NCBI RefSeq assembly: GCF_014281055.1
Contig: NZ_JACRSE010000007.1
Span: forward strand, 1 to 64,000
Reading direction: 5' to 3'
DNA from: Fluviispira vulneris
GTDB lineage: Bacteria > Bdellovibrionota_B > Oligoflexia > Silvanigrellales > Silvanigrellaceae
DNA length: 64,000 bases
Shown: in pieces, positions 1-64,000 of the stretch
Position numbering within the stretch: position 1 is the first letter of the stretch
Layout: each line of letters opens with the position of its first letter
Translations under genes and position numbers: made by a program
The notes under the pieces: model-generated
What the model was told of the DNA's origin: nothing
Seen by the model: only the letters and a program-made list of their open reading frames with translations
Databases searched by the model: none

Positions 1-107
<107 letters not shown>

Positions 108-284
108 AATTACTTACTCCATAACTTGCGTTATGAAGATTTTTTTTCTTTTGACGGCTCGTCTTTTATCTCGAGCCCCGAAGCTTCCCTCTCTCTCGAC
201 TTGCGTCGATTGAGTCAAAGCCTCTAAGGACCCGCACTCTGTTTCTGCTCTCTTCTCTTGTCAAATAACTTCTCTACTAATGAT

Positions 285-360
285 TGGTGGCGGGGACAGG
301 ACTTGAACCTGCGGCCTTCGGGTTATGAGCCCGACGAGATACCAACTTCTCCACCCCGCG
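285..360 (-). tRNA. Initiator tRNA-fMet (CAT anticodon)
   Basis: The minus strand reads CGCGGGGTGGAG at the 5' end and finishes with CCCCGCC-A-CCA, so the CCA is encoded. The anticodon stem-loop is TCGGG-CTCATAA-CCCGA, giving anticodon CAT with the three consecutive G-C pairs that mark initiator tRNAs. Position 1 (C) faces C72, an unpaired acceptor end as expected for an initiator, although E. coli has C1-A72. It lies 177 bases upstream of 16S on the same strand, behind one promoter, so it is probably co-transcribed with the rRNA operon. Confidence 0.96.
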
Positions 361-381
361 TCGTCATCAGTGGTGAAAGGG

Positions 382-410
382 GTTCTACATGTCGAAGCAG
401 GGACTGTCAA
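382..410 (-). promoter_or_regulatory. Sigma-70 promoter of the tRNA-fMet/16S operon
   Basis: On the minus strand there is a perfect -35 box TTGACA (410-405), a 17-base spacer and a -10 box TAGAAC (387-382). It is preceded by an A/T-only stretch like an UP element and followed by a C-rich discriminator. It sits just upstream of tRNA-fMet. A second TTGACA at 264-259, between the tRNA and 16S, has only a poor -10 match (CAGAGT) and may be a weaker second start. Confidence 0.75.
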
Positions 411-497
411 GCAACTTCCAGCTTTTTTTATTAAATAAAAAATGAAACAGAATTAAATCCTTTAAAATAAGCGTGAGTCATCTTTAAATTCAGATAC

Positions 498-526
498 AAA
501 AAAAAGCCTTCATTTTTCATGAAGAC
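498..526 (-). terminator. Rho-independent terminator after speE
   Basis: Minus strand: GTCTTCAT and ATGAAGGC form an 8-bp stem (one G-U pair) around a short A-rich loop, followed by eight T residues. It lies about 60 bases beyond the speE stop codon and ahead of the rRNA promoter, so it separates the two units. Confidence 0.85.
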
Positions 527-583
527 TTTTCTAAGCACTCAAAAAAGCAAAAAGCAAAAAATATGCTTAAAACAAAGAACAAC

Positions 584-1501
584 TTAAGCGTTCTTCACCA
601 CATTTACCAGCTTCTGACGTAAGAAGTTGGGGAGAGCAAAAGCACTGCGATGGATATCTATGTTATAGTATTTAGAGGCTTTTTCGATTGCTTTCGCGCG
701 ATCCAGATCAATTTTTTCGAAGGGATGCTGAGCATCGCTTGCAAAACCCCATGACCAATATCCGTAGGGATAAGAAGGAATGGTTCCAACCATCGAGTAG
801 ACTGATGTGAATGCGTGCTTTAAGTTTCCATAAACTTTGGCAAGGTCAAATTTATTTTCCCAAGGAGACTCGCACTGAGCCATCACGATACCGCCTGGGG
901 TTAATATTCTTTTGACTTCATTATAGAATTCTCCAGAAAATAGCCCAACGCCAGGACCAATCGGATCGGTTGAGTCCACAATGACGACATCGAACTCACC
1001 TTTAGGGCTGTTTTTAACAAATTCAACACCATCACCAATGTGAATTTTAGCTCTTGGGTGATTGAGACCGACTGCTAGAGCAGGAAAAAATTGTCGAGCG
1101 GCTTCTACAACCTCTCCATCTATTTCACACAATACAGCTTCTTCCACACAATCGTGTCTTAGAACCTCACGCAACGTCCCCCCATCACCTCCACCAATAA
1201 CAAGAACACGGCGAGGATTTGGGTGAACCAAGAGGGGCACATGGGAAATCATTTCATGATAAACAAATTCATCACGATCAGAGCACATCATGAGTCCATC
1301 TAAGGTAAGAACTCTTCCAAAACCAGTAGATTCAAAAACATCTACCCTTTGAAAAGGACTTTGCACGGTGTGCAATGTTTTTTTAACATGAAGGCCAAAA
1401 GAGATTTCATCGTTGTGGCGTTCTTGGTACCAAAGATCAAGGGAAGGAGACGCATTGTCAGAATCAGCTCCAAGAGCGTATGGTATTTTTTTTGAAAACA
1501 T
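584..1501 (-). CDS. speE: Spermidine synthase (polyamine aminopropyltransferase)
   Basis: The protein (305 aa) transfers the aminopropyl group of decarboxylated S-adenosylmethionine to putrescine to give spermidine in the cytosol. Visible family marks are the nucleotide-binding GGGDGG loop (about residue 103), the acidic residue of the LCEID strand, the catalytic DSTDPIGP motif (about residue 176) and SYPYGYWSW in the C-terminal half. Length is typical of SpeE. An AAGGAAA ribosome site precedes the ATG. It is transcribed away from the CoaBC-like gene, with very little room between the two starts, and is closed by a clear terminator. No speD or speA/speC gene is in the window. Confidence 0.96.
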   Translation of the reverse strand: MFSKKIPYALGADSDNASPSLDLWYQERHNDEISFGLHVKKTLHTVQSPFQRVDVFESTGFGRVLTLDGLMMCSDRDEFVYHEMISHVPLLVHPNPRRVLVIGGGDGGTLREVLRHDCVEEAVLCEIDGEVVEAARQFFPALAVGLNHPRAKIHIGDGVEFVKNSPKGEFDVVIVDSTDPIGPGVGLFSGEFYNEVKRILTPGGIVMAQCESPWENKFDLAKVYGNLKHAFTSVYSMVGTIPSYPYGYWSWGFASDAQHPFEKIDLDRAKAIEKASKYYNIDIHRSAFALPNFLRQKLVNVVKNA

Positions 1502-1513
1502 TTATATTTCCTT

Positions 1514-2920
1514 TTGATAATGAGGAGAGAAGAGTCTTACAAACTCTTTGCTCTAATAATTAGCACTACAAAAGCAATGAGTCCATATCAAATGAACCAA
1601 GGCAAATTAGCAAAAAAAATTGCAACAGCAAAAAATTTTGAAAATAAAAAATCGATAAAAAAAATGAGTAAAGATATTATGGAAGACACGTCTGTCACGA
1701 TCAATTCACAGTTTCTCGCTAAAACAAAAATAACAATTATTGGAGGGGGAGGAATTGCAGCAATTGAGCTTCCCCGTTTAGCACGTGAATTAAGAAGAAA
1801 TGGAGCAGAAATTCAATTCTGTATTACTGAAAATTGCTTGAAATTTATTGGGATAGAAAGCTTACGCTGGGCGAGCCAGAATGAAGTCATTATCAACCCA
1901 TCAGGACTTGCAGAGCACATTTGCACATCGGATGCAATCGTTGTTTCTCCGGCAACTGCAGATTTAATAGCAAAAGCAAGTAATGGTATTTGTTCAGATG
2001 GAGCAACCACTCTTTTACAGAGTGCGTTAGGACAAAAGAAAACAATTATTTTTTGTCCAACGATGCATGAAAGCTTATCCAACTCTCCTTTTGTTGATGA
2101 AAATAAAGAAAAATTAAAAAATATTGAAGGTGTCTTTTTTACAGCCCCACGCCAAGAAGAGGGGAAGGATAAACTTCCTGCACCTGATATTTTAGCGATA
2201 AATATTTCACATATTATTAATAAAAGAAAATTATTTCCTGAGAATCCTAAAAGAGTTCTTATCACACTTGGTGGAACTCGCGCTTTACTTGATCCTGTAC
2301 GCTGTATTACAAATCTTTCAACAGGCAGTTTGGGTATAGAAGTGGCTAAAGTTTTTTATGCTATGGGTATTGATCTCACTTTACTCACAGCAAATACAAG
2401 TAAAGATGTGCCAAAATACGACAATATACAAACTATTAATTTGCCAAACTATTCAGATATGTTCGAATATCTAAAAGAAATTAATGAAAATAAATACAAT
2501 GGTATCATTCATCTTGTTGCAGGTTCTGATTTTATCCCGAAATCACTTTCACATTCTAAGATTTCAAGCAAAAACGAAACCCTTAGAATTGATCTTGTCA
2601 AAGCTGAGAAGATAATAGACTTGGAAAATCTTGCAAAAATACCTTATAAGGCTGGAGCGAAGCTCACCTCAGGCGATCAAGACGAAGGTCTCAAGGTTGG
2701 TTATGAGATGATACGTAAAAAAAATTTGGACGCACTTCTTTGGAGCAGTTCAAATACAGCTTGGAATAAAAAAGCGGAACACTCAGGTGTTTTTATAAAT
2801 ATGGATAATGGAAGTAAAAAAGAAACAATTGTAAATGGAAAAAAAGAAATGGCAGCACAGTTTTATTTTAGTTTTATAAATTTCTTGGAAAATCGAAAGT
2901 TAAAGAAACAGAAAGCATAA
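1514..2920 (+). CDS. coaBC: Divergent CoaBC-like phosphopantothenoylcysteine decarboxylase/synthase
   Basis: The order of domains matches CoaBC of coenzyme A synthesis: a flavin-type CoaC half (GGGGIAA near residue 75, then AEHI and SPATADLI) and a CoaB half (ITLGGTR...LDPVRCITN...STGSLG, residues about 249-275). The family PxMNxxM motif reads PTMHESL, the reducing cysteine of the ACGD/GPGRM loop is not seen, and the CoaB VGFAAET segment reads AGAKLTS. The His aligned with catalytic His75 (AEHI) and one Lys of the KIKK segment are kept. Activity of either half is therefore uncertain. The start given is a TTG; ATGs at 1520, 1577, 1592 or 1664 are alternatives and none has a good ribosome site. 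The first 60 or so residues have no family counterpart. Confidence 0.75.
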   Translation: MIMRREESYKLFALIISTTKAMSPYQMNQGKLAKKIATAKNFENKKSIKKMSKDIMEDTSVTINSQFLAKTKITIIGGGGIAAIELPRLARELRRNGAEIQFCITENCLKFIGIESLRWASQNEVIINPSGLAEHICTSDAIVVSPATADLIAKASNGICSDGATTLLQSALGQKKTIIFCPTMHESLSNSPFVDENKEKLKNIEGVFFTAPRQEEGKDKLPAPDILAINISHIINKRKLFPENPKRVLITLGGTRALLDPVRCITNLSTGSLGIEVAKVFYAMGIDLTLLTANTSKDVPKYDNIQTINLPNYSDMFEYLKEINENKYNGIIHLVAGSDFIPKSLSHSKISSKNETLRIDLVKAEKIIDLENLAKIPYKAGAKLTSGDQDEGLKVGYEMIRKKNLDALLWSSSNTAWNKKAEHSGVFINMDNGSKKETIVNGKKEMAAQFYFSFINFLENRKLKKQKA

Positions 2921-2965
2921 GGTATTACGCAAGTGTTTTATCTTAAAAAATTAGGAAAATTAATC

Positions 2966-3721
2966 ATGTCAGTATCAGAAAAAATCGCTAATGAAGTAAA
3001 AGAAAGTGAGATAAAAGATATTTTTCGCGGATTGTTTACTTGGTTTAATGTCGTTGTATTTACAATTTTTTATTCAAGCCTCATATTAATCTTATTTCCA
3101 TTTGTTTATTTCATTGATAAAGAACGTCATTTATTGCATTATCTTGCAAATCTTTGGGGAAAATCTATTCAACTTGCCAACCCATGGTGGCAATTTTCAA
3201 TTGAAGGTATAGAAAATTTAGCAAAAAATGGTGAAGCTGTCGTTTATGTATCAAATCATCAAAGCCAGGCTGATATATTAGCATTGTTTATTTTATCGAC
3301 TCGTTTCCGTTGGCTCGCAAAAGAATCTCTATTTAATATTCCATTCTTTGGTTGGGGTATGCGAGCTGCAGGATATGTCCCTGTAAATAGGGCAAGTAAA
3401 AAAAGCGGTGAAAAAAGTATGAAAGCTTCATCCCGCCATTTACGCAGGGGCACACCTATGGTTTTTTTCCCAGAAGGAACACGCAGCGAGGATGGTAATT
3501 TAAAAGAATTTAAGACTGGCGCATTTCGTTTAGCAAAAGCTTTGCACGTCCCTGTAGTACCCATAACTCTAAATGGTTGCGCAAACTTACTCCCTAAAGG
3601 ATCTTTATTGCCAAAACTTGCCAAAGTGACAATTACAATACATCCTAAAATCCAAACAACAGAGATGACTGCTCAAGAAGTTATGCAGAAAGCTCGTGAG
3701 AGTATCTCCTCAAAATTGTAA
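2966..3721 (+). CDS. plsC: 1-acyl-sn-glycerol-3-phosphate acyltransferase
   Basis: A membrane-bound acyltransferase of phospholipid synthesis that turns lysophosphatidic acid into phosphatidic acid. It shows the catalytic NHQSQAD (the NHx4D motif) and the glycerol-phosphate-binding FFPEGTRS motif in the usual order, plus N-terminal hydrophobic segments. A GTG at 2933 would add 11 residues, but the ATG at 2966 has an AGGAAA ribosome site and gives the normal length (about 251 aa). It sits 45 bases after the CoaBC-like gene and its stop abuts the next ATG (TAAATG), so the genes are probably co-transcribed. Confidence 0.93.
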   Translation: MSVSEKIANEVKESEIKDIFRGLFTWFNVVVFTIFYSSLILILFPFVYFIDKERHLLHYLANLWGKSIQLANPWWQFSIEGIENLAKNGEAVVYVSNHQSQADILALFILSTRFRWLAKESLFNIPFFGWGMRAAGYVPVNRASKKSGEKSMKASSRHLRRGTPMVFFPEGTRSEDGNLKEFKTGAFRLAKALHVPVVPITLNGCANLLPKGSLLPKLAKVTITIHPKIQTTEMTAQEVMQKARESISSKL

Positions 3722-5023
3722 ATGGATTATTTTATGAAATTAAAAGCATTTTTATTTTTTCCATTATTCGCGACTTTAATTAATAGTTGTCAGTCTTATA
3801 CAGACTCAAACGCTACAATTCGTAAAGAAATGTATGCGGGAAAATATAAAGAAGCAACAGAGCTCATTGATAAAAGCGATATAGCCACACAAGGTAGAAA
3901 TTATGCTCTTTATCGTATGGAAAAAGGGATGTTACTTTATTTACAGGGTGACTATACTCCTGCGATCACACAATGGACACAAGCTGACAGAAAATTAGAT
4001 GATCTTTATACAACAAGTATATCAAAAACTGCTGCTAGTTTTATTGTAAATGATTCGATGTCAGATTACTCAGGTGAAGCGCACGAAAGAGTTTTGCTAC
4101 CCATTTTTTCTTCGCTTGCATTTTTTGCAAATAATGACCAAAATAATTCCCTAGTGATGATACGCAGATCATATGATATTAAAAAATATTTAAACTCAGA
4201 AAATGAAGGAAAAAATTCATTTAAATACGATGCTTTCTCTCACTATTTTTCTGCCATGGTATACGAAAGCAAAGGTGATTGGGACAATGCTATCGTTGAA
4301 TACCGTACAGCTTTAAAAAATATCTTAGGTGACAACAATCAATCTGCCTCAGGAAATTTTAAAAATGCAGAAACACAGATTCTAAAAGATCTGGGCAGGC
4401 TTGCAGAATTCCGTAGAAGAAATGATATTATAACCGAAATTAAAAAGAAAAATCCGAACTTAACTTGGGATAAACATAGTAACGTTTTAGCAAATGGTGA
4501 ATTATATATTGTTTATGAATCAGGAAAGTCCCCGATTAAAGTGCCTAAAGATTTCTTTATTCCAACAGGCGGTTCTGTTGCACGAGTTTCTTTTCCTGAG
4601 TATAAGTCTCTTTCATATAATTCTCATTATGCTGACATATATATAAATGATAAAAACATTGGGCGCACGATCGTGATGGAAGACATTGGCAAAATGGGCG
4701 AACAGGCTCTCACCGATCGACGCTTGAGAGATATCGTAAAACTAGCTGCAAGAGTTATTGCTAAGGAAATAGCAGCGAAAAAATTGAACGAAGAAAATCC
4801 GCTTGCAGGATTGGCAGCAATGGGATTTAATTTAGCAACTGAAGTTGCTGATACCAGGGGTTGGACTTCTTTGCCCGACACAATTCAGATATTTCGCGCT
4901 ACTATTAAACCTAATAAAGAAACAAGTATCGTGATTAAACCTGAAAATTCCCAACCTATCACATTTACTGTGACACTCAAACAGAATGAAAAGAAACTCA
5001 TAAGGTTTAGAACTTTTGATTAA
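3722..5023 (+). CDS. TPR-type lipoprotein, COG3014-like, function unknown
   Basis: The protein (433 aa) begins with a lipoprotein signal peptide; LINSC is the probable lipobox, with Cys near residue 23 (19 if the ATG at 3734 is used). The middle has helical repeats that look like TPRs (GDYTPAITQW and KGDWDNAIVEYRTAL). The C-terminal half carries a beta-rich region with IKVPKDFFIP and a late PDTIQIFRATI segment. The layout resembles the conserved lipoprotein family COG3014, whose role is not established. It directly follows plsC with no gap. Which of the two ATGs is used cannot be decided. It is probably anchored in the outer membrane. Confidence 0.7.
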   Translation: MDYFMKLKAFLFFPLFATLINSCQSYTDSNATIRKEMYAGKYKEATELIDKSDIATQGRNYALYRMEKGMLLYLQGDYTPAITQWTQADRKLDDLYTTSISKTAASFIVNDSMSDYSGEAHERVLLPIFSSLAFFANNDQNNSLVMIRRSYDIKKYLNSENEGKNSFKYDAFSHYFSAMVYESKGDWDNAIVEYRTALKNILGDNNQSASGNFKNAETQILKDLGRLAEFRRRNDIITEIKKKNPNLTWDKHSNVLANGELYIVYESGKSPIKVPKDFFIPTGGSVARVSFPEYKSLSYNSHYADIYINDKNIGRTIVMEDIGKMGEQALTDRRLRDIVKLAARVIAKEIAAKKLNEENPLAGLAAMGFNLATEVADTRGWTSLPDTIQIFRATIKPNKETSIVIKPENSQPITFTVTLKQNEKKLIRFRTFD

Positions 5024-5070
5024 TAAAAGTAAAACTATTTCTACGCAGAAAATTAAGGTAAACAGAATCG

Positions 5071-6840
5071 ATGACATTTAACTCAAAAAAAAATAATTCC
5101 TCTTTTAGACTTTGGATGCAACAAATAAAATTGTGGCCTTCCCAATTCTCATTGGTTATTATAAGCATTATAATTATGATCCCTCTCTCTCTCTGTTTAC
5201 TTATAATTATTCCTTATATAGTGCAGACAATCAATTCAATTCCAGCAGATGTTACTTGGCAAAAACTTTTAGGTGACCAACTTTCTCTTTGGATTTCTCC
5301 TTTGGTAGAAGGAACTCCTTTTGAGAGCAAGATTCCTCTTGCATTTCAAAAGAATTGGTTTGCAGTTATTTTAATTTCTATAGCTGGATTGTATGGATTT
5401 TTTAATTTCTATAGTGACTACTTGTTAAGAGATTTAGGTGAAAAGTTAGCACATAAACTCCGTTCAGATATTATAAAAAAATACTTGTCATTAAGTTATA
5501 ATGCAGCAAACTCTATTGACGTTGGTTTACTCGCCTCTATCGTGGGTGAAGATATGCGTGAAATCCAACAAACATTTACAAGACTTATAAGTAGTTTATT
5601 AAAGGATGGGATCTCTTCTCTTATTTTTATTGCTTGGCTTATCATCTTAGATCCTCAACTTTTTATTCTATTCCTTACTGTATTAATACCTGCAGCAATT
5701 GTCTTAAGAGTCACAAGCAAAACTTTAAAAAAATTATCGCGCCAAGGTCTCCAATTTGAAAGCGAGTTATTAAGTGGTGTTCTTGAAAGAATGAGAGGGT
5801 GGCAAACAATTCAAGTCCACAAAGCGATTGATTTTGAAATTAAAAATTTTAATAAAATTAATAATAAAATTTATCATGTATGGAGAAGAGCGACTCGGGC
5901 AAAATCATTGGGAAGTCCGCTTGTTGAATGGTTTGGAATCATAGCAGGCGCATTTATTATTATTGCTGCATTAAGAAGAATTTCTGACGGAGCTCTTGAG
6001 AGTAATATTTTAACAAGCTTTATGGTAACAGTGGCATTTTTATCTGATAAAGTTAATCGAATGACGAATCAGCTCAACTCAACTCGTAAAGGAACAGATG
6101 CTCTTCATCGAGTAAATAACTTTTTATTAAATGATTTAGAAAAAAGATCTGAGATTCAACTTAATCAAAAGGAAGATCTTTCTTCAAATAAAGTTAAGTC
6201 TATTCAGTTTCAGAATATTTCAATTGGCAATGATGCTAAAAATATTTTGCTTGATAATTTCAATATGCAACTCAATGCAGGAACATTACTTGCGATTATT
6301 GGCCCTTCAGGGATTGGGAAAAGTACTTTTATAAGAACAATCTTAGGTGTTCAACCTTCATTACAAGGTTCATTTCTAATAAATGGAGAAGTTGCTTCAG
6401 ATAAAACATTTGAAAAATATGCAAAAGATATATGTTTTATTCCACAAGAACCATTTTTATTCTCAGGTACAATATTCGAAAATGTAACATATCCATTACA
6501 GATAGAAAATCCAAGTGCAGAAGATATACAAAAAGCAAAGAAAGCTCTTGAACTCTCTCTCCTCGATAAAAATTTGGATGACAAAATTGAAGGCCTCTCT
6601 GGCGGAGAAAAACAAAGATTAATGTTTGCCCGTATCTTCTTCAAAAATCCAAGTTTCATTGTTATCGATGAAGGAACGAGCGCAATCGATATAGCAAATG
6701 AATTAAAACTCATCGAAAATTTAAAAAGACATGTCTCCGATTCAATTACTTTCGTTGTTGCTCATAGACCTGCCATACGAGATTATGCTACAGAAATATT
6801 GGATTTCTCAAAAACTAAACCTTCCCATTTGTTGACTTAA
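5071..6840 (+). CDS. ABC transporter, fused membrane and ATPase domains
   Basis: A 589-aa half-transporter with several membrane helices in the first 310 residues and one nucleotide-binding domain after them. Walker A is GPSGIGKST (about residue 411), the signature is LSGGEKQR (about 508), Walker B runs FIVIDEG with the catalytic Glu (about 529), and an H-loop His lies in VVAHRP. This is the type I exporter layout (MsbA/LapB-like), working as a homodimer in the inner membrane. The substrate cannot be read from the sequence. An AAGGTAA ribosome site precedes the ATG. It follows the lipoprotein by 47 bases, which hints at an envelope export role, but that is inference. Confidence 0.88.
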   Translation: MTFNSKKNNSSFRLWMQQIKLWPSQFSLVIISIIIMIPLSLCLLIIIPYIVQTINSIPADVTWQKLLGDQLSLWISPLVEGTPFESKIPLAFQKNWFAVILISIAGLYGFFNFYSDYLLRDLGEKLAHKLRSDIIKKYLSLSYNAANSIDVGLLASIVGEDMREIQQTFTRLISSLLKDGISSLIFIAWLIILDPQLFILFLTVLIPAAIVLRVTSKTLKKLSRQGLQFESELLSGVLERMRGWQTIQVHKAIDFEIKNFNKINNKIYHVWRRATRAKSLGSPLVEWFGIIAGAFIIIAALRRISDGALESNILTSFMVTVAFLSDKVNRMTNQLNSTRKGTDALHRVNNFLLNDLEKRSEIQLNQKEDLSSNKVKSIQFQNISIGNDAKNILLDNFNMQLNAGTLLAIIGPSGIGKSTFIRTILGVQPSLQGSFLINGEVASDKTFEKYAKDICFIPQEPFLFSGTIFENVTYPLQIENPSAEDIQKAKKALELSLLDKNLDDKIEGLSGGEKQRLMFARIFFKNPSFIVIDEGTSAIDIANELKLIENLKRHVSDSITFVVAHRPAIRDYATEILDFSKTKPSHLLT

Positions 6841-6868
6841 TATTACAAATGGCTCAAAAGGAGTTCTT

Positions 6869-8416
6869 ATGAATACAATTTCTTCCATAATTTCTGGAAA
6901 AAAAAATCAAGGTTCATCCCATTTTGTTTCAATAAATCCCGCAAATAGAGAAGACATCCTTGGCACATTTGCCAATGCAACGCTTGAGGAGTGTAAAGAA
7001 GCATGTGTCAGTGCCCGCAAAGGGCTTGAGCAATGGAAAAGAACTCCAGCTCCAGTAAGAGCTGAAATTATTGCTAACTTTGGGAAATTAATTCAAAAAA
7101 ATAAAGATGCTTTAGCCAAAATCCTCACACGTGAAATGGGCAAACCTATAAAAGAAGCTCGTGGAGATGTGCAAGAAGCAATTGATACGTGTAATTTTTT
7201 TGTTTCTGAAGGGCGTAGGCTTTATGGACAGACCGTTCCAAGCGAAATGCAAAATAAAGAGCTCTATACTTATAGACGACCTATAGGAGTATTTGCTTGT
7301 ATAACTGCAGGTAATTTTCCCTTTGCTGTACCAAGTTGGTATTTTATTCCAGCCCTTGTCTGTGGAAACACATGTGTATGGAAACCTTCTGAAGACACTC
7401 CATATCTTTCATACATTTTTGCTGAATTATTATACGCTGCAGGCGTACCCAAAGATGTTTTCCATGTCGTCTTTGGTAAAGGACCTGAAACTGGTGCTCA
7501 TTTGGTATCCTTAGTGGACGAAGGCCTAATTGATAAAGTTGGATTTACCGGAAGCACTGAAGTCGGAAAAAAAATTGGTGAAATTTGTGGCAGAAATTTA
7601 CAAACACCTTGCTTAGAACTCGGAGGGAAAAACCCTCTGGTAGTTATGCCTGATGCTAATCTCGATCTTGTCACAAACGGAGTCATTTGGTCTGGGTTTG
7701 GCACTGCGGGACAACGCTGTACATCTTTAGGTAATTTAATAGTCCACAAATCAATCAAAGAAACTCTTATTAAAAAAATATTAGATAAAGTTACAAATTT
7801 AAGAATTGGCGATCCTACCAATGAAAATAATTTTTATGGTCCAATGATAGGAGAACGTTTTCTAAAAAAACACAACGAAAATTTAAGCAATCTCATCAAG
7901 CCTCATCATAGACTTCTTACTGCTAAAAATGGAACTATTACTGAGCAAAACAAAGATAATAGTTTCGATGGCAACGCTCAGTGCGGATTTTATGCATTTC
8001 CAAGCATCGTTGATAACGTAACAGAAAATGATGAAATTTATTCAACAGAAACATTTGGACCTTTATTTAATATTTTAAGTTTTAAAGATATTGACGAAGC
8101 AATTTATTTATCGAATAAAACGGGATATGGTTTGAGTTCAGCAATTTATACTACAGATATTGAATCTGCATATAGATTTAGAACAGAGATTTCAGCTGGT
8201 ATGACAAGTATCAATAACAGCACTACGGGTGCAGAAGCTCATCTTCCTTTTGGTGGAAATGGAAAAAGTGGAAATGGTAGCAGACAATCTGGAATTTGGG
8301 TTGTAGATCAATTTACAAAATGGCAATCTGTGAACTGGGATATGAGCGGGAAATTACAGCTTGCTCAAATGGATACCAATTACATCAATCCTTCGGATTA
8401 TATCGTAAAAGCTTGA
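6869..8416 (+). CDS. NAD(P)-dependent aldehyde dehydrogenase
   Basis: A 515-aa enzyme of the ALDH superfamily that oxidises an aldehyde to an acid. The catalytic Cys lies in GQRCTS (about residue 284) and the general-base Glu in CLELGGKNP (about 251); GFTGSTEVG and the AGNFPFAVP Rossmann part are also visible. The C-terminus (LPFGGNGKSGNG, then YSGKLQ-like MSGKLQLAQMDT) is seen in semialdehyde dehydrogenases of the ALDH7 and ketoglutarate-semialdehyde groups, but I cannot fix the substrate. An AAGGAG ribosome site lies 8 bases before the ATG. It is only 28 bases after the ABC exporter and may share its transcript. Confidence 0.92.
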   Translation: MNTISSIISGKKNQGSSHFVSINPANREDILGTFANATLEECKEACVSARKGLEQWKRTPAPVRAEIIANFGKLIQKNKDALAKILTREMGKPIKEARGDVQEAIDTCNFFVSEGRRLYGQTVPSEMQNKELYTYRRPIGVFACITAGNFPFAVPSWYFIPALVCGNTCVWKPSEDTPYLSYIFAELLYAAGVPKDVFHVVFGKGPETGAHLVSLVDEGLIDKVGFTGSTEVGKKIGEICGRNLQTPCLELGGKNPLVVMPDANLDLVTNGVIWSGFGTAGQRCTSLGNLIVHKSIKETLIKKILDKVTNLRIGDPTNENNFYGPMIGERFLKKHNENLSNLIKPHHRLLTAKNGTITEQNKDNSFDGNAQCGFYAFPSIVDNVTENDEIYSTETFGPLFNILSFKDIDEAIYLSNKTGYGLSSAIYTTDIESAYRFRTEISAGMTSINNSTTGAEAHLPFGGNGKSGNGSRQSGIWVVDQFTKWQSVNWDMSGKLQLAQMDTNYINPSDYIVKA

Positions 8417-8491
8417 TTGACTTACAAGGCAATAATTCACCCGTAACACCTAGCTATAAAAGATAAAATTGTTACGAGCAGGAGAGTGTTC

Positions 8492-11449
8492 ATGCCAATA
8501 TTTCAGGATCTCAAACAATTTGTCCGCTCTGAAAATGAGCATGAGCGCTCTTTAGCTATAGAAAAACTCGCAAAAAATTCTTTTTCTTGGCAAGGGAGTT
8601 TACTCACTTGGCAAATTATGGCACTTATTCCTACAGTAGTTGAGAAAGCAAAACTTGCACAGTCTCTCAACATTCCAAATATGCCTAGCAGTGAATGGGC
8701 TATTGTCTCTCATCTTTTACTAAAAGAAAACGATGAAAATGTTATTAGTAGTTGTATATCAACATTAGCTCACTCAAAATGCAATTCACTTATTTATCGT
8801 ATATTACATGCCTTTGATCGTTTAGAACTTACAAATAAAATAATTTATTCATTGTTTTCTTTTGCTGAAGAAACAGGCAATGAAAAACTTGCTGATAAAA
8901 TATTAACTCTTTTTTCTGCTGATTTACCTGATAATGTTTTAGCAAAAGGCTTTAACGCCCTTATTCGACTTGGTATTATCGATGATAAATCTAAGAATAT
9001 AGCTCTTAAAATTTTACAGGCTAATAATTCTGAAGATCTAGTTAAATCATCTTTACCTTCGGCACTTATATATTTAGGCTTTGCATGCAATAAAGTTGAA
9101 TGGAAATCAATTCAAAGTATCATAGCAAATATTAAAAACCCTGAAACAGTGCGTATCTATGAATTATTAAATTCACAAATATCCATATATGAAGATAAAA
9201 ATTTTGGAATAAAAGCCTGTGAATGTTTCTTTGAAAATTCAATTCATGAAAAAAATCCAAGTTTTATTGGTTACGGAATGTTTAACCAAAAAAATCTTGA
9301 AATTGCACTCGAATCATTAATAAAAGATCTTTACAATAAAAAACCTGAAGAACTTATTCGAACGGTTTTGAAACTAAAAAATAAAAAATGCACTGATATT
9401 CTTGCAAATAGTACACATCTTGGCATTGAAAGTATAGAAAATGGTAAAAATGAATATCTCGCACAAATTTGGCTAGAATATATTCCAATAAACAATCAAA
9501 AGTTTATTCAATCTGTGCAAAACCCAAAGCATTACCGACTCTGGCAAAATATTTCTAAAGATATTGGATTTATTTATCTAAATGCTGAAATGCTCTTGAG
9601 TCAACCTTGGCAAGAAAAATTTGAAAAAAGTTTTGATTGTAATATTTTACTTTATCAAATTGTCGCAATTGGAAATAAAAGTTGCCCAGAAAATACATCT
9701 AAACTTCTTATTCGCCAAGAATATAAAGTGATTGAAAATTTAAAAAAATATGTAAAGTTTTTATCGCAAAAGTCATCCAATGAGTTCGAATCTTTTGTTG
9801 AAAAAGTTTATGCCGCAATTATTGGAGGAAATACCTCAGCGAGTTTTTTAAGAGAAGTTTATAAAATAATGCCTTTTTCTGGCACAAGCTGGGCTTTCAC
9901 AGCGATTGCACTCACCGCACCTCGACTTGATATTTATACACTTAGTGTGGCGATTCATAGAGAACTTGAAATCATTAAGCAAACACTTTTGAATGGAAAT
10001 ATGCAAAAAGAAGAGTACATCCTAGAAGTCACCTCCCGTTTTCAATCAATATTAGTCGGTGCAGATAGATTTAAATTGCAAGTCAACCAACCCACATTAG
10101 TCACTTTAAAAGAGATTTCTTCGCTAATACAAAATATTCTAGATAAAACAGAGGAAAATAAACCTCAGGATGAAGAAGCTGATATTGAAGTGGCAGATTG
10201 GAGTGGAAATACGATTATCGATCGCCCTATTTTACTCTGGGAAGCCATTTTACAAGTTTGTTTAAATACACAATTATCATGTGAAGAAAAAGACTATTAT
10301 GAACTCTTTTTAAGAGAAGGTTTGCGTATAGCACCGCATGTTGAAAAAAGATGGATTGTGCGTGCACTTGTTAAACTCGATACCGATGATGCAATTAAGG
10401 CGATTCTTTATCAAGCGCTTCAGCATATAGATATCGATTTTGTTGAACACACAATTGTAGAGTTGTTACGTTCTAAACACACACGATCTCAACAGGCACT
10501 TATTCGATCTATCTCAAAACAAAATATTTCTCTTGCTATTAAAATAAAAATTATTAGAGAAATTTCTCTTGAAAATCCTGAAGAAATTTTACAAGAATTA
10601 AAAACGCTGCAACTATTAAGATTGCCTGAATCAATTGACAAAGAAATTCAAGAAGCGATTGCTCGAGTTTCACAAAAAGTCACTCAACCGCAAAAACCAA
10701 AAAGTGAGAGTGATACAAAAATATCTTCTCAGGACATAGATCTCATAATTAAATCCTTGGTACCTTATGCAAGTTACTTATCTATTGATTCAAAAAGTGC
10801 CTTAAGAACAGCTGAAATGATTCTCATTCAGTCCATAGATTGGGGCAATGAAGCCGTCGATTTAAGTCCAATTGTAAATATGCATTGCAAAGCGGTAGAA
10901 CTCACCATGCGTGATACTTTTGAAGCTTACACAGATTCTCTTGTTCGAAAAGGAGAGCTCTCTAAAAAGCTTGAAATAATAGGATATGGTAAAGGCGTAA
11001 TTGAAAAAATGAATGCTTTTGAAGATTATATAGCTAATTTACCTGTTATCCGTAGCATTCCTTATTTTAGTAAATTTAAATTAAGAAAAATGTTAAGAGC
11101 TATCTGTCTTTATCGCCCTGGCAAGCGCTTTACCCTCGACGGTCCAAAAGCATTTGCTTTGCTTCTTTTAGTAGCAGCACGCAATGAGTGTCAATTTCAC
11201 TTAAATCAAATGATGAATCTGGGTTTTGCTACAGATAATGATCTTTTTGAATTTATTAAACTTGTTCACTCTTTACAAGACAGTCGCAATCGAGCTGTGC
11301 ATGAAGGACTCACTTGGGAGGCACGTGATGAAATTGAAAGCATGCGCAAACAAGCCTACAAAATTATTTCAACATGTCTTACAATTGGGAGAAGTTTAGA
11401 GACTTTCGTACCGCAAAAAAACTATGACTCACCCATGGAGACTTATTAA
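8492..11449 (+). CDS. Large helical-repeat protein with HEPN-like C-terminus
   Basis: I do not recognise a named family for the whole protein (985 aa). Most of it is alternating amphipathic helices resembling HEAT/ARM repeats, for example in residues 1-250 and 570-730. After a charged linker (PQKPKSESD) comes a helical domain that begins with MHCKAVELTMRD and ends with DSRNRAVHEG. The RNxxxH spacing is the hallmark of HEPN RNase or HEPN-like domains. There is no signal peptide, so it is probably cytosolic. The ATG at 8492 has an AGGAG site 7 bases upstream and is preferred over the GTG at 8486. Its stop is 2 bases from the flagellin start, so the two are likely co-translated. An RNase, toxin or scaffold role is inference. 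Confidence 0.6.
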   Translation: MPIFQDLKQFVRSENEHERSLAIEKLAKNSFSWQGSLLTWQIMALIPTVVEKAKLAQSLNIPNMPSSEWAIVSHLLLKENDENVISSCISTLAHSKCNSLIYRILHAFDRLELTNKIIYSLFSFAEETGNEKLADKILTLFSADLPDNVLAKGFNALIRLGIIDDKSKNIALKILQANNSEDLVKSSLPSALIYLGFACNKVEWKSIQSIIANIKNPETVRIYELLNSQISIYEDKNFGIKACECFFENSIHEKNPSFIGYGMFNQKNLEIALESLIKDLYNKKPEELIRTVLKLKNKKCTDILANSTHLGIESIENGKNEYLAQIWLEYIPINNQKFIQSVQNPKHYRLWQNISKDIGFIYLNAEMLLSQPWQEKFEKSFDCNILLYQIVAIGNKSCPENTSKLLIRQEYKVIENLKKYVKFLSQKSSNEFESFVEKVYAAIIGGNTSASFLREVYKIMPFSGTSWAFTAIALTAPRLDIYTLSVAIHRELEIIKQTLLNGNMQKEEYILEVTSRFQSILVGADRFKLQVNQPTLVTLKEISSLIQNILDKTEENKPQDEEADIEVADWSGNTIIDRPILLWEAILQVCLNTQLSCEEKDYYELFLREGLRIAPHVEKRWIVRALVKLDTDDAIKAILYQALQHIDIDFVEHTIVELLRSKHTRSQQALIRSISKQNISLAIKIKIIREISLENPEEILQELKTLQLLRLPESIDKEIQEAIARVSQKVTQPQKPKSESDTKISSQDIDLIIKSLVPYASYLSIDSKSALRTAEMILIQSIDWGNEAVDLSPIVNMHCKAVELTMRDTFEAYTDSLVRKGELSKKLEIIGYGKGVIEKMNAFEDYIANLPVIRSIPYFSKFKLRKMLRAICLYRPGKRFTLDGPKAFALLLLVAARNECQFHLNQMMNLGFATDNDLFEFIKLVHSLQDSRNRAVHEGLTWEARDEIESMRKQAYKIISTCLTIGRSLETFVPQKNYDSPMETY

Positions 11450-11451
11450 CT

Positions 11452-12378
11452 ATGGGTATGAGAATTCAGACCAATATAAGTTCTATCAATGCACAAAGGA
11501 ATTTATCTGTGTCTACTCTCGCGCTTGCCAAACATACAGAAAGAATATCGAGCGGTTATAGAATAAATCATGCCGCCGATGATGCCGCAGGACTTGCTAT
11601 TTCTGAAAAACTCAAATCCAATATCCGTGGCATGGCTCAAGCAAAACGGAACACATCAGATGGTATTAGCCTCATTCAAACAGCTGAAGGAGGTCTGCAC
11701 GAAATATCAAACATGCTTATTCGTCTCAAAGAACTTTCAATCCAAGCAGCCAGCGACACAATAGGCGATAATGAACGTGGACATATTCAAAAGGAATTTG
11801 TTGCTTTAAAAGACGAAATCGATCGCATAGCTCTAGCGACCGAGTTTAATGGCACTCGTTTGTTAACGGGTAAAGCTGAAATCCCAGAAGATTTACTAAA
11901 AAATAGCAACCGTCCTCCGCTTGAAATTCAGGTGGGCCCTTCCTGGTATCAAGCTGTTGATGGTTTGGATGAAGTCCGTAATCCTGTTCATATTATTAGA
12001 ATAAATCTAGAAAAAATCAACGCGATGACAGGCGGTGAAGGATCACTTGGTCTCGGCAATGTTTCTGATGAAGAAGGCACACGCCTCGATAAAAAAATAT
12101 ATGCTCAACAGACAATCAATAAAATCGATGAAGCCATTGATAAAGTTAACGAATATAGAGCTATTTTAGGCGCAATTCAAAATCGCATGGGTTACGCGGT
12201 CGCAAATACGGCGACAATGATAGAAAATCAAGAAGCAGCGAAATCACGGATCAAAGATGCTGATTATGCAGATGAAAGCTCACAAGTTGTACAGCAGGGA
12301 ATCTTACAAAAAGCAGGAGTTGCCGTTCTAAGCCAAGCAAATCAAATTCCTGAAATGGCACTTAAGCTTTTAGGTTGA
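11452..12378 (+). CDS. fliC: Flagellin
   Basis: The subunit of the flagellar filament (308 aa). The N-terminal D0/D1 region (RIQTNISSINAQRNL, then RISSGYRINHAADDAAGLAISE) and the C-terminal DADYADESS...VLSQANQIP region are both intact and match bacterial flagellins. The variable central region is short, so this is a compact flagellin of about 33 kDa. The second ATG (11458) could be the start, giving the usual MRI N-terminus. A weak GGAG lies upstream inside the preceding gene. I saw no convincing sigma-28 promoter, so it may depend on read-through from the HEPN-like gene or on a promoter within it. No flaG, fliD or fliS follows. Confidence 0.97.
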   Translation: MGMRIQTNISSINAQRNLSVSTLALAKHTERISSGYRINHAADDAAGLAISEKLKSNIRGMAQAKRNTSDGISLIQTAEGGLHEISNMLIRLKELSIQAASDTIGDNERGHIQKEFVALKDEIDRIALATEFNGTRLLTGKAEIPEDLLKNSNRPPLEIQVGPSWYQAVDGLDEVRNPVHIIRINLEKINAMTGGEGSLGLGNVSDEEGTRLDKKIYAQQTINKIDEAIDKVNEYRAILGAIQNRMGYAVANTATMIENQEAAKSRIKDADYADESSQVVQQGILQKAGVAVLSQANQIPEMALKLLG

Positions 12379-12411
12379 TTCATATGAAGTCTTTAGATAA
12401 GACACCCCGAT

Positions 12412-12438
12412 GGAATCATTTTCTGATTCTGTGTTTTT
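12412..12438 (+). terminator. Probable terminator after flagellin
   Basis: GGAATCA and TGATTCT form a 7-bp stem (one G-U pair) around a five-base loop, followed by GTGTTTTT. It lies 34 bases after the flagellin stop and before queD. The T-run is broken by a G, so strength is moderate. Confidence 0.55.
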
Positions 12439-12455
12439 AAAGGCTTTCTTTATTT

Positions 12456-13382
12456 ATGCAAATAAAAAATCGAAATTTATCTAAGATATTTATCCAAAAT
12501 GTCACTCTATTAGACTGCGCTCTCTTTATTCCAGAAAAAGGTCCTAAGGGGAAAAGCTGGTACGTCGACATTGTTTGGGAAGGCGAAAAAGACGCGACAG
12601 GGGTATTATTCGATTTTAGCTTGGCAAAAAAATCCGCTAAAAGCACTATAGACCATGAGTTTGACCATAAACTACTTGTAACGGCAAGCCATATTCGCTT
12701 TCAGTCAAACTCACAAATCATTGTTATCGGTAACAATAGATCTGACACAAAAGAATCGCTTTTTGCCATTAATACGTATAATAACTCGGTAAAAAAAATT
12801 GCAAGAGAAACACTGAAAGCTCTTGAATCTGATGACGTATCGGAGCTTGAAAAAGAAATTGCAAATGCGATTTTAAGAAATTCTCCCAGTAATGTAAGAA
12901 ATGTTAAAGTTACTTTACGTGAGGATGAGAAAAAGAAAAAAGAAAACTATTTTAACTACACACACAGTTTGTGCCATCATTATGGCAATTGCCAACGATT
13001 CCACGGTCACAGCAATATTGTAGAGATTTTCCATAAAGGAAAATTTGACCTAGCCAGAAGCGCAAAAGCTGCTAAGAAATTGAATAACTCATATATTATT
13101 TCGAGAAATTATCTAGCGGATAAATGGGATTCTCGTCTTATCACTGAACTTGTTGAGCATTGTCCAGAAATTTCAGATTTCAAATCTGAGCTTATTGCAG
13201 CACAATATAAAGGCACACAAGGTGAAGTTGCAGTTATTATGCCCAAAATCAATACACTTGCACTCGACTGTGAAAGCACCGTGGAAAATTTAGCTGAATA
13301 TATAAGAAATCAATTTGCTGACGATACAGATATCGAAGTCCGTGCCTATGAGGGTTTGGCAAAGGGATCGATCTGCACCTGA
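12456..13382 (+). CDS. queD: Two-domain QueD-type 6-carboxytetrahydropterin synthase
   Basis: The protein (308 aa) is about twice the length of ordinary QueD, which turns dihydroneopterin triphosphate into 6-carboxy-tetrahydropterin for 7-deazaguanine (queuosine) synthesis. The C-terminal half has the zinc-binding type of signature (THSLCHHYGNCQRFHGHS) and a closing AYEG. The N-terminal half lacks that zinc site but holds GVLFDFSLAKK and DHEFDHKLL, which normally follow it in the single-domain enzyme. The two halves therefore look complementary. It is followed at 8 bases by queE, which supports the assignment. The ribosome site (AAAGG) is rather far from the ATG, and no better start exists. 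Confidence 0.85.
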   Translation: MQIKNRNLSKIFIQNVTLLDCALFIPEKGPKGKSWYVDIVWEGEKDATGVLFDFSLAKKSAKSTIDHEFDHKLLVTASHIRFQSNSQIIVIGNNRSDTKESLFAINTYNNSVKKIARETLKALESDDVSELEKEIANAILRNSPSNVRNVKVTLREDEKKKKENYFNYTHSLCHHYGNCQRFHGHSNIVEIFHKGKFDLARSAKAAKKLNNSYIISRNYLADKWDSRLITELVEHCPEISDFKSELIAAQYKGTQGEVAVIMPKINTLALDCESTVENLAEYIRNQFADDTDIEVRAYEGLAKGSICT

Positions 13383-13390
13383 GGGATAAT

Positions 13391-14116
13391 ATGAGCTTTT
13401 TAGTAAATGAAATATATCCCTGCTTGCAGGGAGAAGGAGTCAATACAGGGGTTCCCTCTCTCCTTGTCCGTTTTCATATCTGCAATTTACGTTGCACTTG
13501 GTGTGACACTCCTTACACCCATACTTTTAAAAGTGATCCTATCGATAAAAATAATCCAAACGGAAAACAAAAATTTGTCCGTCTTTCCTTACCCGAACTT
13601 GTAAAAAGAATAAAAGAATTCCCCCAAAAGCACCTTATACTCTCTGGTGGAGAACCCACGTTACACAATCTTGGCTTGCTTATGCGCACTTTAGGGGAAG
13701 AATATTCTGCAGAAGTGGAAAGTAATGGTACGAGAATTCCACATAAACAAATACCCAATTTTCTAATCACCGATTATAACTTAATGCAATGGAATATTTC
13801 TCCAAAATTTTCCAATGCAGGAGAAGATTTAGTGCCAGAAGCACTCACCCATTGGGCGGAACTTTCAAAAAATTATGATTCTGTGCATTTTAAATTTGTC
13901 GTTAGAAAAGATTATTTAAGTGCCGATATGCAAGAAATTATGAATATTATTAACCAACAGAAGATCTCGGCAAAAAAAGTTTTATTGATGCCTGAAGGAA
14001 CTACGATCCAGTCACAGATTGAAAATATTTGGCTACACGATGAATGTTTAAAACATGGATTTCGCTATGCACCTCGCTTGCATGTTTTATTGTTTGGTAA
14101 TTTACGCGGCGTTTAA
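13391..14116 (+). CDS. queE: 7-carboxy-7-deazaguanine synthase
   Basis: A radical-SAM enzyme (241 aa) that converts 6-carboxy-tetrahydropterin to 7-carboxy-7-deazaguanine, the next step after QueD. The iron-sulfur CxxxCxxC motif is seen as CNLRCTWCD (about residues 29-36), preceded by EIYPCLQGEGVNTGVPS, the family N-terminus, and followed by LSGGEPTLH, the SAM-binding GGE motif. An AGGGAT site lies just before the ATG. It forms a two-gene unit with queD; queC and queF are not in the window. Confidence 0.96.
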   Translation: MSFLVNEIYPCLQGEGVNTGVPSLLVRFHICNLRCTWCDTPYTHTFKSDPIDKNNPNGKQKFVRLSLPELVKRIKEFPQKHLILSGGEPTLHNLGLLMRTLGEEYSAEVESNGTRIPHKQIPNFLITDYNLMQWNISPKFSNAGEDLVPEALTHWAELSKNYDSVHFKFVVRKDYLSADMQEIMNIINQQKISAKKVLLMPEGTTIQSQIENIWLHDECLKHGFRYAPRLHVLLFGNLRGV

Positions 14117-14236
14117 AAACTCTCTTTATGTTTTAAAATATTTTAAAAAAAACTTGAAAAAATAAAAAAACTAAATACATTTGTTAAATGTTGATAAAAT
14201 TTAATATTATTTTTAAAAACAGGGAGGTTTTTAGTT

Positions 14237-14695
14237 ATGACTCATTTGAATATCATTAAATCTTGTCTAGGTTTATTAGGACTCACGTTGTCTTTTGCCG
14301 GCTTCGCAAATTGTCCTCAGAGTACAGAAGTTAAAGTTCAATCGAATGGCTCACATTATGCACAAACGAGTGAAGGATTATGGCTGCAAATACAAGACAA
14401 CCAAGCCTATTTGTCGCACAACGGAGTCATAGATCAACCTATTTATGAATTTTATGTTATTGCATCGAGCCACAGTCATTTAAATGTTTATAATAAAATG
14501 ATCTGTATTTATAATTTGAGTAACAATCAATTTATTAAATTAGAATCACCTGCAAATTTTAAATATTCACTCGCTGGAGAAAGCACTAACTGGACAACAC
14601 TTAACACCGAATTAGGAAAAAGGGCAGGATGTTTTTCCCATCACAGTGATGATAGACTAAAACAGGAATGTCATTTTCATTTACAACCAGAATAA
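14237..14695 (+). CDS. Small secreted protein, unknown function
   Basis: A 152-aa protein not recognised. It has a clear signal peptide ending near LSFAGFANC, so the mature protein is periplasmic or secreted, about 130 residues, with an even number of cysteines (NCPQ, MICIY, AGCFSH, QECHF) that suggests disulfide bonds. His and Ser are common (SHSHL, FSHHSDD). A strong AGGGAGG ribosome site precedes the ATG, so this is very likely a real gene. It stands alone between queE and the convergent astacin gene. Confidence 0.7.
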   Translation: MTHLNIIKSCLGLLGLTLSFAGFANCPQSTEVKVQSNGSHYAQTSEGLWLQIQDNQAYLSHNGVIDQPIYEFYVIASSHSHLNVYNKMICIYNLSNNQFIKLESPANFKYSLAGESTNWTTLNTELGKRAGCFSHHSDDRLKQECHFHLQPE

Positions 14696-14744
14696 TACAT
14701 TCGGTATTTAAATAATGCTTTGCTAACAATAATATTACGATATT

Positions 14745-15932
14745 TTAATTGCTAGCAAAATAATCTTGAATTTTTAATTTTACGTTATCATTCTGCTCAA
14801 TTTCTAAATGAATCTTGATATTTTGTGCTTTAAGACTTGCTAGTGTTACCGTACATAATTTCTGGTCAAATGCAGGTTCGAATATACCAAAAAATGAATC
14901 TTGATATTCATGAGGATTTATATCTCTTACATTTGCACTAGCTGCACTTATAATATATTTCCAAGCCCCCACAGTGTTAGGCTTCTTATTATAATCAATT
15001 TTATATAATTTACAGAATTGTAGCTTATTTCCTTCACTATCCTTTAAGACTTTACTTGGAATAGAACCGTAGATTTTCCTGAGCGCAAATTTATCGTTTG
15101 GACTCAAAAATTCATTAAATGTAATAAGTTCTCCATTAATTTTAGTTATAAATGGCTTTTTATTTAACTTTGCTTCATTGCTTGCACCAGCATAGGAATA
15201 ATAATGCATCACAGAATTAAAATCATAGCCACCAAATATTATATAATTCTCTGACAAAGGCGCAGGCAGTGGGTCTAAGTTTGTCTGAATGATCTCTGGA
15301 TTTTGATATATTTTTCTTAGACTGCTTAAATTATAATTAATATTCTCTCTCTGTTCAGGTCGCATGTGCTCATGTTCAAAACCCAGCACATGTAACAATT
15401 CATGGCGAATTGGTGCATTGGATTCTACACCTTCATCCGTTTTAAAACATGAAAACGGATCACCATCTAAAATATAGCTTGAACTTAAATTAAGTTTTCC
15501 TTCACCTTCTGGCATTCCTACATGAGTAACATAACAGCCTGCACTCAGACCGGCTGCTGTATCCCCAATAATATTAGTTATTCGAATATATGATTTATAT
15601 TTAGCTAAATTTTCGATTTGATCATTTATTTCTTCAAAAGTTATATTTGCTTCACCTTCTAACTCTCGAATAATTAATCGAATTCTATTTTTTTCGTCTT
15701 CACTATGAGGATTACCTTGATTATCAAAGAAATAGTAGATTTTCCCTCCATCCCAAAAATTTATTGACATTAGAGCTCTTTTTGATCTCTTTTTCTTAAT
15801 TTCTACATGAGCTTTATTTTCTATAATTTCATTTTGACCATTTTGATACGTATTTAAAGTGTAAGCATATGCTGAAAACTGAGTAAAAGCTAAAATTTTT
15901 GCAGAAAATTTAAAAATATTTAAAAATTTCAA
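14745..15932 (-). CDS. Secreted astacin-family (M12A) zinc metalloprotease
   Basis: A 395-aa endopeptidase with a signal peptide (residues 1 to about 23, ending AYA). The zinc motif HELLHVLGFEHEHMRPEQR (about residues 177-195) fits the astacin signature HExxHxxGFxHExxRxD, with a Gln instead of Asp at the last place in REQ context, and a Met-turn SVMHYYSYA follows about 50 residues later. The protease domain is preceded by a short pro-region (about 30 residues) and followed by a 100-residue C-terminal region of unknown role. The gene has an unusually long AT-rich upstream region of its own. Secretion and extracellular protein degradation are inferred. Confidence 0.93.
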   Translation of the reverse strand: MKFLNIFKFSAKILAFTQFSAYAYTLNTYQNGQNEIIENKAHVEIKKKRSKRALMSINFWDGGKIYYFFDNQGNPHSEDEKNRIRLIIRELEGEANITFEEINDQIENLAKYKSYIRITNIIGDTAAGLSAGCYVTHVGMPEGEGKLNLSSSYILDGDPFSCFKTDEGVESNAPIRHELLHVLGFEHEHMRPEQRENINYNLSSLRKIYQNPEIIQTNLDPLPAPLSENYIIFGGYDFNSVMHYYSYAGASNEAKLNKKPFITKINGELITFNEFLSPNDKFALRKIYGSIPSKVLKDSEGNKLQFCKLYKIDYNKKPNTVGAWKYIISAASANVRDINPHEYQDSFFGIFEPAFDQKLCTVTLASLKAQNIKIHLEIEQNDNVKLKIQDYFASN

Positions 15933-16585
15933 AATAATACTCCTATAATATATTCACCCTTATTCTTAATAATTAATTATATCTATTTTTATAAAAAAGA
16001 AATATTAATTATTTGTTATATTATTTACGCAAAATAATTAAAAAGTCAATTAGATTATTTATTATTTTTATAAATATAATTTTTATTTACACTCATTTTT
16101 TTCATAACTGCTAAATATTTTTGCAATTAAAAAATTTCGGAACATAAAATTTGCAAGCAAAAGATGAAGGAAAACAAATTTAGATCAGATTACATATCAG
16201 CCCTTTAGATGCAATTTATTTAGATATCTTCTTTATAATTGGGTATCTTAAATTTATATTTTTTTTACTTATAAAAAATATAATTAAATTTTTAAAAACT
16301 TGTGGCGAATAAAAAAGTTATGGCAATCTATATTTCTTGTTCTTTTTATATCAATAATGTCAATTTCAAATTAAAAGCACATACGGTGCAATATTTTTTT
16401 CTTAGAATAAGGTATTGCTGGCAAAGGTACAATTTTATATTAAATTAAAATTAATTTCAAAAAACCTCACATCAATAATTGAAAACATATTTTTATTTTT
16501 TTCATATTTTAAAAACCTATTTTCTTCCAATAAACTAAAGATAATTATATTTGAATTATACAGAATAATATAAGGAGTAAAAATC
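15933..16585. other. Long AT-rich intergenic region without a gene
   Basis: About 650 bases between the divergent astacin and MFS genes, very rich in A and T. I see no open frame with a ribosome site, no tRNA and no insertion-sequence ends. It must hold the promoters for both genes; TAATAT just before the AAGGAG site of the MFS gene is a possible -10. The length is unusual for this compact window. Confidence 0.6.
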
Positions 16586-17823
16586 ATGTTATCAGAATAT
16601 GAATTTGAAAAAAGTCGTCATAAATGGATTATCTTAGGAATAGGAGTCTTTTCTCAAGCTATATTCTCATTTGCCTATGCTGGAATACCCATAACGGGTG
16701 TGATCATGCAAAAAGAATATAACTTTAGCATATATCACTTAGGTCTTGTTCTTGGCTGCATGGGTTTAGGTGTCGCTTTATCTGAACTTCTATGGGGTTT
16801 ACTGACAGATAAATTTGGTGATCGCAGAGTTCTAATCTTTGGGCTTTCTACCATGGGAATGGTTTTTACTTTCATGGCTTTTTATTTAGTTCCAGCAATG
16901 GGATTTAAGCCAAATTATATTCAATTGGGAATTGCTTTACTTTAGCAGGAGCGCTCGGTGGTAGTATCAATTCTTCTTCAGGCAGGGCAGTTATGACCTG
17001 GTTTTCTGACAAAGAAAGAGGATTCGCCATGAGCATTCGCCAGACAGCAATACCATTGGGAGGTGCAATAGGAGCACTCCTATTGCCATGGGTGGCGAAA
17101 TATTATGGATTTGCTTTTGTGTTCGGTATAATTGCCATTTCATGTTTTCTTGGCACTGCGATTGTATGGCTTTGGCTTTTCGAAAACAAGTTAGATATAA
17201 AAGAAAAAGGCAATACAGAATACAAACAAAAATCTCCTTTTCTAGTAAAAGAAATATGGAGATTGATCTTAGCAAGTTCTTTACTGGCAATGCCACAAAT
17301 AGCTATTTTAACTTTTGCAATGATATTTTTGCATGAATATAAACATATAGAGATCATAAAAGTTTCTATTATTTTAGTTTTTATCCAAATAGGAGGTGCA
17401 ATTCTTAGAATATTGGCAGGAAAATTCACAGATAAATTAAGAAACAGACGCACAACTATAAAAATGATTGGATTATTCTCAGGAGTTTTTACTATTGCAA
17501 TTGGTTTGTTTGCAAATAATTATCCTATAGCTATTATCTTTTGTATAATTTTAAGTGGTTTTTTATCCAATGCCTGGCATGGTGTCGCTTATACAGAAAT
17601 TGCAGTTATTGCTGGTGTACAGCGAGCAGGCACAGCGCTCGGAATGATTGGAACAGCAATTTTTATTTCAGGATTTATCACACCACTTATCATTTCAGTA
17701 ATTATAACTCACTTCTCTTGGAATATAACTTGGTGTTTAATTGGTCTTTGCTCTCTGCTTTCAATTCCTTTTATTCCCAGACAAAAATCAAAAAAAATGC
17801 CGCACGTGAGCTATTCACCTTAA
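16586..17823 (+). pseudogene. MFS transporter with a one-base frameshift
   Basis: Two adjoining open frames make one major facilitator. The first (16586-16945) has an AAGGAG site and covers helices 1-4, including the LLWGLLTDKFGDRR loop motif. The second begins in the frame at about 16942 (LAGALGGSINSSSGRAVMTWF) and continues to 17823 through helices 5-12. The first frame ends at CTT TAG while the other reads TTA GCA, so one base (probably a T in a T-run, TTT from TTTT) is missing. The layout resembles oxalate/formate or nitrate-type MFS carriers, substrate unknown. It may be a true pseudogene, a phase variant or a sequencing error. Confidence 0.85.
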
Positions 17824-17898
17824 AAGCTCTAACATTCATCTTTTTTGTTTGTTAATTTACTCGCCCCTGAAAGAGCAAGAATGCAGCCTTGTTTTGTT

Positions 17899-17929
17899 AA
17901 AAAAAAGGCCACACCTAAAAAGGCGTGGC
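17899..17929 (-). terminator. Rho-independent terminator after AMP nucleosidase
   Basis: Minus strand: GCCACGCCT, loop TTTT, AGGTGTGGC form a 9-bp stem with one G-U pair, followed by CTTTTTTTT. It lies 40 bases beyond the AMP nucleosidase stop. The plus-strand version lacks a long T-run, so it mainly serves the minus strand. Confidence 0.88.
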
Positions 17930-17968
17930 TTTGAAAAAGCAAAGAATAAAATTAAATATTGTAAATAA

Positions 17969-18745
17969 TTAATATTTAAAATGTTTAATAGGTTCACCCT
18001 TAGACTCTAAGTCTTTAAGACTGTCAATTCCAAGTTGGATATGTGCATCGGTCCATTTAGCTGAAACATTTTTGTCTCCAGCTTCGGTCTTCACTCCTTC
18101 GGGAGTGATAGGCACGTCAGACACAACTAAGAGTGCTCCACGGGCAATTTCGTTATACAGACCAACCATCAAGACTGTTGCAGTTTCCATATCGATAGCG
18201 ATACACTTCATGTTGTGAAGACGCTTAAGAAACGCTTGATCGTGCTCCCAAACTCTTCGATTGGTTGTGTACACAACACCTGTCCGATAATCATAGCCAG
18301 CTTCCACAATTTTCTGTGAAACAAATTTGTGCAGCTTAAACGATGGCATAGCAGGCACTTCGGGTGGGAAATAATCATTCGATGTACCATCACCACGGAT
18401 AGCCGCAATTGGTAAGATAAAATGCCCTATTTCGGTTGAATGTTTTAAACCACCACATTTTCCTAAGAATAAAACCGCTTTGGGAGAGCGAGCACCCAAA
18501 AGATCCATTATAGTTGCAGCATTAGCTGATCCCATACCGAAATTGATTATGGAAACATTTGATTTTTTACAGGTTGCGTTTGGCATCGCGCGATCAAGAC
18601 CTGCGACAGTTGTTCCAGTTATTTCAGCAAAACGATTAACATAAGTCTGAAAATTCGTAAGCAAAATATAATCTGCAAAGTCATCAATTTTTGTTCCGGT
18701 ATAACGGGGTAGCCAATTCTTACAAATTTCCGCTTTTGTCTTCAT
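17969..18745 (-). CDS. amn: AMP nucleosidase
   Basis: The protein (258 aa) belongs to the nucleoside phosphorylase/MTAN fold and has the features of the short bacterial AMP nucleosidase, which cuts AMP into adenine and ribose 5-phosphate. Seen: INFGMGSANAAT, FLGKCGGLKHS, the purine-site segment CIAIDMETATVL (Met-Glu-Thr-Ala) and VVSDVPITPEG with the Asp that contacts the base. An ordinary purine phosphorylase is the alternative; RGDGTSNDY with PPEVPA favours Amn. An AGGAG site precedes the ATG. It stands as a single-gene unit with its own terminator. Confidence 0.88.
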   Translation of the reverse strand: MKTKAEICKNWLPRYTGTKIDDFADYILLTNFQTYVNRFAEITGTTVAGLDRAMPNATCKKSNVSIINFGMGSANAATIMDLLGARSPKAVLFLGKCGGLKHSTEIGHFILPIAAIRGDGTSNDYFPPEVPAMPSFKLHKFVSQKIVEAGYDYRTGVVYTTNRRVWEHDQAFLKRLHNMKCIAIDMETATVLMVGLYNEIARGALLVVSDVPITPEGVKTEAGDKNVSAKWTDAHIQLGIDSLKDLESKGEPIKHFKY

Positions 18746-18865
18746 AAAAAACTCCTCAAAACTTCATTTTTATTCTATACGCTTTTTAGCTCAGTAAGCA
18801 ATACCTTGATCAAGCTCTGAGCAATAAAAAAAGTGATTTTTCATCATATTTAAAGGGTCGTAAAA

Positions 18866-20260
18866 ATGACGAACAACCTGAAAATCTCTTATGAAAATAA
18901 GTCTTCCATTGAAAATTTAGATTATTTTTCTCAATATATTTCTACATTAACTAATATTTTAGAAGAATATTTTAAGCAAAATATTGCTTGTCATTTTCAA
19001 ATACTTTCTTGCAAGGGCTACGAATTTAAAATCGATCAAAATTTTATAGCAACAAATTCTTTGGCTGATAAATATAAAGATATATATTCTGATGAAAATG
19101 AAACTGTCATTCTCCGCTTTTTTTGTAACACACAAAAACACTCATATAGAGGGAATCTTAACGATTTTTATGGGAAACTCAAAGAAAACCCAGAAAGCCC
19201 ATTATTTTTTGTCACCCCCTATGAAAATTCAATAGAGGAAGAAGATTCATACGTGTTGCATGCTAAATCTGAAGTAAATATTCAATTCACTCACAGTGAA
19301 ATGAGTATAAACATTCTGAATTTTAATGAAGAAGTTGATATTATAAAAGAATTATGGAGAAAAATAGAATATATATTTACCCAAAAATATCCCTTTAAAC
19401 CTGAAACTAAGCAACTACAAGCAAATCATAATATCACTTTAAAAGAAGAGCTTTTAAAAAAAGATATAGTTGATATTATTGAAAATGCAAAAAATTATAT
19501 GAATAGAGGTGACTGCTATCTCGCCAATCTCACTTCAACCAATGAGCTGACTGACAGCTCGCCTTTTAAAAGTATTCTGAATTTTTTACAGGCATGGTTT
19601 AAAATAAAATCCCGTTATGGGATTTATTATGTCGATGATAATGTAGGATTAGCTTGCTTTTCTCCTGAAAGATTTATTTATTCAAAGCAAAGAGTGATTG
19701 CAACAGAACCCATCAAAGGCACATTAAAGAGTCAAGCAGACAGTCCAACATATGAAGATGCACGCACGATTTGGGCTGATAAAAAAGAAATTTATGAGCA
19801 CACTTTAGTTGTTGATCTCATGCGCAATGATCTGAATCTCGTCTGCAAAGCGGGCAGCGTAGAAGTCTATCGACCTTTTTATGCCAGAAAAGCAGGTCGC
19901 TTGGTTCAAATGCAAAGTTCTATCTTAGGTATCCTAAAAGAAAGCGAAACCCTTGGGAGTTGTTTAGAAGCAATGCTCCCTGCTGGCTCTATCAGTGGCA
20001 CGCCAAAAAAACGTGTTTGTGAAATAATTTCAAAATTAGAAAATACTACAAGAGGATATTACACAGGAGTGTGTGGCGTACTTGAAAAGAATGGAGATTT
20101 TGATTCAACTATTCTAATTCGCAGTGTATATAAGGGCAAAAGAGGTGTTTATTGCGGTGTTGGCGCAGGGATCACAACTCTTTCCAATGCAGACAATGAA
20201 TATGAAGAATTTCTTATTAAGTTAAATTCTTTTTTACATTCTATCGAAAGCTCTCTATGA
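18866..20260 (+). CDS. pabB: Aminodeoxychorismate synthase component I
   Basis: A 464-aa chorismate-utilising enzyme that, with PabA, turns chorismate and glutamine into 4-amino-4-deoxychorismate for folate. The C-terminal catalytic half is clear: RGDCYLANLTS, the PIKGT motif, DLMRNDLNLVCKAGSVEV, and PAGSISGTPKKR with GYYTGVCG. The TrpE tryptophan-inhibition motif LLES is not seen, and PIKGT (with Lys) is the PabB form, so PabB is preferred over anthranilate synthase. The N-terminal 180 residues are poorly conserved. It overlaps pabA by four bases (ATGA), so translation is coupled. Confidence 0.9.
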   Translation: MTNNLKISYENKSSIENLDYFSQYISTLTNILEEYFKQNIACHFQILSCKGYEFKIDQNFIATNSLADKYKDIYSDENETVILRFFCNTQKHSYRGNLNDFYGKLKENPESPLFFVTPYENSIEEEDSYVLHAKSEVNIQFTHSEMSINILNFNEEVDIIKELWRKIEYIFTQKYPFKPETKQLQANHNITLKEELLKKDIVDIIENAKNYMNRGDCYLANLTSTNELTDSSPFKSILNFLQAWFKIKSRYGIYYVDDNVGLACFSPERFIYSKQRVIATEPIKGTLKSQADSPTYEDARTIWADKKEIYEHTLVVDLMRNDLNLVCKAGSVEVYRPFYARKAGRLVQMQSSILGILKESETLGSCLEAMLPAGSISGTPKKRVCEIISKLENTTRGYYTGVCGVLEKNGDFDSTILIRSVYKGKRGVYCGVGAGITTLSNADNEYEEFLIKLNSFLHSIESSL

Positions 20261-20838
20261 CATTTCTTTTTATAGATCACTATGATTCTTTTTCATACAA
20301 TTTGACCAATTGGTTTGTCGCTAAAGGCATTGATTTAAAAATATTATCTTATAAAGACATTCATAACCTAACTGATTTAAGAGAATTTGAAGCTATAATA
20401 TTTTCTCCTGGTCCAGGACATCCATGTGAATATATAGGATCCATTGAGTTGTACAAAAAAATTCCGGCAAATATCCCATTTTTAGGTGTCTGCTTAGGGC
20501 ACCAAATTTTTTTATTGGCTGAAGGTGGAAAGATAGAGCAGATGAGCAGGATCCCAATTCATGGTCGCCAAGTCGAAATAATTGACCCTCTTAAATCCTT
20601 ACATTTTAAAAAAAATTCCCCTAACGGAACTGTTGTTTTGTATAATTCTCTAGGCTGTAAGTCTTCTGATCCCGTTTTTACAAAAAATGTGGTATCGCTG
20701 GCGGAAGAGAACGGTTTTAGCTTAATGGCTGAACACAAACTTCATCGTCGTTTCGGAGTGCAATTCCACCCAGAAAGCTTTGCAAGCCCTGGTGGGGAAA
20801 CTTTTTTAAATGCTTTTCTAGGGACTGTAAAATGTTAG
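20257..20838 (+). CDS. pabA: Aminodeoxychorismate/anthranilate synthase glutamine amidotransferase
   Basis: A class I glutamine amidotransferase (193 aa) that supplies ammonia to PabB. FIDHYDSFSYNL opens the domain, the nucleophile Cys is in GVCLGHQ (about residue 79), and the His-Glu pair is in VQFHPESF. The start overlaps the pabB stop (ATGA). Its 3' end in turn overlaps the lptC start by seven bases. In some bacteria one such subunit also serves TrpE; no trp genes are here. Confidence 0.93.
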   Translation: MTFLFIDHYDSFSYNLTNWFVAKGIDLKILSYKDIHNLTDLREFEAIIFSPGPGHPCEYIGSIELYKKIPANIPFLGVCLGHQIFLLAEGGKIEQMSRIPIHGRQVEIIDPLKSLHFKKNSPNGTVVLYNSLGCKSSDPVFTKNVVSLAEENGFSLMAEHKLHRRFGVQFHPESFASPGGETFLNAFLGTVKC

Positions 20839-21461
20839 GCCGCTTATATGCAATTTCATTTATACTCACGATTTTAATTTTATTATGGTATCAAAAAAAC
20901 TATCTAGATAAGTCGAGTGAAATTTTTCAAGCCCAGCTCAACTCTGAAAACATAGTGTTGCCTACGAGCAGTGTGCATCAATTCCACACAAAATCCTTCG
21001 AAAATGGATATTTAAAATATTCTTTTTCAGGTGATAAAATTATATATTTTACTGACAATCATTTTGAGGCTTCAGGCAACTTAGTATATAGAACCTATGA
21101 CTTGAAAGAAAATGAAACTGCTGTCATAAAAACTTCGAAAGCTACTGGGCAGATGGAAATAATAGAGGAAAAAGAAGGGCAAACTGCATTTTCAATGGGT
21201 GCAAATAGTCGTATAAAAAATGCTCAACTGCCAGAAGAAGTCATATTTGATTTTAAAAAAAATATTGGAAAGACACGCAATATATATATTGACATGATCA
21301 ACGAAGAAATTCATTCCAATAGTGCTATAGAATCAAATGGTCCACAAGGATCATTGAAAGGAAAAGGATTTTCTTATTCGATTAAAAATGAGGAATTCAA
21401 AATAAATTCACAAGTTGATGGAAAAGTGATAATCCCAAATGGCAATAATAAATTGAATTAA
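20832..21461 (+). CDS. lptC: LPS export protein LptC
   Basis: A 209-aa protein with one N-terminal membrane helix (residues 5-20, then a periplasmic region). The rest is beta-rich and fits the jellyroll of LptC (SFSGDKIIYFTDNHFEASGNLVYR). LptC links the inner-membrane LptBFG complex to the LptA bridge in LPS transport. Sequence conservation is low, so much of the call rests on its place directly before lptA and lptB. The start overlaps the pabA stop. Confidence 0.82.
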   Translation: MLGRLYAISFILTILILLWYQKNYLDKSSEIFQAQLNSENIVLPTSSVHQFHTKSFENGYLKYSFSGDKIIYFTDNHFEASGNLVYRTYDLKENETAVIKTSKATGQMEIIEEKEGQTAFSMGANSRIKNAQLPEEVIFDFKKNIGKTRNIYIDMINEEIHSNSAIESNGPQGSLKGKGFSYSIKNEEFKINSQVDGKVIIPNGNNKLN

Positions 21462-21472
21462 GAAAGAACAAA

Positions 21473-22162
21473 ATGTCATATTTTAATTTTTTAAAAACTT
21501 TATTTGTTGTATGTGTTTTAACTGCATTCAATGCCAAAGCTGATTTCAAAAATATCTTACCAGATAATTATGATTACGAAACCAATAAAATTGATAATAG
21601 TAAAGCAATCGAAAATAATACACCTGTTAGCGCTCCAAAAAACAAAGTAAAGCCGAAAAAAAGTGAGAGTGATTTAAGCAATGATTTTGCAAATCACAAT
21701 CAAAATTCTCCTGTATATTTTGAAGGAAATAAGGCAGAAGGTTCAAGAAAAACAGGAATTTTGAATTTAATTGGTAATGTTGTTATCATGCAAGATGATT
21801 TGAAATTAACTTCTGACAAAGCACAAATAATAAGTTCACCAGGTACAACTTCGGGATCGGGATCAACTTCTATTCAAAAAGCAATTGCTACTGGCAATGT
21901 AAATATTTTTAAAAAATCTACAATAAATTCTCCAGAAATCAGAGCAAATGCCAATGAAATAGTTTTTCTCGTTCCCGAAAAAACTATGATTTTAAAAGGA
22001 AAGGCTAAAGTTTGGCGAAATAAAGAATTTGTCAATGCTGAAATAATTTCATTAAATTTAAAAACAGGGGATATCAGTTTAAAAGATCCTCATGGTACTA
22101 TTGATCCAAAATCAACTAATAGCTTAAACAGTAAAGAAAACGGAAAAAAGAATAATTTATAA
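21473..22162 (+). CDS. lptA: Periplasmic LPS transport protein LptA
   Basis: A 229-aa protein with a signal peptide (cleavage near AKA|DF) and an OstA/LptA-type jellyroll: YFEGNKAEG, LIGNVVIMQDDLKLTSDKAQI, ATGNVNIFK and LKGKAKVWR repeat the expected beta-strand pattern. It carries LPS across the periplasm. A low-complexity linker (residues about 45-75, rich in Asn, Lys and Ser) and a polar C-terminal tail flank the fold. It lies 11 bases after lptC and just before lptB. Confidence 0.88.
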   Translation: MSYFNFLKTLFVVCVLTAFNAKADFKNILPDNYDYETNKIDNSKAIENNTPVSAPKNKVKPKKSESDLSNDFANHNQNSPVYFEGNKAEGSRKTGILNLIGNVVIMQDDLKLTSDKAQIISSPGTTSGSGSTSIQKAIATGNVNIFKKSTINSPEIRANANEIVFLVPEKTMILKGKAKVWRNKEFVNAEIISLNLKTGDISLKDPHGTIDPKSTNSLNSKENGKKNNL

Positions 22163-22173
22163 AGGTGTTTTTA

Positions 22174-22902
22174 ATGCGCAACCAACTCAAATCGTCTCAT
22201 TTAATCCGAAAGTTTGGCTCACGCACAGTTGTCGATGATGTGAGTTTCCATGTGAATAGTGGCGAAGTTGTCGGTTTGTTAGGACCGAATGGTGCAGGTA
22301 AAACCACCAGTTTTTATATGACAGTTGGTTTGTTAAAACCAAGTTCAGGTGATGTGCAAATCGATCAAGAAAATATCACTGAATTGCCAATTCATAAAAG
22401 AGCACGCCTTGGCATTGGTTATTTACCACAAAACTCCAGTGTTTTTCGTAAACTTACTGTTGAAGATAATTTAAAAGCTATCATGGAAGTTTGGGGAGTA
22501 CCCAGAAAAAAACGATCCGCTCTTTTAGAAAAACTGATTGAGCAATTTGGCATCGGGCACATAAGAAAAAGCATGGGCTTAAGTCTATCAGGTGGCGAAA
22601 GAAGGCGTCTAGAAATAGCAAGAACTTTAGTTATTTCTCCTCGCTTTTTATTACTTGACGAACCATTTGCAGGAATTGACCCTGTTACTGTTGCAGAAAT
22701 TCAAGATCTCATTAAAAAACTTGTGCATGAAGAAAATTTAGGAGTTCTGATAACAGATCACAATGTTCGAGAAACCTTGTCTTTATGTGATCGTGCTTAT
22801 GTTTTAGCGGCTGGAAAAATTCTTGCTGAAGGATTACCAGAAGATGTCGCATCGAACGAAAAAGTAAGGCAAGTTTACTTAGGTGAAAATTTTACGTTTT
22901 AA
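22174..22902 (+). CDS. lptB: LPS export ABC transporter ATPase LptB
   Basis: The ATPase that powers LPS extraction from the inner membrane. Walker A is GPNGAGKTT, the Q-loop follows in GYLPQNSSVFRKLTVEDNL, the signature is LSGGERRRLEIAR, Walker B is FLLLDEPFAGIDP and the H-loop is ITDHNVRE; all are typical LptB. A GTG at 22165 would add three residues, but the ATG at 22174 has an AAAGG site at good spacing. The membrane partners LptF and LptG are not in the window. It closes the pab-lpt run. Confidence 0.96.
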   Translation: MRNQLKSSHLIRKFGSRTVVDDVSFHVNSGEVVGLLGPNGAGKTTSFYMTVGLLKPSSGDVQIDQENITELPIHKRARLGIGYLPQNSSVFRKLTVEDNLKAIMEVWGVPRKKRSALLEKLIEQFGIGHIRKSMGLSLSGGERRRLEIARTLVISPRFLLLDEPFAGIDPVTVAEIQDLIKKLVHEENLGVLITDHNVRETLSLCDRAYVLAAGKILAEGLPEDVASNEKVRQVYLGENFTF

Positions 22903-22903
22903 A

Positions 22904-23314
22904 TTAATTTTTAACCAAGAAAACCTCAACTTTGGTGACACCTTTCCGCATAATTCCAAGCTTTTTTGCTGCTGCAACACTTAAATCAATCACTCTTCCT
23001 GAGACATAAGGGCCTCTATCGTTAATAGTAACGACAACGAAACGGCCTGTTTTTACATCTTTTACCATTACCCGAGAGTGAAGAGGTAAAGTTTTACTAG
23101 CAGCAGTTAGTAAACCTGGATCATATATTTTTCCACTCGCTGTCGGCTTACCTGCAAAACCTTTCCCATAAAAAGAAGCAAATCCACTTTCAACAAATGT
23201 ATGTTCAAAATTATTCTTTTCTTCTTTGCTTCCCCATTCCTTTTTAGTTGTAGTGCATGCACTTACTAAGAAATGTAAAACGATAAATAAAAAAATAATA
23301 TTCAATAATCTCAT
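22904..23314 (-). CDS. rlpA: RlpA-like double-psi beta-barrel lipoprotein
   Basis: A lipoprotein with lipobox LVSAC and a compact RlpA domain: GFASFYGKGFAGKPTASG, LTAASKTLPLHSRVMV, VVTINDRGPYVSGRVIDLS and AAAKKLGI. RlpA proteins bind or cut glycan strands lacking peptides during cell separation. The SPOR domain of longer RlpA is absent, so this is the short form, about 136 aa. The start is the ATG at 23314; a further ATG at 23356 would add 14 unlikely residues ahead of the signal peptide. It converges with lptB one base away. Confidence 0.87.
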   Translation of the reverse strand: MRLLNIIFLFIVLHFLVSACTTTKKEWGSKEEKNNFEHTFVESGFASFYGKGFAGKPTASGKIYDPGLLTAASKTLPLHSRVMVKDVKTGRFVVVTINDRGPYVSGRVIDLSVAAAKKLGIMRKGVTKVEVFLVKN

Positions 23315-23546
23315 TGTTATTCCCAAGTATTTTGCACCTAAAATAAATAATTTCACTATCTATTTCATAAGAGACTATAATCAACATTCTATTTCAAGCT
23401 AGCAAAAGAATAATCTACGAGAAAGAAGTAAAAAAGTTTTACAATTAATTTGACACAAAAAATAAAAAAAAATGAAATTACACTTCAATTAGAGTCACTT
23501 CAAATAATATTATTATAATTATTTTTTTTAAATATTTTGCGCACAA

Positions 23547-23593
23547 AAAATAGGCAAAATTATTTCTTATAGTCTCTTTTTTTTGCCTATTTT
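23547..23593. repeat. 13-bp perfect inverted repeat in the comF/rlpA gap
   Basis: AAAATAGGCAAAA (23547-23559) and TTTTGCCTATTTT (23581-23593) are exact inverted copies around a 21-base spacer. A third partial copy, TTAGGCAAAAA, occurs at about 23665. The surrounding gap (23357-23701, about 345 bases) has no gene and is very AT-rich. The element could be a regulator site or a weak terminator for comF; the sequence does not decide. Confidence 0.7.
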
Positions 23594-23701
23594 AGTTACA
23601 TTTTTGACACATTCAACTTCATTTTAAATGTTTTTATTACATTTATACTATTTTTTCTAAATTTTTAGGCAAAAATCAGCCTCTTAAATAAGCTTTTCTT
23701 T

Positions 23702-24436
23702 TTAGTCGCCTTGTGGAGATCTGAATAAAGCAAAAAGTTCCCAAGAATTCTCATTTATTTTTTCTGGCAGAGAATTTATGAAATTTTTTAGCGTATTCCC
23801 TGTGGTTAAAACATCATCTATAAAAAGTATTTTTTTATAGTCACCACAGTTAAATTTTTTATTTCGCTTCAGACAAAACCAATTCATTTCTAATTTATTT
23901 ATTTTTCTCTTTGCATTTACTCTCTCAATTTTATTTTGCACAGATGTTTTGTTAGTATGATTCAAAATATGCGGATAAAAAATAGAGATCTTTTGATACA
24001 TTTTAACAGAATCAATTTTAAAACTACTTATAATTTCATGAAAAAAAATATTCGTATGCCAAGCTGAATTTACAATTCTATCTTTTCGGAGAGGTGATAA
24101 AACAATACATTCAATCTCATTCTGAATTATGTAATATTCTAAAAAATTTTTCGTCGATGTATAAAATAACTCATAGAAAATTCTCTGCGCATTATAATCA
24201 TTATTGTCTTTTGCTAAAACCAAGATTTTTGAGAACTCGGGACAATACGGATAAAGACTCATGACTCGGGTAAATTCAGGAAGGTTTTCACAACTCACAC
24301 ACTGACTCAATCCACAGCGCAAACAAAATAAAAACTCACGCTTTTGTGCGCATTCAAAGCATGCAGGACAAATAATTTTATCTTGCTTCAGAATTTTTTC
24401 ACGACAAAGATAACACCTAGAAAAATTGAACAGCAA
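23702..24436 (-). CDS. comF: ComF family phosphoribosyltransferase-like protein
   Basis: A 244-aa protein with an N-terminal cysteine cluster (CYLCREK, CPACF, CLRCG, CVSC) that probably binds zinc, and a C-terminal phosphoribosyltransferase fold with the PRPP motif ILFIDDVLTTGNTL. ComF proteins act in DNA uptake and single-strand handling in transformation. The ORF's first ATG is used. It lies downstream of the obgE-rsfS-rlmH genes on the same strand, 42 bases after rlmH. Confidence 0.88.
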   Translation of the reverse strand: MLFNFSRCYLCREKILKQDKIICPACFECAQKREFLFCLRCGLSQCVSCENLPEFTRVMSLYPYCPEFSKILVLAKDNNDYNAQRIFYELFYTSTKNFLEYYIIQNEIECIVLSPLRKDRIVNSAWHTNIFFHEIISSFKIDSVKMYQKISIFYPHILNHTNKTSVQNKIERVNAKRKINKLEMNWFCLKRNKKFNCGDYKKILFIDDVLTTGNTLKNFINSLPEKINENSWELFALFRSPQGD

Positions 24437-24478
24437 AATTTATCCCCAATTTTTTTAGCAGTGATTTTTTAAGAACAA

Positions 24479-24988
24479 TTATTTTTTCTTATACTTTTGT
24501 AGACTCGACGCAAGTGGCGATTTATCGCCATGATGATATGGGTGATTGGAGAGAATACAGCGAGCGCGATAAACTTGCTCCACCAAAACAGCGAGCGCCA
24601 TTTCATGGGGAAAAGTCATGCGAGAAAGTGATATAAGGTCGATCTTTCCAATCGATTTTAGTTCTTCAGGTAAGCCATAAGCTCCACCTAAACAAAAAAG
24701 AATAATTTTTTCTCCTTTCACTTCGTACTGCTCAAGACCTTTTGCCAGCTCACTGCTACTCATAGTTTCACCATTTTCATCTAATGCGATGCATATAGGA
24801 TTTTCTACAGAAAGTTTTTTAATTTCTTTTGTGTAAAAAGCTAAGACTTCATTGGGATTTAACTGTGAAGCTGGAAAAATATGTTGCACAGGCGTGAACT
24901 TAGAGATCCGAGAGAAAAACTCCTGTATGAAATCAAACAGGAGAGAGTTTTTGGGTATTTTCCATGGAGTTATAAAAATATACCGCAT
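24479..24988 (-). CDS. rlmH: 23S rRNA pseudouridine-1915 N3-methyltransferase
   Basis: A SPOUT methyltransferase (169 aa) that modifies helix 69 of 23S rRNA. ALDENGETMSSSELA, the SAM-binding LGGAYGLP knot and SLSRMTFPHEMALAVLVEQVYRA with NHPYHH at the C-terminus are all family hallmarks. It is five bases downstream of rsfS, the usual neighbour. Confidence 0.95.
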   Translation of the reverse strand: MRYIFITPWKIPKNSLLFDFIQEFFSRISKFTPVQHIFPASQLNPNEVLAFYTKEIKKLSVENPICIALDENGETMSSSELAKGLEQYEVKGEKIILFCLGGAYGLPEELKSIGKIDLISLSRMTFPHEMALAVLVEQVYRARCILSNHPYHHGDKSPLASSLQKYKKK

Positions 24989-24993
24989 AGAGA

Positions 24994-25473
24994 TTAAAGA
25001 GCTGCCTCTTGCGCTACATCTTCTTCACTGGCAGACATTGCTTTTGTCAAACCTAAAACCTCTTGATAAAGCTCTTGGCACTTCTCTTCACTGACAGGAA
25101 GCATGTGCGCCTTACTCCACAGTTGCTCTAATTGATACAGCTCACGGGTTGGCTCTTGAAAAATATGCACAAATAAAAAGCCGTAGTCGATTAAAACCCA
25201 AGTACTGTTTTCCATGCCATCCACTGTGACAGGCGCCATACCAAAGTTTTTCTTAAAAAAGTGGCGGACAGCTTCAGCTGCTGCATAGACTTGACGCGTA
25301 TTGGAAGCGCTGACTATTGCAAAAAGCTCTGTGAATGCACCTTGGCTTCTTAAATCCATAACAACAGGGCGAACTGCTTTTTTCTCTTCAGCCGCAGCAA
25401 TGGCTAACATTGCTATTTCTTCGTGACTAAAAACTCTGTCACCAATCGACATACTTGTACTATAATCTGACAT
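24994..25473 (-). CDS. rsfS: Ribosomal silencing factor RsfS
   Basis: A 159-aa member of the Iojap/YbeB family, which binds L14 and blocks subunit joining in slow growth. The core DLRSQGAFTELFAIVSASNTRQV, GMENSTWVLIDYGFLFVHIF and REYYxLExLW-type ELYQLEQLWSKA motifs are present. An extra N-terminal part (about 30 residues) and a C-terminal acidic tail extend it past the typical 110 residues. The ATG at 25473 has a GGAGAG site and is preferred to the TTG at 25476. Confidence 0.94.
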   Translation of the reverse strand: MSDYSTSMSIGDRVFSHEEIAMLAIAAAEEKKAVRPVVMDLRSQGAFTELFAIVSASNTRQVYAAAEAVRHFFKKNFGMAPVTVDGMENSTWVLIDYGFLFVHIFQEPTRELYQLEQLWSKAHMLPVSEEKCQELYQEVLGLTKAMSASEEDVAQEAAL

Positions 25474-25488
25474 CAAAACTCTCCAATG

Positions 25489-26517
25489 TTATTTTTGCCC
25501 AAGAACTTCTATAAGTTTATCAAGCATTTCAGTTATACCAATGCGATAGGCAGAGCTGATTTCAAGATAGGGCGTTTTCTTTAATTTTAAATAATTCCGA
25601 AAGCCATTTAAGGCCTCGGTGTTATTAAGGGATTCTTCGATTTCCTCATTTGCTAATGAGTCAACTTTTGAAACCACAGTAATTCTAGGACGATCTAATA
25701 AGGCTTTATCGTAAAGACGCAATTCTTCTAAAATACCGTCAAAGTCTGAAATCATGGCTTCAGCAGTTTCTTGACTACCATCAATTAGGTGGACAAGTAC
25801 ACGAGTTCTTTCAATATGACGTAAAAAATCGTGCCCCAAGCCTTTTCCTTGACTTGCTCCGGGAATAAGCCCAGGAACATCAGCCACAACAAAGGGATTA
25901 GACTCTTTGTGACTTACAACTCCCAGCGTAGGAACGAGAGTTGTAAACGGATAGTCAGCAACTTTTGGACGTGCTGCAGAAATCACAGTGATCAATGTGC
26001 TTTTTCCTGCATTAGGGCTGCCGATGATCCCAACATCTGCAATCATTTTTAGCTCAAGGCGCAATGATTTGCTTTCACCCACAATAGGAGCAATGGTTTT
26101 AGTCGGTGCTTGGTTACGAGCTGTAGTAAAAACAGTGTTCCCGATTCCTCCCTTACCACCTTTAGCAACAAGAAGTTTATGTCCCTCATAGAGAACTTCA
26201 CCTATTATTTCTCCACTCTCAGAGTCATAGGCTACAGTACCACAAGGTACTTTTAAAATGAGATCATCACCACACCGGCCTTGACGATTGTTTGTTCCAC
26301 CTTTTCCACCCGCTTCCGCTTCATGAAAACGTTGGTAGCGAAAGTCAAGAAGAGTAGACAAACCTTCGGTTGCATAGAGATAAACATCTCCTCCATTCCC
26401 GCCGTTTCCCCCATCAGGGCCCCCCGCTGGAACATATTTTTCTCGGCGAAAGTGTGACATACCGAGTCCACCATCTCCGGCTTTTACTTTAATCTCTGCT
26501 GTATCAATAAATTTCAT
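25489..26517 (-). CDS. obgE: Obg family GTPase
   Basis: An essential ribosome-associated GTPase. The N-terminal glycine-rich Obg fold (MKFIDTAEIKVKAGDGG, PAGGPDGGNGGNGGD) and G domain (GSPNAGKST for G1, DVPGLIPGAS for G3, SKVDS for G4) are complete; the last G5 part is ISSA. The ATG at 26517 gives the canonical N-terminus, with GGTGG as ribosome site; one at 26530-26532 would add five residues. It heads the run obgE-rsfS-rlmH-comF and follows L21-L27 after a terminator, a classic arrangement. Confidence 0.97.
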   Translation of the reverse strand: MKFIDTAEIKVKAGDGGLGMSHFRREKYVPAGGPDGGNGGNGGDVYLYATEGLSTLLDFRYQRFHEAEAGGKGGTNNRQGRCGDDLILKVPCGTVAYDSESGEIIGEVLYEGHKLLVAKGGKGGIGNTVFTTARNQAPTKTIAPIVGESKSLRLELKMIADVGIIGSPNAGKSTLITVISAARPKVADYPFTTLVPTLGVVSHKESNPFVVADVPGLIPGASQGKGLGHDFLRHIERTRVLVHLIDGSQETAEAMISDFDGILEELRLYDKALLDRPRITVVSKVDSLANEEIEESLNNTEALNGFRNYLKLKKTPYLEISSAYRIGITEMLDKLIEVLGQK

Positions 26518-26654
26518 AAAAAAAGCCACCATTAAAAATTGAATAATAAGTAAAAGCTGAGAATAAAAACAGGATATTTTACAAACCTGCTACCCCCATT
26601 TATATAAAAAAGCTAATAATAAAAATAACTTACTTATATTAAAGGAGGAGACAA

Positions 26655-26703
26655 ACAAAAAGCCAAGATGCGCATAAAGACTATAAACGCACCTTGGCTT
26701 TTA
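26655..26703 (-). terminator. Rho-independent terminator after rpmA
   Basis: Minus strand: GCCAAGGTGCG and CGCATCTTGGC make an 11-bp stem (one G-T pair), around a 15-base loop, followed by a TTTTT run. It separates rplU-rpmA from obgE. A-runs on both sides allow it to work in both directions. Confidence 0.88.
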
Positions 26704-26741
26704 GTAAAAAGATTGAAGCTACAAATTCAGAACTGTAACTC

Positions 26742-27008
26742 TTAAGCTTTTGCGTCCACTGGATAAACGCTAACGCATTGACGTTCACGAGTTACGTGCT
26801 CAAATTTAACTTCACCGTCAATTTTTGCAAATAAAGTAAAGTCTTTACCCATACCTACGTTTGTGCCTGGGTGAATTTTAGTTCCAACTTGGCGAATGAT
26901 GATATTGCCAGCTCTTACAGTTTCACCACCGTAAGTTTTTACACCACGGTATTTTGGATTGCTATCGCGTCCGTTTTTGGTCGAACCACCGGCTTTTTTA
27001 CTTGCCAT
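26742..27008 (-). CDS. rpmA: 50S ribosomal protein L27
   Basis: An 88-aa ribosomal protein whose N-terminus reaches the peptidyl-transferase centre. [15 protein letters not shown] starts directly after Met, so there is no cleaved N-terminal extension of the Firmicutes type. [19 protein letters not shown] is the standard core. It lies about 106 bases after rplU on the same strand. Confidence 0.99.
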
Positions 27009-27114
27009 TGTACGAGATCCTTATTTGGTATCCCATAATGATACATGGGAGATTTAATTTAAAAAAACACTCAAAAATTCAATAATTTCTTTATCTTAAA
27101 CAACAAAGAAAGAA

Positions 27115-27441
27115 TTAACCTTCAATGTGAGTGATGGACAAAGTTGTAAATGGTTGGCGGTGGCCGTGCATTTTCTTGGATTTGTTCTTACGAAGATATT
27201 TAAAAACAAGAACTTTGTCTTCGCGACCGTGAGCAACAATCTGAGCTGTTACTTTTGCACCGCTGATAGTTGGAGCTCCAACTTTTAACTCTCCAGCTTT
27301 ATTGATCATTAAAACTTCAGAGAAAGGCAATGTTGTGCCTACATCTGCTTCAATATAGCTTGCTTTGATTTTATCGCCTTCAGCAACTTTGTACTGACGA
27401 CCAAAGATATTAACGACTGCGTAATTTGTCTTACTGCTCAC
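27115..27441 (-). CDS. rplU: 50S ribosomal protein L21
   Basis: A 108-aa protein with the L21 marks YAVVNIFGRQYKVAEGD and VFKYLRKNKSKKMHGHRQPFT. It is the first gene of the rplU-rpmA unit and has its own promoter about 100 bases upstream. Confidence 0.99.
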   Translation of the reverse strand: MSSKTNYAVVNIFGRQYKVAEGDKIKASYIEADVGTTLPFSEVLMINKAGELKVGAPTISGAKVTAQIVAHGREDKVLVFKYLRKNKSKKMHGHRQPFTTLSITHIEG

Positions 27442-27546
27442 AATAGAATTCCTTATACGCTTTTTATGCTAACTTTTTGCTAACATATGGTTTTTAGGTA
27501 AGCGCTACCACGCCATAAATACGGCTCAACAAGAGTCGGAAGCTAG

Positions 27547-27575
27547 CTCATAGTGCAATTTTCCTGTTAGGTCAA
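27547..27575 (-). promoter_or_regulatory. Sigma-70 promoter of rplU-rpmA
   Basis: Minus strand: TTGACC (27575-27570), 17-base spacer, TATGAG (27552-27547). The expected transcript starts near 27540, leaving a leader of about 95 bases that contains a small hairpin (GCCGTA...TATGGC). The leader could serve L21 autoregulation, but I see no recognisable consensus. Confidence 0.6.
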
Positions 27576-27645
27576 GAAGTTTATTTTTTCTTAGGAAGAT
27601 GCTTGCAATTTCTGAAACGCTCAGGTAGGGATTTGAGTCTCAGTG

Positions 27646-27735
27646 GAGAGATGTCCGAGTGGCTGAAGGAGCACGATTGGAAATCGTGTTTGCGCTAATA
27701 CCGTAACGAGGGTTCGAATCCCTCTCTCTCCGCCA
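27646..27735 (+). tRNA. tRNA-Ser (GGA anticodon)
   Basis: A 90-base class II tRNA with acceptor stem GGAGAGA/TCTCTCC, discriminator G and encoded CCA. The anticodon loop TTGGAAA gives GGA, reading UCC and UCU. The long variable arm (GTTTGCGC...CCGTAACG region) is typical of tRNA-Ser, and the T arm shows GGTTCGAAT. Confidence 0.96.
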
Positions 27736-27916
27736 TCCTATATGGCTGTTTATACAGTACCTTAGCAGAAATCGCCTGCGCACTTTTGTGCATCTAGAAT
27801 TAAGTAAAACTACAACCTAAAAATCTCAATACTTACTTCTCAGTGGTATTCATAGAATCAATCCGGTACTTTGTCGGACAGTTATTTACTGAATTCTCTA
27901 ATTACTTCTCGCATTG

Positions 27917-28261
27917 CTATTTATTTAAAAAGGGCGATGCATCAAAAAAGAGTTCAATTTTTTTAATCGATTGATTTAAAAAAGTCATAAGCACAGCGGC
28001 TCTAGATTTACCAGCTACGCTTGTTAAATCAAATGCAAGCATCACTTGATCATCATGACTAAACTTTGCTCTTACCTCTATTTCCTGTGCAAAATTGCAA
28101 TAATCGGCTATCCACGGAGTTACATTTTCTTTACCATGTAACGCTTTGATTGGGCTTATAAACTCTACATCAGGATGTAATAATTTTTCAATTTCATTTA
28201 TTTTTTTTTGAACAACAAATGAATAATAATTAAGTGCCATATCTAAATTCTTATTTATCAT
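27917..28261 (-). CDS. SnoaL/NTF2-like small protein
   Basis: A 114-aa cytosolic protein whose pattern (LNYYSFVVQKKINEIEKLLHPDVEFISP, LHGKENV) matches the SnoaL-like branch of the NTF2 fold. These domains bind or isomerise small molecules, and no specific substrate can be read. A GGAGAT ribosome site lies before the ATG. It is divergent from the LctP-type permease, with a 15-bp hairpin in the shared upstream region. Confidence 0.7.
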   Translation of the reverse strand: MINKNLDMALNYYSFVVQKKINEIEKLLHPDVEFISPIKALHGKENVTPWIADYCNFAQEIEVRAKFSHDDQVMLAFDLTSVAGKSRAAVLMTFLNQSIKKIELFFDASPFLNK

Positions 28262-28544
28262 ACTTATATCTCCATAAAATGATGCAAAAAATATCTCATT
28301 TCATATTAAATATTGCATTGCATATTAGGTAAGTCAAGATTTTTTCAGACACGGCCACAAACAGTTTAAATGAGTCTTTTGCCCTTATCTCCTACCGAAT
28401 CATAGAAAAAGATTATTTTTTCAAACAAACCTTTCAAAACCTTTAAAAATGAATTAGTATGTGCCAATTATATAGTATAGTATACAATTTTTATTAATGT
28501 TATATATTTTGTATATTTTATTTTGAATTTTTTAAATATTTAAT

Positions 28545-28578
28545 AGCTCTTTTATTATTCATAAATAATAAAAGAGCT
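28545..28578. promoter_or_regulatory. 15-bp perfect hairpin in the leader of the LctP-type gene
   Basis: AGCTCTTTTATTATT, loop CATA, then AATAATAAAAGAGCT is a perfect 15-bp inverted repeat ending 29 bases before the permease ATG. It is not followed by a T-run on the plus strand, so it is not a standard terminator there. An operator or mRNA structure is possible. Just upstream (28472-28486) is a TATAGTATAGTATAC run. Confidence 0.7.
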
Positions 28579-28606
28579 GCAACACCTCATTTTAAGAGTG
28601 AATTAT

Positions 28607-30127
28607 ATGATGCTACTATTGTCAATTTCTCCCATAATTCTTTTAATATTTGTTTTATTTGTATTTAGATTATCATTAGCACTCTCTGGCGTTATTTCTT
28701 TAGTCTATACAATATTAATAAGTTCAATTTTTTGGTCTTTACCTAAAATTTATACTTTGAGCTCCCTGTTCAAAGGCGCATTTATCGCCTTGGATATTAT
28801 TTTAATCATATTTGGCGCCATTTTCTTTTTAAAATACCTTACACAAGCTGGAACGATACAAGTTATTGAACAGCATCTTAAAGCATTGTCTCCAGATAGG
28901 AGAGTTCAGGCAATTCTTATAGCATGGCTCTTTGGTGCCTTTATTGAAGGTACAGCTGGTTTTGGAACTCCCGCCGCAATCGTAGCTCCATTTTTAGTGG
29001 CAATTGGATTTACGCCTGTTCTAGCAATAATAGTTGCATTAACTGCAAACAACGCTTCAGTTGCATTTGGTGCAATTGGAACGCCAGTACGAATTGGTTT
29101 TGAAGGATTAAAAACCACAGATGTTTCCTATTATGCAGCTTTTATAAATTTAATAACAGCCATGATAGTTCCATGTATGATATTATTTTTTGTTATTATG
29201 ACGCATAATAAAGATCGCATGAAAAACTTTTTAGAATGCTTACCTTTTGCATTAATTGCAGGCATTAGTTTTCTTGTACCTTATTTCATTACATCATTAT
29301 ATGCACCAGAATTATCATCTATTTTAGGATCAACAGTCGGACTGTTCTTAATGACAGTCATTACTAAATTTAAAATTTTTATTCCTAAAAATATTTTTAG
29401 ATTTTCAGATGAAATAATACTTAATAACAAACTTAACACGACTTCCATTTTTAATGGAATTTATCCATATATTATTTTATTATTGTTATTGCTAATTGGT
29501 AAGTTCTTTTTTCAAAACTCAAAAATATTCTCAGTGAATTTACCTGCTGGTTTGTCCTATTCACTTCAATTGTTTAATCCAGGCATAGTGTTTTTAATGA
29601 CTATATTAATAACGCTATTTTTTAAACGTATAAATAGTCAACAAATTAAACTTTGCTTGAATGCATCTATTAAGCCATTATTTAAAACTGCAATTGCAAT
29701 TTTTACTATTTGCTCTTTGGTTCAGATTATGATCATTACCGGTAAAGGAGTGACTCCCTTACCAGGTATGTTTGAAGAAATCGTTATTTTTTTGAAGTCA
29801 AATTATTTCCCGTATTTTTCAATTTTTATTGGTGCATTTGGAGCTTTTTTATCAGGAAGCGCAACCGTTTCGAATTTAGTGTTCGCACCCATTCAATCAC
29901 AAATTGCTCAGCAAATCTTTTATTCCGAAGGGTGGATTCTTGCGTTCCAGTTGGTGGGCGCAGGTGCAGGCAATATGATTGCTTTGCAAAATATTTTAGC
30001 AGTTCAATCTACAGTAGAATCCTCAGGCAAAGAAGCTGAGATACTTTCAAAGCTTATTTTACCGTGCCTGATCTATATTGTAATCGCTACCGTTGTTGGA
30101 ACAATTTTATCAAAGATAATGATATAA
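28607..30127 (+). CDS. LctP-family lactate/glycolate permease
   Basis: A polytopic inner-membrane carrier (about 506 aa, 12 or more helices). The most conserved LctP segment is present: GAFIEGTAGFGTPAAIVAPFL and then TANNASVAFGAIGTPVRIG, and a late FGAFLSGSATVSNLVFAPIQ block. The family takes up L-lactate, D-lactate or glycolate with protons; which one is not decided. The ATG at 28607 follows a TAAGAG site; a GTG at 28598 is the alternative. No lactate dehydrogenase genes lie next to it. Confidence 0.9.
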   Translation: MMLLLSISPIILLIFVLFVFRLSLALSGVISLVYTILISSIFWSLPKIYTLSSLFKGAFIALDIILIIFGAIFFLKYLTQAGTIQVIEQHLKALSPDRRVQAILIAWLFGAFIEGTAGFGTPAAIVAPFLVAIGFTPVLAIIVALTANNASVAFGAIGTPVRIGFEGLKTTDVSYYAAFINLITAMIVPCMILFFVIMTHNKDRMKNFLECLPFALIAGISFLVPYFITSLYAPELSSILGSTVGLFLMTVITKFKIFIPKNIFRFSDEIILNNKLNTTSIFNGIYPYIILLLLLLIGKFFFQNSKIFSVNLPAGLSYSLQLFNPGIVFLMTILITLFFKRINSQQIKLCLNASIKPLFKTAIAIFTICSLVQIMIITGKGVTPLPGMFEEIVIFLKSNYFPYFSIFIGAFGAFLSGSATVSNLVFAPIQSQIAQQIFYSEGWILAFQLVGAGAGNMIALQNILAVQSTVESSGKEAEILSKLILPCLIYIVIATVVGTILSKIMI

Positions 30128-30192
30128 GAATCGACTTTGCAATATAAATAGGTATTCTAAATGAAATGATAATATTTTTAAAGGGGAAAAAT

Positions 30193-30357
30193 ATGAATCA
30201 ATAAAAAAAACCGTTGTACTATTTTTTATTCACACTTTGTTTAGTCTGTTTTATTGTCTGTATTATTGACTCTATAAGAAATAATAATATCACTCTCATT
30301 TTATTCTTTACATCTTTTATTCTTATGGCAAATTTAAAAAAGATCGTAAAAATATAA
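30193..30357 (+). pseudogene. Small two-helix membrane ORF with an in-frame stop
   Basis: After a good AAGGGG ribosome site the frame reads ATG-AAT-CAA-TAA, but the same frame then stays open for 50 more codons to 30357. The encoded segment (KKPLYYFLFTLCLVCFIVCI, then a second hydrophobic stretch ending KKIVKI) looks like a small membrane protein of two helices. The TAA at 30202-30204 is the only interruption. It is probably an inactivated gene located behind the permease. No other start with a ribosome site follows the stop. Confidence 0.65.
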
Positions 30358-30362
30358 ATTTT

Positions 30363-31031
30363 TCATAACAAAAGATCTTCATAGAAAGCACCAAACTTCA
30401 TACTTGGGTGACATATTTGTAATTCTAAAATCCATCTTTCTGCAGACGGAATAAAGTCGAGGTCAAATAAGCCTGCATTTGAATATTTTGAGTGCGAAAA
30501 TTCAGATAGCCGATGACCTTTAACATATTCGGGTAATAGCAAATAGCCCATTTTTTCGACTTGCCAACGCGTGTATTCACATAATTTCTGCCCTGTTGCT
30601 TGAGTGTTTCGCCAATATTGTTGAACCTCAGCAAAGAGTTCTTTTATATCATTCTTAATCTGCAAAAATTGCTGTGCTTCTCCCATAACAAAAGTATTGC
30701 CACAGTCAGCTTCAATACCATCCCATACAGGGCCCACATCGATATAAAAAATATCATTCTCTTTTAAAGTAACATTTTCTCTGTAGGAATCATCGAAACT
30801 CAAAATAGTTGATTCACCAAAGCGGATATGGGTCTTATGCCAAAACTTTCGAACTCCACAATCTGCAAAATATTGATTTGCCATTTTTATGGCTTCAAAT
30901 TCCGTCATTCCTGGATGAATTTGTTGTTTAATTGCTTCAATAGCTGCCCAAGTTTTATTACGAGATGTTGTGGTCATCGATAAAATAGCATTAGTGTTTA
31001 TATTTTCAATTTCAAGTTGATTAATGGACAT
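30363..31031 (-). CDS. M24-family metallopeptidase
   Basis: A protein of about 222 aa with the pita-bread fold of methionine aminopeptidase/prolidase. Candidate metal ligands are in FYIDVGPVWDGIEADCGNTF (two Asp), GHRLSEFSH (His) and ELQICHP (Glu). It is short for a prolidase, which usually has an N-terminal creatinase domain. The ATG at 31031 has an AAAGG site and is preferred over 31091. The substrate is unknown. Confidence 0.82.
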   Translation of the reverse strand: MSINQLEIENINTNAILSMTTTSRNKTWAAIEAIKQQIHPGMTEFEAIKMANQYFADCGVRKFWHKTHIRFGESTILSFDDSYRENVTLKENDIFYIDVGPVWDGIEADCGNTFVMGEAQQFLQIKNDIKELFAEVQQYWRNTQATGQKLCEYTRWQVEKMGYLLLPEYVKGHRLSEFSHSKYSNAGLFDLDFIPSAERWILELQICHPSMKFGAFYEDLLL

Positions 31032-31288
31032 GACTTCGTACCTTTCAGAGAAAATTAAAGAAATATAAATTATACAGAACTCTGTTAGCATCTTTTAAGA
31101 TTTTTAAACTGCACTAAATAACTGCACATAAAAATGTATTTAGAACTATAGAATCACTGACAGTTGTATAGTAATTTTTGTGCCTAAAATTTTGGCAATT
31201 CATACTAACTGCCTCAGAAGTTATATGAATTCTAGGTTCTACAGAGTAGCAGCCCATATAAACTTTGCCTTCAGGAGAGATAAATTTA

Positions 31289-32119
31289 TCAATTCACATC
31301 TTTACCTCCTTTTTGTATCGCGAGCACAATCAACACAATACTTCCGGTGAAAAATCTTAAGTCTGATGGCGCTAGACCAAAAGACAAAGCTATTCCCTGA
31401 ATTTGTTGATAGATAAGTGCGCCAATAAAAGGGGCTGCGAGTTGTTTTGTTATTGTTCTATTTCCTATGATTGCTTCTCCAATCATAAGGCTTGCTAGTC
31501 CATGAATTACTATACCAACACCAATACCTACATCCATGAAATTCTGCATTTGCACTATTAAACTGCCAGCAAGACCAAACAGAGAACCTGCAATGAATAA
31601 TCCCAAGCTGGTATACTTGTTTATGCTGATCCCATTGTTCATAGCAAACTTAGGATTATTGCCAATAGTTCGAAACCGTAAACCAAAATCAGTTTGCAAA
31701 AACAAGGCAAAAGGCATAATGCAAAATACACAAACGATAATTAGCAATATAAGATCAATTTTTATGCCATTCATATCGAACAAAGCTATATTTGGTTTAC
31801 CCATAATCCTGAGGTTAACACTATAAGCCATAGTACTGAGTATTATCCCTGCTAGAAGACTATTGACTTTAAGTCGCAAAGCTACTTGCGATGTCCCCAA
31901 TGCCAGCAATCCTCCCGCCAACACACCACCAATAATAGAAAATATTTGTGGAATACCAGCAACAATTAGGCTTGCACAAACTGCACCTCCAAGTGGATAA
32001 GCCCCTTCCGCTGTCAAATCAGGGAAGTTGAGGAAACGGAATGGAATCATAATGCCAAAGGCAATCATTGCTAGTATTAAACCCTGCAATATCCCAGTAT
32101 GAAAAAGCTCAGTTGCCAT
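31289..32119 (-). CDS. ABC importer permease (TrpX-system type)
   Basis: A 276-aa inner-membrane permease with about eight hydrophobic segments; FPDLTAEGAYPLGGAVCA near residue 33 and GIAxS-like GLAPSDLRFFTG near the end match permeases of the LivH/RbsC-like branch that go with PF04392 binding proteins. The first codons overlap the end of the ATPase gene by 11 bases. It forms a three-gene unit with the ATPase and binding protein. Confidence 0.85.
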   Translation of the reverse strand: MATELFHTGILQGLILAMIAFGIMIPFRFLNFPDLTAEGAYPLGGAVCASLIVAGIPQIFSIIGGVLAGGLLALGTSQVALRLKVNSLLAGIILSTMAYSVNLRIMGKPNIALFDMNGIKIDLILLIIVCVFCIMPFALFLQTDFGLRFRTIGNNPKFAMNNGISINKYTSLGLFIAGSLFGLAGSLIVQMQNFMDVGIGVGIVIHGLASLMIGEAIIGNRTITKQLAAPFIGALIYQQIQGIALSFGLAPSDLRFFTGSIVLIVLAIQKGGKDVN

Positions 32120-32843
32120 TTTCTCCTCCGGATATTAAGAGTTGATCTTCATACTGATGAAACATTGCAAGTAAATCATGCACTGCCAATGCCTTCTTTT
32201 GTTTCCCTTGAAAGTCCAGCGCTACTTTTCCTTGGTGAAGCATAATTAAGCGATTTCCATATTTAATAGCATCATCCATTTTATGCGTAATCATTATAGC
32301 AGTGAGTTCAAGATTCTTGGTTTGCTTGTGTGTATATTCCATAAGCAGAGTCTGCATTTTAGGATCAAGCGCCGAAGTATGTTCATCTAATAATAAAATT
32401 TGTCTTCCTGAATGAATCGCCATTAGGGTTGCAATCATTTGTCTTTGCCCACCAGATAACATTTTCAGTGGCTGATCTATATATTCCTCTAAGCCAATAT
32501 CTAATTTTTTTAGCTTTTGAATAACTTTATTTCGAAACCTTCTATAAAATAATAATTTTGGTGAATTTATTTCATTTAGGGCAATATTCTCAAGCAGAGT
32601 CATTTCAGGAACTGTACCCAGGTTTACGTCTTGTACAACTTGGGCCACATCACCTTTTAGTTTTATCGTGCCAGAATCCGCTTTATATTCATTGCTAATT
32701 AACTTAAGCAACGTAGATTTACCACATCCATTGGCTCCAATTAGAATGCAGAAATCCCCTTTTTCTACTGATAGACTCACTTCATTAATCACAGGCCTAA
32801 AAAGGCCTTGAAATGACTTGGTCACTTTAGCAATTTGAATCAT
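32109..32843 (-). CDS. ABC importer ATPase
   Basis: A 244-aa ATPase with Walker A GANGCGKST, signature LSGGQRQMIA, Walker B LLLDEHTSALDP (DEH instead of DEP, still with the catalytic Glu) and H-loop ITHKMDDA. It drives the neighbouring permease, whose start it overlaps. It starts 3 bases after the binding-protein gene. Confidence 0.92.
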   Translation of the reverse strand: MIQIAKVTKSFQGLFRPVINEVSLSVEKGDFCILIGANGCGKSTLLKLISNEYKADSGTIKLKGDVAQVVQDVNLGTVPEMTLLENIALNEINSPKLLFYRRFRNKVIQKLKKLDIGLEEYIDQPLKMLSGGQRQMIATLMAIHSGRQILLLDEHTSALDPKMQTLLMEYTHKQTKNLELTAIMITHKMDDAIKYGNRLIMLHQGKVALDFQGKQKKALAVHDLLAMFHQYEDQLLISGGENGN

Positions 32844-32846
32844 ATG

Positions 32847-33815
32847 TCACTCAATAATTTCTATATTGGAAGGAAAGCTAAGACCTAGCTCTATTGCAAG
32901 CTTTTTATTAATCACACCATGATGTTCTTCAGCAGTTGGATAAAATGGATTTAAATCCCTGATATTTTGTCCTCGCATAATCTCTGCTGTGAGTTTCGCT
33001 GCATTTCTACCAACTGCAATATAATCAACTCCATAACTTGCAAGAGCCAATCCATCTTTCACAGCCTGTGCTTCTACGTTAAATACAGGAATATGAAATT
33101 TACGGGCTTCGGCGCTAATGACTGGTAATGTTGGTTGGATTGGTCCACTCGTACCTACATAGATAAAATCTACTTTGCTTTTAAATTCCTGCATTCTAAT
33201 CTGGACATCACGAGCTTGTTCCACTGGTATTGCGATAACAGAAATATCAAACTCTGATGCACTTGCTTTCATCATTTGAACGAGTGCAATATCGTTCGCT
33301 TCTGAAGTTGCATACAATAGTCCAACTCTCCTTGCTTCTGGTAAAATTGATTTAGCAAATTTCAGAAAAGCTCTCAAATCTTGCATATCAGAACTCCCTG
33401 TAATATTTGCCTCAGCTTTATATTTCTCTTTAATCAATCCAGCTTCAACGGGATCTGTAATGACTGTATAAATTAAAGGAATATCATGAATCTTACCTTT
33501 GGCTGCCTGCGCAATTGGGGTGGTTAATACCAGCATGGCTTTTGGGTTTTTAGCTTTAAGGCTGATAAGCATTTGAGGGATCAAGCTTGGATCGAATCCA
33601 GCATCAGCAGTTTCGTAATGTACATTTTGATTTTCTATAAATCCTTCGACTCTCATCTGCTCTTTGAAACCAAGTATGGCAGCATCAAGTGAAGCATGTG
33701 AGCCATAATTAGCTATAGCTATAACTGGCAGCGCATTGTTTTTCTTATTATTATAAAGAATGAGTGCTATTATAAGAATAATAAAGACAGCAATAAAGTA
33801 GGGAGTTTTTTTCAT
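32847..33815 (-). CDS. ABC substrate-binding protein, PF04392 family
   Basis: A 322-aa protein with one N-terminal hydrophobic segment (residues 5-21) and no lipobox, so it is either secreted or membrane-tethered. Family marks are IAIANYGSHASLDAAILGFKE, FVYxDPV-type VITDPVEAGL, NITGSSDMQD and YVGTSGPIQPTLPVI. Homologous systems import tryptophan or tyrosine in streptococci; the ligand here is not known. GGAGA precedes the ATG, and it is the first gene of the three-gene importer unit. Confidence 0.88.
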   Translation of the reverse strand: MKKTPYFIAVFIILIIALILYNNKKNNALPVIAIANYGSHASLDAAILGFKEQMRVEGFIENQNVHYETADAGFDPSLIPQMLISLKAKNPKAMLVLTTPIAQAAKGKIHDIPLIYTVITDPVEAGLIKEKYKAEANITGSSDMQDLRAFLKFAKSILPEARRVGLLYATSEANDIALVQMMKASASEFDISVIAIPVEQARDVQIRMQEFKSKVDFIYVGTSGPIQPTLPVISAEARKFHIPVFNVEAQAVKDGLALASYGVDYIAVGRNAAKLTAEIMRGQNIRDLNPFYPTAEEHHGVINKKLAIELGLSFPSNIEIIE

Positions 33816-34392
33816 ATATTCTCCATGTCAACATTTAATTTTTTATAGATAAAGGTAATTAATATATATTTTAATGAAGGTCAGTTACTGATAAGTAACT
33901 ATAATAATATTATAGGCCGAAAGGCCATAGTATAAAAAAAATAGGGGATATTTGAAATGAGGATTCTAAAACAATAGGTAACATTTTATAAACCAGAAAT
34001 TAAAAATTGACAAAGTAACGCATACAAACGAATTAACGCCAGCAACACCATCGAGTTGTCAAATTTTTATTTACTAAGTTTACCATTGTTTGTTTTATCC
34101 TATTAAACTGCAATAAAGCTTTATTAAAAGGCTCAGTATTTTGAATATCCTAATATTGTTACTATGTCAAACGTATATCATTTTTTTAAAAGTTCGTAAT
34201 GCTGGTTGCTATGTTTAAAGGAAAAAAATACTTTTTTGCTCATCTTTAAAAGGAAAAAAATTTAAGCTTTAGCACCAATTAAATTTATAATCTTAAATTA
34301 TTTTTTTTTATTATAATCTAATAGAGATTTCATAGCTTTCATAGTTTCTCAAATGTTATACACACGCACTCGACAAGTATGGCTTTTCCCCA
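33816..34392. other. Intergenic region without a gene
   Basis: About 580 AT-rich bases between the ABC importer and the SRP RNA promoter. I found no open frame with a ribosome site and no RNA gene. TTGACAA (about 34007) and TTGTCAA (about 34057) are inverted copies. A GGCC-GAAA-GGCC mini-hairpin lies near 33916. Confidence 0.5.
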
Positions 34393-34421
34393 TTGACTTA
34401 ATCTGAAATAAGATGTACCAC
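34393..34421 (+). promoter_or_regulatory. Probable promoter of the SRP RNA
   Basis: TTGACT (34393-34398), 17-base spacer, TACCAC (34416-34421) preceded by TG at 34414-34415. The -35 is good; the -10 has three matches. It predicts a start near 34428, which would place three hairpins ahead of the SRP core. Confidence 0.45.
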
Positions 34422-34430
34422 AAATGTAGG

Positions 34431-34492
34431 TTGAGGGATTAGCCCCTCGATAACCAATCCCATGGGATGGTTAGTATGCTTACAGAGCATAC
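34431..34492 (+). other. Three consecutive hairpins directly before the SRP RNA
   Basis: Hairpin 1 is TTGAGGG/CCCTCGA with loop ATTAGC (34431-34450). Hairpin 2 is TAACC-ATCCC paired with GGGAT-GGTTA with one bulged A (34451-34473). Hairpin 3 is GTATGC/GCATAC with loop TTACAGA (34474-34492). There are only a few bases between them and the SRP helix. They could form an Alu-like domain of a longer SRP RNA or a leader that is removed; this is inference. Confidence 0.55.
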
Positions 34493-34496
34493 AAAG

Positions 34497-34622
34497 CAAC
34501 CATGAGAGGTGGTTGTAGGCCCTTAGTGTTTTTCTAATGAACCCGCCAGAGTCGGAAGGCAGCAACGGTGTTTAGGATGACAGGTAAGACCAGCTTGCAG
34601 CCACCCCTCATGGTTGTTTTTT
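34497..34622 (+). ncRNA. ffs: Signal recognition particle RNA (4.5S type)
   Basis: The apical hairpin CCAGAGTCGGAAGGCAGCAACGG carries the GGAA tetraloop and asymmetric loop that bind Ffh. A long outer helix pairs CAACCATGAG...GGTGG (34497 on) with CCACC...CTCATGGTTG (34601-34616), and a T-run follows at once as terminator. This core of about 120 bases is the size of short bacterial SRP RNAs. It lies upstream of dnaX, a common position for ffs. Confidence 0.92.
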
Positions 34623-34807
34623 ATTTTATTTGTGCATGTTAAAATTATGTACTTACCTTGAACTTTCTTGATTTTTGTTTTTCCTGAACACATACTATTT
34701 CTAATTGAAAGTTATCATTCTTGTTTTTTGCAAGGATTGATAATCTCTAATTATGTGATAAATCAATATTAACTCTTATTTTTAAATTTTTATTCGGTAA
34801 CCCAACT

Positions 34808-36718
34808 ATGCGCTTAGACAACAACTCCCAAAACCATATTACCCCTCAGCATGAGGAAAAAAATTATATTGTTTTGGCACGACGCACACGCCCCCAAAGT
34901 TTTTCAGAACTCGTGGGCCAAGAAGATGTCTCCAAAGCCATCGAAGGAATGCTTTCCAATAAAAAAGTTCCCCACGCTTTTCTTTTTACAGGCACAAGAG
35001 GAACAGGAAAAACCTCAAGTGCACGTATCTTGGCAAAATCACTCTGCTGCGAAAAAGGTCCAACACATTCTCCTTGCCAAACTTGTATCCATTGCACACA
35101 AATCACAGCTTGCGCCCACGATGACGTACTGGAAATTGATGGAGCCTCGAACACGGGCATTGACAATATCCGAGAATTACGTGAAGCAACCCGTTTTTAT
35201 CCAAATTCAGCACGTTATAAAGTTTTTATAATTGATGAAGTTCATATGCTTAGCACAGGGGCATTCAATGCCTTACTGAAAACTCTTGAAGAGCCCCCCC
35301 CCCAAGTTGTATTTATTTTAGCCACAACAGAACTACACAAAGTTCCAATCACAGTGCGCTCTCGCTGCATGATTTTTTCCTTTAAAAAAATTGATCCAGA
35401 AGTGATCGCCGAGCATTTAAAAGGCATTTTGCATAAAGAAAATATTCAATTTGAAGATGATGCCCTGAAAATGATTGCACGCGAAGCAAAAGGTTCTCTG
35501 CGAGATTCTCTCAGTCTTCTCGAACAGATCATTGCAATTTGCGACCATACATTTATTTCAACTGAACAAACCAAAAAAGGACTTTGCTTACAGGGAGAAG
35601 AAATTGCTGAAAGAATATTCACAGCTATTTGTGCTCAAGAAACGGGCCAAGCAATTGAGCTCTTGCAGCAAGCAGATACCGCAAGCCTAGATATCGCAAC
35701 GCTTATAGAAAATACAGCCCAGCTCTTCCGCAATAGCATGCTAATAAAGAGCCTAAATGATAAAGAAAGAACCATTCGTCTCACACAGCTCTTACCTAAA
35801 GAATATGATACATTAAAAATGACAGCAGATAAGCTGTCCATAGCAAGCTTAAGTGAAATATTCAGACTGCTTTCAAGCTCTGTAAAAGAAATTGCTCGCA
35901 GCAATGCAGGACTTGCGTGGGCAGAAATTATAGTCACAGATTGTATTGCCCGCGCAGAATGGCTTTCAGCAGCAGAAATCATGTCACTCATACGCAATGG
36001 AGGAGGACAGAACGTTCCTCTCCCATTACACAGTGCTGCACAAAAACCAATTATAATGAGTCCCGAAAAGCCGGTACCTAAAGAAGAAATGAAAGTAACA
36101 GGTCCTTCTCTACAAAACCAAAACCCTAGCAATGTAAAAGCAAATTCTATTGATTTAGAAGCATTTAAAAATCTCGTAATGCACGCTGAAAAAAGAAGCA
36201 AAACCTTAGCCACACGCTTGGGATTTGCAAAAATTGATATTTTTACTGCTAAAACAGTCCAATTTTCAGATTCACCAGAAAACTCAACCTACCTTTCTTT
36301 TAATGAATCTGATTTAATTCATTTTTGGGAAAGCATACGAGAAATTGGTTTCCAAGATGCTGAATTTAAAGGAACATTTACGCCTAAGGCACCTCAAATA
36401 AGAAAAATTCCACTGAAAGACCAACAATCCCTGCAAAACAATTTAAAAAGTCCATCCGAAAGACAAACCCATTCACTCAAGGCACCCAAAAATCAACAAA
36501 ACGTAGCACTACATTTTCAAAAATATAATGAAAATATAAGTATAAATACAAAAACAGAAAGCAAACAGCTAACAAAAAAGGCTATATCTCTCTCAGAAAT
36601 TAAAACCCATGAAAAAAGCCAAGATTTTCTACAAAGAGAGAGAGCTATTCTTGAAAAAGAACATATTCAACAACTTAAAAAACTTGCGACGGAGATTCAA
36701 ATCACTTCACTCGAATAA
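34808..36718 (+). CDS. dnaX: DNA polymerase III gamma/tau subunit
   Basis: The clamp-loader ATPase subunit (636 aa). Walker A is GTRGTGKTS, the zinc-binding cysteines lie in CCEKGPTHSPCQTCIHC, Walker B/sensor is FIIDEVHMLS, and LEEPPPQVVFILATTE and SRCMIFSFK follow. The C-terminal 250 residues are polar and variable, as in tau. An A-rich slippery site of the E. coli kind was not seen. The EEPPP codons form a run of ten C residues at 35294-35303. It stands behind ffs and ahead of the acidic protein gene; recR and ybaB do not follow. Confidence 0.97.
   Translation: MRLDNNSQNHITPQHEEKNYIVLARRTRPQSFSELVGQEDVSKAIEGMLSNKKVPHAFLFTGTRGTGKTSSARILAKSLCCEKGPTHSPCQTCIHCTQITACAHDDVLEIDGASNTGIDNIRELREATRFYPNSARYKVFIIDEVHMLSTGAFNALLKTLEEPPPQVVFILATTELHKVPITVRSRCMIFSFKKIDPEVIAEHLKGILHKENIQFEDDALKMIAREAKGSLRDSLSLLEQIIAICDHTFISTEQTKKGLCLQGEEIAERIFTAICAQETGQAIELLQQADTASLDIATLIENTAQLFRNSMLIKSLNDKERTIRLTQLLPKEYDTLKMTADKLSIASLSEIFRLLSSSVKEIARSNAGLAWAEIIVTDCIARAEWLSAAEIMSLIRNGGGQNVPLPLHSAAQKPIIMSPEKPVPKEEMKVTGPSLQNQNPSNVKANSIDLEAFKNLVMHAEKRSKTLATRLGFAKIDIFTAKTVQFSDSPENSTYLSFNESDLIHFWESIREIGFQDAEFKGTFTPKAPQIRKIPLKDQQSLQNNLKSPSERQTHSLKAPKNQQNVALHFQKYNENISINTKTESKQLTKKAISLSEIKTHEKSQDFLQRERAILEKEHIQQLKKLATEIQITSLE
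35294..35303 (+). repeat. Ten-C homopolymer inside dnaX
   Basis: Ten consecutive C bases encode the Pro-Pro-Pro of the conserved LEEPP motif (GAG CCC CCC CCC CAA). In a genome of this AT content this is striking, and such tracts slip during replication. A one-base change would end gamma/tau translation near residue 170. Confidence 0.9.
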
Positions 36719-36890
36719 ATCTGTGCAATTTTTTAAAAAAAGAGCACAAAAGTCAATTCTGTTCTTGCACTCAGAAAAAAGATTTGGTTACATTTTTTAC
36801 TGGTATATGACAGAGACAATCTCATTACCGATTTTTAAAAAGAAGTATATATAAGTTCCGCTAAATTAAGGTTTATTTCTGGAGGTTCTG

Positions 36891-37238
36891 ATGGTTCTAA
36901 ATGCTGACACTATTGATGAAAAATTACTTCATCAAGTAAATCAATCAATCGAAATGGCAAAATCTGACGACGAAGACGAAGATGATGATGACGATTTCTA
37001 TGACGAAGACGATGAAGACGAAGATGATGAAGATGACTACGACGACGATGATGATGATGACTACGGCGATGATGATGATTATTATGACGATGATGATGAT
37101 GAAGACGAAGATGATGATTATTATGATGATGAAGACGAAGATGATGATGATTTAGATGATGAAGATGACGACTATTACGATGACGATGATCTCGATGACG
37201 AAGACGACGATGATTTAGATGAAGATGAGGATGAGTGA
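36891..37238 (+). CDS. Extremely acidic Asp/Glu/Tyr-rich protein, unknown
   Basis: A 115-aa protein not recognised. The first 25 residues (helical; ADTIDEKLLHQVNQSIEMAKS) are ordinary. The remaining 90 residues are about 84 percent Asp and Glu, broken only by Tyr (often YY), a few Leu, one Phe and one Gly, spaced at roughly 7-12 residues. A perfect GGAGG lies 5 bases before the ATG and a hairpin terminator follows, so it is a real and probably well-expressed gene. The acidic tail of RpoE (delta) and DNA-mimic or nucleoid-chaperone proteins are formal analogies. It starts 172 bases after dnaX. Confidence 0.8.
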   Translation: MVLNADTIDEKLLHQVNQSIEMAKSDDEDEDDDDDFYDEDDEDEDDEDDYDDDDDDDYGDDDDYYDDDDDEDEDDDYYDDEDEDDDDLDDEDDDYYDDDDLDDEDDDDLDEDEDE

Positions 37239-37243
37239 TTCTT

Positions 37244-37267
37244 AAATTCTTTAGCAAAGAATTTTTT
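37244..37267 (+). terminator. Terminator after the acidic protein gene
   Basis: AAATTCTTT, loop AGC, AAAGAATTT forms a 9-bp stem followed by a T-run (37262-37267). It begins 6 bases after the stop codon of the acidic gene and touches the convergent CorC-type gene's 3' end. Confidence 0.75.
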
Positions 37268-38561
37268 AAGCATTGCTCATTCGCACAACGACTCGGCGTA
37301 CTCTTCTTTTGCTGACCTCAACAACTTCCATTATCACATTATTAATTGTTAATTTATCACCAGATTTTGGAATTTGTCCAAAATGATGTAAAATAAGCCC
37401 AGCTAAAGTATCAAATTCTTGGTTATCGTTACCCTTAATTAGGTCTGCAACTTTTATATCAAAAAAATCACAGAAGTCATCGATATGAATTTTACATTCT
37501 ACTAGAAATTGATTGGCTACTTGTGTGGGCCTAATTGCATCTTCTTCATTGTCAAATTCATCTCTTACTTCTCCAAATATTTCTTCAAAAATATCTTCCA
37601 TTGTTACAATGCCGCTCGTGCCACCATATTCATCTAGCACAATAGCCATATGTTGTTTATGTCTTTTCATTTCTTGAAAAAGATGATCGACTGCTTTTGT
37701 TTCAGGTATAAACATCACTTCACGGCGAATTTCGGATACATTTGCATCGAGTCGCGATGCTTCATGCTGATGCTTTTTTAAGAAAAAAAGCGCATCTTTA
37801 GCATGAATTGTTCCAATAATATTGTCAATTTTGTCTTCATACACTGGAATACGAGAAAGCCCCGTTTCTTTAAATTTATCGATCACATCGACAATTTTCA
37901 TAGATTGGGAAACTGCTGTTAAATCTATTCGATGAACCATAATCTCACGCACCACAGTGTCACCTAGCTCAAAAATACCAGATAACATATCATGCTTCTG
38001 TTCAGCTATGACACCTTCTTTTTCACCAACATTTATTAAAAATTCGAGTTCTTCTTCTGTAATTTGTGGATCATTTGATAATTTATTTTTACGTGAAAAT
38101 AATGACCCGATATAATTGCTCACAAAAGTCATCAGTAAAGTAACAGGAAGTAACAAAAGATAAAATATTTTAAAAACTTTCAAAGCTGGAACGACTATCT
38201 TTACTGCATTGGCTTTAGCAAAAGTTTTTGGAATAATTTCTGCAAATAAAACAATAATTATTGTCATGACTGCAGTGACTACAAAAATAGACGATGAGCC
38301 AAAATGTTCACGGATAATATCATCGACAAAGACGGAAGCAAAAATATTTGCTAGATTGTTACCAATTAAAAGGGCAGCTAAAACTCGATTTGGAGTGTTT
38401 AACCACAGCTTTAAAATCTGGGATGATTTCTGCCCAGATTCATACATGTGCTTTGCTTTTAAGTTAGAAATACTTGTCGCAGCTGTTTCTGTCATAGAAA
38501 AAAATGCAGAAAGACTTAAACTGATAAATACAATCAAGAGACCAATCAACAATGATTCCAA
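37266..38561 (-). CDS. CorC/HlyC-type DUF21-CBS membrane protein
   Basis: A 431-aa inner-membrane protein. The N-terminal DUF21 part has about four helices ([37 protein letters not shown]); two CBS domains follow ([14 protein letters not shown]...[15 protein letters not shown] and [28 protein letters not shown]), and the CorC_HlyC C-terminal domain ends the protein. The family acts in magnesium or cobalt efflux. It is the last gene of a run with ybeY upstream. Confidence 0.93.
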
Positions 38562-38575
38562 TTCGGGGTCTCCTT

Positions 38576-39136
38576 TTATTTTATAAGATCAGTATGACAC
38601 CAATTTGCTTTTCCCATTGCTAAAATAACTTCCTTTTTTATAATTTTTTCCAAATGTGACATGACATTCCAAGCATGTTCATTCCTTTCATGATCAAATC
38701 CCTTTAAATGAATAATACCATGAATTATCATTCTTTCTAACTCTTCAGAAAGAGTCATACGTGCACGTTTTGCCTGATTAAAGCAAACAGGCAGACAAAT
38801 AAGAATATCGCCTAAATAGACAAAGCCTGAAACAGGATCAGAGTCTAAAGCTGGAAAGCTTAAGACATCTGTAGGGTAAAGCTTTCCCCTAAATTGTGAG
38901 TTTATCGATAACATTTCTTCACTATCACAAAAACGAATTGACACTTCTGTGGAAAAATCATTGAGAAGAGCAAGAATAAATTTTATTCTATGTTTGATTT
39001 CATTCATTTCCACAGATATTTTAACAAGATCTTTTTGCTCAATATACTTACCATCACGTGATTTTAATATTTTCTTAAATTTTTTTGTAGAAAAAATAAT
39101 ATTTGTAGAAAATTTGGGCTTTTTTAATTTATGCAT
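38576..39136 (-). CDS. ybeY: Endoribonuclease YbeY
   Basis: A 186-aa enzyme of 16S rRNA maturation and ribosome quality control. The metal motif HGIIHLKGFDHERNEH (HGxLHLxGyDH class) and SFPALDSDPVSGFVYLGDILIC are typical. The first 45 residues are basic and unrelated to other YbeY. The ATG at 39136 is chosen; a GTG at 39145 would add three residues. It lies 14 bases ahead of the CorC-type gene, a common pairing. Confidence 0.95.
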   Translation of the reverse strand: MHKLKKPKFSTNIIFSTKKFKKILKSRDGKYIEQKDLVKISVEMNEIKHRIKFILALLNDFSTEVSIRFCDSEEMLSINSQFRGKLYPTDVLSFPALDSDPVSGFVYLGDILICLPVCFNQAKRARMTLSEELERMIIHGIIHLKGFDHERNEHAWNVMSHLEKIIKKEVILAMGKANWCHTDLIK

Positions 39137-39154
39137 TTTTTTCACTATCTAAAA

Positions 39155-40627
39155 TTATGAACCAGAAAGTTGATCCTTGGATATCTTAGCATAAAAGCAT
39201 CGAAAACCTTCATGAGCAAAACTCAAACAGGCTTCGGCATCGTCATATCCTGCAAAAAACTCTCCATTTACATCTCCAATCGGTAATTTTTCAGCAAGTA
39301 TTTTTCCTGTTTTAGGGTCAAGCATAAAGACTTGCCCTTTATAAGAAGCTGCTAAAAGTGCTCCTGAACGGCTCAAAAAAAGGCTTGCAATGGGTGATGC
39401 ATCTTTTAAAAGTTGAGTTGTCCATTTTTCCTTGCCAGAAGATGCATCCAAGCTGATTACCTTGCCTGAAGACGAACCAATTATGACATTATCAGCATAA
39501 AGTTTAGGTTGCGCGACAGATCCTACAGGATAACTCCAAATAGCAGCCCGAGAATCAAGAGAGAGATTTTGAGTCATACTCTCTGCATTCGAAACAATGA
39601 CATTTCTTTTATAAAGGAGCGGTAAAGCAACGACAGCAGAAAAGCGATCTGGGCCAGCAGGCAACTGAGTCACAGCTCTTTGCTCATCATTTGCCGCAGG
39701 AATTCTCCATGACCAATAGATAGAACCTGATTTCGGATTTAAAAATAAAACCGTTCCAAGTTCAGTTCCTACGATCACTTCAGAAGATGTGACTAATAGA
39801 GAATTGCTGCTCATACGTAAAGTTGAGTCTGGAGCGAGACGAGTCGCCCATGCTAACTTTCCAGTTTGCCAATCAATCGCTTGTAAATATTCTGAAGCGG
39901 AAAATGAATAAACAAAACCATTTTTTACAACAGGTGTTCCCACCGATTCTGAGGAATAAGGGAAAACCCATTTCATACCTTGAGGTAAAGAAAGTGTATT
40001 ATTAAGTCGAGCACTCGTTACCTTCCCATCTTCTGTATAAACAGGCTTGGGTCTAAACTCGGACATTATTTTTCTCGCATAAGTTCCCCAAAAATAAATA
40101 TTGTCTTTACCAAGTTTTGGTAAATATGCATTGTTAGGATCTGCTTCGACTTTAATAAGAAAACCCTTAGCAGTGCCAAATAGCCAGGCATTGTCATAAA
40201 AAACAGGGGTCGTTGAAAGCGAACCAGGAATGGGAAAACTTGCTAAATAATGTCCATTTTTATTTAAATCAAAACAATTTAAGGTATTAGTTTCTGGTGA
40301 AGCACCACATACTGGACGTGGAATAAGTGGAACAGTTTTATTTACAATTCCTGAAAAAGATTGATTTGTTTTTTTTCTTAATTCCAATTGGTTCTCTAAC
40401 GAAAAAGAATTACTAGGTGTTAACCCACCAAATTGAGAAAAAGTTCTTTTATTTGGCATAACAACTGTTGGTAAAACCGATTGAGAGTTCCATTGTCCTG
40501 GTGGATAAGCTCCGATCACTTCGAAAATTTCTGGACGAGATTTTACAATCTTGACTTCAGGAAGTTGAATTGCATTTGCATTCACGCCCCAAAATACACC
40601 TAGGTAACAAATATTAAAAAATTTCAT
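39155..40627 (-). CDS. bamB: BamB-like PQQ-repeat beta-propeller protein
   Basis: A 490-aa exported protein with a signal peptide (ending ANA) and a series of PQQ-type repeats: AIDWQTGKLAWATRL, LNPKSGSIYWSWRI, LDASSGKEKWTTQL and MLDPKTGKILAEK. BamB proteins help BamA insert outer-membrane beta-barrels. No lipobox is seen, which differs from E. coli BamB, so it may be soluble. It is directly downstream of the YfgM-like gene, as bamB follows yfgM in E. coli. Confidence 0.82.
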   Translation of the reverse strand: MKFFNICYLGVFWGVNANAIQLPEVKIVKSRPEIFEVIGAYPPGQWNSQSVLPTVVMPNKRTFSQFGGLTPSNSFSLENQLELRKKTNQSFSGIVNKTVPLIPRPVCGASPETNTLNCFDLNKNGHYLASFPIPGSLSTTPVFYDNAWLFGTAKGFLIKVEADPNNAYLPKLGKDNIYFWGTYARKIMSEFRPKPVYTEDGKVTSARLNNTLSLPQGMKWVFPYSSESVGTPVVKNGFVYSFSASEYLQAIDWQTGKLAWATRLAPDSTLRMSSNSLLVTSSEVIVGTELGTVLFLNPKSGSIYWSWRIPAANDEQRAVTQLPAGPDRFSAVVALPLLYKRNVIVSNAESMTQNLSLDSRAAIWSYPVGSVAQPKLYADNVIIGSSSGKVISLDASSGKEKWTTQLLKDASPIASLFLSRSGALLAASYKGQVFMLDPKTGKILAEKLPIGDVNGEFFAGYDDAEACLSFAHEGFRCFYAKISKDQLSGS

Positions 40628-40650
40628 TAAAATATCCTACTACAATTTGG

Positions 40651-41454
40651 TTAAATATCTAAATAATTCAACCAAATTCTTGCTTGCTGTTGTATCTGAG
40701 ATGCTTGAGTAGACATTTCTGGAGGAGTTTTTTCACTGCTAGTTGATATAATTTGACTAAATACTTTTTGAGCTTCTTGCTTATTTCCAGATAAAAATAA
40801 GATTTGTCCTTGTAAAAAACGTGCCTGATTGGGCATAGGGTTTGCAGGAATGTCTTCAACTAATTTTAATTCTTCGAGCGCTTTTGTATTATTCTGTTCA
40901 GCTGCATAAATAGTCGCCAAGGCAGTGCGCACTCGTATTTCAACTAAAGGGTATTTATTTAAATTATTTTCAATTGGTTCAAGCACTTCTTTTGCTTTAT
41001 TATTTTGTCCTTTAGCAATAAAATAACTAGCAGCGCGCACAGCAGCTTGCCATCCACTGGGTTCGGTTGGATGATCTTTTGCAAACTGTGCAAATAAATT
41101 CATACTATTTGTGTTATCTGGCATTTGATCTTTTGGTAAATTTTCCTTTGCAGCATTAGCAAGTTTCTGAAAAGCCATATTTTCTTGATTATAAATAGAA
41201 TCAATTGAGGCGAATTCTGCAGCGAGCTTACTTTCTCTATTTTTTACTATATTATTATAAACTAAAAAAGTAATACCAACTATAAATACTAATAAAATAG
41301 AACCTATTAAAGTCCATTTTCTTCTTTGCGCAACTCGAATGGCACGATAAGAAGTCTCTTCAAAAAGACTATTTGCTGAACTTCTTTTAGGATTGATTAT
41401 TTCTGTTTTAGAAGGTTCATTATTCTGAAATGTATTGCGTAATAGACGAATCAC
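40651..41454 (-). CDS. YfgM-like membrane-anchored TPR protein
   Basis: A 267-aa protein with a cytoplasmic basic N-terminus, one membrane helix (about residues 50-68) and a periplasmic region with helical TPR-like repeats (AKGQNNKAKEVLEPIE, AAEQNNTKALEELKLVED, LSGNKQEAQKVFSQI). YfgM in E. coli is a SecYEG-associated periplasmic chaperone helper. The order YfgM-BamB is the same here and supports the call. Confidence 0.8.
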   Translation of the reverse strand: MIRLLRNTFQNNEPSKTEIINPKRSSANSLFEETSYRAIRVAQRRKWTLIGSILLVFIVGITFLVYNNIVKNRESKLAAEFASIDSIYNQENMAFQKLANAAKENLPKDQMPDNTNSMNLFAQFAKDHPTEPSGWQAAVRAASYFIAKGQNNKAKEVLEPIENNLNKYPLVEIRVRTALATIYAAEQNNTKALEELKLVEDIPANPMPNQARFLQGQILFLSGNKQEAQKVFSQIISTSSEKTPPEMSTQASQIQQQARIWLNYLDI

Positions 41455-41727
41455 GTTCGGCTCCCTAAATCAGACAAAATTAGAAATCAGTTTGGAGAGA
41501 TCCCTCACAAACATTATCTTATCTCAAATCACTAACACAGATAAAAGAAATTGTAAGCATCAGCTTAAAGCAATGCTTTCTCCCTTTTTTGCCGCGCTGG
41601 CGACAAAAGAATAGCACATACCTCACATTTCGACATCCCGTGAAAGATCGGATACGTTATAATAGCTTTAATAAAACATACAAGACTCGCAATAAGAGAG
41701 CTTGGCTGGCCATGGAGGGTCTGCATC

Positions 41728-42039
41728 GTGCTGGTATTGACTCGGAAGGTTGGAGACGTCATAGCCATAGGAGATAATATAAAAATTATCGTTATGGCCA
41801 TTAAAGGAAAACAAGTTCGCTTGGGTATTGAAGCGGACAGATCGACTGTTGTACATAGAGAAGAGGTTTATCAAAAAATCAAGCAAGAGACCAATGCTGC
41901 TGCGCAAAACACTGTCAATTCGACAAGTGTTGCAAAAGAGTTGCTAAAAAGCTCTCCTGAAAATGAATTAAAGTCAAAACCTGAAAAAAAAGGCGTCAGA
42001 ATCATCAAGAGGGCTGCAGATAAAGATAAGAATAAATAG
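41728..42039 (+). CDS. csrA: CsrA post-transcriptional regulator with C-terminal extension
   Basis: The RNA-binding dimer (103 aa) starts with MLVLTRKVGDVIAIGDNI; the Leu4 and Arg44 counterparts (VHREEVYQKIK) are present, so GGA binding should be kept. Residues 60-103 form a Lys/Asn/Ser-rich tail absent from usual 60-70 residue CsrA. It starts at GTG 41728 with a GGAGGG site; the GGA in this site could be a CsrA target for self-control. TATAAT at 41658-41663 is a possible -10 box without a clear -35. CsrA often governs flagellin translation in flagellar systems. Confidence 0.95.
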   Translation: MLVLTRKVGDVIAIGDNIKIIVMAIKGKQVRLGIEADRSTVVHREEVYQKIKQETNAAAQNTVNSTSVAKELLKSSPENELKSKPEKKGVRIIKRAADKDKNK

Positions 42040-42042
42040 GAA

Positions 42043-43392
42043 TTAAACAGATGTGAGAGAGCCTTGAATAATTGAGACATCAGCTCCCATTTGATTTAGT
42101 TTTTCAACGATATTATCGTATTTTCTTTGTATCTCTTGGATATTTGACAATAAAGTCGTTCCACTTCCCACAAGTCCAGCAATGACGAGACACATTCCAG
42201 CACGTATGTCTGTCGGCATTCTAAAATTGCCTCCTTTTAATGGAGTCGGGCCATGAATAATAGCAGAATGCGTGTGATTTTTATGTTTAAATCGACAAGG
42301 AGCTTCTCCTAAACAAGTCGAAAAAAGATTGATATTTGCGCCCATACTATTTAGAAAATGACTGTACCCTAAGCGATCTTCAAAGATTGTTTCGTGTAAA
42401 ATACTTATGCCATCTGCTTGCGTAAATAAAACCATAAATGGTTGTTGCCAATCCGTCATAAACCCAGGATGCACTTCAACTTCTATATGGCTCTGTTTAA
42501 GCCTTCTGCCTTTCGGACTGGAAACAAAAATCCCTTCCGAATTCACTCTAAATTCTGCACCCATCCGTTGAATATAGTTTAAAAAACTGTAGAGCGGATC
42601 GTGGGGAATTTTTTCCAATAAAACGTTTCCGCCCGTAGCCAAAGCGGCACAGGCAAAACTCACTGCTTGATTGCGATCTGGCATAATACGCAATTCACAG
42701 CCTTTTAGTTTATCGACCCCTTGAATAATATAAGTTCTATTTGCATTCATCGTAATGTCTGCACCCATCTTTTGCAGCATTTTTACGAGTTCGATTACCT
42801 CAGGCTCAATGGCCGCATTCTCTATGACTGTTCTACCTTTTGCGAGAGTCGCAGCAATAATTAAATTTTCAGTTGTCATTACACTCGGAAAAGGCAAGAC
42901 GATGTGAGCGCCGCGCAAACCTTTTTCATCCACAGAGATATGATAAAGATTGTCGTCTAACTCAACTTGAGCACCCATTTCAATCAGTCCATTGATGTGA
43001 AAATCAACAGGTCTTTTGCCGATTTTATCTCCACCTAACGCAGCATAAATATAAGCTTTACCAAAGCGATGAAGAAGTGGTCCAACAGCTAAAATAGAAA
43101 TTCGATTTTTTTGGCATATTTCCCTAGATATTTTATTTTTCATGACTTCATTTGCACATAGTCGGATGGTGTGTTCATCGAGATATTCAACTCTCCCACC
43201 TAAATATGCGAATAATTCTTCTGCAATTTTACGTTCGTTCACTGCTGGTGCATTTTTAATAAGAATATGTTCATTCGTTAGAAGAGCAGCGATAATACAT
43301 TTAGTGACTTGATTGCTACTTCCTGCGATAGAAACCTTTCCACCAGAAAGTTTTCTTCCGCCATTAATTCTAATAAGCTGTTCAACAGACAT
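42043..43392 (-). CDS. murA: MurA-family UDP-GlcNAc enolpyruvyl transferase, variant active site
   Basis: A protein of about 449 aa that resembles MurA, which starts peptidoglycan precursor synthesis from UDP-GlcNAc and PEP. The Arg of IGKRPVD (R120 region), TDWQQPF (D305 region) and the Arg of TDIRAG (R397 region) are present. The fosfomycin-target Cys115 is Asp (GGDKIG, residue 122), and the catalytic Lys22 of the GAKN motif is Ser (GSSN, residue 26). It starts at the ATG at 43392 with an AAGGA site; an ATG at 43527 would add 45 residues. Whether it is the cell's main MurA is open. It follows the tRNA-Val pair. Confidence 0.9.
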
Positions 43393-43607
43393 ACCGCTTC
43401 CTTCACCTTTTCCGTTTTGCAAATTTTTTTGATTTTTTTGCAAATTTAAATTTCCCCGCATGACTGGGACCGTTTCTTCATAATGCAGCAGTCTAAAAAT
43501 TACTATCGCCAGCTCTGAGAAAAACATTATATTTTAGGTTGATATATATGTTGAATTTTTTATTTAAAAATATGGAATTATTTGCAGATAGAATCGGAAG
43601 ATAAAAA

Positions 43608-43684
43608 TGGTGGGTGCTTAGGGACTCGAACCCCAGACCCTCGCCTTGTAAGGGCGACGCTCTAACCAACTGAGCTAAGCACCC
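43608..43684 (-). tRNA. tRNA-Val (TAC anticodon), copy 2
   Basis: GGGTGCT acceptor stem, D arm TAGCTCAGTTGGTTAGAGC, anticodon loop CTTACAA giving TAC, and encoded CCA. The sequence is identical to the copy at 43747-43823. Confidence 0.97.
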
Positions 43685-43746
43685 GAACTTGATAAACCAC
43701 TTAGCTCTAAGAACTAAGACTCACTGACACGGAAACCATTTGAAAA

Positions 43747-43823
43747 TGGTGGGTGCTTAGGGACTCGAACCCCAGACCCTCGCCTTGTAAGGGCGACGCT
43801 CTAACCAACTGAGCTAAGCACCC
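43747..43823 (-). tRNA. tRNA-Val (TAC anticodon), copy 1
   Basis: The same 77-base sequence as the next copy, 62 bases away. It starts only 11 bases after the amidohydrolase stop codon, so the tRNAs may be processed from an mRNA that spans amidohydrolase, tRNA-Val, tRNA-Val and murA. The bases around both copies (AAAATGG side) also agree, which indicates a recent tandem duplication. Confidence 0.97.
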
Positions 43824-43834
43824 GTGCAGAACAT

Positions 43835-44833
43835 TCAAGTTAGGACTTCTTCAGTATGCGACCTATCAAGCAATGTCAACAGCCTTTCTTGATTTTTTTT
43901 GAACCCATCAATATTAAAGCCAAAAAATTCTTTCAAGCGCAGATCTCGTAGAAATGGATTGGCTATTTTAGAGATCTCTTTATAAAGAGCAATCCCCGTT
44001 TTATCGATCAGCAGGAGAGGAAAAGCAGGCACAGGCCAATCCGTACCAAACAAAAGACGTTCTTTCAGCACACTTTTTTGTGCCAAACGAAACAAGCGGA
44101 TGGCTGAGCGCACCCGCGATGGGTTAAAAAGCCCAGATGTGTCTAAATAGAAGTTTTCATATTTTCTTGCGAATTCCTCAGCGAGTTCAATTTGCGAAGG
44201 CGTTCCAGCATGTGCTGCTATCACGGTCACACCCATATCAAGTGCTGTTTTCAATTTTTTGAGATGATTGAATTTTAACCAACCCGATACAGGTTCGGCA
44301 AAAGTAAATTCCCGATCAACATGTGAAAGCAAGGGAATTTTTGCTTCACGTAAGGCATCGTAAAAGGCTAGACATTTTTTATTTTCGGGATCGATACCCA
44401 TGGCAGAGGGAAGCCACTTTAGCAAAAACACATTATTTTCGATACATTTTTCCAATTCATTGAAGAAATCCTTTCGATAAGGATGAATAGATGCGCCCAA
44501 TAGAAAAGATTCTTTGAATTTTTGTGCGGCAAAAAAACCCCAGCTATTTGGTACATAAAGCTGACTTAATTCAAGGTTTTGTTCACCATTTTCCAAATAA
44601 ACAGAATCAAAGCAAAGTACCACAGCTTTGCTAATACAGTCTGAATTTTTGATAAGATCCGAAATTCTCTTAATCCATATTAAATCAATATCCGTTAGCA
44701 TTTGTTCATTAGATATTTTTTGCGCATATTTTAAATAACGAAATGTAGGCCTTTTTTCAAAAGATTTCCCTAGAATAATTCCTGATTGAGCACATCCAGA
44801 CCCAGCTAAATGAACGTGAAAATCTATCAACAT
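43835..44833 (-). CDS. Amidohydrolase-2-type TIM-barrel hydrolase
   Basis: A 332-aa protein that begins with the metal motif FHVH and has SHVDRE, AAHAGTPSQIE, and FGTDWPVPAF (Asp ligand) in the order of the Amidohydro_2 family. Members are decarboxylases or lactonases acting on aromatic or sugar acids. The substrate is unknown. It follows the small membrane-protein gene by 12 bases and is followed by two tRNA-Val genes. Confidence 0.82.
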   Translation of the reverse strand: MLIDFHVHLAGSGCAQSGIILGKSFEKRPTFRYLKYAQKISNEQMLTDIDLIWIKRISDLIKNSDCISKAVVLCFDSVYLENGEQNLELSQLYVPNSWGFFAAQKFKESFLLGASIHPYRKDFFNELEKCIENNVFLLKWLPSAMGIDPENKKCLAFYDALREAKIPLLSHVDREFTFAEPVSGWLKFNHLKKLKTALDMGVTVIAAHAGTPSQIELAEEFARKYENFYLDTSGLFNPSRVRSAIRLFRLAQKSVLKERLLFGTDWPVPAFPLLLIDKTGIALYKEISKIANPFLRDLRLKEFFGFNIDGFKKNQERLLTLLDRSHTEEVLT

Positions 44834-44845
44834 AAAAGTTCCTAT

Positions 44846-45526
44846 TTATGAATGAGTGTGCGCATTAGGATTGCGCACAAAAAAGCTGAATAAAAAATAA
44901 TAAGTTAACATTAAAAGAACACCTTCCCATCCTTCAAAATTAATAATGGGATGAGATACAACAAGAGCGAGAGCAAAACCCAAGCTACTCAACAACCAAC
45001 AAGCAACTAATACCCATCTACAAACAAAAAAAGCACGCCAAGAGACAAGATAGATGGAGGGTGCTTTTGTGATTCTTAATTTCAAACGAATCTCTGAAAG
45101 TCGGGAACCCCAAAAACGAAAATAAAGAGAAATTATACAGATTTTACTTAGACCCAAAGAAAGAATTTTTTTAAATTCAGGTGCATTATATGAGATAATA
45201 GTATAAACAATTATAAAAAGAAATAGAATAATAAATGATGGAATTTTTTTACTCTCGAAATGATAACATATATGCAAAGTTATTCTTGATAATAAAATAT
45301 TATAAATAAAAAGATAAAGAGAGGTAAAAAATAAAACAATAAACATATCAGCACTTGAAAAACTTTTAGAAATAAAAATTTTCAAAGCCCAGCTCTCTGA
45401 TATACTTAAAAGCAAAAGAAACGACAATGAAAAAGTGAGAATAAATATAAAGATGATTCTTTTTTTCAAAAGATGATGTTTTCTCTTATAATAGTCCTTA
45501 CTCAATTCTCGAATTCTGTTTTCCAT
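44846..45526 (-). CDS. Polytopic membrane protein, unknown
   Basis: A 226-aa protein not recognised, with about six hydrophobic segments and a basic N-terminus (KRKHHLLKKR). No active-site motif was found; the C-terminus ends in NPNAHTHS. Its start overlaps the preceding gene by 25 bases, so the two are translationally coupled, and the amidohydrolase follows closely. Confidence 0.6.
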   Translation of the reverse strand: MENRIRELSKDYYKRKHHLLKKRIIFIFILTFSLSFLLLLSISESWALKIFISKSFSSADMFIVLFFTSLYLFIYNILLSRITLHICYHFESKKIPSFIILFLFIIVYTIISYNAPEFKKILSLGLSKICIISLYFRFWGSRLSEIRLKLRITKAPSIYLVSWRAFFVCRWVLVACWLLSSLGFALALVVSHPIINFEGWEGVLLMLTYYFLFSFFVRNPNAHTHS

Positions 45527-46557
45527 TGCGCAAAGTCCTTCTCAATGGCTTCGATATATTTCTGGCCTTTAGCAAGAATCTCAACTATTTTATCAAAAGA
45601 TCCGGTTTTATTGGGTTCATTAAATCTATCATCTTGAGCGATTTTATAGTCAGGCTCCATTGCCTCCTGCAATGAGATTTTCGTTTCATCGAGATTCTTT
45701 TTAAAACTCACAGAATAATCTTGAAAGTAACTTTTGATTTTATTGTTTTCTTGCAAGAAATTTTGTGTAGAAAAAACAATTAAAGAATTATCTGCATGAA
45801 CCATATCATTGATAAATAATTCAAATGCATGTAATTCAAAATTTATTCCCGATCGTAAGCGAAACAAGGTATCTTCTAAGCATAAAACAATCACGCTTTT
45901 TTTCGGTAAAATATTATTTACAAATTGAACTCTATCAGCTTTTTTTAAATCTTCTTTTATAAAATAGGAATGATACATTAATTTAATATCACTCCAGAAA
46001 AAAAGCTTTATAGAAGAATTTAAAAAAACCATTTCATAAGCAATTAAAAAACTAAAGTAACTATTTAAGTATTCATTGCTTCTAAAGGTTCTTTTATGTG
46101 TCAAATTTTTTTTATTTTCTTCATAATTTTCTCTATAACTTTCAACTGAAGTACACTTAAGCATAAAAGCGATCGCAACTTGCACTGTTTCATACGCGCT
46201 ATTTACTTTTTGCCATGCTAAAGATTTTGTATCTACCATCCCTTTTTTTAAGGGCCAATGTGATTCGATCTTCTTCAAGTAATTTATTGAAATATTTGCT
46301 CTATACTTCTTATTTAAGCGAGTGCAAAGGCAATCATATTGATAAGGTGACTCTTTTTTTTGCAAATTAAACTGAAGCTGAAAGCCTTCACATTTATTTT
46401 GCAGAGCCCCCTCATTCTGACAAGGAGCCTGTGAAATGAGATCTTCGATAAAATTATCATTAATTGAAGTTCCAGCTTTTTTGACTTTTTTTATCAATTC
46501 ATTAATGTTATAAACAAGTCCTTTTAATATTTGCTCTCTCGAACTTGTATTTATCAT
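45502..46557 (-). CDS. DnaC/DnaI-like protein lacking a Walker A motif
   Basis: A 351-aa protein with an N-terminal cysteine cluster (C46, C56, C76, C78), which may bind zinc as in helicase loaders. A middle part (SIKLFFWSDIKLMY... then SVIVLCLEDTLF and HAFELFINDMVHADNSLIVFSTQN) is laid out like the AAA+ fold of DnaC/IstB, where those segments are the sensor and Walker B areas. No GxxGxGKT is seen where it should be (around RSNEYLNSYFS). So it may be a degenerate loader, a paralog or an unrelated fold. This is inference and the real function is unknown. Confidence 0.5.
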   Translation of the reverse strand: MINTSSREQILKGLVYNINELIKKVKKAGTSINDNFIEDLISQAPCQNEGALQNKCEGFQLQFNLQKKESPYQYDCLCTRLNKKYRANISINYLKKIESHWPLKKGMVDTKSLAWQKVNSAYETVQVAIAFMLKCTSVESYRENYEENKKNLTHKRTFRSNEYLNSYFSFLIAYEMVFLNSSIKLFFWSDIKLMYHSYFIKEDLKKADRVQFVNNILPKKSVIVLCLEDTLFRLRSGINFELHAFELFINDMVHADNSLIVFSTQNFLQENNKIKSYFQDYSVSFKKNLDETKISLQEAMEPDYKIAQDDRFNEPNKTGSFDKIVEILAKGQKYIEAIEKDFAQWKTEFEN

Positions 46558-46720
46558 TTAACAACTCTTTCACTCAAAAATTTTCAAACCACTAAAATTG
46601 AAGCATTTGCAACTAAACTTCTCATTACACAAAAACAACTTAAACTGACGAGAGTTTGACGATCTAGAAATAAAGCTAAATAACTCTTAAACTATATAAT
46701 CAATTAAGCATTTATATGGA

Positions 46721-47812
46721 GTGCAGAACATGCCAGAGCGCTATCATCCTCTTTTCAAATCAATTGCACTTCTCACTATTCAAGTCATGAGTTTATCCTA
46801 TTCCGGCCCTATTTTCTCTCTTGAAGGCTTTGAACAAGACGTTCAATCGATAGAAGTTCCAAGTTCAAATATTCTTTTAAACGAGGAAACTTTAAGCTCC
46901 CATACCATTCAAATTCCAAAAGCATTGATAAGCTTAGGCAATGAACCTTCTGCCTATGCCCTTATTGTGGAAAAACTTCAACACAGACTTACAGTTTACA
47001 AATCCAATTCAAGCGGTGATTATGAACTGATTAAGACATATCGAGCTATTACAGGCAAAAAGCAAGGAGATAAAAAATACACGGGTGATAAACGCACACC
47101 TGAAGGAATTTACTTTATCACAGGGAGAATAGATGGAAACAAACTCCCACCCAAATACGGACCTGGTGCATTTGTTTTAGACTATCCCAACATTTTTGAC
47201 CAAAGATTAAGCAAAACAGGCTACGGCATTTGGATCCATGGCGTCGAAAACGACGCAAGAACTGACAATCCTTTCGATACGGATGGGTGCATAGCTCTGA
47301 AAAATCAAGACTGGCTCGAGCTGGAAAAATATATTTTTCCTCTTGAAACTCCAGTCATAATCACTAAAGAAATGAGTTTAGCAATTTCTAAGCAAGATCT
47401 AGATGAAGAAAAAGAAAAGATCATGAAATTTGTTGAAAGTTGGAAATCATCTTGGAAAAATTCAGATATTAATAAATATGATCAATTCTATTCTGACTCT
47501 TTTAGCTCACAAGGTAAGAATAAAAAGAAATGGCTCGATATGAAAAAGAATTTGAGTTCTATTCGTAATGGCAATATTAATATTGAAATTAGCGAACCTA
47601 AAATTCTTGCATTTGAAAATCAAGTTTTAGTATCTTTTTATCAAAAATATCAAGCGCAAGGTAAAGAAGATTATGGTAGAAAATTTTTATATTTACAGCT
47701 CGAGAATTCAAATTATAAAATCGTTTCAGAAAAATGGTTCAATGAACCAGCAAAAAATGAACATATAAATGCTTTAGTTAGGCAAAAAAATGAATTCAAT
47801 ACAAAACAATAG
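46721..47812 (+). CDS. L,D-transpeptidase/carboxypeptidase with NTF2 domain (Csd6-like)
   Basis: A 363-aa exported enzyme. The YkuD domain (residues about 80-225) has the His-Gly and Cys motif: IHGVENDART and TDGCIALK, with the nucleophile Cys near residue 190. A C-terminal NTF2-like domain follows (KFVESWKSSWKNSDINKYDQFY onward). This two-domain layout is the Csd6/Pgp2 family of Helicobacter and Campylobacter, L,D-carboxypeptidases that trim peptidoglycan tetrapeptides and set cell curvature. The signal peptide region is weak but hydrophobic near residues 10-30. It overlaps the next gene by 23 bases. Confidence 0.88.
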   Translation: MQNMPERYHPLFKSIALLTIQVMSLSYSGPIFSLEGFEQDVQSIEVPSSNILLNEETLSSHTIQIPKALISLGNEPSAYALIVEKLQHRLTVYKSNSSGDYELIKTYRAITGKKQGDKKYTGDKRTPEGIYFITGRIDGNKLPPKYGPGAFVLDYPNIFDQRLSKTGYGIWIHGVENDARTDNPFDTDGCIALKNQDWLELEKYIFPLETPVIITKEMSLAISKQDLDEEKEKIMKFVESWKSSWKNSDINKYDQFYSDSFSSQGKNKKKWLDMKKNLSSIRNGNINIEISEPKILAFENQVLVSFYQKYQAQGKEDYGRKFLYLQLENSNYKIVSEKWFNEPAKNEHINALVRQKNEFNTKQ

Positions 47813-48686
47813 TAAAAAGCAATCCAGAAAATTTAACATTATTTATTTTACTGACTCAAACAAAACACATCATCTTAAATTTAATTTAACATTTATAAAA
47901 ATTATTATTACTTTTTTTATATTATTAAATATCACATCTTTTGTCCTAATTTATATTAGCTATTCCATGATAAAAAATAGCACCAACCAAGAGAAATACA
48001 TTGTAAATTTTAAAAAAGATATTTTGAATTATTATTTTGAAAAAACTTATCTAAAAGACGAGAGAAAAAAAGAACACGAAAATATTGCTGCCATGGTCGA
48101 AAATGAAATAAAAAAAGAAGATATAACGACCAGCCCTCCCATAGTAAAGAATGAAGTTAAAATAGAAGACACAAATTTAAAAACGAATCAGACTGTAGAA
48201 AGCACCAATCCAAATGTTCCAACAACTCCTCCATTAAGTAATATTGCTCAAGGAAATGCTAAACCCCAAAATCCAAGTGAGGCTATTCCACCCCCTGCAC
48301 CTTTAAATGAAAAAAAAGCAATTATAATTGAAGATAGCGGAATTAAAATTGAAAATCCCAAATTCATCCAAACAGACAACTCTGCTAAAATAACTTTTTC
48401 ACTATTAAATACGGGAACTGTGAAAACAATTTCTGGGAATATATGTTTAGTTATAATGGGAACATCCCCCAAAGGAGAAAATAAAATATACAAAATTCCA
48501 AATCATCTCGAACTCAGTACAGAACAAGTACCTTTTACCTGTGGCCCAGGAAATTTAGTCAAATTTAGTCGTCTAAGGCCATCTGAATTCAATATTAATA
48601 TTGACAAAAATGATTTTATCATTAAAAAAATAAACGTTTATTTTTCAAATAGGAATAAAGCAGGTGTCGTTTTGAATAGCTTTTAA
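47790..48686 (+). CDS. Membrane-anchored protein with Pro-rich linker
   Basis: A 298-aa protein with a cytoplasmic basic N-terminus, one membrane helix (about residues 33-60), a charged stem, a Pro-rich linker (residues about 120-175) and a globular beta-type C-terminal domain (KFIQTDNSAKITFSLLNTGTVK...). I do not recognise the family. Its start overlaps the end of the Csd6-like gene, so it is probably translated together with it and may anchor or position that enzyme. That link is inference. Confidence 0.65.
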   Translation: MNSIQNNSKKQSRKFNIIYFTDSNKTHHLKFNLTFIKIIITFFILLNITSFVLIYISYSMIKNSTNQEKYIVNFKKDILNYYFEKTYLKDERKKEHENIAAMVENEIKKEDITTSPPIVKNEVKIEDTNLKTNQTVESTNPNVPTTPPLSNIAQGNAKPQNPSEAIPPPAPLNEKKAIIIEDSGIKIENPKFIQTDNSAKITFSLLNTGTVKTISGNICLVIMGTSPKGENKIYKIPNHLELSTEQVPFTCGPGNLVKFSRLRPSEFNINIDKNDFIIKKINVYFSNRNKAGVVLNSF

Positions 48687-48768
48687 AGCTAATCTTACAA
48701 AATTTTGACACAATGTTATTTTTGCAGCCTTAAAGCCGATAAATGCTCATCTCGGCATTGAGGCTAAA

Positions 48769-49563
48769 ATGTTCATCCTTTATTTATTGCATCAAAATAA
48801 ATATATTAATTGCTTTAACAAAATTACAATTATCATATGCACTTTTAATATTCTAGTGAGTTGTGGTTCGCAAGTAAATTCCTTTTTTCTTAATGAAGAT
48901 GAAAAAGAGAATCAAGCAATTGTTTATGCAGAAGGTTGGGGAAATCAGTATAAATATCCATTAGTCATTCTTTTAAACAATGAAATAGAGAAAGAAAATG
49001 TTAATATTAGTAAACAAATTCAAAATGCAATGGACACATGGAACAACGCAATTGGCAAGAAAATATTAACTCTTAAATTGGTTAATAAAATACCATCAGA
49101 AAATAATTTTATAAGTTTATATTCACCTTTGAATTATAAAAATAGCATTATCTATTTTGATAAAAAAAATGAGAAAAACGATGGATGGCATGAGAGAACG
49201 GGAAAGGATCGAAATATTCTAGCTAGTACAATTTTTAGATCAGAAAGAAATATTATTATAAATGCTGCAATTCGTTTTAATCACGATAACTATCTATTCG
49301 GTAACACAAAAACAGATCATGGTAATGGAAAACAGATATTGGTAGATATGGAAAGCATAGCTTTACATGAATTTGGACATGTATTGGGATTAGGTCATAT
49401 GTTAAGTGAAAGCAGCAGTGTAATGTACCCATTTATAAACACAGGCCGTGACTCTATCGATAGTCCCAGTACGGTGCGTTGCCTATCTAAAAATGATATA
49501 AACAGAATCCGCAAAATTTATAAAGGAGGAAAAGAAGCAAGATTTTCTTGCCTCCAGAAATAA
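48769..49563 (+). CDS. Matrixin-like (M10) zinc metalloprotease lipoprotein
   Basis: A 264-aa protein with a lipoprotein-type signal peptide (lipobox LVSC, Cys near residue 36). The zinc site is HEFGHVLGLGH (about residues 200-210), and the Met-turn follows in SSVMYPF, as in matrixins and other metzincins. The last cysteine pair (VRCLS, FSCLQ) may form a disulfide. It is likely an outer-membrane-attached endopeptidase. GAGG lies before the ATG. It is convergent with the rlmK gene at one base distance. Confidence 0.85.
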   Translation: MFILYLLHQNKYINCFNKITIIICTFNILVSCGSQVNSFFLNEDEKENQAIVYAEGWGNQYKYPLVILLNNEIEKENVNISKQIQNAMDTWNNAIGKKILTLKLVNKIPSENNFISLYSPLNYKNSIIYFDKKNEKNDGWHERTGKDRNILASTIFRSERNIIINAAIRFNHDNYLFGNTKTDHGNGKQILVDMESIALHEFGHVLGLGHMLSESSSVMYPFINTGRDSIDSPSTVRCLSKNDINRIRKIYKGGKEARFSCLQK

Positions 49564-49564
49564 A

Positions 49565-50527
49565 TTAAACTTTTTTAGTAAGAAGCCAAGCATGATGGAT
49601 TCTCTCGTTGCGAAAATCTTTTGGGATAGTTTTTTTAGTTAAATCTTCAATTATAAAGCGATCTTCAAATAAATCTTTTGCAAATTTAAATGAACGCAAA
49701 TTACAAGAAAATAAAATACTTCCACATGATGTTAATAATTTTTCACATTGATTTAATAAGAAAATATAGTCTTTTTGCACATCAAAACTTTCATGCATTT
49801 TCTTAGAATTCGAAAAAGAGGGGGGATCTAAAAAAATGAAATCATACTTTTTTGCCCGATAAGAAACAGTGGGAAGCCAAGTCATAATATCTGCGCGAAT
49901 AAATTCATGCTTTTCAAGAGGAATTTTATTAATTTTAAAATTTTCTTCTGCCCATTTTAAATAAGTATTACTCATATCTACAGTTGTAATTCTCTCTGCT
50001 CTTCCATAAGCGGCTGCAACGCTTACAGAACCTGTATAAGCAAATAAATTTAAAATATTTTTTCCTTCAACACTTTTTTTAATAATTTGTCTTGTTTTTC
50101 TATGATCTAAAAAAAGTCCACTGTCTAAATAATCAGACAGATTGACTTTGAACTTCATATCACCTTCAGAAACAATTTTTGTTACATCCTTTTCATCCTG
50201 TCTCTCATACTGAAATAATCCCTTTTGTCTTTTTCTAAGCTTTAAAAAGAGTTTACTGTCATCAATTGCAAATAAATTTTTAATCGATAAAATAACTTCT
50301 TCAAGTTGTTCTTTATCTGCTTGCATATACTCTTCAGTATAACGCAAAGAGGCTTTTCCTCTTTCATATTCATACACAATAATAGAACCATCATAATAAT
50401 CGATTGAATATGAATATTCAGGAATATCTCTATCATAAATACGAAATGCTGTTACATTTTCACGTTTTGCCCATTTTTTATGAAAATTAAAATTTTTTTC
50501 GAGACGATTTTTAAACATTGAATCCAT
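49565..50527 (-). CDS. rlmK: Stand-alone RlmK-like 23S rRNA m7G2069 methyltransferase
   Basis: A 320-aa SAM methyltransferase that matches only the C-terminal half of the E. coli RlmKL fusion, which makes m7G at 23S position 2069. FKNRLEKNFNFHKKWAKRE, AFRIYDRDIPEYSYSID, KLRKRQKG, LFLDHRKTRQII, LNLFAYTGSVSVAAA and FIFLDPPSFSNSK are all aligned with that family. The THUMP/RlmL half is absent, so either another gene supplies it or it is not needed. A RlmI-like m5C enzyme is the alternative, but the N-terminus favours RlmK. Confidence 0.88.
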   Translation of the reverse strand: MDSMFKNRLEKNFNFHKKWAKRENVTAFRIYDRDIPEYSYSIDYYDGSIIVYEYERGKASLRYTEEYMQADKEQLEEVILSIKNLFAIDDSKLFLKLRKRQKGLFQYERQDEKDVTKIVSEGDMKFKVNLSDYLDSGLFLDHRKTRQIIKKSVEGKNILNLFAYTGSVSVAAAYGRAERITTVDMSNTYLKWAEENFKINKIPLEKHEFIRADIMTWLPTVSYRAKKYDFIFLDPPSFSNSKKMHESFDVQKDYIFLLNQCEKLLTSCGSILFSCNLRSFKFAKDLFEDRFIIEDLTKKTIPKDFRNERIHHAWLLTKKV

Positions 50528-50550
50528 TTATTTTTCCTACGGGAAGCAAA

Positions 50551-51486
50551 CTAAAAAAGAACAAGCTCACCTTCTTCAACAACAACTTGAAGTTTATCAG
50601 GAGCAACGGGTTCGTAAGTATCATTGAGTTCAAGGCAAAATTCAACAAATATCGCTTCAATTTTTTCAATCTTAAAAGGAATCACAAGAACTGGAGACGA
50701 GCTTTTATAATCTAAAATATGATTCGCATCAGATAAAACAGTTGGCACACTGATTTCAAAACTCATACTTTTCTTCTTTAAAAACTGCTGCTTTGCTCTT
50801 CCCATGACTTGGTTACAGAGCTCTCCACACATATCACTTAATGCCGCATCATCAACATGGCTTGCATCCATATCTGCACCCAGAATCTTTAAAAGACAGC
50901 GAGTTAAAATATCTCTTGTCACATTGATCGAAAGCGATCCCTTGACCTGTGGACTAGAAAGGCCAATAACAGCGCTGACTTCACTTAAACTTTTGTTTCC
51001 CGACTTCAAAAATGGCTTAGATGCTTCAACGGAAATTCCAGAGACGGATTCAAAAATATGAATCGTTGACTCCAAAAATATTTTCAAAATATCAGGTTCA
51101 AAAGCACCATGATCTCCTCTAATTGGATTCATTATGTATTTTATTTTATCTGATAATAGTTTATATCTGTAAGGTTTAACAAAGATAAAATTAACACCAA
51201 GAGAACTGTATTTTGTTAAAGCATCTTTATTGGGAGAAGATGTAGTCACGATGATTTGTGAATTTGAAAAATCAGGGTTTTTAAGGATTAAATTAATTAT
51301 TTCTGAACTTGGCATTTCCTTATAATTAAGATCAATAATGGATAAATCAAATTTATTTTCAGTCATTATTTTCTCTAATGGCTCAGCATGATCCCAAAAA
51401 AAAGGATCATGCCCGTCCGCACGCAAAAAGTGTTCTAAATTCTCTATTGACTTTTTTGATGATTCTGCAATAAATAATTTAGCCAT
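50551..51486 (-). CDS. Receiver domain fused to a CheX/CheC-like phosphatase domain
   Basis: A protein of about 311 aa. Residues 1-120 are a receiver (AESSKK, LSIIDLNYKEMP with the phospho-acceptor Asp, TTSSP, FVKPY with the Lys). Residues about 135-310 look like CheX: GELCNQVMGRAKQQF contains the ExxN pair used for CheY-P hydrolysis, and the ...SxPTV loop follows. The ATG at 51486 has a GGAAAA site; 51555 would add 23 residues. It probably removes phosphate from CheY, with control by its own phosphorylation. The CheY and FliA genes lie 11 kb away in this window. Confidence 0.85.
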   Translation of the reverse strand: MAKLFIAESSKKSIENLEHFLRADGHDPFFWDHAEPLEKIMTENKFDLSIIDLNYKEMPSSEIINLILKNPDFSNSQIIVTTSSPNKDALTKYSSLGVNFIFVKPYRYKLLSDKIKYIMNPIRGDHGAFEPDILKIFLESTIHIFESVSGISVEASKPFLKSGNKSLSEVSAVIGLSSPQVKGSLSINVTRDILTRCLLKILGADMDASHVDDAALSDMCGELCNQVMGRAKQQFLKKKSMSFEISVPTVLSDANHILDYKSSSPVLVIPFKIEKIEAIFVEFCLELNDTYEPVAPDKLQVVVEEGELVLF

Positions 51487-51544
51487 ATCTTTTTCCAGAA
51501 AGTATATATACAGACAAAAATGGGTTGCCTCCATAAAATTAAAC

Positions 51545-51922
51545 TTACTTTTCATCTATTTTCGGCAGAGCATATTCTTCAAAAAGAGCCCAACATCTTA
51601 AATCTTTGCTATAAAATGCCAACATAATTCCAACTTCGGACCAATATTTATAGCGAGCATTCCAATAAGTGTAATATCTTAAATATAAATTTGAGGTTTT
51701 TCCATTAACCAAGGAATCTGGTGTTGGCAGAAAATCATCAATATAGTAGCATTCTCCAGCTTGTTCCAATCTCAAAAAGGGTAAAGTAACCGGTTGGGGA
51801 GGAGGACCTCTGACAACAACAGGAGCGGTATTACAAGCATTTAAGAGTAAAAGTACGATGATATTTATTATCAACGTATTTAAGTTAAAATTAATTTTGA
51901 TTTTCCGATTCCAAATTGGCAT
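51545..51922 (-). CDS. Small lipoprotein, unknown
   Basis: A 125-aa protein with a basic start, hydrophobic helix and lipobox LLLNAC (Cys near residue 30). After a Pro-rich segment (RGPPPQPVTLP) the mature part is about 90 residues, rich in Tyr and Trp (YLRYYTYWNARYKYW), with cysteines in GECYY and LRCWA. The family is not recognised. Its 3' end lies 58 bases ahead of the receiver-CheX start, so they may be co-transcribed. Confidence 0.6.
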   Translation of the reverse strand: MPIWNRKIKINFNLNTLIINIIVLLLLNACNTAPVVVRGPPPQPVTLPFLRLEQAGECYYIDDFLPTPDSLVNGKTSNLYLRYYTYWNARYKYWSEVGIMLAFYSKDLRCWALFEEYALPKIDEK

Positions 51923-52033
51923 TTATAACCCTCTCTATCTCTGTCAAATATCGGAAAGGATTAATAAGCGCTTAATTTTGTGAGAGATACTGCATGCCAA
52001 TTCTCTGACGAGTCTTCCTGAAGAAAGGTAAAA

Positions 52034-53761
52034 ATGTCTCAATTTTATATTTTGCCAAACAAAACAAAACGCGTCTATTTAAGTGAAAATTTTGATCCAC
52101 TCAATAAAAATGATGTAAAAGAAGTTATTGCTAAACTGAATGCAGATATTCCAAATAGTTTTAAAAGTGCAGGTGACTGGTATGGGCTTTTTCATGAAGC
52201 TTCTTGTGCAATTTCCGAAGCTCAAACGATTTTAGAACTTGATCTCTATTTTGATACTAAAAATACAGAAGCAGAAGCAAAGTTAAATGATTTTGAAGAA
52301 AATATTCTTTCACCGCTCTTGATTGCGCGTAGTGATTTAATGGATATTTATATGTCATCTCCATGGCGAAATGCAATGCACACATATGACAATGGAAGAA
52401 TTTTTACCGATTTTAAAATTCGTAGAAAATTTACAAATCAAAAAATATCTTTGTTACAAATCGAAGAAAATCAGCATATTCGTGAATATAAAAAATTTGT
52501 AAACGCCGCCAAAACAAAATTTGATGATAGAATTCTTCCTATTTCTGTTGTTGTTGGAAAACTCAATGACAATGATCCCAAAATTCGAAAATCTGCATTT
52601 TTTTCTTATTGGAATTTTGTAAAAGACAATGAAAATTTTTATCAAGATAATTTCTCTGCACTTTTAGAAAATAGAACCAAGCAAGCTCAATCCGTACAGG
52701 CAAAAAATTATATTGAAGTTGCATTTTCTGAGTTAGGTCGAATTGATTATGGTGAAAAAGAATGTAAAGAATTGAGAGATTCTATTCACAGAGCATCTTT
52801 ACCGCTCATTGAAAAATTAGCTTTTGGACAAAAAGAATCATTACAAACAAACTCAATAAAACCTTGGGATATCTCTATTTATCCAAAACTAATGCCCGAA
52901 AAAAAACCAGTCAATGGTGACTTAGAAAAACTTGTTTTGAGTATGCAAAATATTACATCCAAAATTCATCCAAGCTTTGGCAAACTCTTTCATGAAATGA
53001 AAGCTAATAATTTAATAGATATCTCGCCAAGAGCAAACAAAGCAGCAGGCGCCTTTTGTGTTACCTTTCAAGAGAGCAAAGTTCCATTTATATTTGCAAA
53101 TTTTAGCGGTCACTTTCGAGATGCAATTACTTTTGTGCATGAATTTGGTCATGCCTTACATGGTTATGCTGTTTCAAATATAAATAATATTCTTTTGCGT
53201 CACCCAGGTTTTGAGTTCTGTGAAGTTGCCAGTATTGGCCTAGAACTATTAGCCAGCCCATTTTTTACTGCTTGGTGGAACAATAAAAGTGACGCAAAGA
53301 AAGCTCTCGCTTTTCAGTTATTTCATATGCTGCATTTCTGGCCTTTTATGGCTATGATGGATGAATGGCAGCATGTTATTTATTCTGGCAAAGAAACAGG
53401 AGATGCAAAACAACGTAACAAAGCTTGGCAGAATATCTCAAAAAAATATCGCCCCCAAGTGGATTGGAGTGGTTGTGAAGAATTTGAAGAGTTGGGCTGG
53501 ATGAGTCGACCACATATTTTTACATCACCTTTTTATTATATAGACTATGGAATTGCGCAAGTTGGTGCACTCCAGTTGTGGAAACAAAGTCGAGAAAATT
53601 ATCAACAGGCAGTGCATAATTATATTTCAGGCCTCAGCTTAGGGGCTCAATGCTCATTGCAAGATTTATTCACTGCTACGGGCCTGAGTTTTGATTTCAG
53701 TGAAAAAATGATAAAAGATTTATGCAGTGAAATTGAAAAAGTTATTGAGGATGTGAGTTGA
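52034..53761 (+). CDS. pepF: M3-family oligoendopeptidase
   Basis: A 575-aa cytosolic zinc peptidase that cuts short peptides. The zinc motif FVHEFGHALHGYA (His near residue 369), the third ligand in FCEVASIGLELLASPFF (Glu), and the Tyr-rich HIFTSPFYYIDYGIAQVGALQLW motif are typical M3B/PepF. GAAAGG lies before the ATG. It is a single-gene unit. Confidence 0.94.
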   Translation: MSQFYILPNKTKRVYLSENFDPLNKNDVKEVIAKLNADIPNSFKSAGDWYGLFHEASCAISEAQTILELDLYFDTKNTEAEAKLNDFEENILSPLLIARSDLMDIYMSSPWRNAMHTYDNGRIFTDFKIRRKFTNQKISLLQIEENQHIREYKKFVNAAKTKFDDRILPISVVVGKLNDNDPKIRKSAFFSYWNFVKDNENFYQDNFSALLENRTKQAQSVQAKNYIEVAFSELGRIDYGEKECKELRDSIHRASLPLIEKLAFGQKESLQTNSIKPWDISIYPKLMPEKKPVNGDLEKLVLSMQNITSKIHPSFGKLFHEMKANNLIDISPRANKAAGAFCVTFQESKVPFIFANFSGHFRDAITFVHEFGHALHGYAVSNINNILLRHPGFEFCEVASIGLELLASPFFTAWWNNKSDAKKALAFQLFHMLHFWPFMAMMDEWQHVIYSGKETGDAKQRNKAWQNISKKYRPQVDWSGCEEFEELGWMSRPHIFTSPFYYIDYGIAQVGALQLWKQSRENYQQAVHNYISGLSLGAQCSLQDLFTATGLSFDFSEKMIKDLCSEIEKVIEDVS

Positions 53762-53809
53762 ATTTTAGGGAGTTTAGTAATTTTTTATGAAGCGCCCAGC
53801 TCTATCGAC

Positions 53810-54034
53810 TCAACTGTCGCCTCCTCCACAATCTCCACCACCGTCGCAGTCTAAGTTATCGCTTCCAATGTCACTCTCACCGCAGTCTCTATCAATGTCT
53901 TTATTTTTTTCAATCTCATCTGCTCCGAATGAACTGTATCCAGAAATAACTAAGGATAGAGAAAAAAACTCTACCAAATTATCGATAGCTATTAAGAGTG
54001 ATTTTAAAATAGATAATATTGTTTTCATCATCAC
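53810..54034 (-). CDS. Tiny secreted Cys/Gly/Asp-rich protein
   Basis: A 74-aa protein with strong ribosome site AAGGA, a hydrophobic signal region (about residues 5-38, likely cleaved at FGA|DE) and a mature tail of about 36 residues with three cysteines in RDCGES, LDCDGGG and DCGGGDS. It is not recognised. Such tails resemble small secreted or peptide-precursor proteins in general form only. No maturation enzymes are near. A proline-rich frame on the opposite strand at 53787-54047 is taken as its shadow, because it has no signal or ribosome site. Confidence 0.65.
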   Translation of the reverse strand: MMMKTILSILKSLLIAIDNLVEFFSLSLVISGYSSFGADEIEKNKDIDRDCGESDIGSDNLDCDGGGDCGGGDS

Positions 54035-54051
54035 TTTTTCCTTTTAATTGA

Positions 54052-54489
54052 AGCGATGGATATTATATAACTAGTTTTAAAAATATTCTGAAAAATTTTC
54101 GAATAAAGAAATTTATTTCGAAAATTTGCATAAAAATCTACCAAATAAATTTCTTTAAGCATTCTAAAAAAAATCTCTCCCAAGTCTTGCTCACTGTATG
54201 GGAAAAAATCTTTATCGACAATCGTTATAATATCGATTTCTGGGAACGAAAATTTAGAGACAATATCAGCAAGACAACTCGTACTGCTGTTTCGTATGAC
54301 CTAACCCGCATGACAGTGAGTGGTGTAACAGTGACTGTTGCCCTTTTCATTATATCTTCAGGCAATGGAATATTTTTTATCGAAAATAATACAAATATTT
54401 CTGCCATCACGGCTCTTATCGTAACATTTCCACGGCAAATCCAAATCATTCAAAATATTTTTGCCTTTTTTAACTCCATTTTAAAATAG
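54052..54489 (+). pseudogene. Remnant of an ABC transporter membrane domain
   Basis: An open frame of about 146 codons without an ATG; the only initiator candidate is a TTG at 54187. The sequence (LTVWEKIFIDNRYNIDFWERKF, SGVTVTVALF, ITALIVTFPRQIQIIQNIF) resembles the membrane domain of an ABC exporter but stops after about 140 residues with no ATPase part. Both ends look cut off, so I read it as a decayed fragment. The family call is tentative. Confidence 0.45.
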
Positions 54490-54608
54490 GGAGGTCAAAT
54501 TCGCTTTTTAATTTTAAATAAAATATTAAATTATATATCATATTTTTCTTGATTTAACATAATTTTGGATATAATCTACATAAATGTAAAAAAATTTAAG
54601 GATGTATT

Positions 54609-55829
54609 ATGCTAAAAAATATTTTGTTCAAAAACACTCCAATATTGGGTATAGATTTTTTTTTCACACTCTTTTTACGAATTTATATTCTTTATTTTTC
54701 TTGGTATTTAATTGCTTATACAAACAATAAAGCACATCTTGCGACAAGTTTAGGAATAGCATTTTCCCTACAAATCATTGGATATTCTATAACCCCATAT
54801 ATTAAAATGAATATAAAATTCTTCTTAAAATTTGTGATTACGGTCGTTTTAACTCTTATCATACTCACAGCATTTCTAAAAAATTTTCTTTTATTAAATA
54901 TTATTTCATTCTGCGTGATAAATTTTATTTATGCTTTGTTCGCCGCAAAAAGCAATATGCTTGTTGCGCTAATACACAAAGATAATTTAAATCCAATGCT
55001 TGAACTCAAAAGCGCTTTGAGTTCAATTAATATTATCCTGGGGCCGGTTCTTTCAGGTATATTAATTGATAGATGGGGTGGAGGAGCTGCACTCTGCAGT
55101 ATGATTTTACTTTCAGCACTTACCTTATTTTATGTTTTTTTCTTGCCAAATCACATTAATATGGAGAAAAGCGAATCAAAAAAAGCACCTCTCAAACGTT
55201 TATTTCAAATTAAAACTGAATTCTATCTCGGATTCCTTGCTATTATATTTAATCTGGTTCTTCAACCTATGATTACTTTAATGCTTCCCATTTTTGTCCT
55301 CACATCATTAAAGCTTTCTACATTTTACGTTGGTTTACTAGAAGCTTCGATTGGTGCAGGGATACTCCTAACTAGTTTTGTGATATTAAAGAAATTAAAA
55401 AAATCAATTGGCGCACACAACTCTATTCTTTTAGGTATATTTTTATTAATAATTTCAATATTTATTCTGAGTTTAAATCAGCAAATATTTATTATTTGTA
55501 GTGCTTTATTTTTATTTGGAGTGGGAATTGCATTATTTAATATTAATACGACTCAATTGCGTATTGCTGCCACCCCAAGCCAATACAGAGGCGATATTGA
55601 ATCCGCAATTATGACAGTTTGTACAGCTGGAATTCCATTTGGGCATTTTATATTTGGTAAGCTCAATACTATATATGATATAAAAATAACAATTATTTTT
55701 TCTGGATTTATAATTTTAATATCCTCTATTATAATATTTTTTGTTCCATATTTTTCTAAAATTTGTAAATTAAATGAAAAAGACTTAGAAGGAATTTACG
55801 CAAAATTTTATCCAAAAGCATTTGAATAA
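54609..55829 (+). CDS. MFS transporter, MFS_3/exporter type
   Basis: A 406-aa inner-membrane protein with about 12 helices. The layout of the middle (GPVLSGILIDRWGGGAAL) and the late segment (GVGIALFNINTTQLRIAATPSQYRGDIES) resembles the MFS_3/enterobactin-exporter group. The substrate is unknown. The C-terminus is polar (LNEKDLEGIYAKF). A GGATG site precedes the ATG. Confidence 0.85.
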   Translation: MLKNILFKNTPILGIDFFFTLFLRIYILYFSWYLIAYTNNKAHLATSLGIAFSLQIIGYSITPYIKMNIKFFLKFVITVVLTLIILTAFLKNFLLLNIISFCVINFIYALFAAKSNMLVALIHKDNLNPMLELKSALSSINIILGPVLSGILIDRWGGGAALCSMILLSALTLFYVFFLPNHINMEKSESKKAPLKRLFQIKTEFYLGFLAIIFNLVLQPMITLMLPIFVLTSLKLSTFYVGLLEASIGAGILLTSFVILKKLKKSIGAHNSILLGIFLLIISIFILSLNQQIFIICSALFLFGVGIALFNINTTQLRIAATPSQYRGDIESAIMTVCTAGIPFGHFIFGKLNTIYDIKITIIFSGFIILISSIIIFFVPYFSKICKLNEKDLEGIYAKFYPKAFE

Positions 55830-55928
55830 TCTCACAATTTTTAAATTTTAAAATTTACATATTTGCATTTATGCGCTATTAATAAAGGATGTTTTTCGAA
55901 GTAATTTTATTATGATAGAAAGGTAAAA

Positions 55929-58826
55929 ATGATAAGAGTAAATAATTTATTTATAATTAAAGTCTGTTTCATTTCTTCATTCACTTTTTTGGGAAATATT
56001 GGAATTTATGCAAAACAAAATCACAATTACATAATTCCAAATACTCAAATTTCAGCTAATGATAAATATATATTATTAGAAGCATTATCTGATGATATCA
56101 TTCATATTGAAACTGCCCAAGGTACGCTCCCAAATACCCCACTTCCAATATATAGATCACCTATGATTTCTAAAAATCTTCCCTATTTTGGAGCAACGGA
56201 GTTCCAAAAATCTGATAATAAAATTGAAACAAAAAATCTATCGATTAATGTTAACAAAGAAACATTTTGCATCTCATTTTATAATAAGAAATTAGGATAT
56301 GATTTGACTACACTCTGTCCTAATTTTAACTCGACTGAAAATAATTCCCTTAAAATTATTTCCAGTCAAAATAAAAATGCCTATGGTTTAGGTCAATATT
56401 TTTATGACCCAAATTCAGCTGATGGGGACTGGGTCGGGCGAAAATGGGAACCAGGGGAATTTGGCAATGCATTTGTTGGATTTTCAGGAGGAGCCAATTC
56501 AAAAGTACAATTTCCAATTTTATATGCTCTCGGTAATGGAAAACAGAACTATGCTCTTTTTATTGACAGCACTTATAAAATGGCTTGGGACTTTACTAGA
56601 TCAGATTACTGGAATGTGAATCTTTGGGAAAAACAAATCCGCTACTTCATAATTGCAGGCGATAATATTGAAAATCTTAGAGCAAAATACGTTTCACTCA
56701 TAGGCAACCCCACTGTCCCCCCAAAAAAACTTCTTGGCCTTTGGGTTAGTGAATATGGATACAAAAATTGGAATGAAGTAGATAATAAATTAACAAGTTT
56801 AAGAACGAATCATTTTCCTGTTGATGGTTTTGCCCTCGACCTTTATTGGTTTGGTGGCACAAAAGGAATGGGAAGTTTAATTTTTGATGAAAGTAATTTT
56901 CCAAACCCGAAGGAAAATATTGAAAAATATAAGAAAATAGGCATTGAATTTCTTCCTATTCAAGAACCTTATATTTCAGAATCTGCACAAATACCTAATT
57001 CAAATATCAATGACTTTTCTGATCTTGTTTCCCGCTGTTACCTTGTGAGAAAAAATGCCCAAGGTTGTGCGCCTAGTTATTTTAATAATATGTGGTGGGG
57101 GAGTGGGGGAATGCTTGACTGGAGCAATGAGGATGCATCTGCTTATTGGTTTCAGAAAAAACAGGTTCCTCTCGTGAAATTGGGAATAACCAATTTTTGG
57201 TTAGATTTAAATGAACCCGAAATGTACGATCCAAATGCATATTATGCTGGTATTAAAATAAATGGAGCTCTCAAAAATAGACATGCTGATATAGCAAATA
57301 TATATGCGCTTAAATGGATTGAAGGTTTAGATAAAGGTTATAATCAAAATAAAAACCAAATAGAATTTTCTAATCGACCATTTTATATGAGTCGGGCAGG
57401 ATCTCCAGGTATGCAACGCTATGGTGCAGGCATGTGGTCGGGCGATATTGGCTCGAATTTAGGTGGACTCAGAGCACATATTAATAATCAAATGAATGTT
57501 TCGCTAAGTGGAATTGATTTTTATTCAGCTGATACGGGTGGATTTCACCGTAACGTATTTGATGGAAAAGATATAAATCGACTCTACACCATGTGGTTTG
57601 CCAATGCCACAGCCTTCGACTTTCCTGTCCGCCCCCACACAGTTGTTGGTGAAACAAATAATTCAGAAACATCGCCCTCAAATATCGGCGATATAATTTC
57701 GAATAAAGAAAATCTTTTGCAACGTTATGCTCTAGCCCCTTATTACTATTCTCTATTTTATCGCGCGCATTTATTTGCTGAAGCAGTTACACCTCCACTT
57801 ATAACTTTTTATCAACACGATAAGAATGTGAGAAAAATAAGCAGTGAGAAAATGATAGGAAAATTCTTACTTGCAAGTGCTGTATTTCAATATGATGATC
57901 CCATTCGCAGAAATATTTATTTACCAGAAGGGAGATGGCTTAACTTTCATACCCTTGAAGAGGTAACAAAAACAGGTAAGGTATTTATCGATTTTCCAAC
58001 TTATTTAGATGGAAAATATAAAATTCCGCTTTTTGTCAGTGAAGGCGCTATCATTCCACAAGCATATGTCGATGAAAAAACAATGGATATGCATGGCTTG
58101 CGTTTAGATGGAACGAAAATAAATGATCTGATTATTAAAGTTGTTCCGAGTGAGAAAGAAAGCAGTTTCGTTCTTTATGAAGATGATGGGGAAAGCAGAG
58201 AATATCTTGCAAAAAACTTTGCACAAACATATATTTCACAGATTATTTCAAAAAATGTTGCAAAAATAGAAATATCTCCTACCCAAGGAAAGTATAATCG
58301 AATGCCATTAACAAGAAAGCAGCAAATTGAAATAGCAATTCCAAATGAAAGGGTCGATTTAGTACAAATAAACGGGACTATAATTGAAAAATGTAATAGC
58401 TATTTACAAGAAAATTGCTGGGAATATACACATAGAAATACAGCGCTTGTTAAGACAAGTCCAAAAGATATTACTAAAAAATACATTTATGAATTTTCAT
58501 TACAAAAGAATTTTTCAGAAAATGCACAATATAATTTTTCCTGTTTAAATGCAAAAACAGTTTTTGGAGAATCGGTTTATATTGTAGGAAATATTCCTGA
58601 ATTAGGCAATTGGAATCCTGCTCATGCAATTAAGTTGTACCCAGTGGAATATCCTACATGGACAAACTATATTTCAAAAATTTCAACAGAGCAAAAGAAT
58701 ATTGAGTGGAAATGCATTAAGAAGAAAGAAAGCACTGGTGAAGTTTTACAATGGCAATCAGGACAAAATAATACTTTTAACATCACCAATAGTGGATATG
58801 GGGGAAATGTTGATGGGAAATTTTAA
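55929..58826 (+). CDS. Secreted GH31 alpha-glucosidase-type enzyme with CBM20
   Basis: A 965-aa exported glycosidase with a signal peptide (ending YAK). The GH31 catalytic barrel shows GLWVSEYGYKN, DGFALDLYWFG, FWLDLNEPEMYDP (nucleophile Asp near residue 425), SRAGSPGMQRY and SADTGGFHRNVFDG (acid/base Asp near 533). A beta C-terminal region follows, then a starch-binding CBM20 at about residues 867-965 (GESVYIVGNIPELGNWNPA, WQSGQNN). Substrates are probably alpha-1,4 or 1,6 glucans; a 4-alpha-glucosyltransferase like Cellvibrio Agd31B is an alternative. Neighbouring binding proteins may take up products; that is inference. Confidence 0.93.
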   Translation: MIRVNNLFIIKVCFISSFTFLGNIGIYAKQNHNYIIPNTQISANDKYILLEALSDDIIHIETAQGTLPNTPLPIYRSPMISKNLPYFGATEFQKSDNKIETKNLSINVNKETFCISFYNKKLGYDLTTLCPNFNSTENNSLKIISSQNKNAYGLGQYFYDPNSADGDWVGRKWEPGEFGNAFVGFSGGANSKVQFPILYALGNGKQNYALFIDSTYKMAWDFTRSDYWNVNLWEKQIRYFIIAGDNIENLRAKYVSLIGNPTVPPKKLLGLWVSEYGYKNWNEVDNKLTSLRTNHFPVDGFALDLYWFGGTKGMGSLIFDESNFPNPKENIEKYKKIGIEFLPIQEPYISESAQIPNSNINDFSDLVSRCYLVRKNAQGCAPSYFNNMWWGSGGMLDWSNEDASAYWFQKKQVPLVKLGITNFWLDLNEPEMYDPNAYYAGIKINGALKNRHADIANIYALKWIEGLDKGYNQNKNQIEFSNRPFYMSRAGSPGMQRYGAGMWSGDIGSNLGGLRAHINNQMNVSLSGIDFYSADTGGFHRNVFDGKDINRLYTMWFANATAFDFPVRPHTVVGETNNSETSPSNIGDIISNKENLLQRYALAPYYYSLFYRAHLFAEAVTPPLITFYQHDKNVRKISSEKMIGKFLLASAVFQYDDPIRRNIYLPEGRWLNFHTLEEVTKTGKVFIDFPTYLDGKYKIPLFVSEGAIIPQAYVDEKTMDMHGLRLDGTKINDLIIKVVPSEKESSFVLYEDDGESREYLAKNFAQTYISQIISKNVAKIEISPTQGKYNRMPLTRKQQIEIAIPNERVDLVQINGTIIEKCNSYLQENCWEYTHRNTALVKTSPKDITKKYIYEFSLQKNFSENAQYNFSCLNAKTVFGESVYIVGNIPELGNWNPAHAIKLYPVEYPTWTNYISKISTEQKNIEWKCIKKKESTGEVLQWQSGQNNTFNITNSGYGGNVDGKF

Positions 58827-58831
58827 AAAAC

Positions 58832-59350
58832 TCAACTACACGATCTATTACCAATTAATTGATTGATTTTGGGTATAGATAAATAGCGTCTTTGATCAGG
58901 AGAGTAGGGTAAAGTAATTTTACAAAAATGGTTAAATGCCCTACCTCCTAAAAACCTAAAGACTCTGACTTCAATTCTCCCATTCACAATTTGCTGATCA
59001 CTCAATGCAAATGGCTTCCAATGAAAATCAAAACTGCTATCTGTAGTCGGTTGAACAAATTTATAGGACTTACCATATTTTGTGATACATTGATTTCTAA
59101 AAGATTCGATTTCATCTGAATTCTGTGAAGTTATTTGAAAAAATTTTAATAAATATGTCCCGATTTGTTTTGTTTTCCATTCTCCATCAGCCGTAACATA
59201 GTTGCTATTGCTATCCGTTAGCCATTCCCATCGATCGTCTAGAGGAGAATAGCAATAGACATATGCTTTTTCAGAGGAATATGCATTTGCAAATAATATA
59301 AAAGGAAAAAGAAGAAAAAGTTTAAATACATTATTAAAAGCAATGGTCAT
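58832..59350 (-). CDS. Secreted protein, unknown function
   Basis: A 172-aa protein with a signal peptide (ending FANAYS). The mature protein has cysteines in VYCYS, NQCITKYGK, HFCKITL and the last residues RSCS, probably paired. I do not recognise a family. It is convergent with the GH31 gene, five bases away. Confidence 0.6.
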   Translation of the reverse strand: MTIAFNNVFKLFLLFPFILFANAYSSEKAYVYCYSPLDDRWEWLTDSNSNYVTADGEWKTKQIGTYLLKFFQITSQNSDEIESFRNQCITKYGKSYKFVQPTTDSSFDFHWKPFALSDQQIVNGRIEVRVFRFLGGRAFNHFCKITLPYSPDQRRYLSIPKINQLIGNRSCS

Positions 59351-59661
59351 TATAATTTTCCTTAAAATAATTTATGGATTAGTAGATTTTATTAAAAAAT
59401 GCTGGCCAGCAATTCAATATATATTGTACAAGTACATGTAAGTCAAATTATTTTTTGAAACTTTATAAAATAGATAGCCATTTTATATATTTTTTAAAAT
59501 ACAGAATTTGAAAAAATATAAATTGAAAATTATTCTATATTTTTTCATAATTTTATAAAACTTGAAATAATAACTCGAATGAAATATCCTCAAATATATA
59601 AAATGTACACCAAAGAGAACCTTCGTCATTTATAGTAAACATTCAGGGAGGCTCATCTGTT
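59351..59661. other. AT-rich intergenic region
   Basis: About 310 bases between the divergent small secreted protein and the first binding protein. No gene, tRNA or inverted repeat stands out. It must hold both promoters. CAGGGAGG about 12 bases before the binding-protein ATG is the ribosome site. Confidence 0.5.
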
Positions 59662-60723
59662 ATGAAAAATAGGTCAGCAAAAAAAATAATCATTATTGCT
59701 ATATTCTCTTTTACTATACAATTATGTTTTATACAAAATATCTTCGCAAAATGGGAAGGGCCGACAGAAGGTCCTCCAGGACAGCCTACTAAAAATATCA
59801 TTTTTATCTCAGCAGATTTTAGGAATGGAGGAGTTTCATCGGTATATCGCGGTTTTGAAGCAGCTGCAGAAGCATTATCGTGGAATGTCAAAATAATGAA
59901 TGCTGATGGTGGAAAAAGTAATACTAAAAAATTATTTATTGATGCTTTAAAATTAAGACCTCACGCAATTGTACTCGGAGGGTTTCCTCCAGAAGAACTC
60001 GGTGACGAAATTGAGCAAGCAAAAAAATTAAAAATAATTTTAATTGGCTGGCATATAAGCGATAAACCTGGTCCGTATAAAGATATTTTTACGAATATAA
60101 CAACAGATTCAAACGAAGTTGCAAAAATTGCTGCAGATTACGTGATTAAAGATGGGAAAAAAAAGGTGGGTGTTGTTTTTCTGAACGACAATAGATTTTC
60201 AATTGCCAATGCTAAAACTGAAGCCATGCGTAAAATCATAGAAAGCTGTGCAAAATGTAAAGTGCTTTCTGTTGAAAATATCTCATTAGCAAATGCAAGT
60301 GAAGATATTCTCTCTGTAATTCCACGTTTAAATGAAAAATTTGGAAAATCTTGGACACACACCTTAGCAATAAATGACTCATATTTCGATAAGATCAATT
60401 ATGCATTAGCCAATTCTGGACGGAAGGATATAAGAAATGTTTCTGCAGGCGATGGGTCACTCAAGGCTCTGACTCGAATACGCGCAGGCTATGTTTATCA
60501 ATTGGCAACAGTAGCTGAACCTCTGAATTCCCAAGGTTGGCAACTTGCTGATGAATTGAACAGAGCATTTGCTGGCAAACCTCCAAGTGGCTTTATATCT
60601 AAACCTGTGCTCGTGACAAAAAATTTATTAGAAAAATTAAAAAAATCTTATGTAGATTCTGGTTTGGGTTATGAAGATGCATACATAAAAATTTGGGGTC
60701 AGAATAAAAAGAAAAATAAGTGA
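59662..60723 (+). CDS. Periplasmic sugar-type binding protein A
   Basis: A 353-aa exported protein with a signal peptide ending IFA|KWEGPT. The body has the Peripla_BP_4 type I layout (FISADFRNGGVSSVYRGFEAAAE, AIVLGGF, VGVVFLND, VSAGDGSLKAL, TVAEPLNSQGWQLADELNRA). A CxxC pair (CAKC) lies near residue 193. No permease or ATPase is adjacent. It is followed at 34 bases by a close paralog. Confidence 0.85.
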   Translation: MKNRSAKKIIIIAIFSFTIQLCFIQNIFAKWEGPTEGPPGQPTKNIIFISADFRNGGVSSVYRGFEAAAEALSWNVKIMNADGGKSNTKKLFIDALKLRPHAIVLGGFPPEELGDEIEQAKKLKIILIGWHISDKPGPYKDIFTNITTDSNEVAKIAADYVIKDGKKKVGVVFLNDNRFSIANAKTEAMRKIIESCAKCKVLSVENISLANASEDILSVIPRLNEKFGKSWTHTLAINDSYFDKINYALANSGRKDIRNVSAGDGSLKALTRIRAGYVYQLATVAEPLNSQGWQLADELNRAFAGKPPSGFISKPVLVTKNLLEKLKKSYVDSGLGYEDAYIKIWGQNKKKNK

Positions 60724-60757
60724 CCCGATAACTGAAATTATTTATAGGAAAAAAATA

Positions 60758-61807
60758 ATGAAAAAATATCGAACTAAATCAAATATAATTTTGTTTCTTA
60801 TTTTACTCATTCTTCAATTTCTTATAAATAAGAATATTTTTGCCAAATGGGAGGGACCTACATCCGCTCCTCCTGTACAAATGTCAAAAAAAGTAATTTT
60901 TATTTCATCTGATTTGAAAAATGGTGGTGTGTCTGCAATTTTTCGAAGTTTTAAAAATGCTGCAGAAAATTTACGGTGGAGTGTACAGCTTTTAGACGGC
61001 CAAGGTCAGACAGAATCCTTTATAAAAAAATTTAAAGAAGCTCTTGATACAAAACCAAACGCAATTGTACTCGGCGGCTTTCAGATTGAAGAAAATAATC
61101 CCTATTTTATTGAAGCCCAAAAAAATAATATTATCCTCGTTGGGTGGCATGCCAGCGAGAAAGCAGGCAAAACAAATGGTCTATTTTTCAATGTAACTAC
61201 AAACGCACATGATGTTGCAAAGATAGCGGCTGATTTTGTTATAAAAGAATCAAATGGTAAAGCTGGTGTGGTTATATTTAACGATAATCAATTTGAAATT
61301 GCTAATGCAAAAACGAAATTTATGAAAGAATTTATATCTAATTGCATTAATTGTAAGTTCCTATCTGTTGAAAATGTATTAATATCAAATGCAGAAGAAG
61401 AAATTCCTATAGTCATATTAAAATTAAACAAAAAATATGGAAAAAAACTAACACATATTTTAGCAATTAATGATGTTTATTTTGATAATATAAATTTTTC
61501 TCTCGCTAATATAGGAAGAAAAGATATAAAATGTGTTTCAGCTGGTGATGGCTCTATAAAAGCTTTAAGACGTATCCGTTATGGATCATCTACTCAAATT
61601 GCGACAGTAGCTGAACCTTTAAATTCGCAAGGTTGGCAACTTGTTGATGAACTAAATAGAGCTTTTGCTGGGAAAGAAGATAGTAAATTCATTAGCAAAC
61701 CCATATTGGTAACAAAAAAATTGCTTGATAAATTAAATGATAGTGAAATAGATTCAGAATTAAATTATGAAAAGAATTATTTAAAAATATGGAAAATAAA
61801 AAAATAA
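60758..61807 (+). CDS. Periplasmic sugar-type binding protein B (paralog of A)
   Basis: A 349-aa protein that by eye shares more than half its residues with the upstream gene, including IFAKWEGPT after the signal peptide, IANAKT, FLSVEN, RKDIK/R, CVSAGDGS, AEPLNSQGWQL and the CxxC pair (CINC). It is a recent tandem duplication that has diverged, mainly around the probable ligand loops. It is convergent with the DUF2802-like gene, two bases away. Confidence 0.85.
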   Translation: MKKYRTKSNIILFLILLILQFLINKNIFAKWEGPTSAPPVQMSKKVIFISSDLKNGGVSAIFRSFKNAAENLRWSVQLLDGQGQTESFIKKFKEALDTKPNAIVLGGFQIEENNPYFIEAQKNNIILVGWHASEKAGKTNGLFFNVTTNAHDVAKIAADFVIKESNGKAGVVIFNDNQFEIANAKTKFMKEFISNCINCKFLSVENVLISNAEEEIPIVILKLNKKYGKKLTHILAINDVYFDNINFSLANIGRKDIKCVSAGDGSIKALRRIRYGSSTQIATVAEPLNSQGWQLVDELNRAFAGKEDSKFISKPILVTKKLLDKLNDSEIDSELNYEKNYLKIWKIKK

Positions 61808-61809
61808 AA

Positions 61810-62418
61810 TTACCTGTAAGCCGAAAGTAAAAGAACTTCTGACATGCTTAAACCAAGTTTTTTTACAACTGCACTTGCATCGATCCCATCACTAAGCAAC
61901 TTTTTCGCTTCTAAATATTTATCACTTTGAATTTCTTTAAATATCTCTTCACTTGGCACGTTCGTATCAAATAATTTAAGAATTTTTTGAGCTTTTCTTG
62001 TATTGTCTAAGATTTTTTCATTTATTTGACTTGCATCTTTCATAATTTTTTCAAGTGACATACTCCGCATTGCTAATTTTGACAAATTTTCTTCCAAAAT
62101 CATACCAGAGTGTTTATCTACTTCGAGCAATACGCTATTTATTTTTTTTGTCACATCTTCCCACTCTGCATGAGCTTCTGAACCTATTATTCTCAATTTA
62201 TTTAAGGTTTCATTTGCTAATTTTTTAGCATCTTGAACTTCTTTTGCTAATGCAGATTGCATTTCAATTAATTGAACTCTTTCAGCATCAAGTATTGCAA
62301 ATTCTTTGTCTCTTTTTCGTTTGCCGCTGGCAAGCCATCTTAAACAGAATGTGATAAAAATAGATTGTATTATTAAAAAAACAAATCCAATACATAGCAC
62401 AATAGCTATCGAATTCAT
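61810..62418 (-). CDS. DUF2802-like membrane-anchored coiled-coil protein
   Basis: A 202-aa protein with one N-terminal membrane helix (about residues 5-28), a long helical coiled coil (about 40-145), and a C-terminal motif EAKKLLSDGIDASAVVKKLGLSMSEVLLL like that of DUF2802 proteins found in flagellar clusters. Its start overlaps the PilZ-like stop by four bases. The role is unknown. Confidence 0.65.
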   Translation of the reverse strand: MNSIAIVLCIGFVFLIIQSIFITFCLRWLASGKRKRDKEFAILDAERVQLIEMQSALAKEVQDAKKLANETLNKLRIIGSEAHAEWEDVTKKINSVLLEVDKHSGMILEENLSKLAMRSMSLEKIMKDASQINEKILDNTRKAQKILKLFDTNVPSEEIFKEIQSDKYLEAKKLLSDGIDASAVVKKLGLSMSEVLLLSAYR

Positions 62419-62882
62419 TTTTGAATCACTCCACTGTTATTTAAATAATCTTCCAGCACAGATTCATCAATCGGGTCAATACTTAACACTTCACAAAGAG
62501 TTTGATATTTAGTTCCGCGTTTTAAAAATTCTTCAACGCTTAAGACACGAGTAAGAATTTGGAAATAGGTAGGAGCCTCTGTATGTCTATATTCTACTTT
62601 CCGGGATTTCCTTGACCAATAATCTGGAATTTCTACCCAAATTCGCAGTAAGTTTTGTTTCTTAAATTCTGTAGTAGATAAAAATAAAATACCTTTGTTT
62701 GATATACCAACTGTCTCTGAGTTGAGCATTTTATTTGGAACATTAGAGATTTTATATTCACAGAAACGGATTGGAATTTTTTTAGTTATGAGTCTGAGAT
62801 CAAAAGGAGTGGGCTGTATTTGTGCAGAAGCTCCAGCCTGATTAATTTCTTCAATATCCTCAATAGTGAGGTTTTTTTGCAT
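62415..62882 (-). CDS. PilZ-like protein
   Basis: A protein of about 155 aa. The segment ETVGISNKGILFLSTTEF resembles the second c-di-GMP motif of PilZ ([D/N]xSxxG), but the first RxxxR box is not clear (KKIPIRF), so binding is doubtful. The ATG at 62882 is chosen over 62897. It lies in a motility cluster between CheY and the DUF2802-like protein. Confidence 0.6.
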   Translation of the reverse strand: MQKNLTIEDIEEINQAGASAQIQPTPFDLRLITKKIPIRFCEYKISNVPNKMLNSETVGISNKGILFLSTTEFKKQNLLRIWVEIPDYWSRKSRKVEYRHTEAPTYFQILTRVLSVEEFLKRGTKYQTLCEVLSIDPIDESVLEDYLNNSGVIQK

Positions 62883-62927
62883 AAGAAAAAACTCCATTCA
62901 GCATTTTCTACTTATATGTGTAAATTT

Positions 62928-63320
62928 TTATTTCTTAATAAAAATTTTATCAATTTTTTCTTTCATTGTTGCAGCATTGAATGGCTTAACAATATAATTG
63001 TTCACACCGCTTTTTACTGCTTCAACAATATTATCTTTATCTGCTTCCGCTGTTACCATTAAAAATGGCAAATGCTTCAGCTTTGGATCGGCGCGCACCA
63101 TTTTGAGAAGCTCAATTCCAGTCATGTTGGGCATATTCCAATCGCTGACAATAAATTCAATTTGAGGATTGACCTTCAAAAAATTTAAAGCAAGTTGTCC
63201 GTCTTCTGCTTCTGAAATGTTTTGATAGCCAAGCTGTTTGAGAACGCTCTTAACTATTTTTCTCATAGTTGGAAAGTCATCAACAATTAGGATATTCATC
63301 TGGGGGTTTGGATAAACCAT
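62928..63320 (-). CDS. cheY: Chemotaxis response regulator CheY
   Basis: A 130-aa stand-alone receiver: DDFPTMRKIV for the acidic pair, VSDWNMPNMTG for the phospho-acceptor Asp, MVTAEA for the Thr, and NYIVKPF for the Lys. Its sequence is that of motor-binding CheY (for example GYQNISEAEDG, SGVNNYIVKPF). It follows fliA by 27 bases. Confidence 0.96.
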   Translation of the reverse strand: MVYPNPQMNILIVDDFPTMRKIVKSVLKQLGYQNISEAEDGQLALNFLKVNPQIEFIVSDWNMPNMTGIELLKMVRADPKLKHLPFLMVTAEADKDNIVEAVKSGVNNYIVKPFNAATMKEKIDKIFIKK

Positions 63321-63347
63321 TTTAAAGGCACTCCTTTCTCAAAAGCC

Positions 63348-64000
63348 TTACTCCTGCAAGAGGTGTCTCAGCTTTAACTTCATTTTTTGAACAGCCTGAG
63401 TATGCAACTGAGATACACGAGATTCTGTTACATCTAATATTCGGCCAATTTCTTTTAAATTTAAGTCTTCATAGTAATAAAGACTTAAAACTAATTTTTG
63501 TTTTTCTGGCAATTCTTCGACTGTTTTCATAATAATATCACGTACTCCCTTATTCTTTAATTGAATAAAAGGATTTTTGGAATTTGGATTTTCAAGGCAA
63601 TCAAGTAACGATTTTTTGTCACTCGAATGAGTCCCCCCCAATTCTTCAAGACTCATCATAGAAACGCGTGTCCTTCCCATGCGCTCTTGATATTCCTCTA
63701 AGGGAACCTCAAGAAACTGAGCAATTTCCCTCTCAGTTGCTGGTCGGCCAAGTTTATGTTCCAGTTCAAGTTTTGCCTTATCTTCTTTTTTGTTACTTTC
63801 TCGCACACTTCTTGGCACCCAGTCCTGATTTCTCAATTCATCCAACATAGCTCCACGCACTCGAAATTCTGCATAAGTTTTAAATTTATTATCTCGGCTT
63901 GGGTCATATTTATCAATTGCATCCATTAATCCAATAACACCTGCAGAAAAAAGATCATCTAAATCTATATTAGAAGGTAAACGCGCTGCGATTTTTTGAG
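63348..64000 (-). CDS. fliA: Flagellar sigma-28 factor FliA (5' end outside window)
   Basis: The frame runs off the right edge, so the start is missing. The visible part has region 2 (LPSNIDLDDLFSAGVIGLMDAIDKYD, FKTYAEFRVRGAMLDELR), region 3 (GRPATEREIAQFL) and region 4 (LPEKQKLVLSLYYYEDLNLKEIG, SRVSQLHTQAVQKMK), in the FliA/WhiG order. It directs late flagellar genes, which would include flagellin. Confidence 0.97.
   Translation of the reverse strand, partial: QKIAARLPSNIDLDDLFSAGVIGLMDAIDKYDPSRDNKFKTYAEFRVRGAMLDELRNQDWVPRSVRESNKKEDKAKLELEHKLGRPATEREIAQFLEVPLEEYQERMGRTRVSMMSLEELGGTHSSDKKSLLDCLENPNSKNPFIQLKNKGVRDIIMKTVEELPEKQKLVLSLYYYEDLNLKEIGRILDVTESRVSQLHTQAVQKMKLKLRHLLQE

Follow-up and report, generated by a model that had tools for sequence, protein, structure and literature searches.

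The window, a 64,000-nucleotide stretch of Fluviispira vulneris DNA, carries on its minus strand a gene (ORF 42043-43392) for a 449-aa protein, P0001. The ATG at 43392 is preceded by GAAGGAAG, a Shine-Dalgarno-like stretch, and similarity of P0001 to its relatives begins at the same codon. A longer in-frame ORF reaches up to 43527, an unlikely start. Two tRNA-Val genes lie directly upstream, as the first-pass annotation had described; the placement of the gene outside the division cluster and beside tRNAs is not informative. On the other side, csrA (window 41728-42039) is convergent with murA, its end lying 3 bases away from the stop of murA. Its product has 103 aa with a charged C-terminal tail, the usual length being 60-70 aa. 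A csrA match was also found near murA at loci L028 and L030.

Table 1. Features of the murA locus and codons of the residues discussed (positions are those of the window).
Feature	Position	Strand	Remarks	Basis
murA, UDP-N-acetylglucosamine 1-carboxyvinyltransferase, K22-less variant	42043..43392	-		TIGR01072 score, AF2 fold
Ser26 codon (E. coli Lys22)	43315..43317	-	lost lysine, motif GSSNQVTK	alignment
Lys31 codon (E. coli Pro27)	43300..43302	-	substitute proposed earlier	
Arg54 codon (E. coli Val50)	43231..43233	-	clade-specific Arg, second candidate cation in place of Lys22	
Asp122 codon (E. coli Cys115)	43027..43029	-	site of the general acid, targeted by fosfomycin	
Met172 codon (E. coli Gly164)	42877..42879	-	UDP-pyrophosphate contact	
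Insertion with Cys360 and Cys366	42268..42318	-	hallmark of the MurA type of P0001	
Lys424 codon (E. coli Gly398)	42121..42123	-	adjoins Arg423 (Arg397), main candidate for a relocated cation	
tRNA-Val(TAC) tandem pair	43608-43684, 43747-43823	murA strand	directly upstream of murA	

MurA carries out the first step of cell-wall synthesis. P0001 scored 427.8 bits against the NCBIfam TIGR01072 murA equivalog (cut-off 392.7). The aroA equivalog gave 94.8 bits against a cut-off of 287.25, which places P0001 outside AroA (EPSP synthase). The AF2 model has a mean pLDDT of 92.4 and predicts the two-domain inside-out alpha/beta fold of MurA. It superimposes on MurA 1UAE with TM 0.90/0.96 and an rmsd of 1.6 Å, and among PDB entries it is matched best by MurA structures (TM ≤0.97 by target length); unliganded MurA 1dlg fits less closely (rmsd 2.5 Å) than the liganded structures do. 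The enolpyruvyl transferase NikO (4fqd) shares the superfamily fold, has 20% identity to P0001 and is a much weaker match than any MurA. The gene is under strong purifying selection, with a dN/dS of ~0.03-0.04 within the genus, an approximate value given that synonymous sites are near saturation. The assignment of P0001 as a MurA is strong, and we hold it with high confidence.

Residue numbering follows E. coli MurA. P0001 is ~34% identical to E. coli / E. cloacae MurA (1UAE; 3v4t, the C115D mutant). It has in common with these enzymes the fold and Asn23, Arg91, Arg120, Asp231, Asp305, Arg331, Asp369, Arg371 and Arg397, and Glu329 is kept as well. It differs from them by an insertion near residue 350 and by the replacement of Lys22, Cys115, Gly164 and Gly398. 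Two of these changes, Lys22 to Ser and Cys115 to Asp, had been called from the sequence in the first-pass annotation and were borne out by the alignment, in which Ser26 of GSSNQVTK corresponds to Lys22 and Asp122 to Cys115. Position 115 of P0001 is thus occupied by one of the two acids (Cys or Asp), and the conserved catalytic residue Lys22 is missing. Lys22 was not treated as MurA-defining, given that the equivalog model sets membership and that some replacements of K22 are viable in E. coli (PMC9842644).

MurA copies in the genome and in the class

The 3.6-Mb genome (98.9% complete, in 9 contigs) contains two PF00275 genes, that of P0001 and an aroA adjoining aroC. A search for a second murA, which had been suggested along with the original observation, found none in this 98.9% complete genome, nor in sampled genomes of three families. 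Both murB and murC score over their cut-offs, and a near-full-length murG-like match reached 229 bits, slightly below its cut-off of 250. P0001 is the sole enzyme in the genome able to feed murB, the other PF00275 member being aroA. Cultured F. vulneris is susceptible to carbapenems as well as to penicillin and ampicillin (PMC10645651); therefore peptidoglycan is made. Because P0001 is above the murA cut-off, is the sole MurA and is accompanied by murB and murC, it is, judging by sequence, almost certainly the working MurA of the genome and not an enzyme with a different substrate, as had been considered earlier. The first-pass annotation had also held that a sole murA active on UDP-GlcNAc would be a MurA with shifted residues. 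The first half stands, in that P0001 is the only murA in the genome, and to the extent that sequence can show, this check favours a MurA.

The class containing Silvanigrellales was compared across 58 genomes. Families f1, f3 and f10 have a MurA of the P0001 type (62-93% identity) and lack canonical MurA; nearly all relatives checked in these three families have one MurA of this type and none that is canonical. The sister families (f4-f9 and f11-f13) have canonical MurA with 32-38% identity to P0001, so the gene may have been replaced by way of horizontal transfer. A few draft genomes of the class gave no MurA match at all. One genome of the same order (G014; 1.2 Mb, 74% complete) yielded no PF00275 gene, neither murA nor aroA, reflecting either an assembly gap or a reduced genome. 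The named records in the clade are from Silvanigrellales and uncultured Silvanigrella. A contig labelled as a Comamonadaceae MAG (L054) bears a Silvanigrellales-type MurA with 75% identity and is probably mis-binned.

Lys22 and Asp115 across MurA relatives

Clade proteins from the three families (23) were compared with 77 same-type MurAs outside the clade (Actinomycetota, Chloroflexota, Patescibacteria, Chlamydiota, Ignavibacteriota and others) and with 10 canonical MurAs. In the tree the clade is fully supported and has a single origin, nested inside the TDWQQ / CLGxxxCRF MurA type, which is found in Actinomycetota, Ktedonobacterales, Patescibacteria, Chlamydiota and Ignavibacteriota. The stem of the clade is long (1.51 changes per column), and Ktedonobacterales is its sister with weak support (83). 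The type is marked by Trp-Gln-Gln after Asp305 and by an insertion that contains Cys and lies close to residue 350 of the E. coli enzyme; Cys360 and Cys366 are invariant in the same-type alignment and absent from E. coli MurA. Members of the type are ~41-50% identical to P0001 and have in common with it W306, the Cys insertion and Lys27, with Asp or Cys at 115. The clade differs from them at positions 22 and 398, where it has Ser, Ala or Pro and Lys, respectively, and also by Arg50 and Val/Ile296. A Streptomyces MurA row only seeded the scan, and the type was confirmed from fetched Actinomycetota loci. In Actinotignum (G066, C1:314159-316770) two PF00275 genes stand in tandem, and a third elsewhere is a TDWQQ-type MurA.

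Position 22 is Ser in 21 clade proteins, Ala in 1 and Pro in 1, encoded variously by AGC, AGT, TCG, TCC, GCA and CCT. Lys22 is present in 77/77 outside relatives and 10/10 canonical MurAs (87/87). Shared by 23 proteins and encoded in several ways, the loss of Lys22 is lineage-wide and is not due to chance or sequencing error. The general base Asp305 and the PEP/UDP-GlcNAc contacts Asn23, Arg91, Arg120, Arg331, Arg371 and Arg397 are invariant in the 23-protein clade where covered. No independent second loss of Lys22 was seen among the 77 outside relatives, the canonical MurAs sampled numbering only 10, and no report of a natural Lys22-less MurA was found in the literature searched. A Candidatus Liptonbacteria MurA (L089:4001-5278) keeps Lys22 and has Ala for Asn23 (GAKAEAPKL), a residue that is otherwise invariant in the sample.

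Asp115 is commonplace in this MurA type. It occurs in 23/23 clade proteins and 34/77 outside relatives, as well as in 9/9 sister-family canonical MurAs sampled. Asp115 MurAs that are naturally fosfomycin-resistant are known from Mycobacterium tuberculosis, Chlamydia and Borrelia (PMC4790336), and these have Asp at the fosfomycin-alkylated position, like P0001. Unlike P0001, the Asp115 MurAs sampled keep Lys22, and Lys22 is listed as conserved in MurAs compared elsewhere, including a chlamydial Asp115 enzyme (PMC4062475). Met at position 164 was found in 23/23 clade proteins and 7/77 outside relatives.

Candidate replacements for Lys22

A scan of the alignment for residues shared by the whole clade and missing from the outside relatives gave two strong cationic candidates, at positions 398 and 50. 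Position 398 is Lys in 22/22 clade proteins covering the site and Gly in 77/77 outside relatives, and among canonical MurAs it is Gly in 9 and Ala in 1. Position 50 is Arg in 23/23 clade proteins and 0/77 outside. Lys at position 42 was a weaker cationic candidate from the same scan. Positions 22 (Lys) and 398 (Gly), each invariant in 77/77 outside relatives, are changed in every clade member covered. Lys31 of NQVTK, the substitute proposed in the first-pass annotation, occurs in 77/77 Lys22-bearing same-type relatives and was ruled out as a specific replacement.

In a mutational scan of E. coli MurA (PMC9842644), C115 and G164 tolerate no other residue, and G398 ranks with the ten least tolerant sites (the table gives G and T, the text serine), while at K22 the residues F, I, N and T are all accepted in vivo. 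Of the ten least mutable positions, three (115, 164 and 398) are substituted in the clade, as is position 22. Substitutions at 115 and 164 occur outside the clade too; Lys398 and the loss of Lys22 occur only within it. A same-type MurA with Arg-Lys-Tyr (Lys398) was found in 0 of 400 Chloroflexota genomes, a count of genomes and not of carriers of the type. The pattern used also required Trp-Gln-Gln, Asp/Glu at 400 and a set spacing; none of its five matches lay in a MurA.

A proposed rewiring of the PEP pocket

We consider it fairly probable that P0001 is a sole, working MurA whose PEP/phosphate pocket has been rewired, with the cation relocated to Lys424 or possibly Arg54. By moving the enolpyruvyl group of PEP onto UDP-GlcNAc, P0001 would catalyse the first committed step of peptidoglycan synthesis. 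Asp122 would serve as the general acid in place of Cys115 and, because it takes the place of that residue, the enzyme is predicted, from Asp115 only, to escape alkylation by fosfomycin. The phosphonate of fosfomycin is bound by three cations, Lys22, Arg120 and Arg397 (PMC4790336). In P0001 the PEP phosphate would be held by Arg127 and Arg423 (Arg120 and Arg397) together with a relocated cation instead of Lys22, most likely Lys424, which adjoins Arg423, and possibly Arg54. The narrower proposal, that Lys22 is functionally replaced by Lys398 beside Arg397 and the catalytic cation has moved within the fold, is a tentative one. We infer compensation for Lys22 from one evolutionary event. The loss of K22 and the gains of K398 and R50 share one stem branch on which many other sites changed, and this counts against relocation; because all lie on one long stem, the association of 22 with 398 and 50 is a single event.

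The main rival, which we find rather unlikely, is a working MurA in which Lys22 has no substitute. Given a general acid in Asp115 and phosphate binding by Arg120/Arg397, Lys22 would have become dispensable, the site would have drifted, and the changes at 398 and 50 would be unrelated. The S, A and P at position 22 are as expected for a site without a specific role, and since E. coli tolerates K22F/I/N/T in vivo (PMC9842644) a replacement may be needless. The same variability is consistent with relocation and dispensability alike, because a relocated function would also free site 22. Against drift, 34/77 outside relatives and 9/9 sister-family enzymes combine Asp115 with Lys22, so that Asp115 by itself does not release position 22. 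The Lys that all clade members have at position 398, a nearly immutable site, also speaks for a linked change.

It is highly improbable that P0001 belongs to the MurA family but acts on another acceptor, as NikO does, the true murA lying elsewhere or missed in the assembly. The catalytic lysine is lost and the genome is 98.9%, not 100%, complete, but the sampled genomes of the three families yielded no second murA, the murA equivalog cut-off is exceeded, and NikO is far more distant (83 bits vs 244 for MurA). Least probable of all is a catalytically dead or regulatory paralogue, since the loss of Lys22 and the unusual residues at low-tolerance C115, G164 and G398 are set against a sole copy in a peptidoglycan-making lineage, invariance of the other catalytic residues and strong purifying selection. 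Both a different substrate and a dead paralogue are unlikely because no other MurA is present.

In this lineage MurA has probably been rewired and has not taken on a new function. Earlier proposals make Lys22 the MurA general acid or essential to PEP adduct formation (PMC9842644, PMC4062475), and a lineage whose sole MurA lacks Lys22 and has Lys beside Arg397 is a natural experiment on its role. If the proposed relocation to Lys398 is true, an essential enzyme would have a relocated catalytic cation and a rearranged PEP-binding site. For Silvanigrellaceae, a family with members isolated from patients (Pigmentibacter ruber and Fluviispira vulneris), a target intrinsically insensitive to fosfomycin is also predicted.
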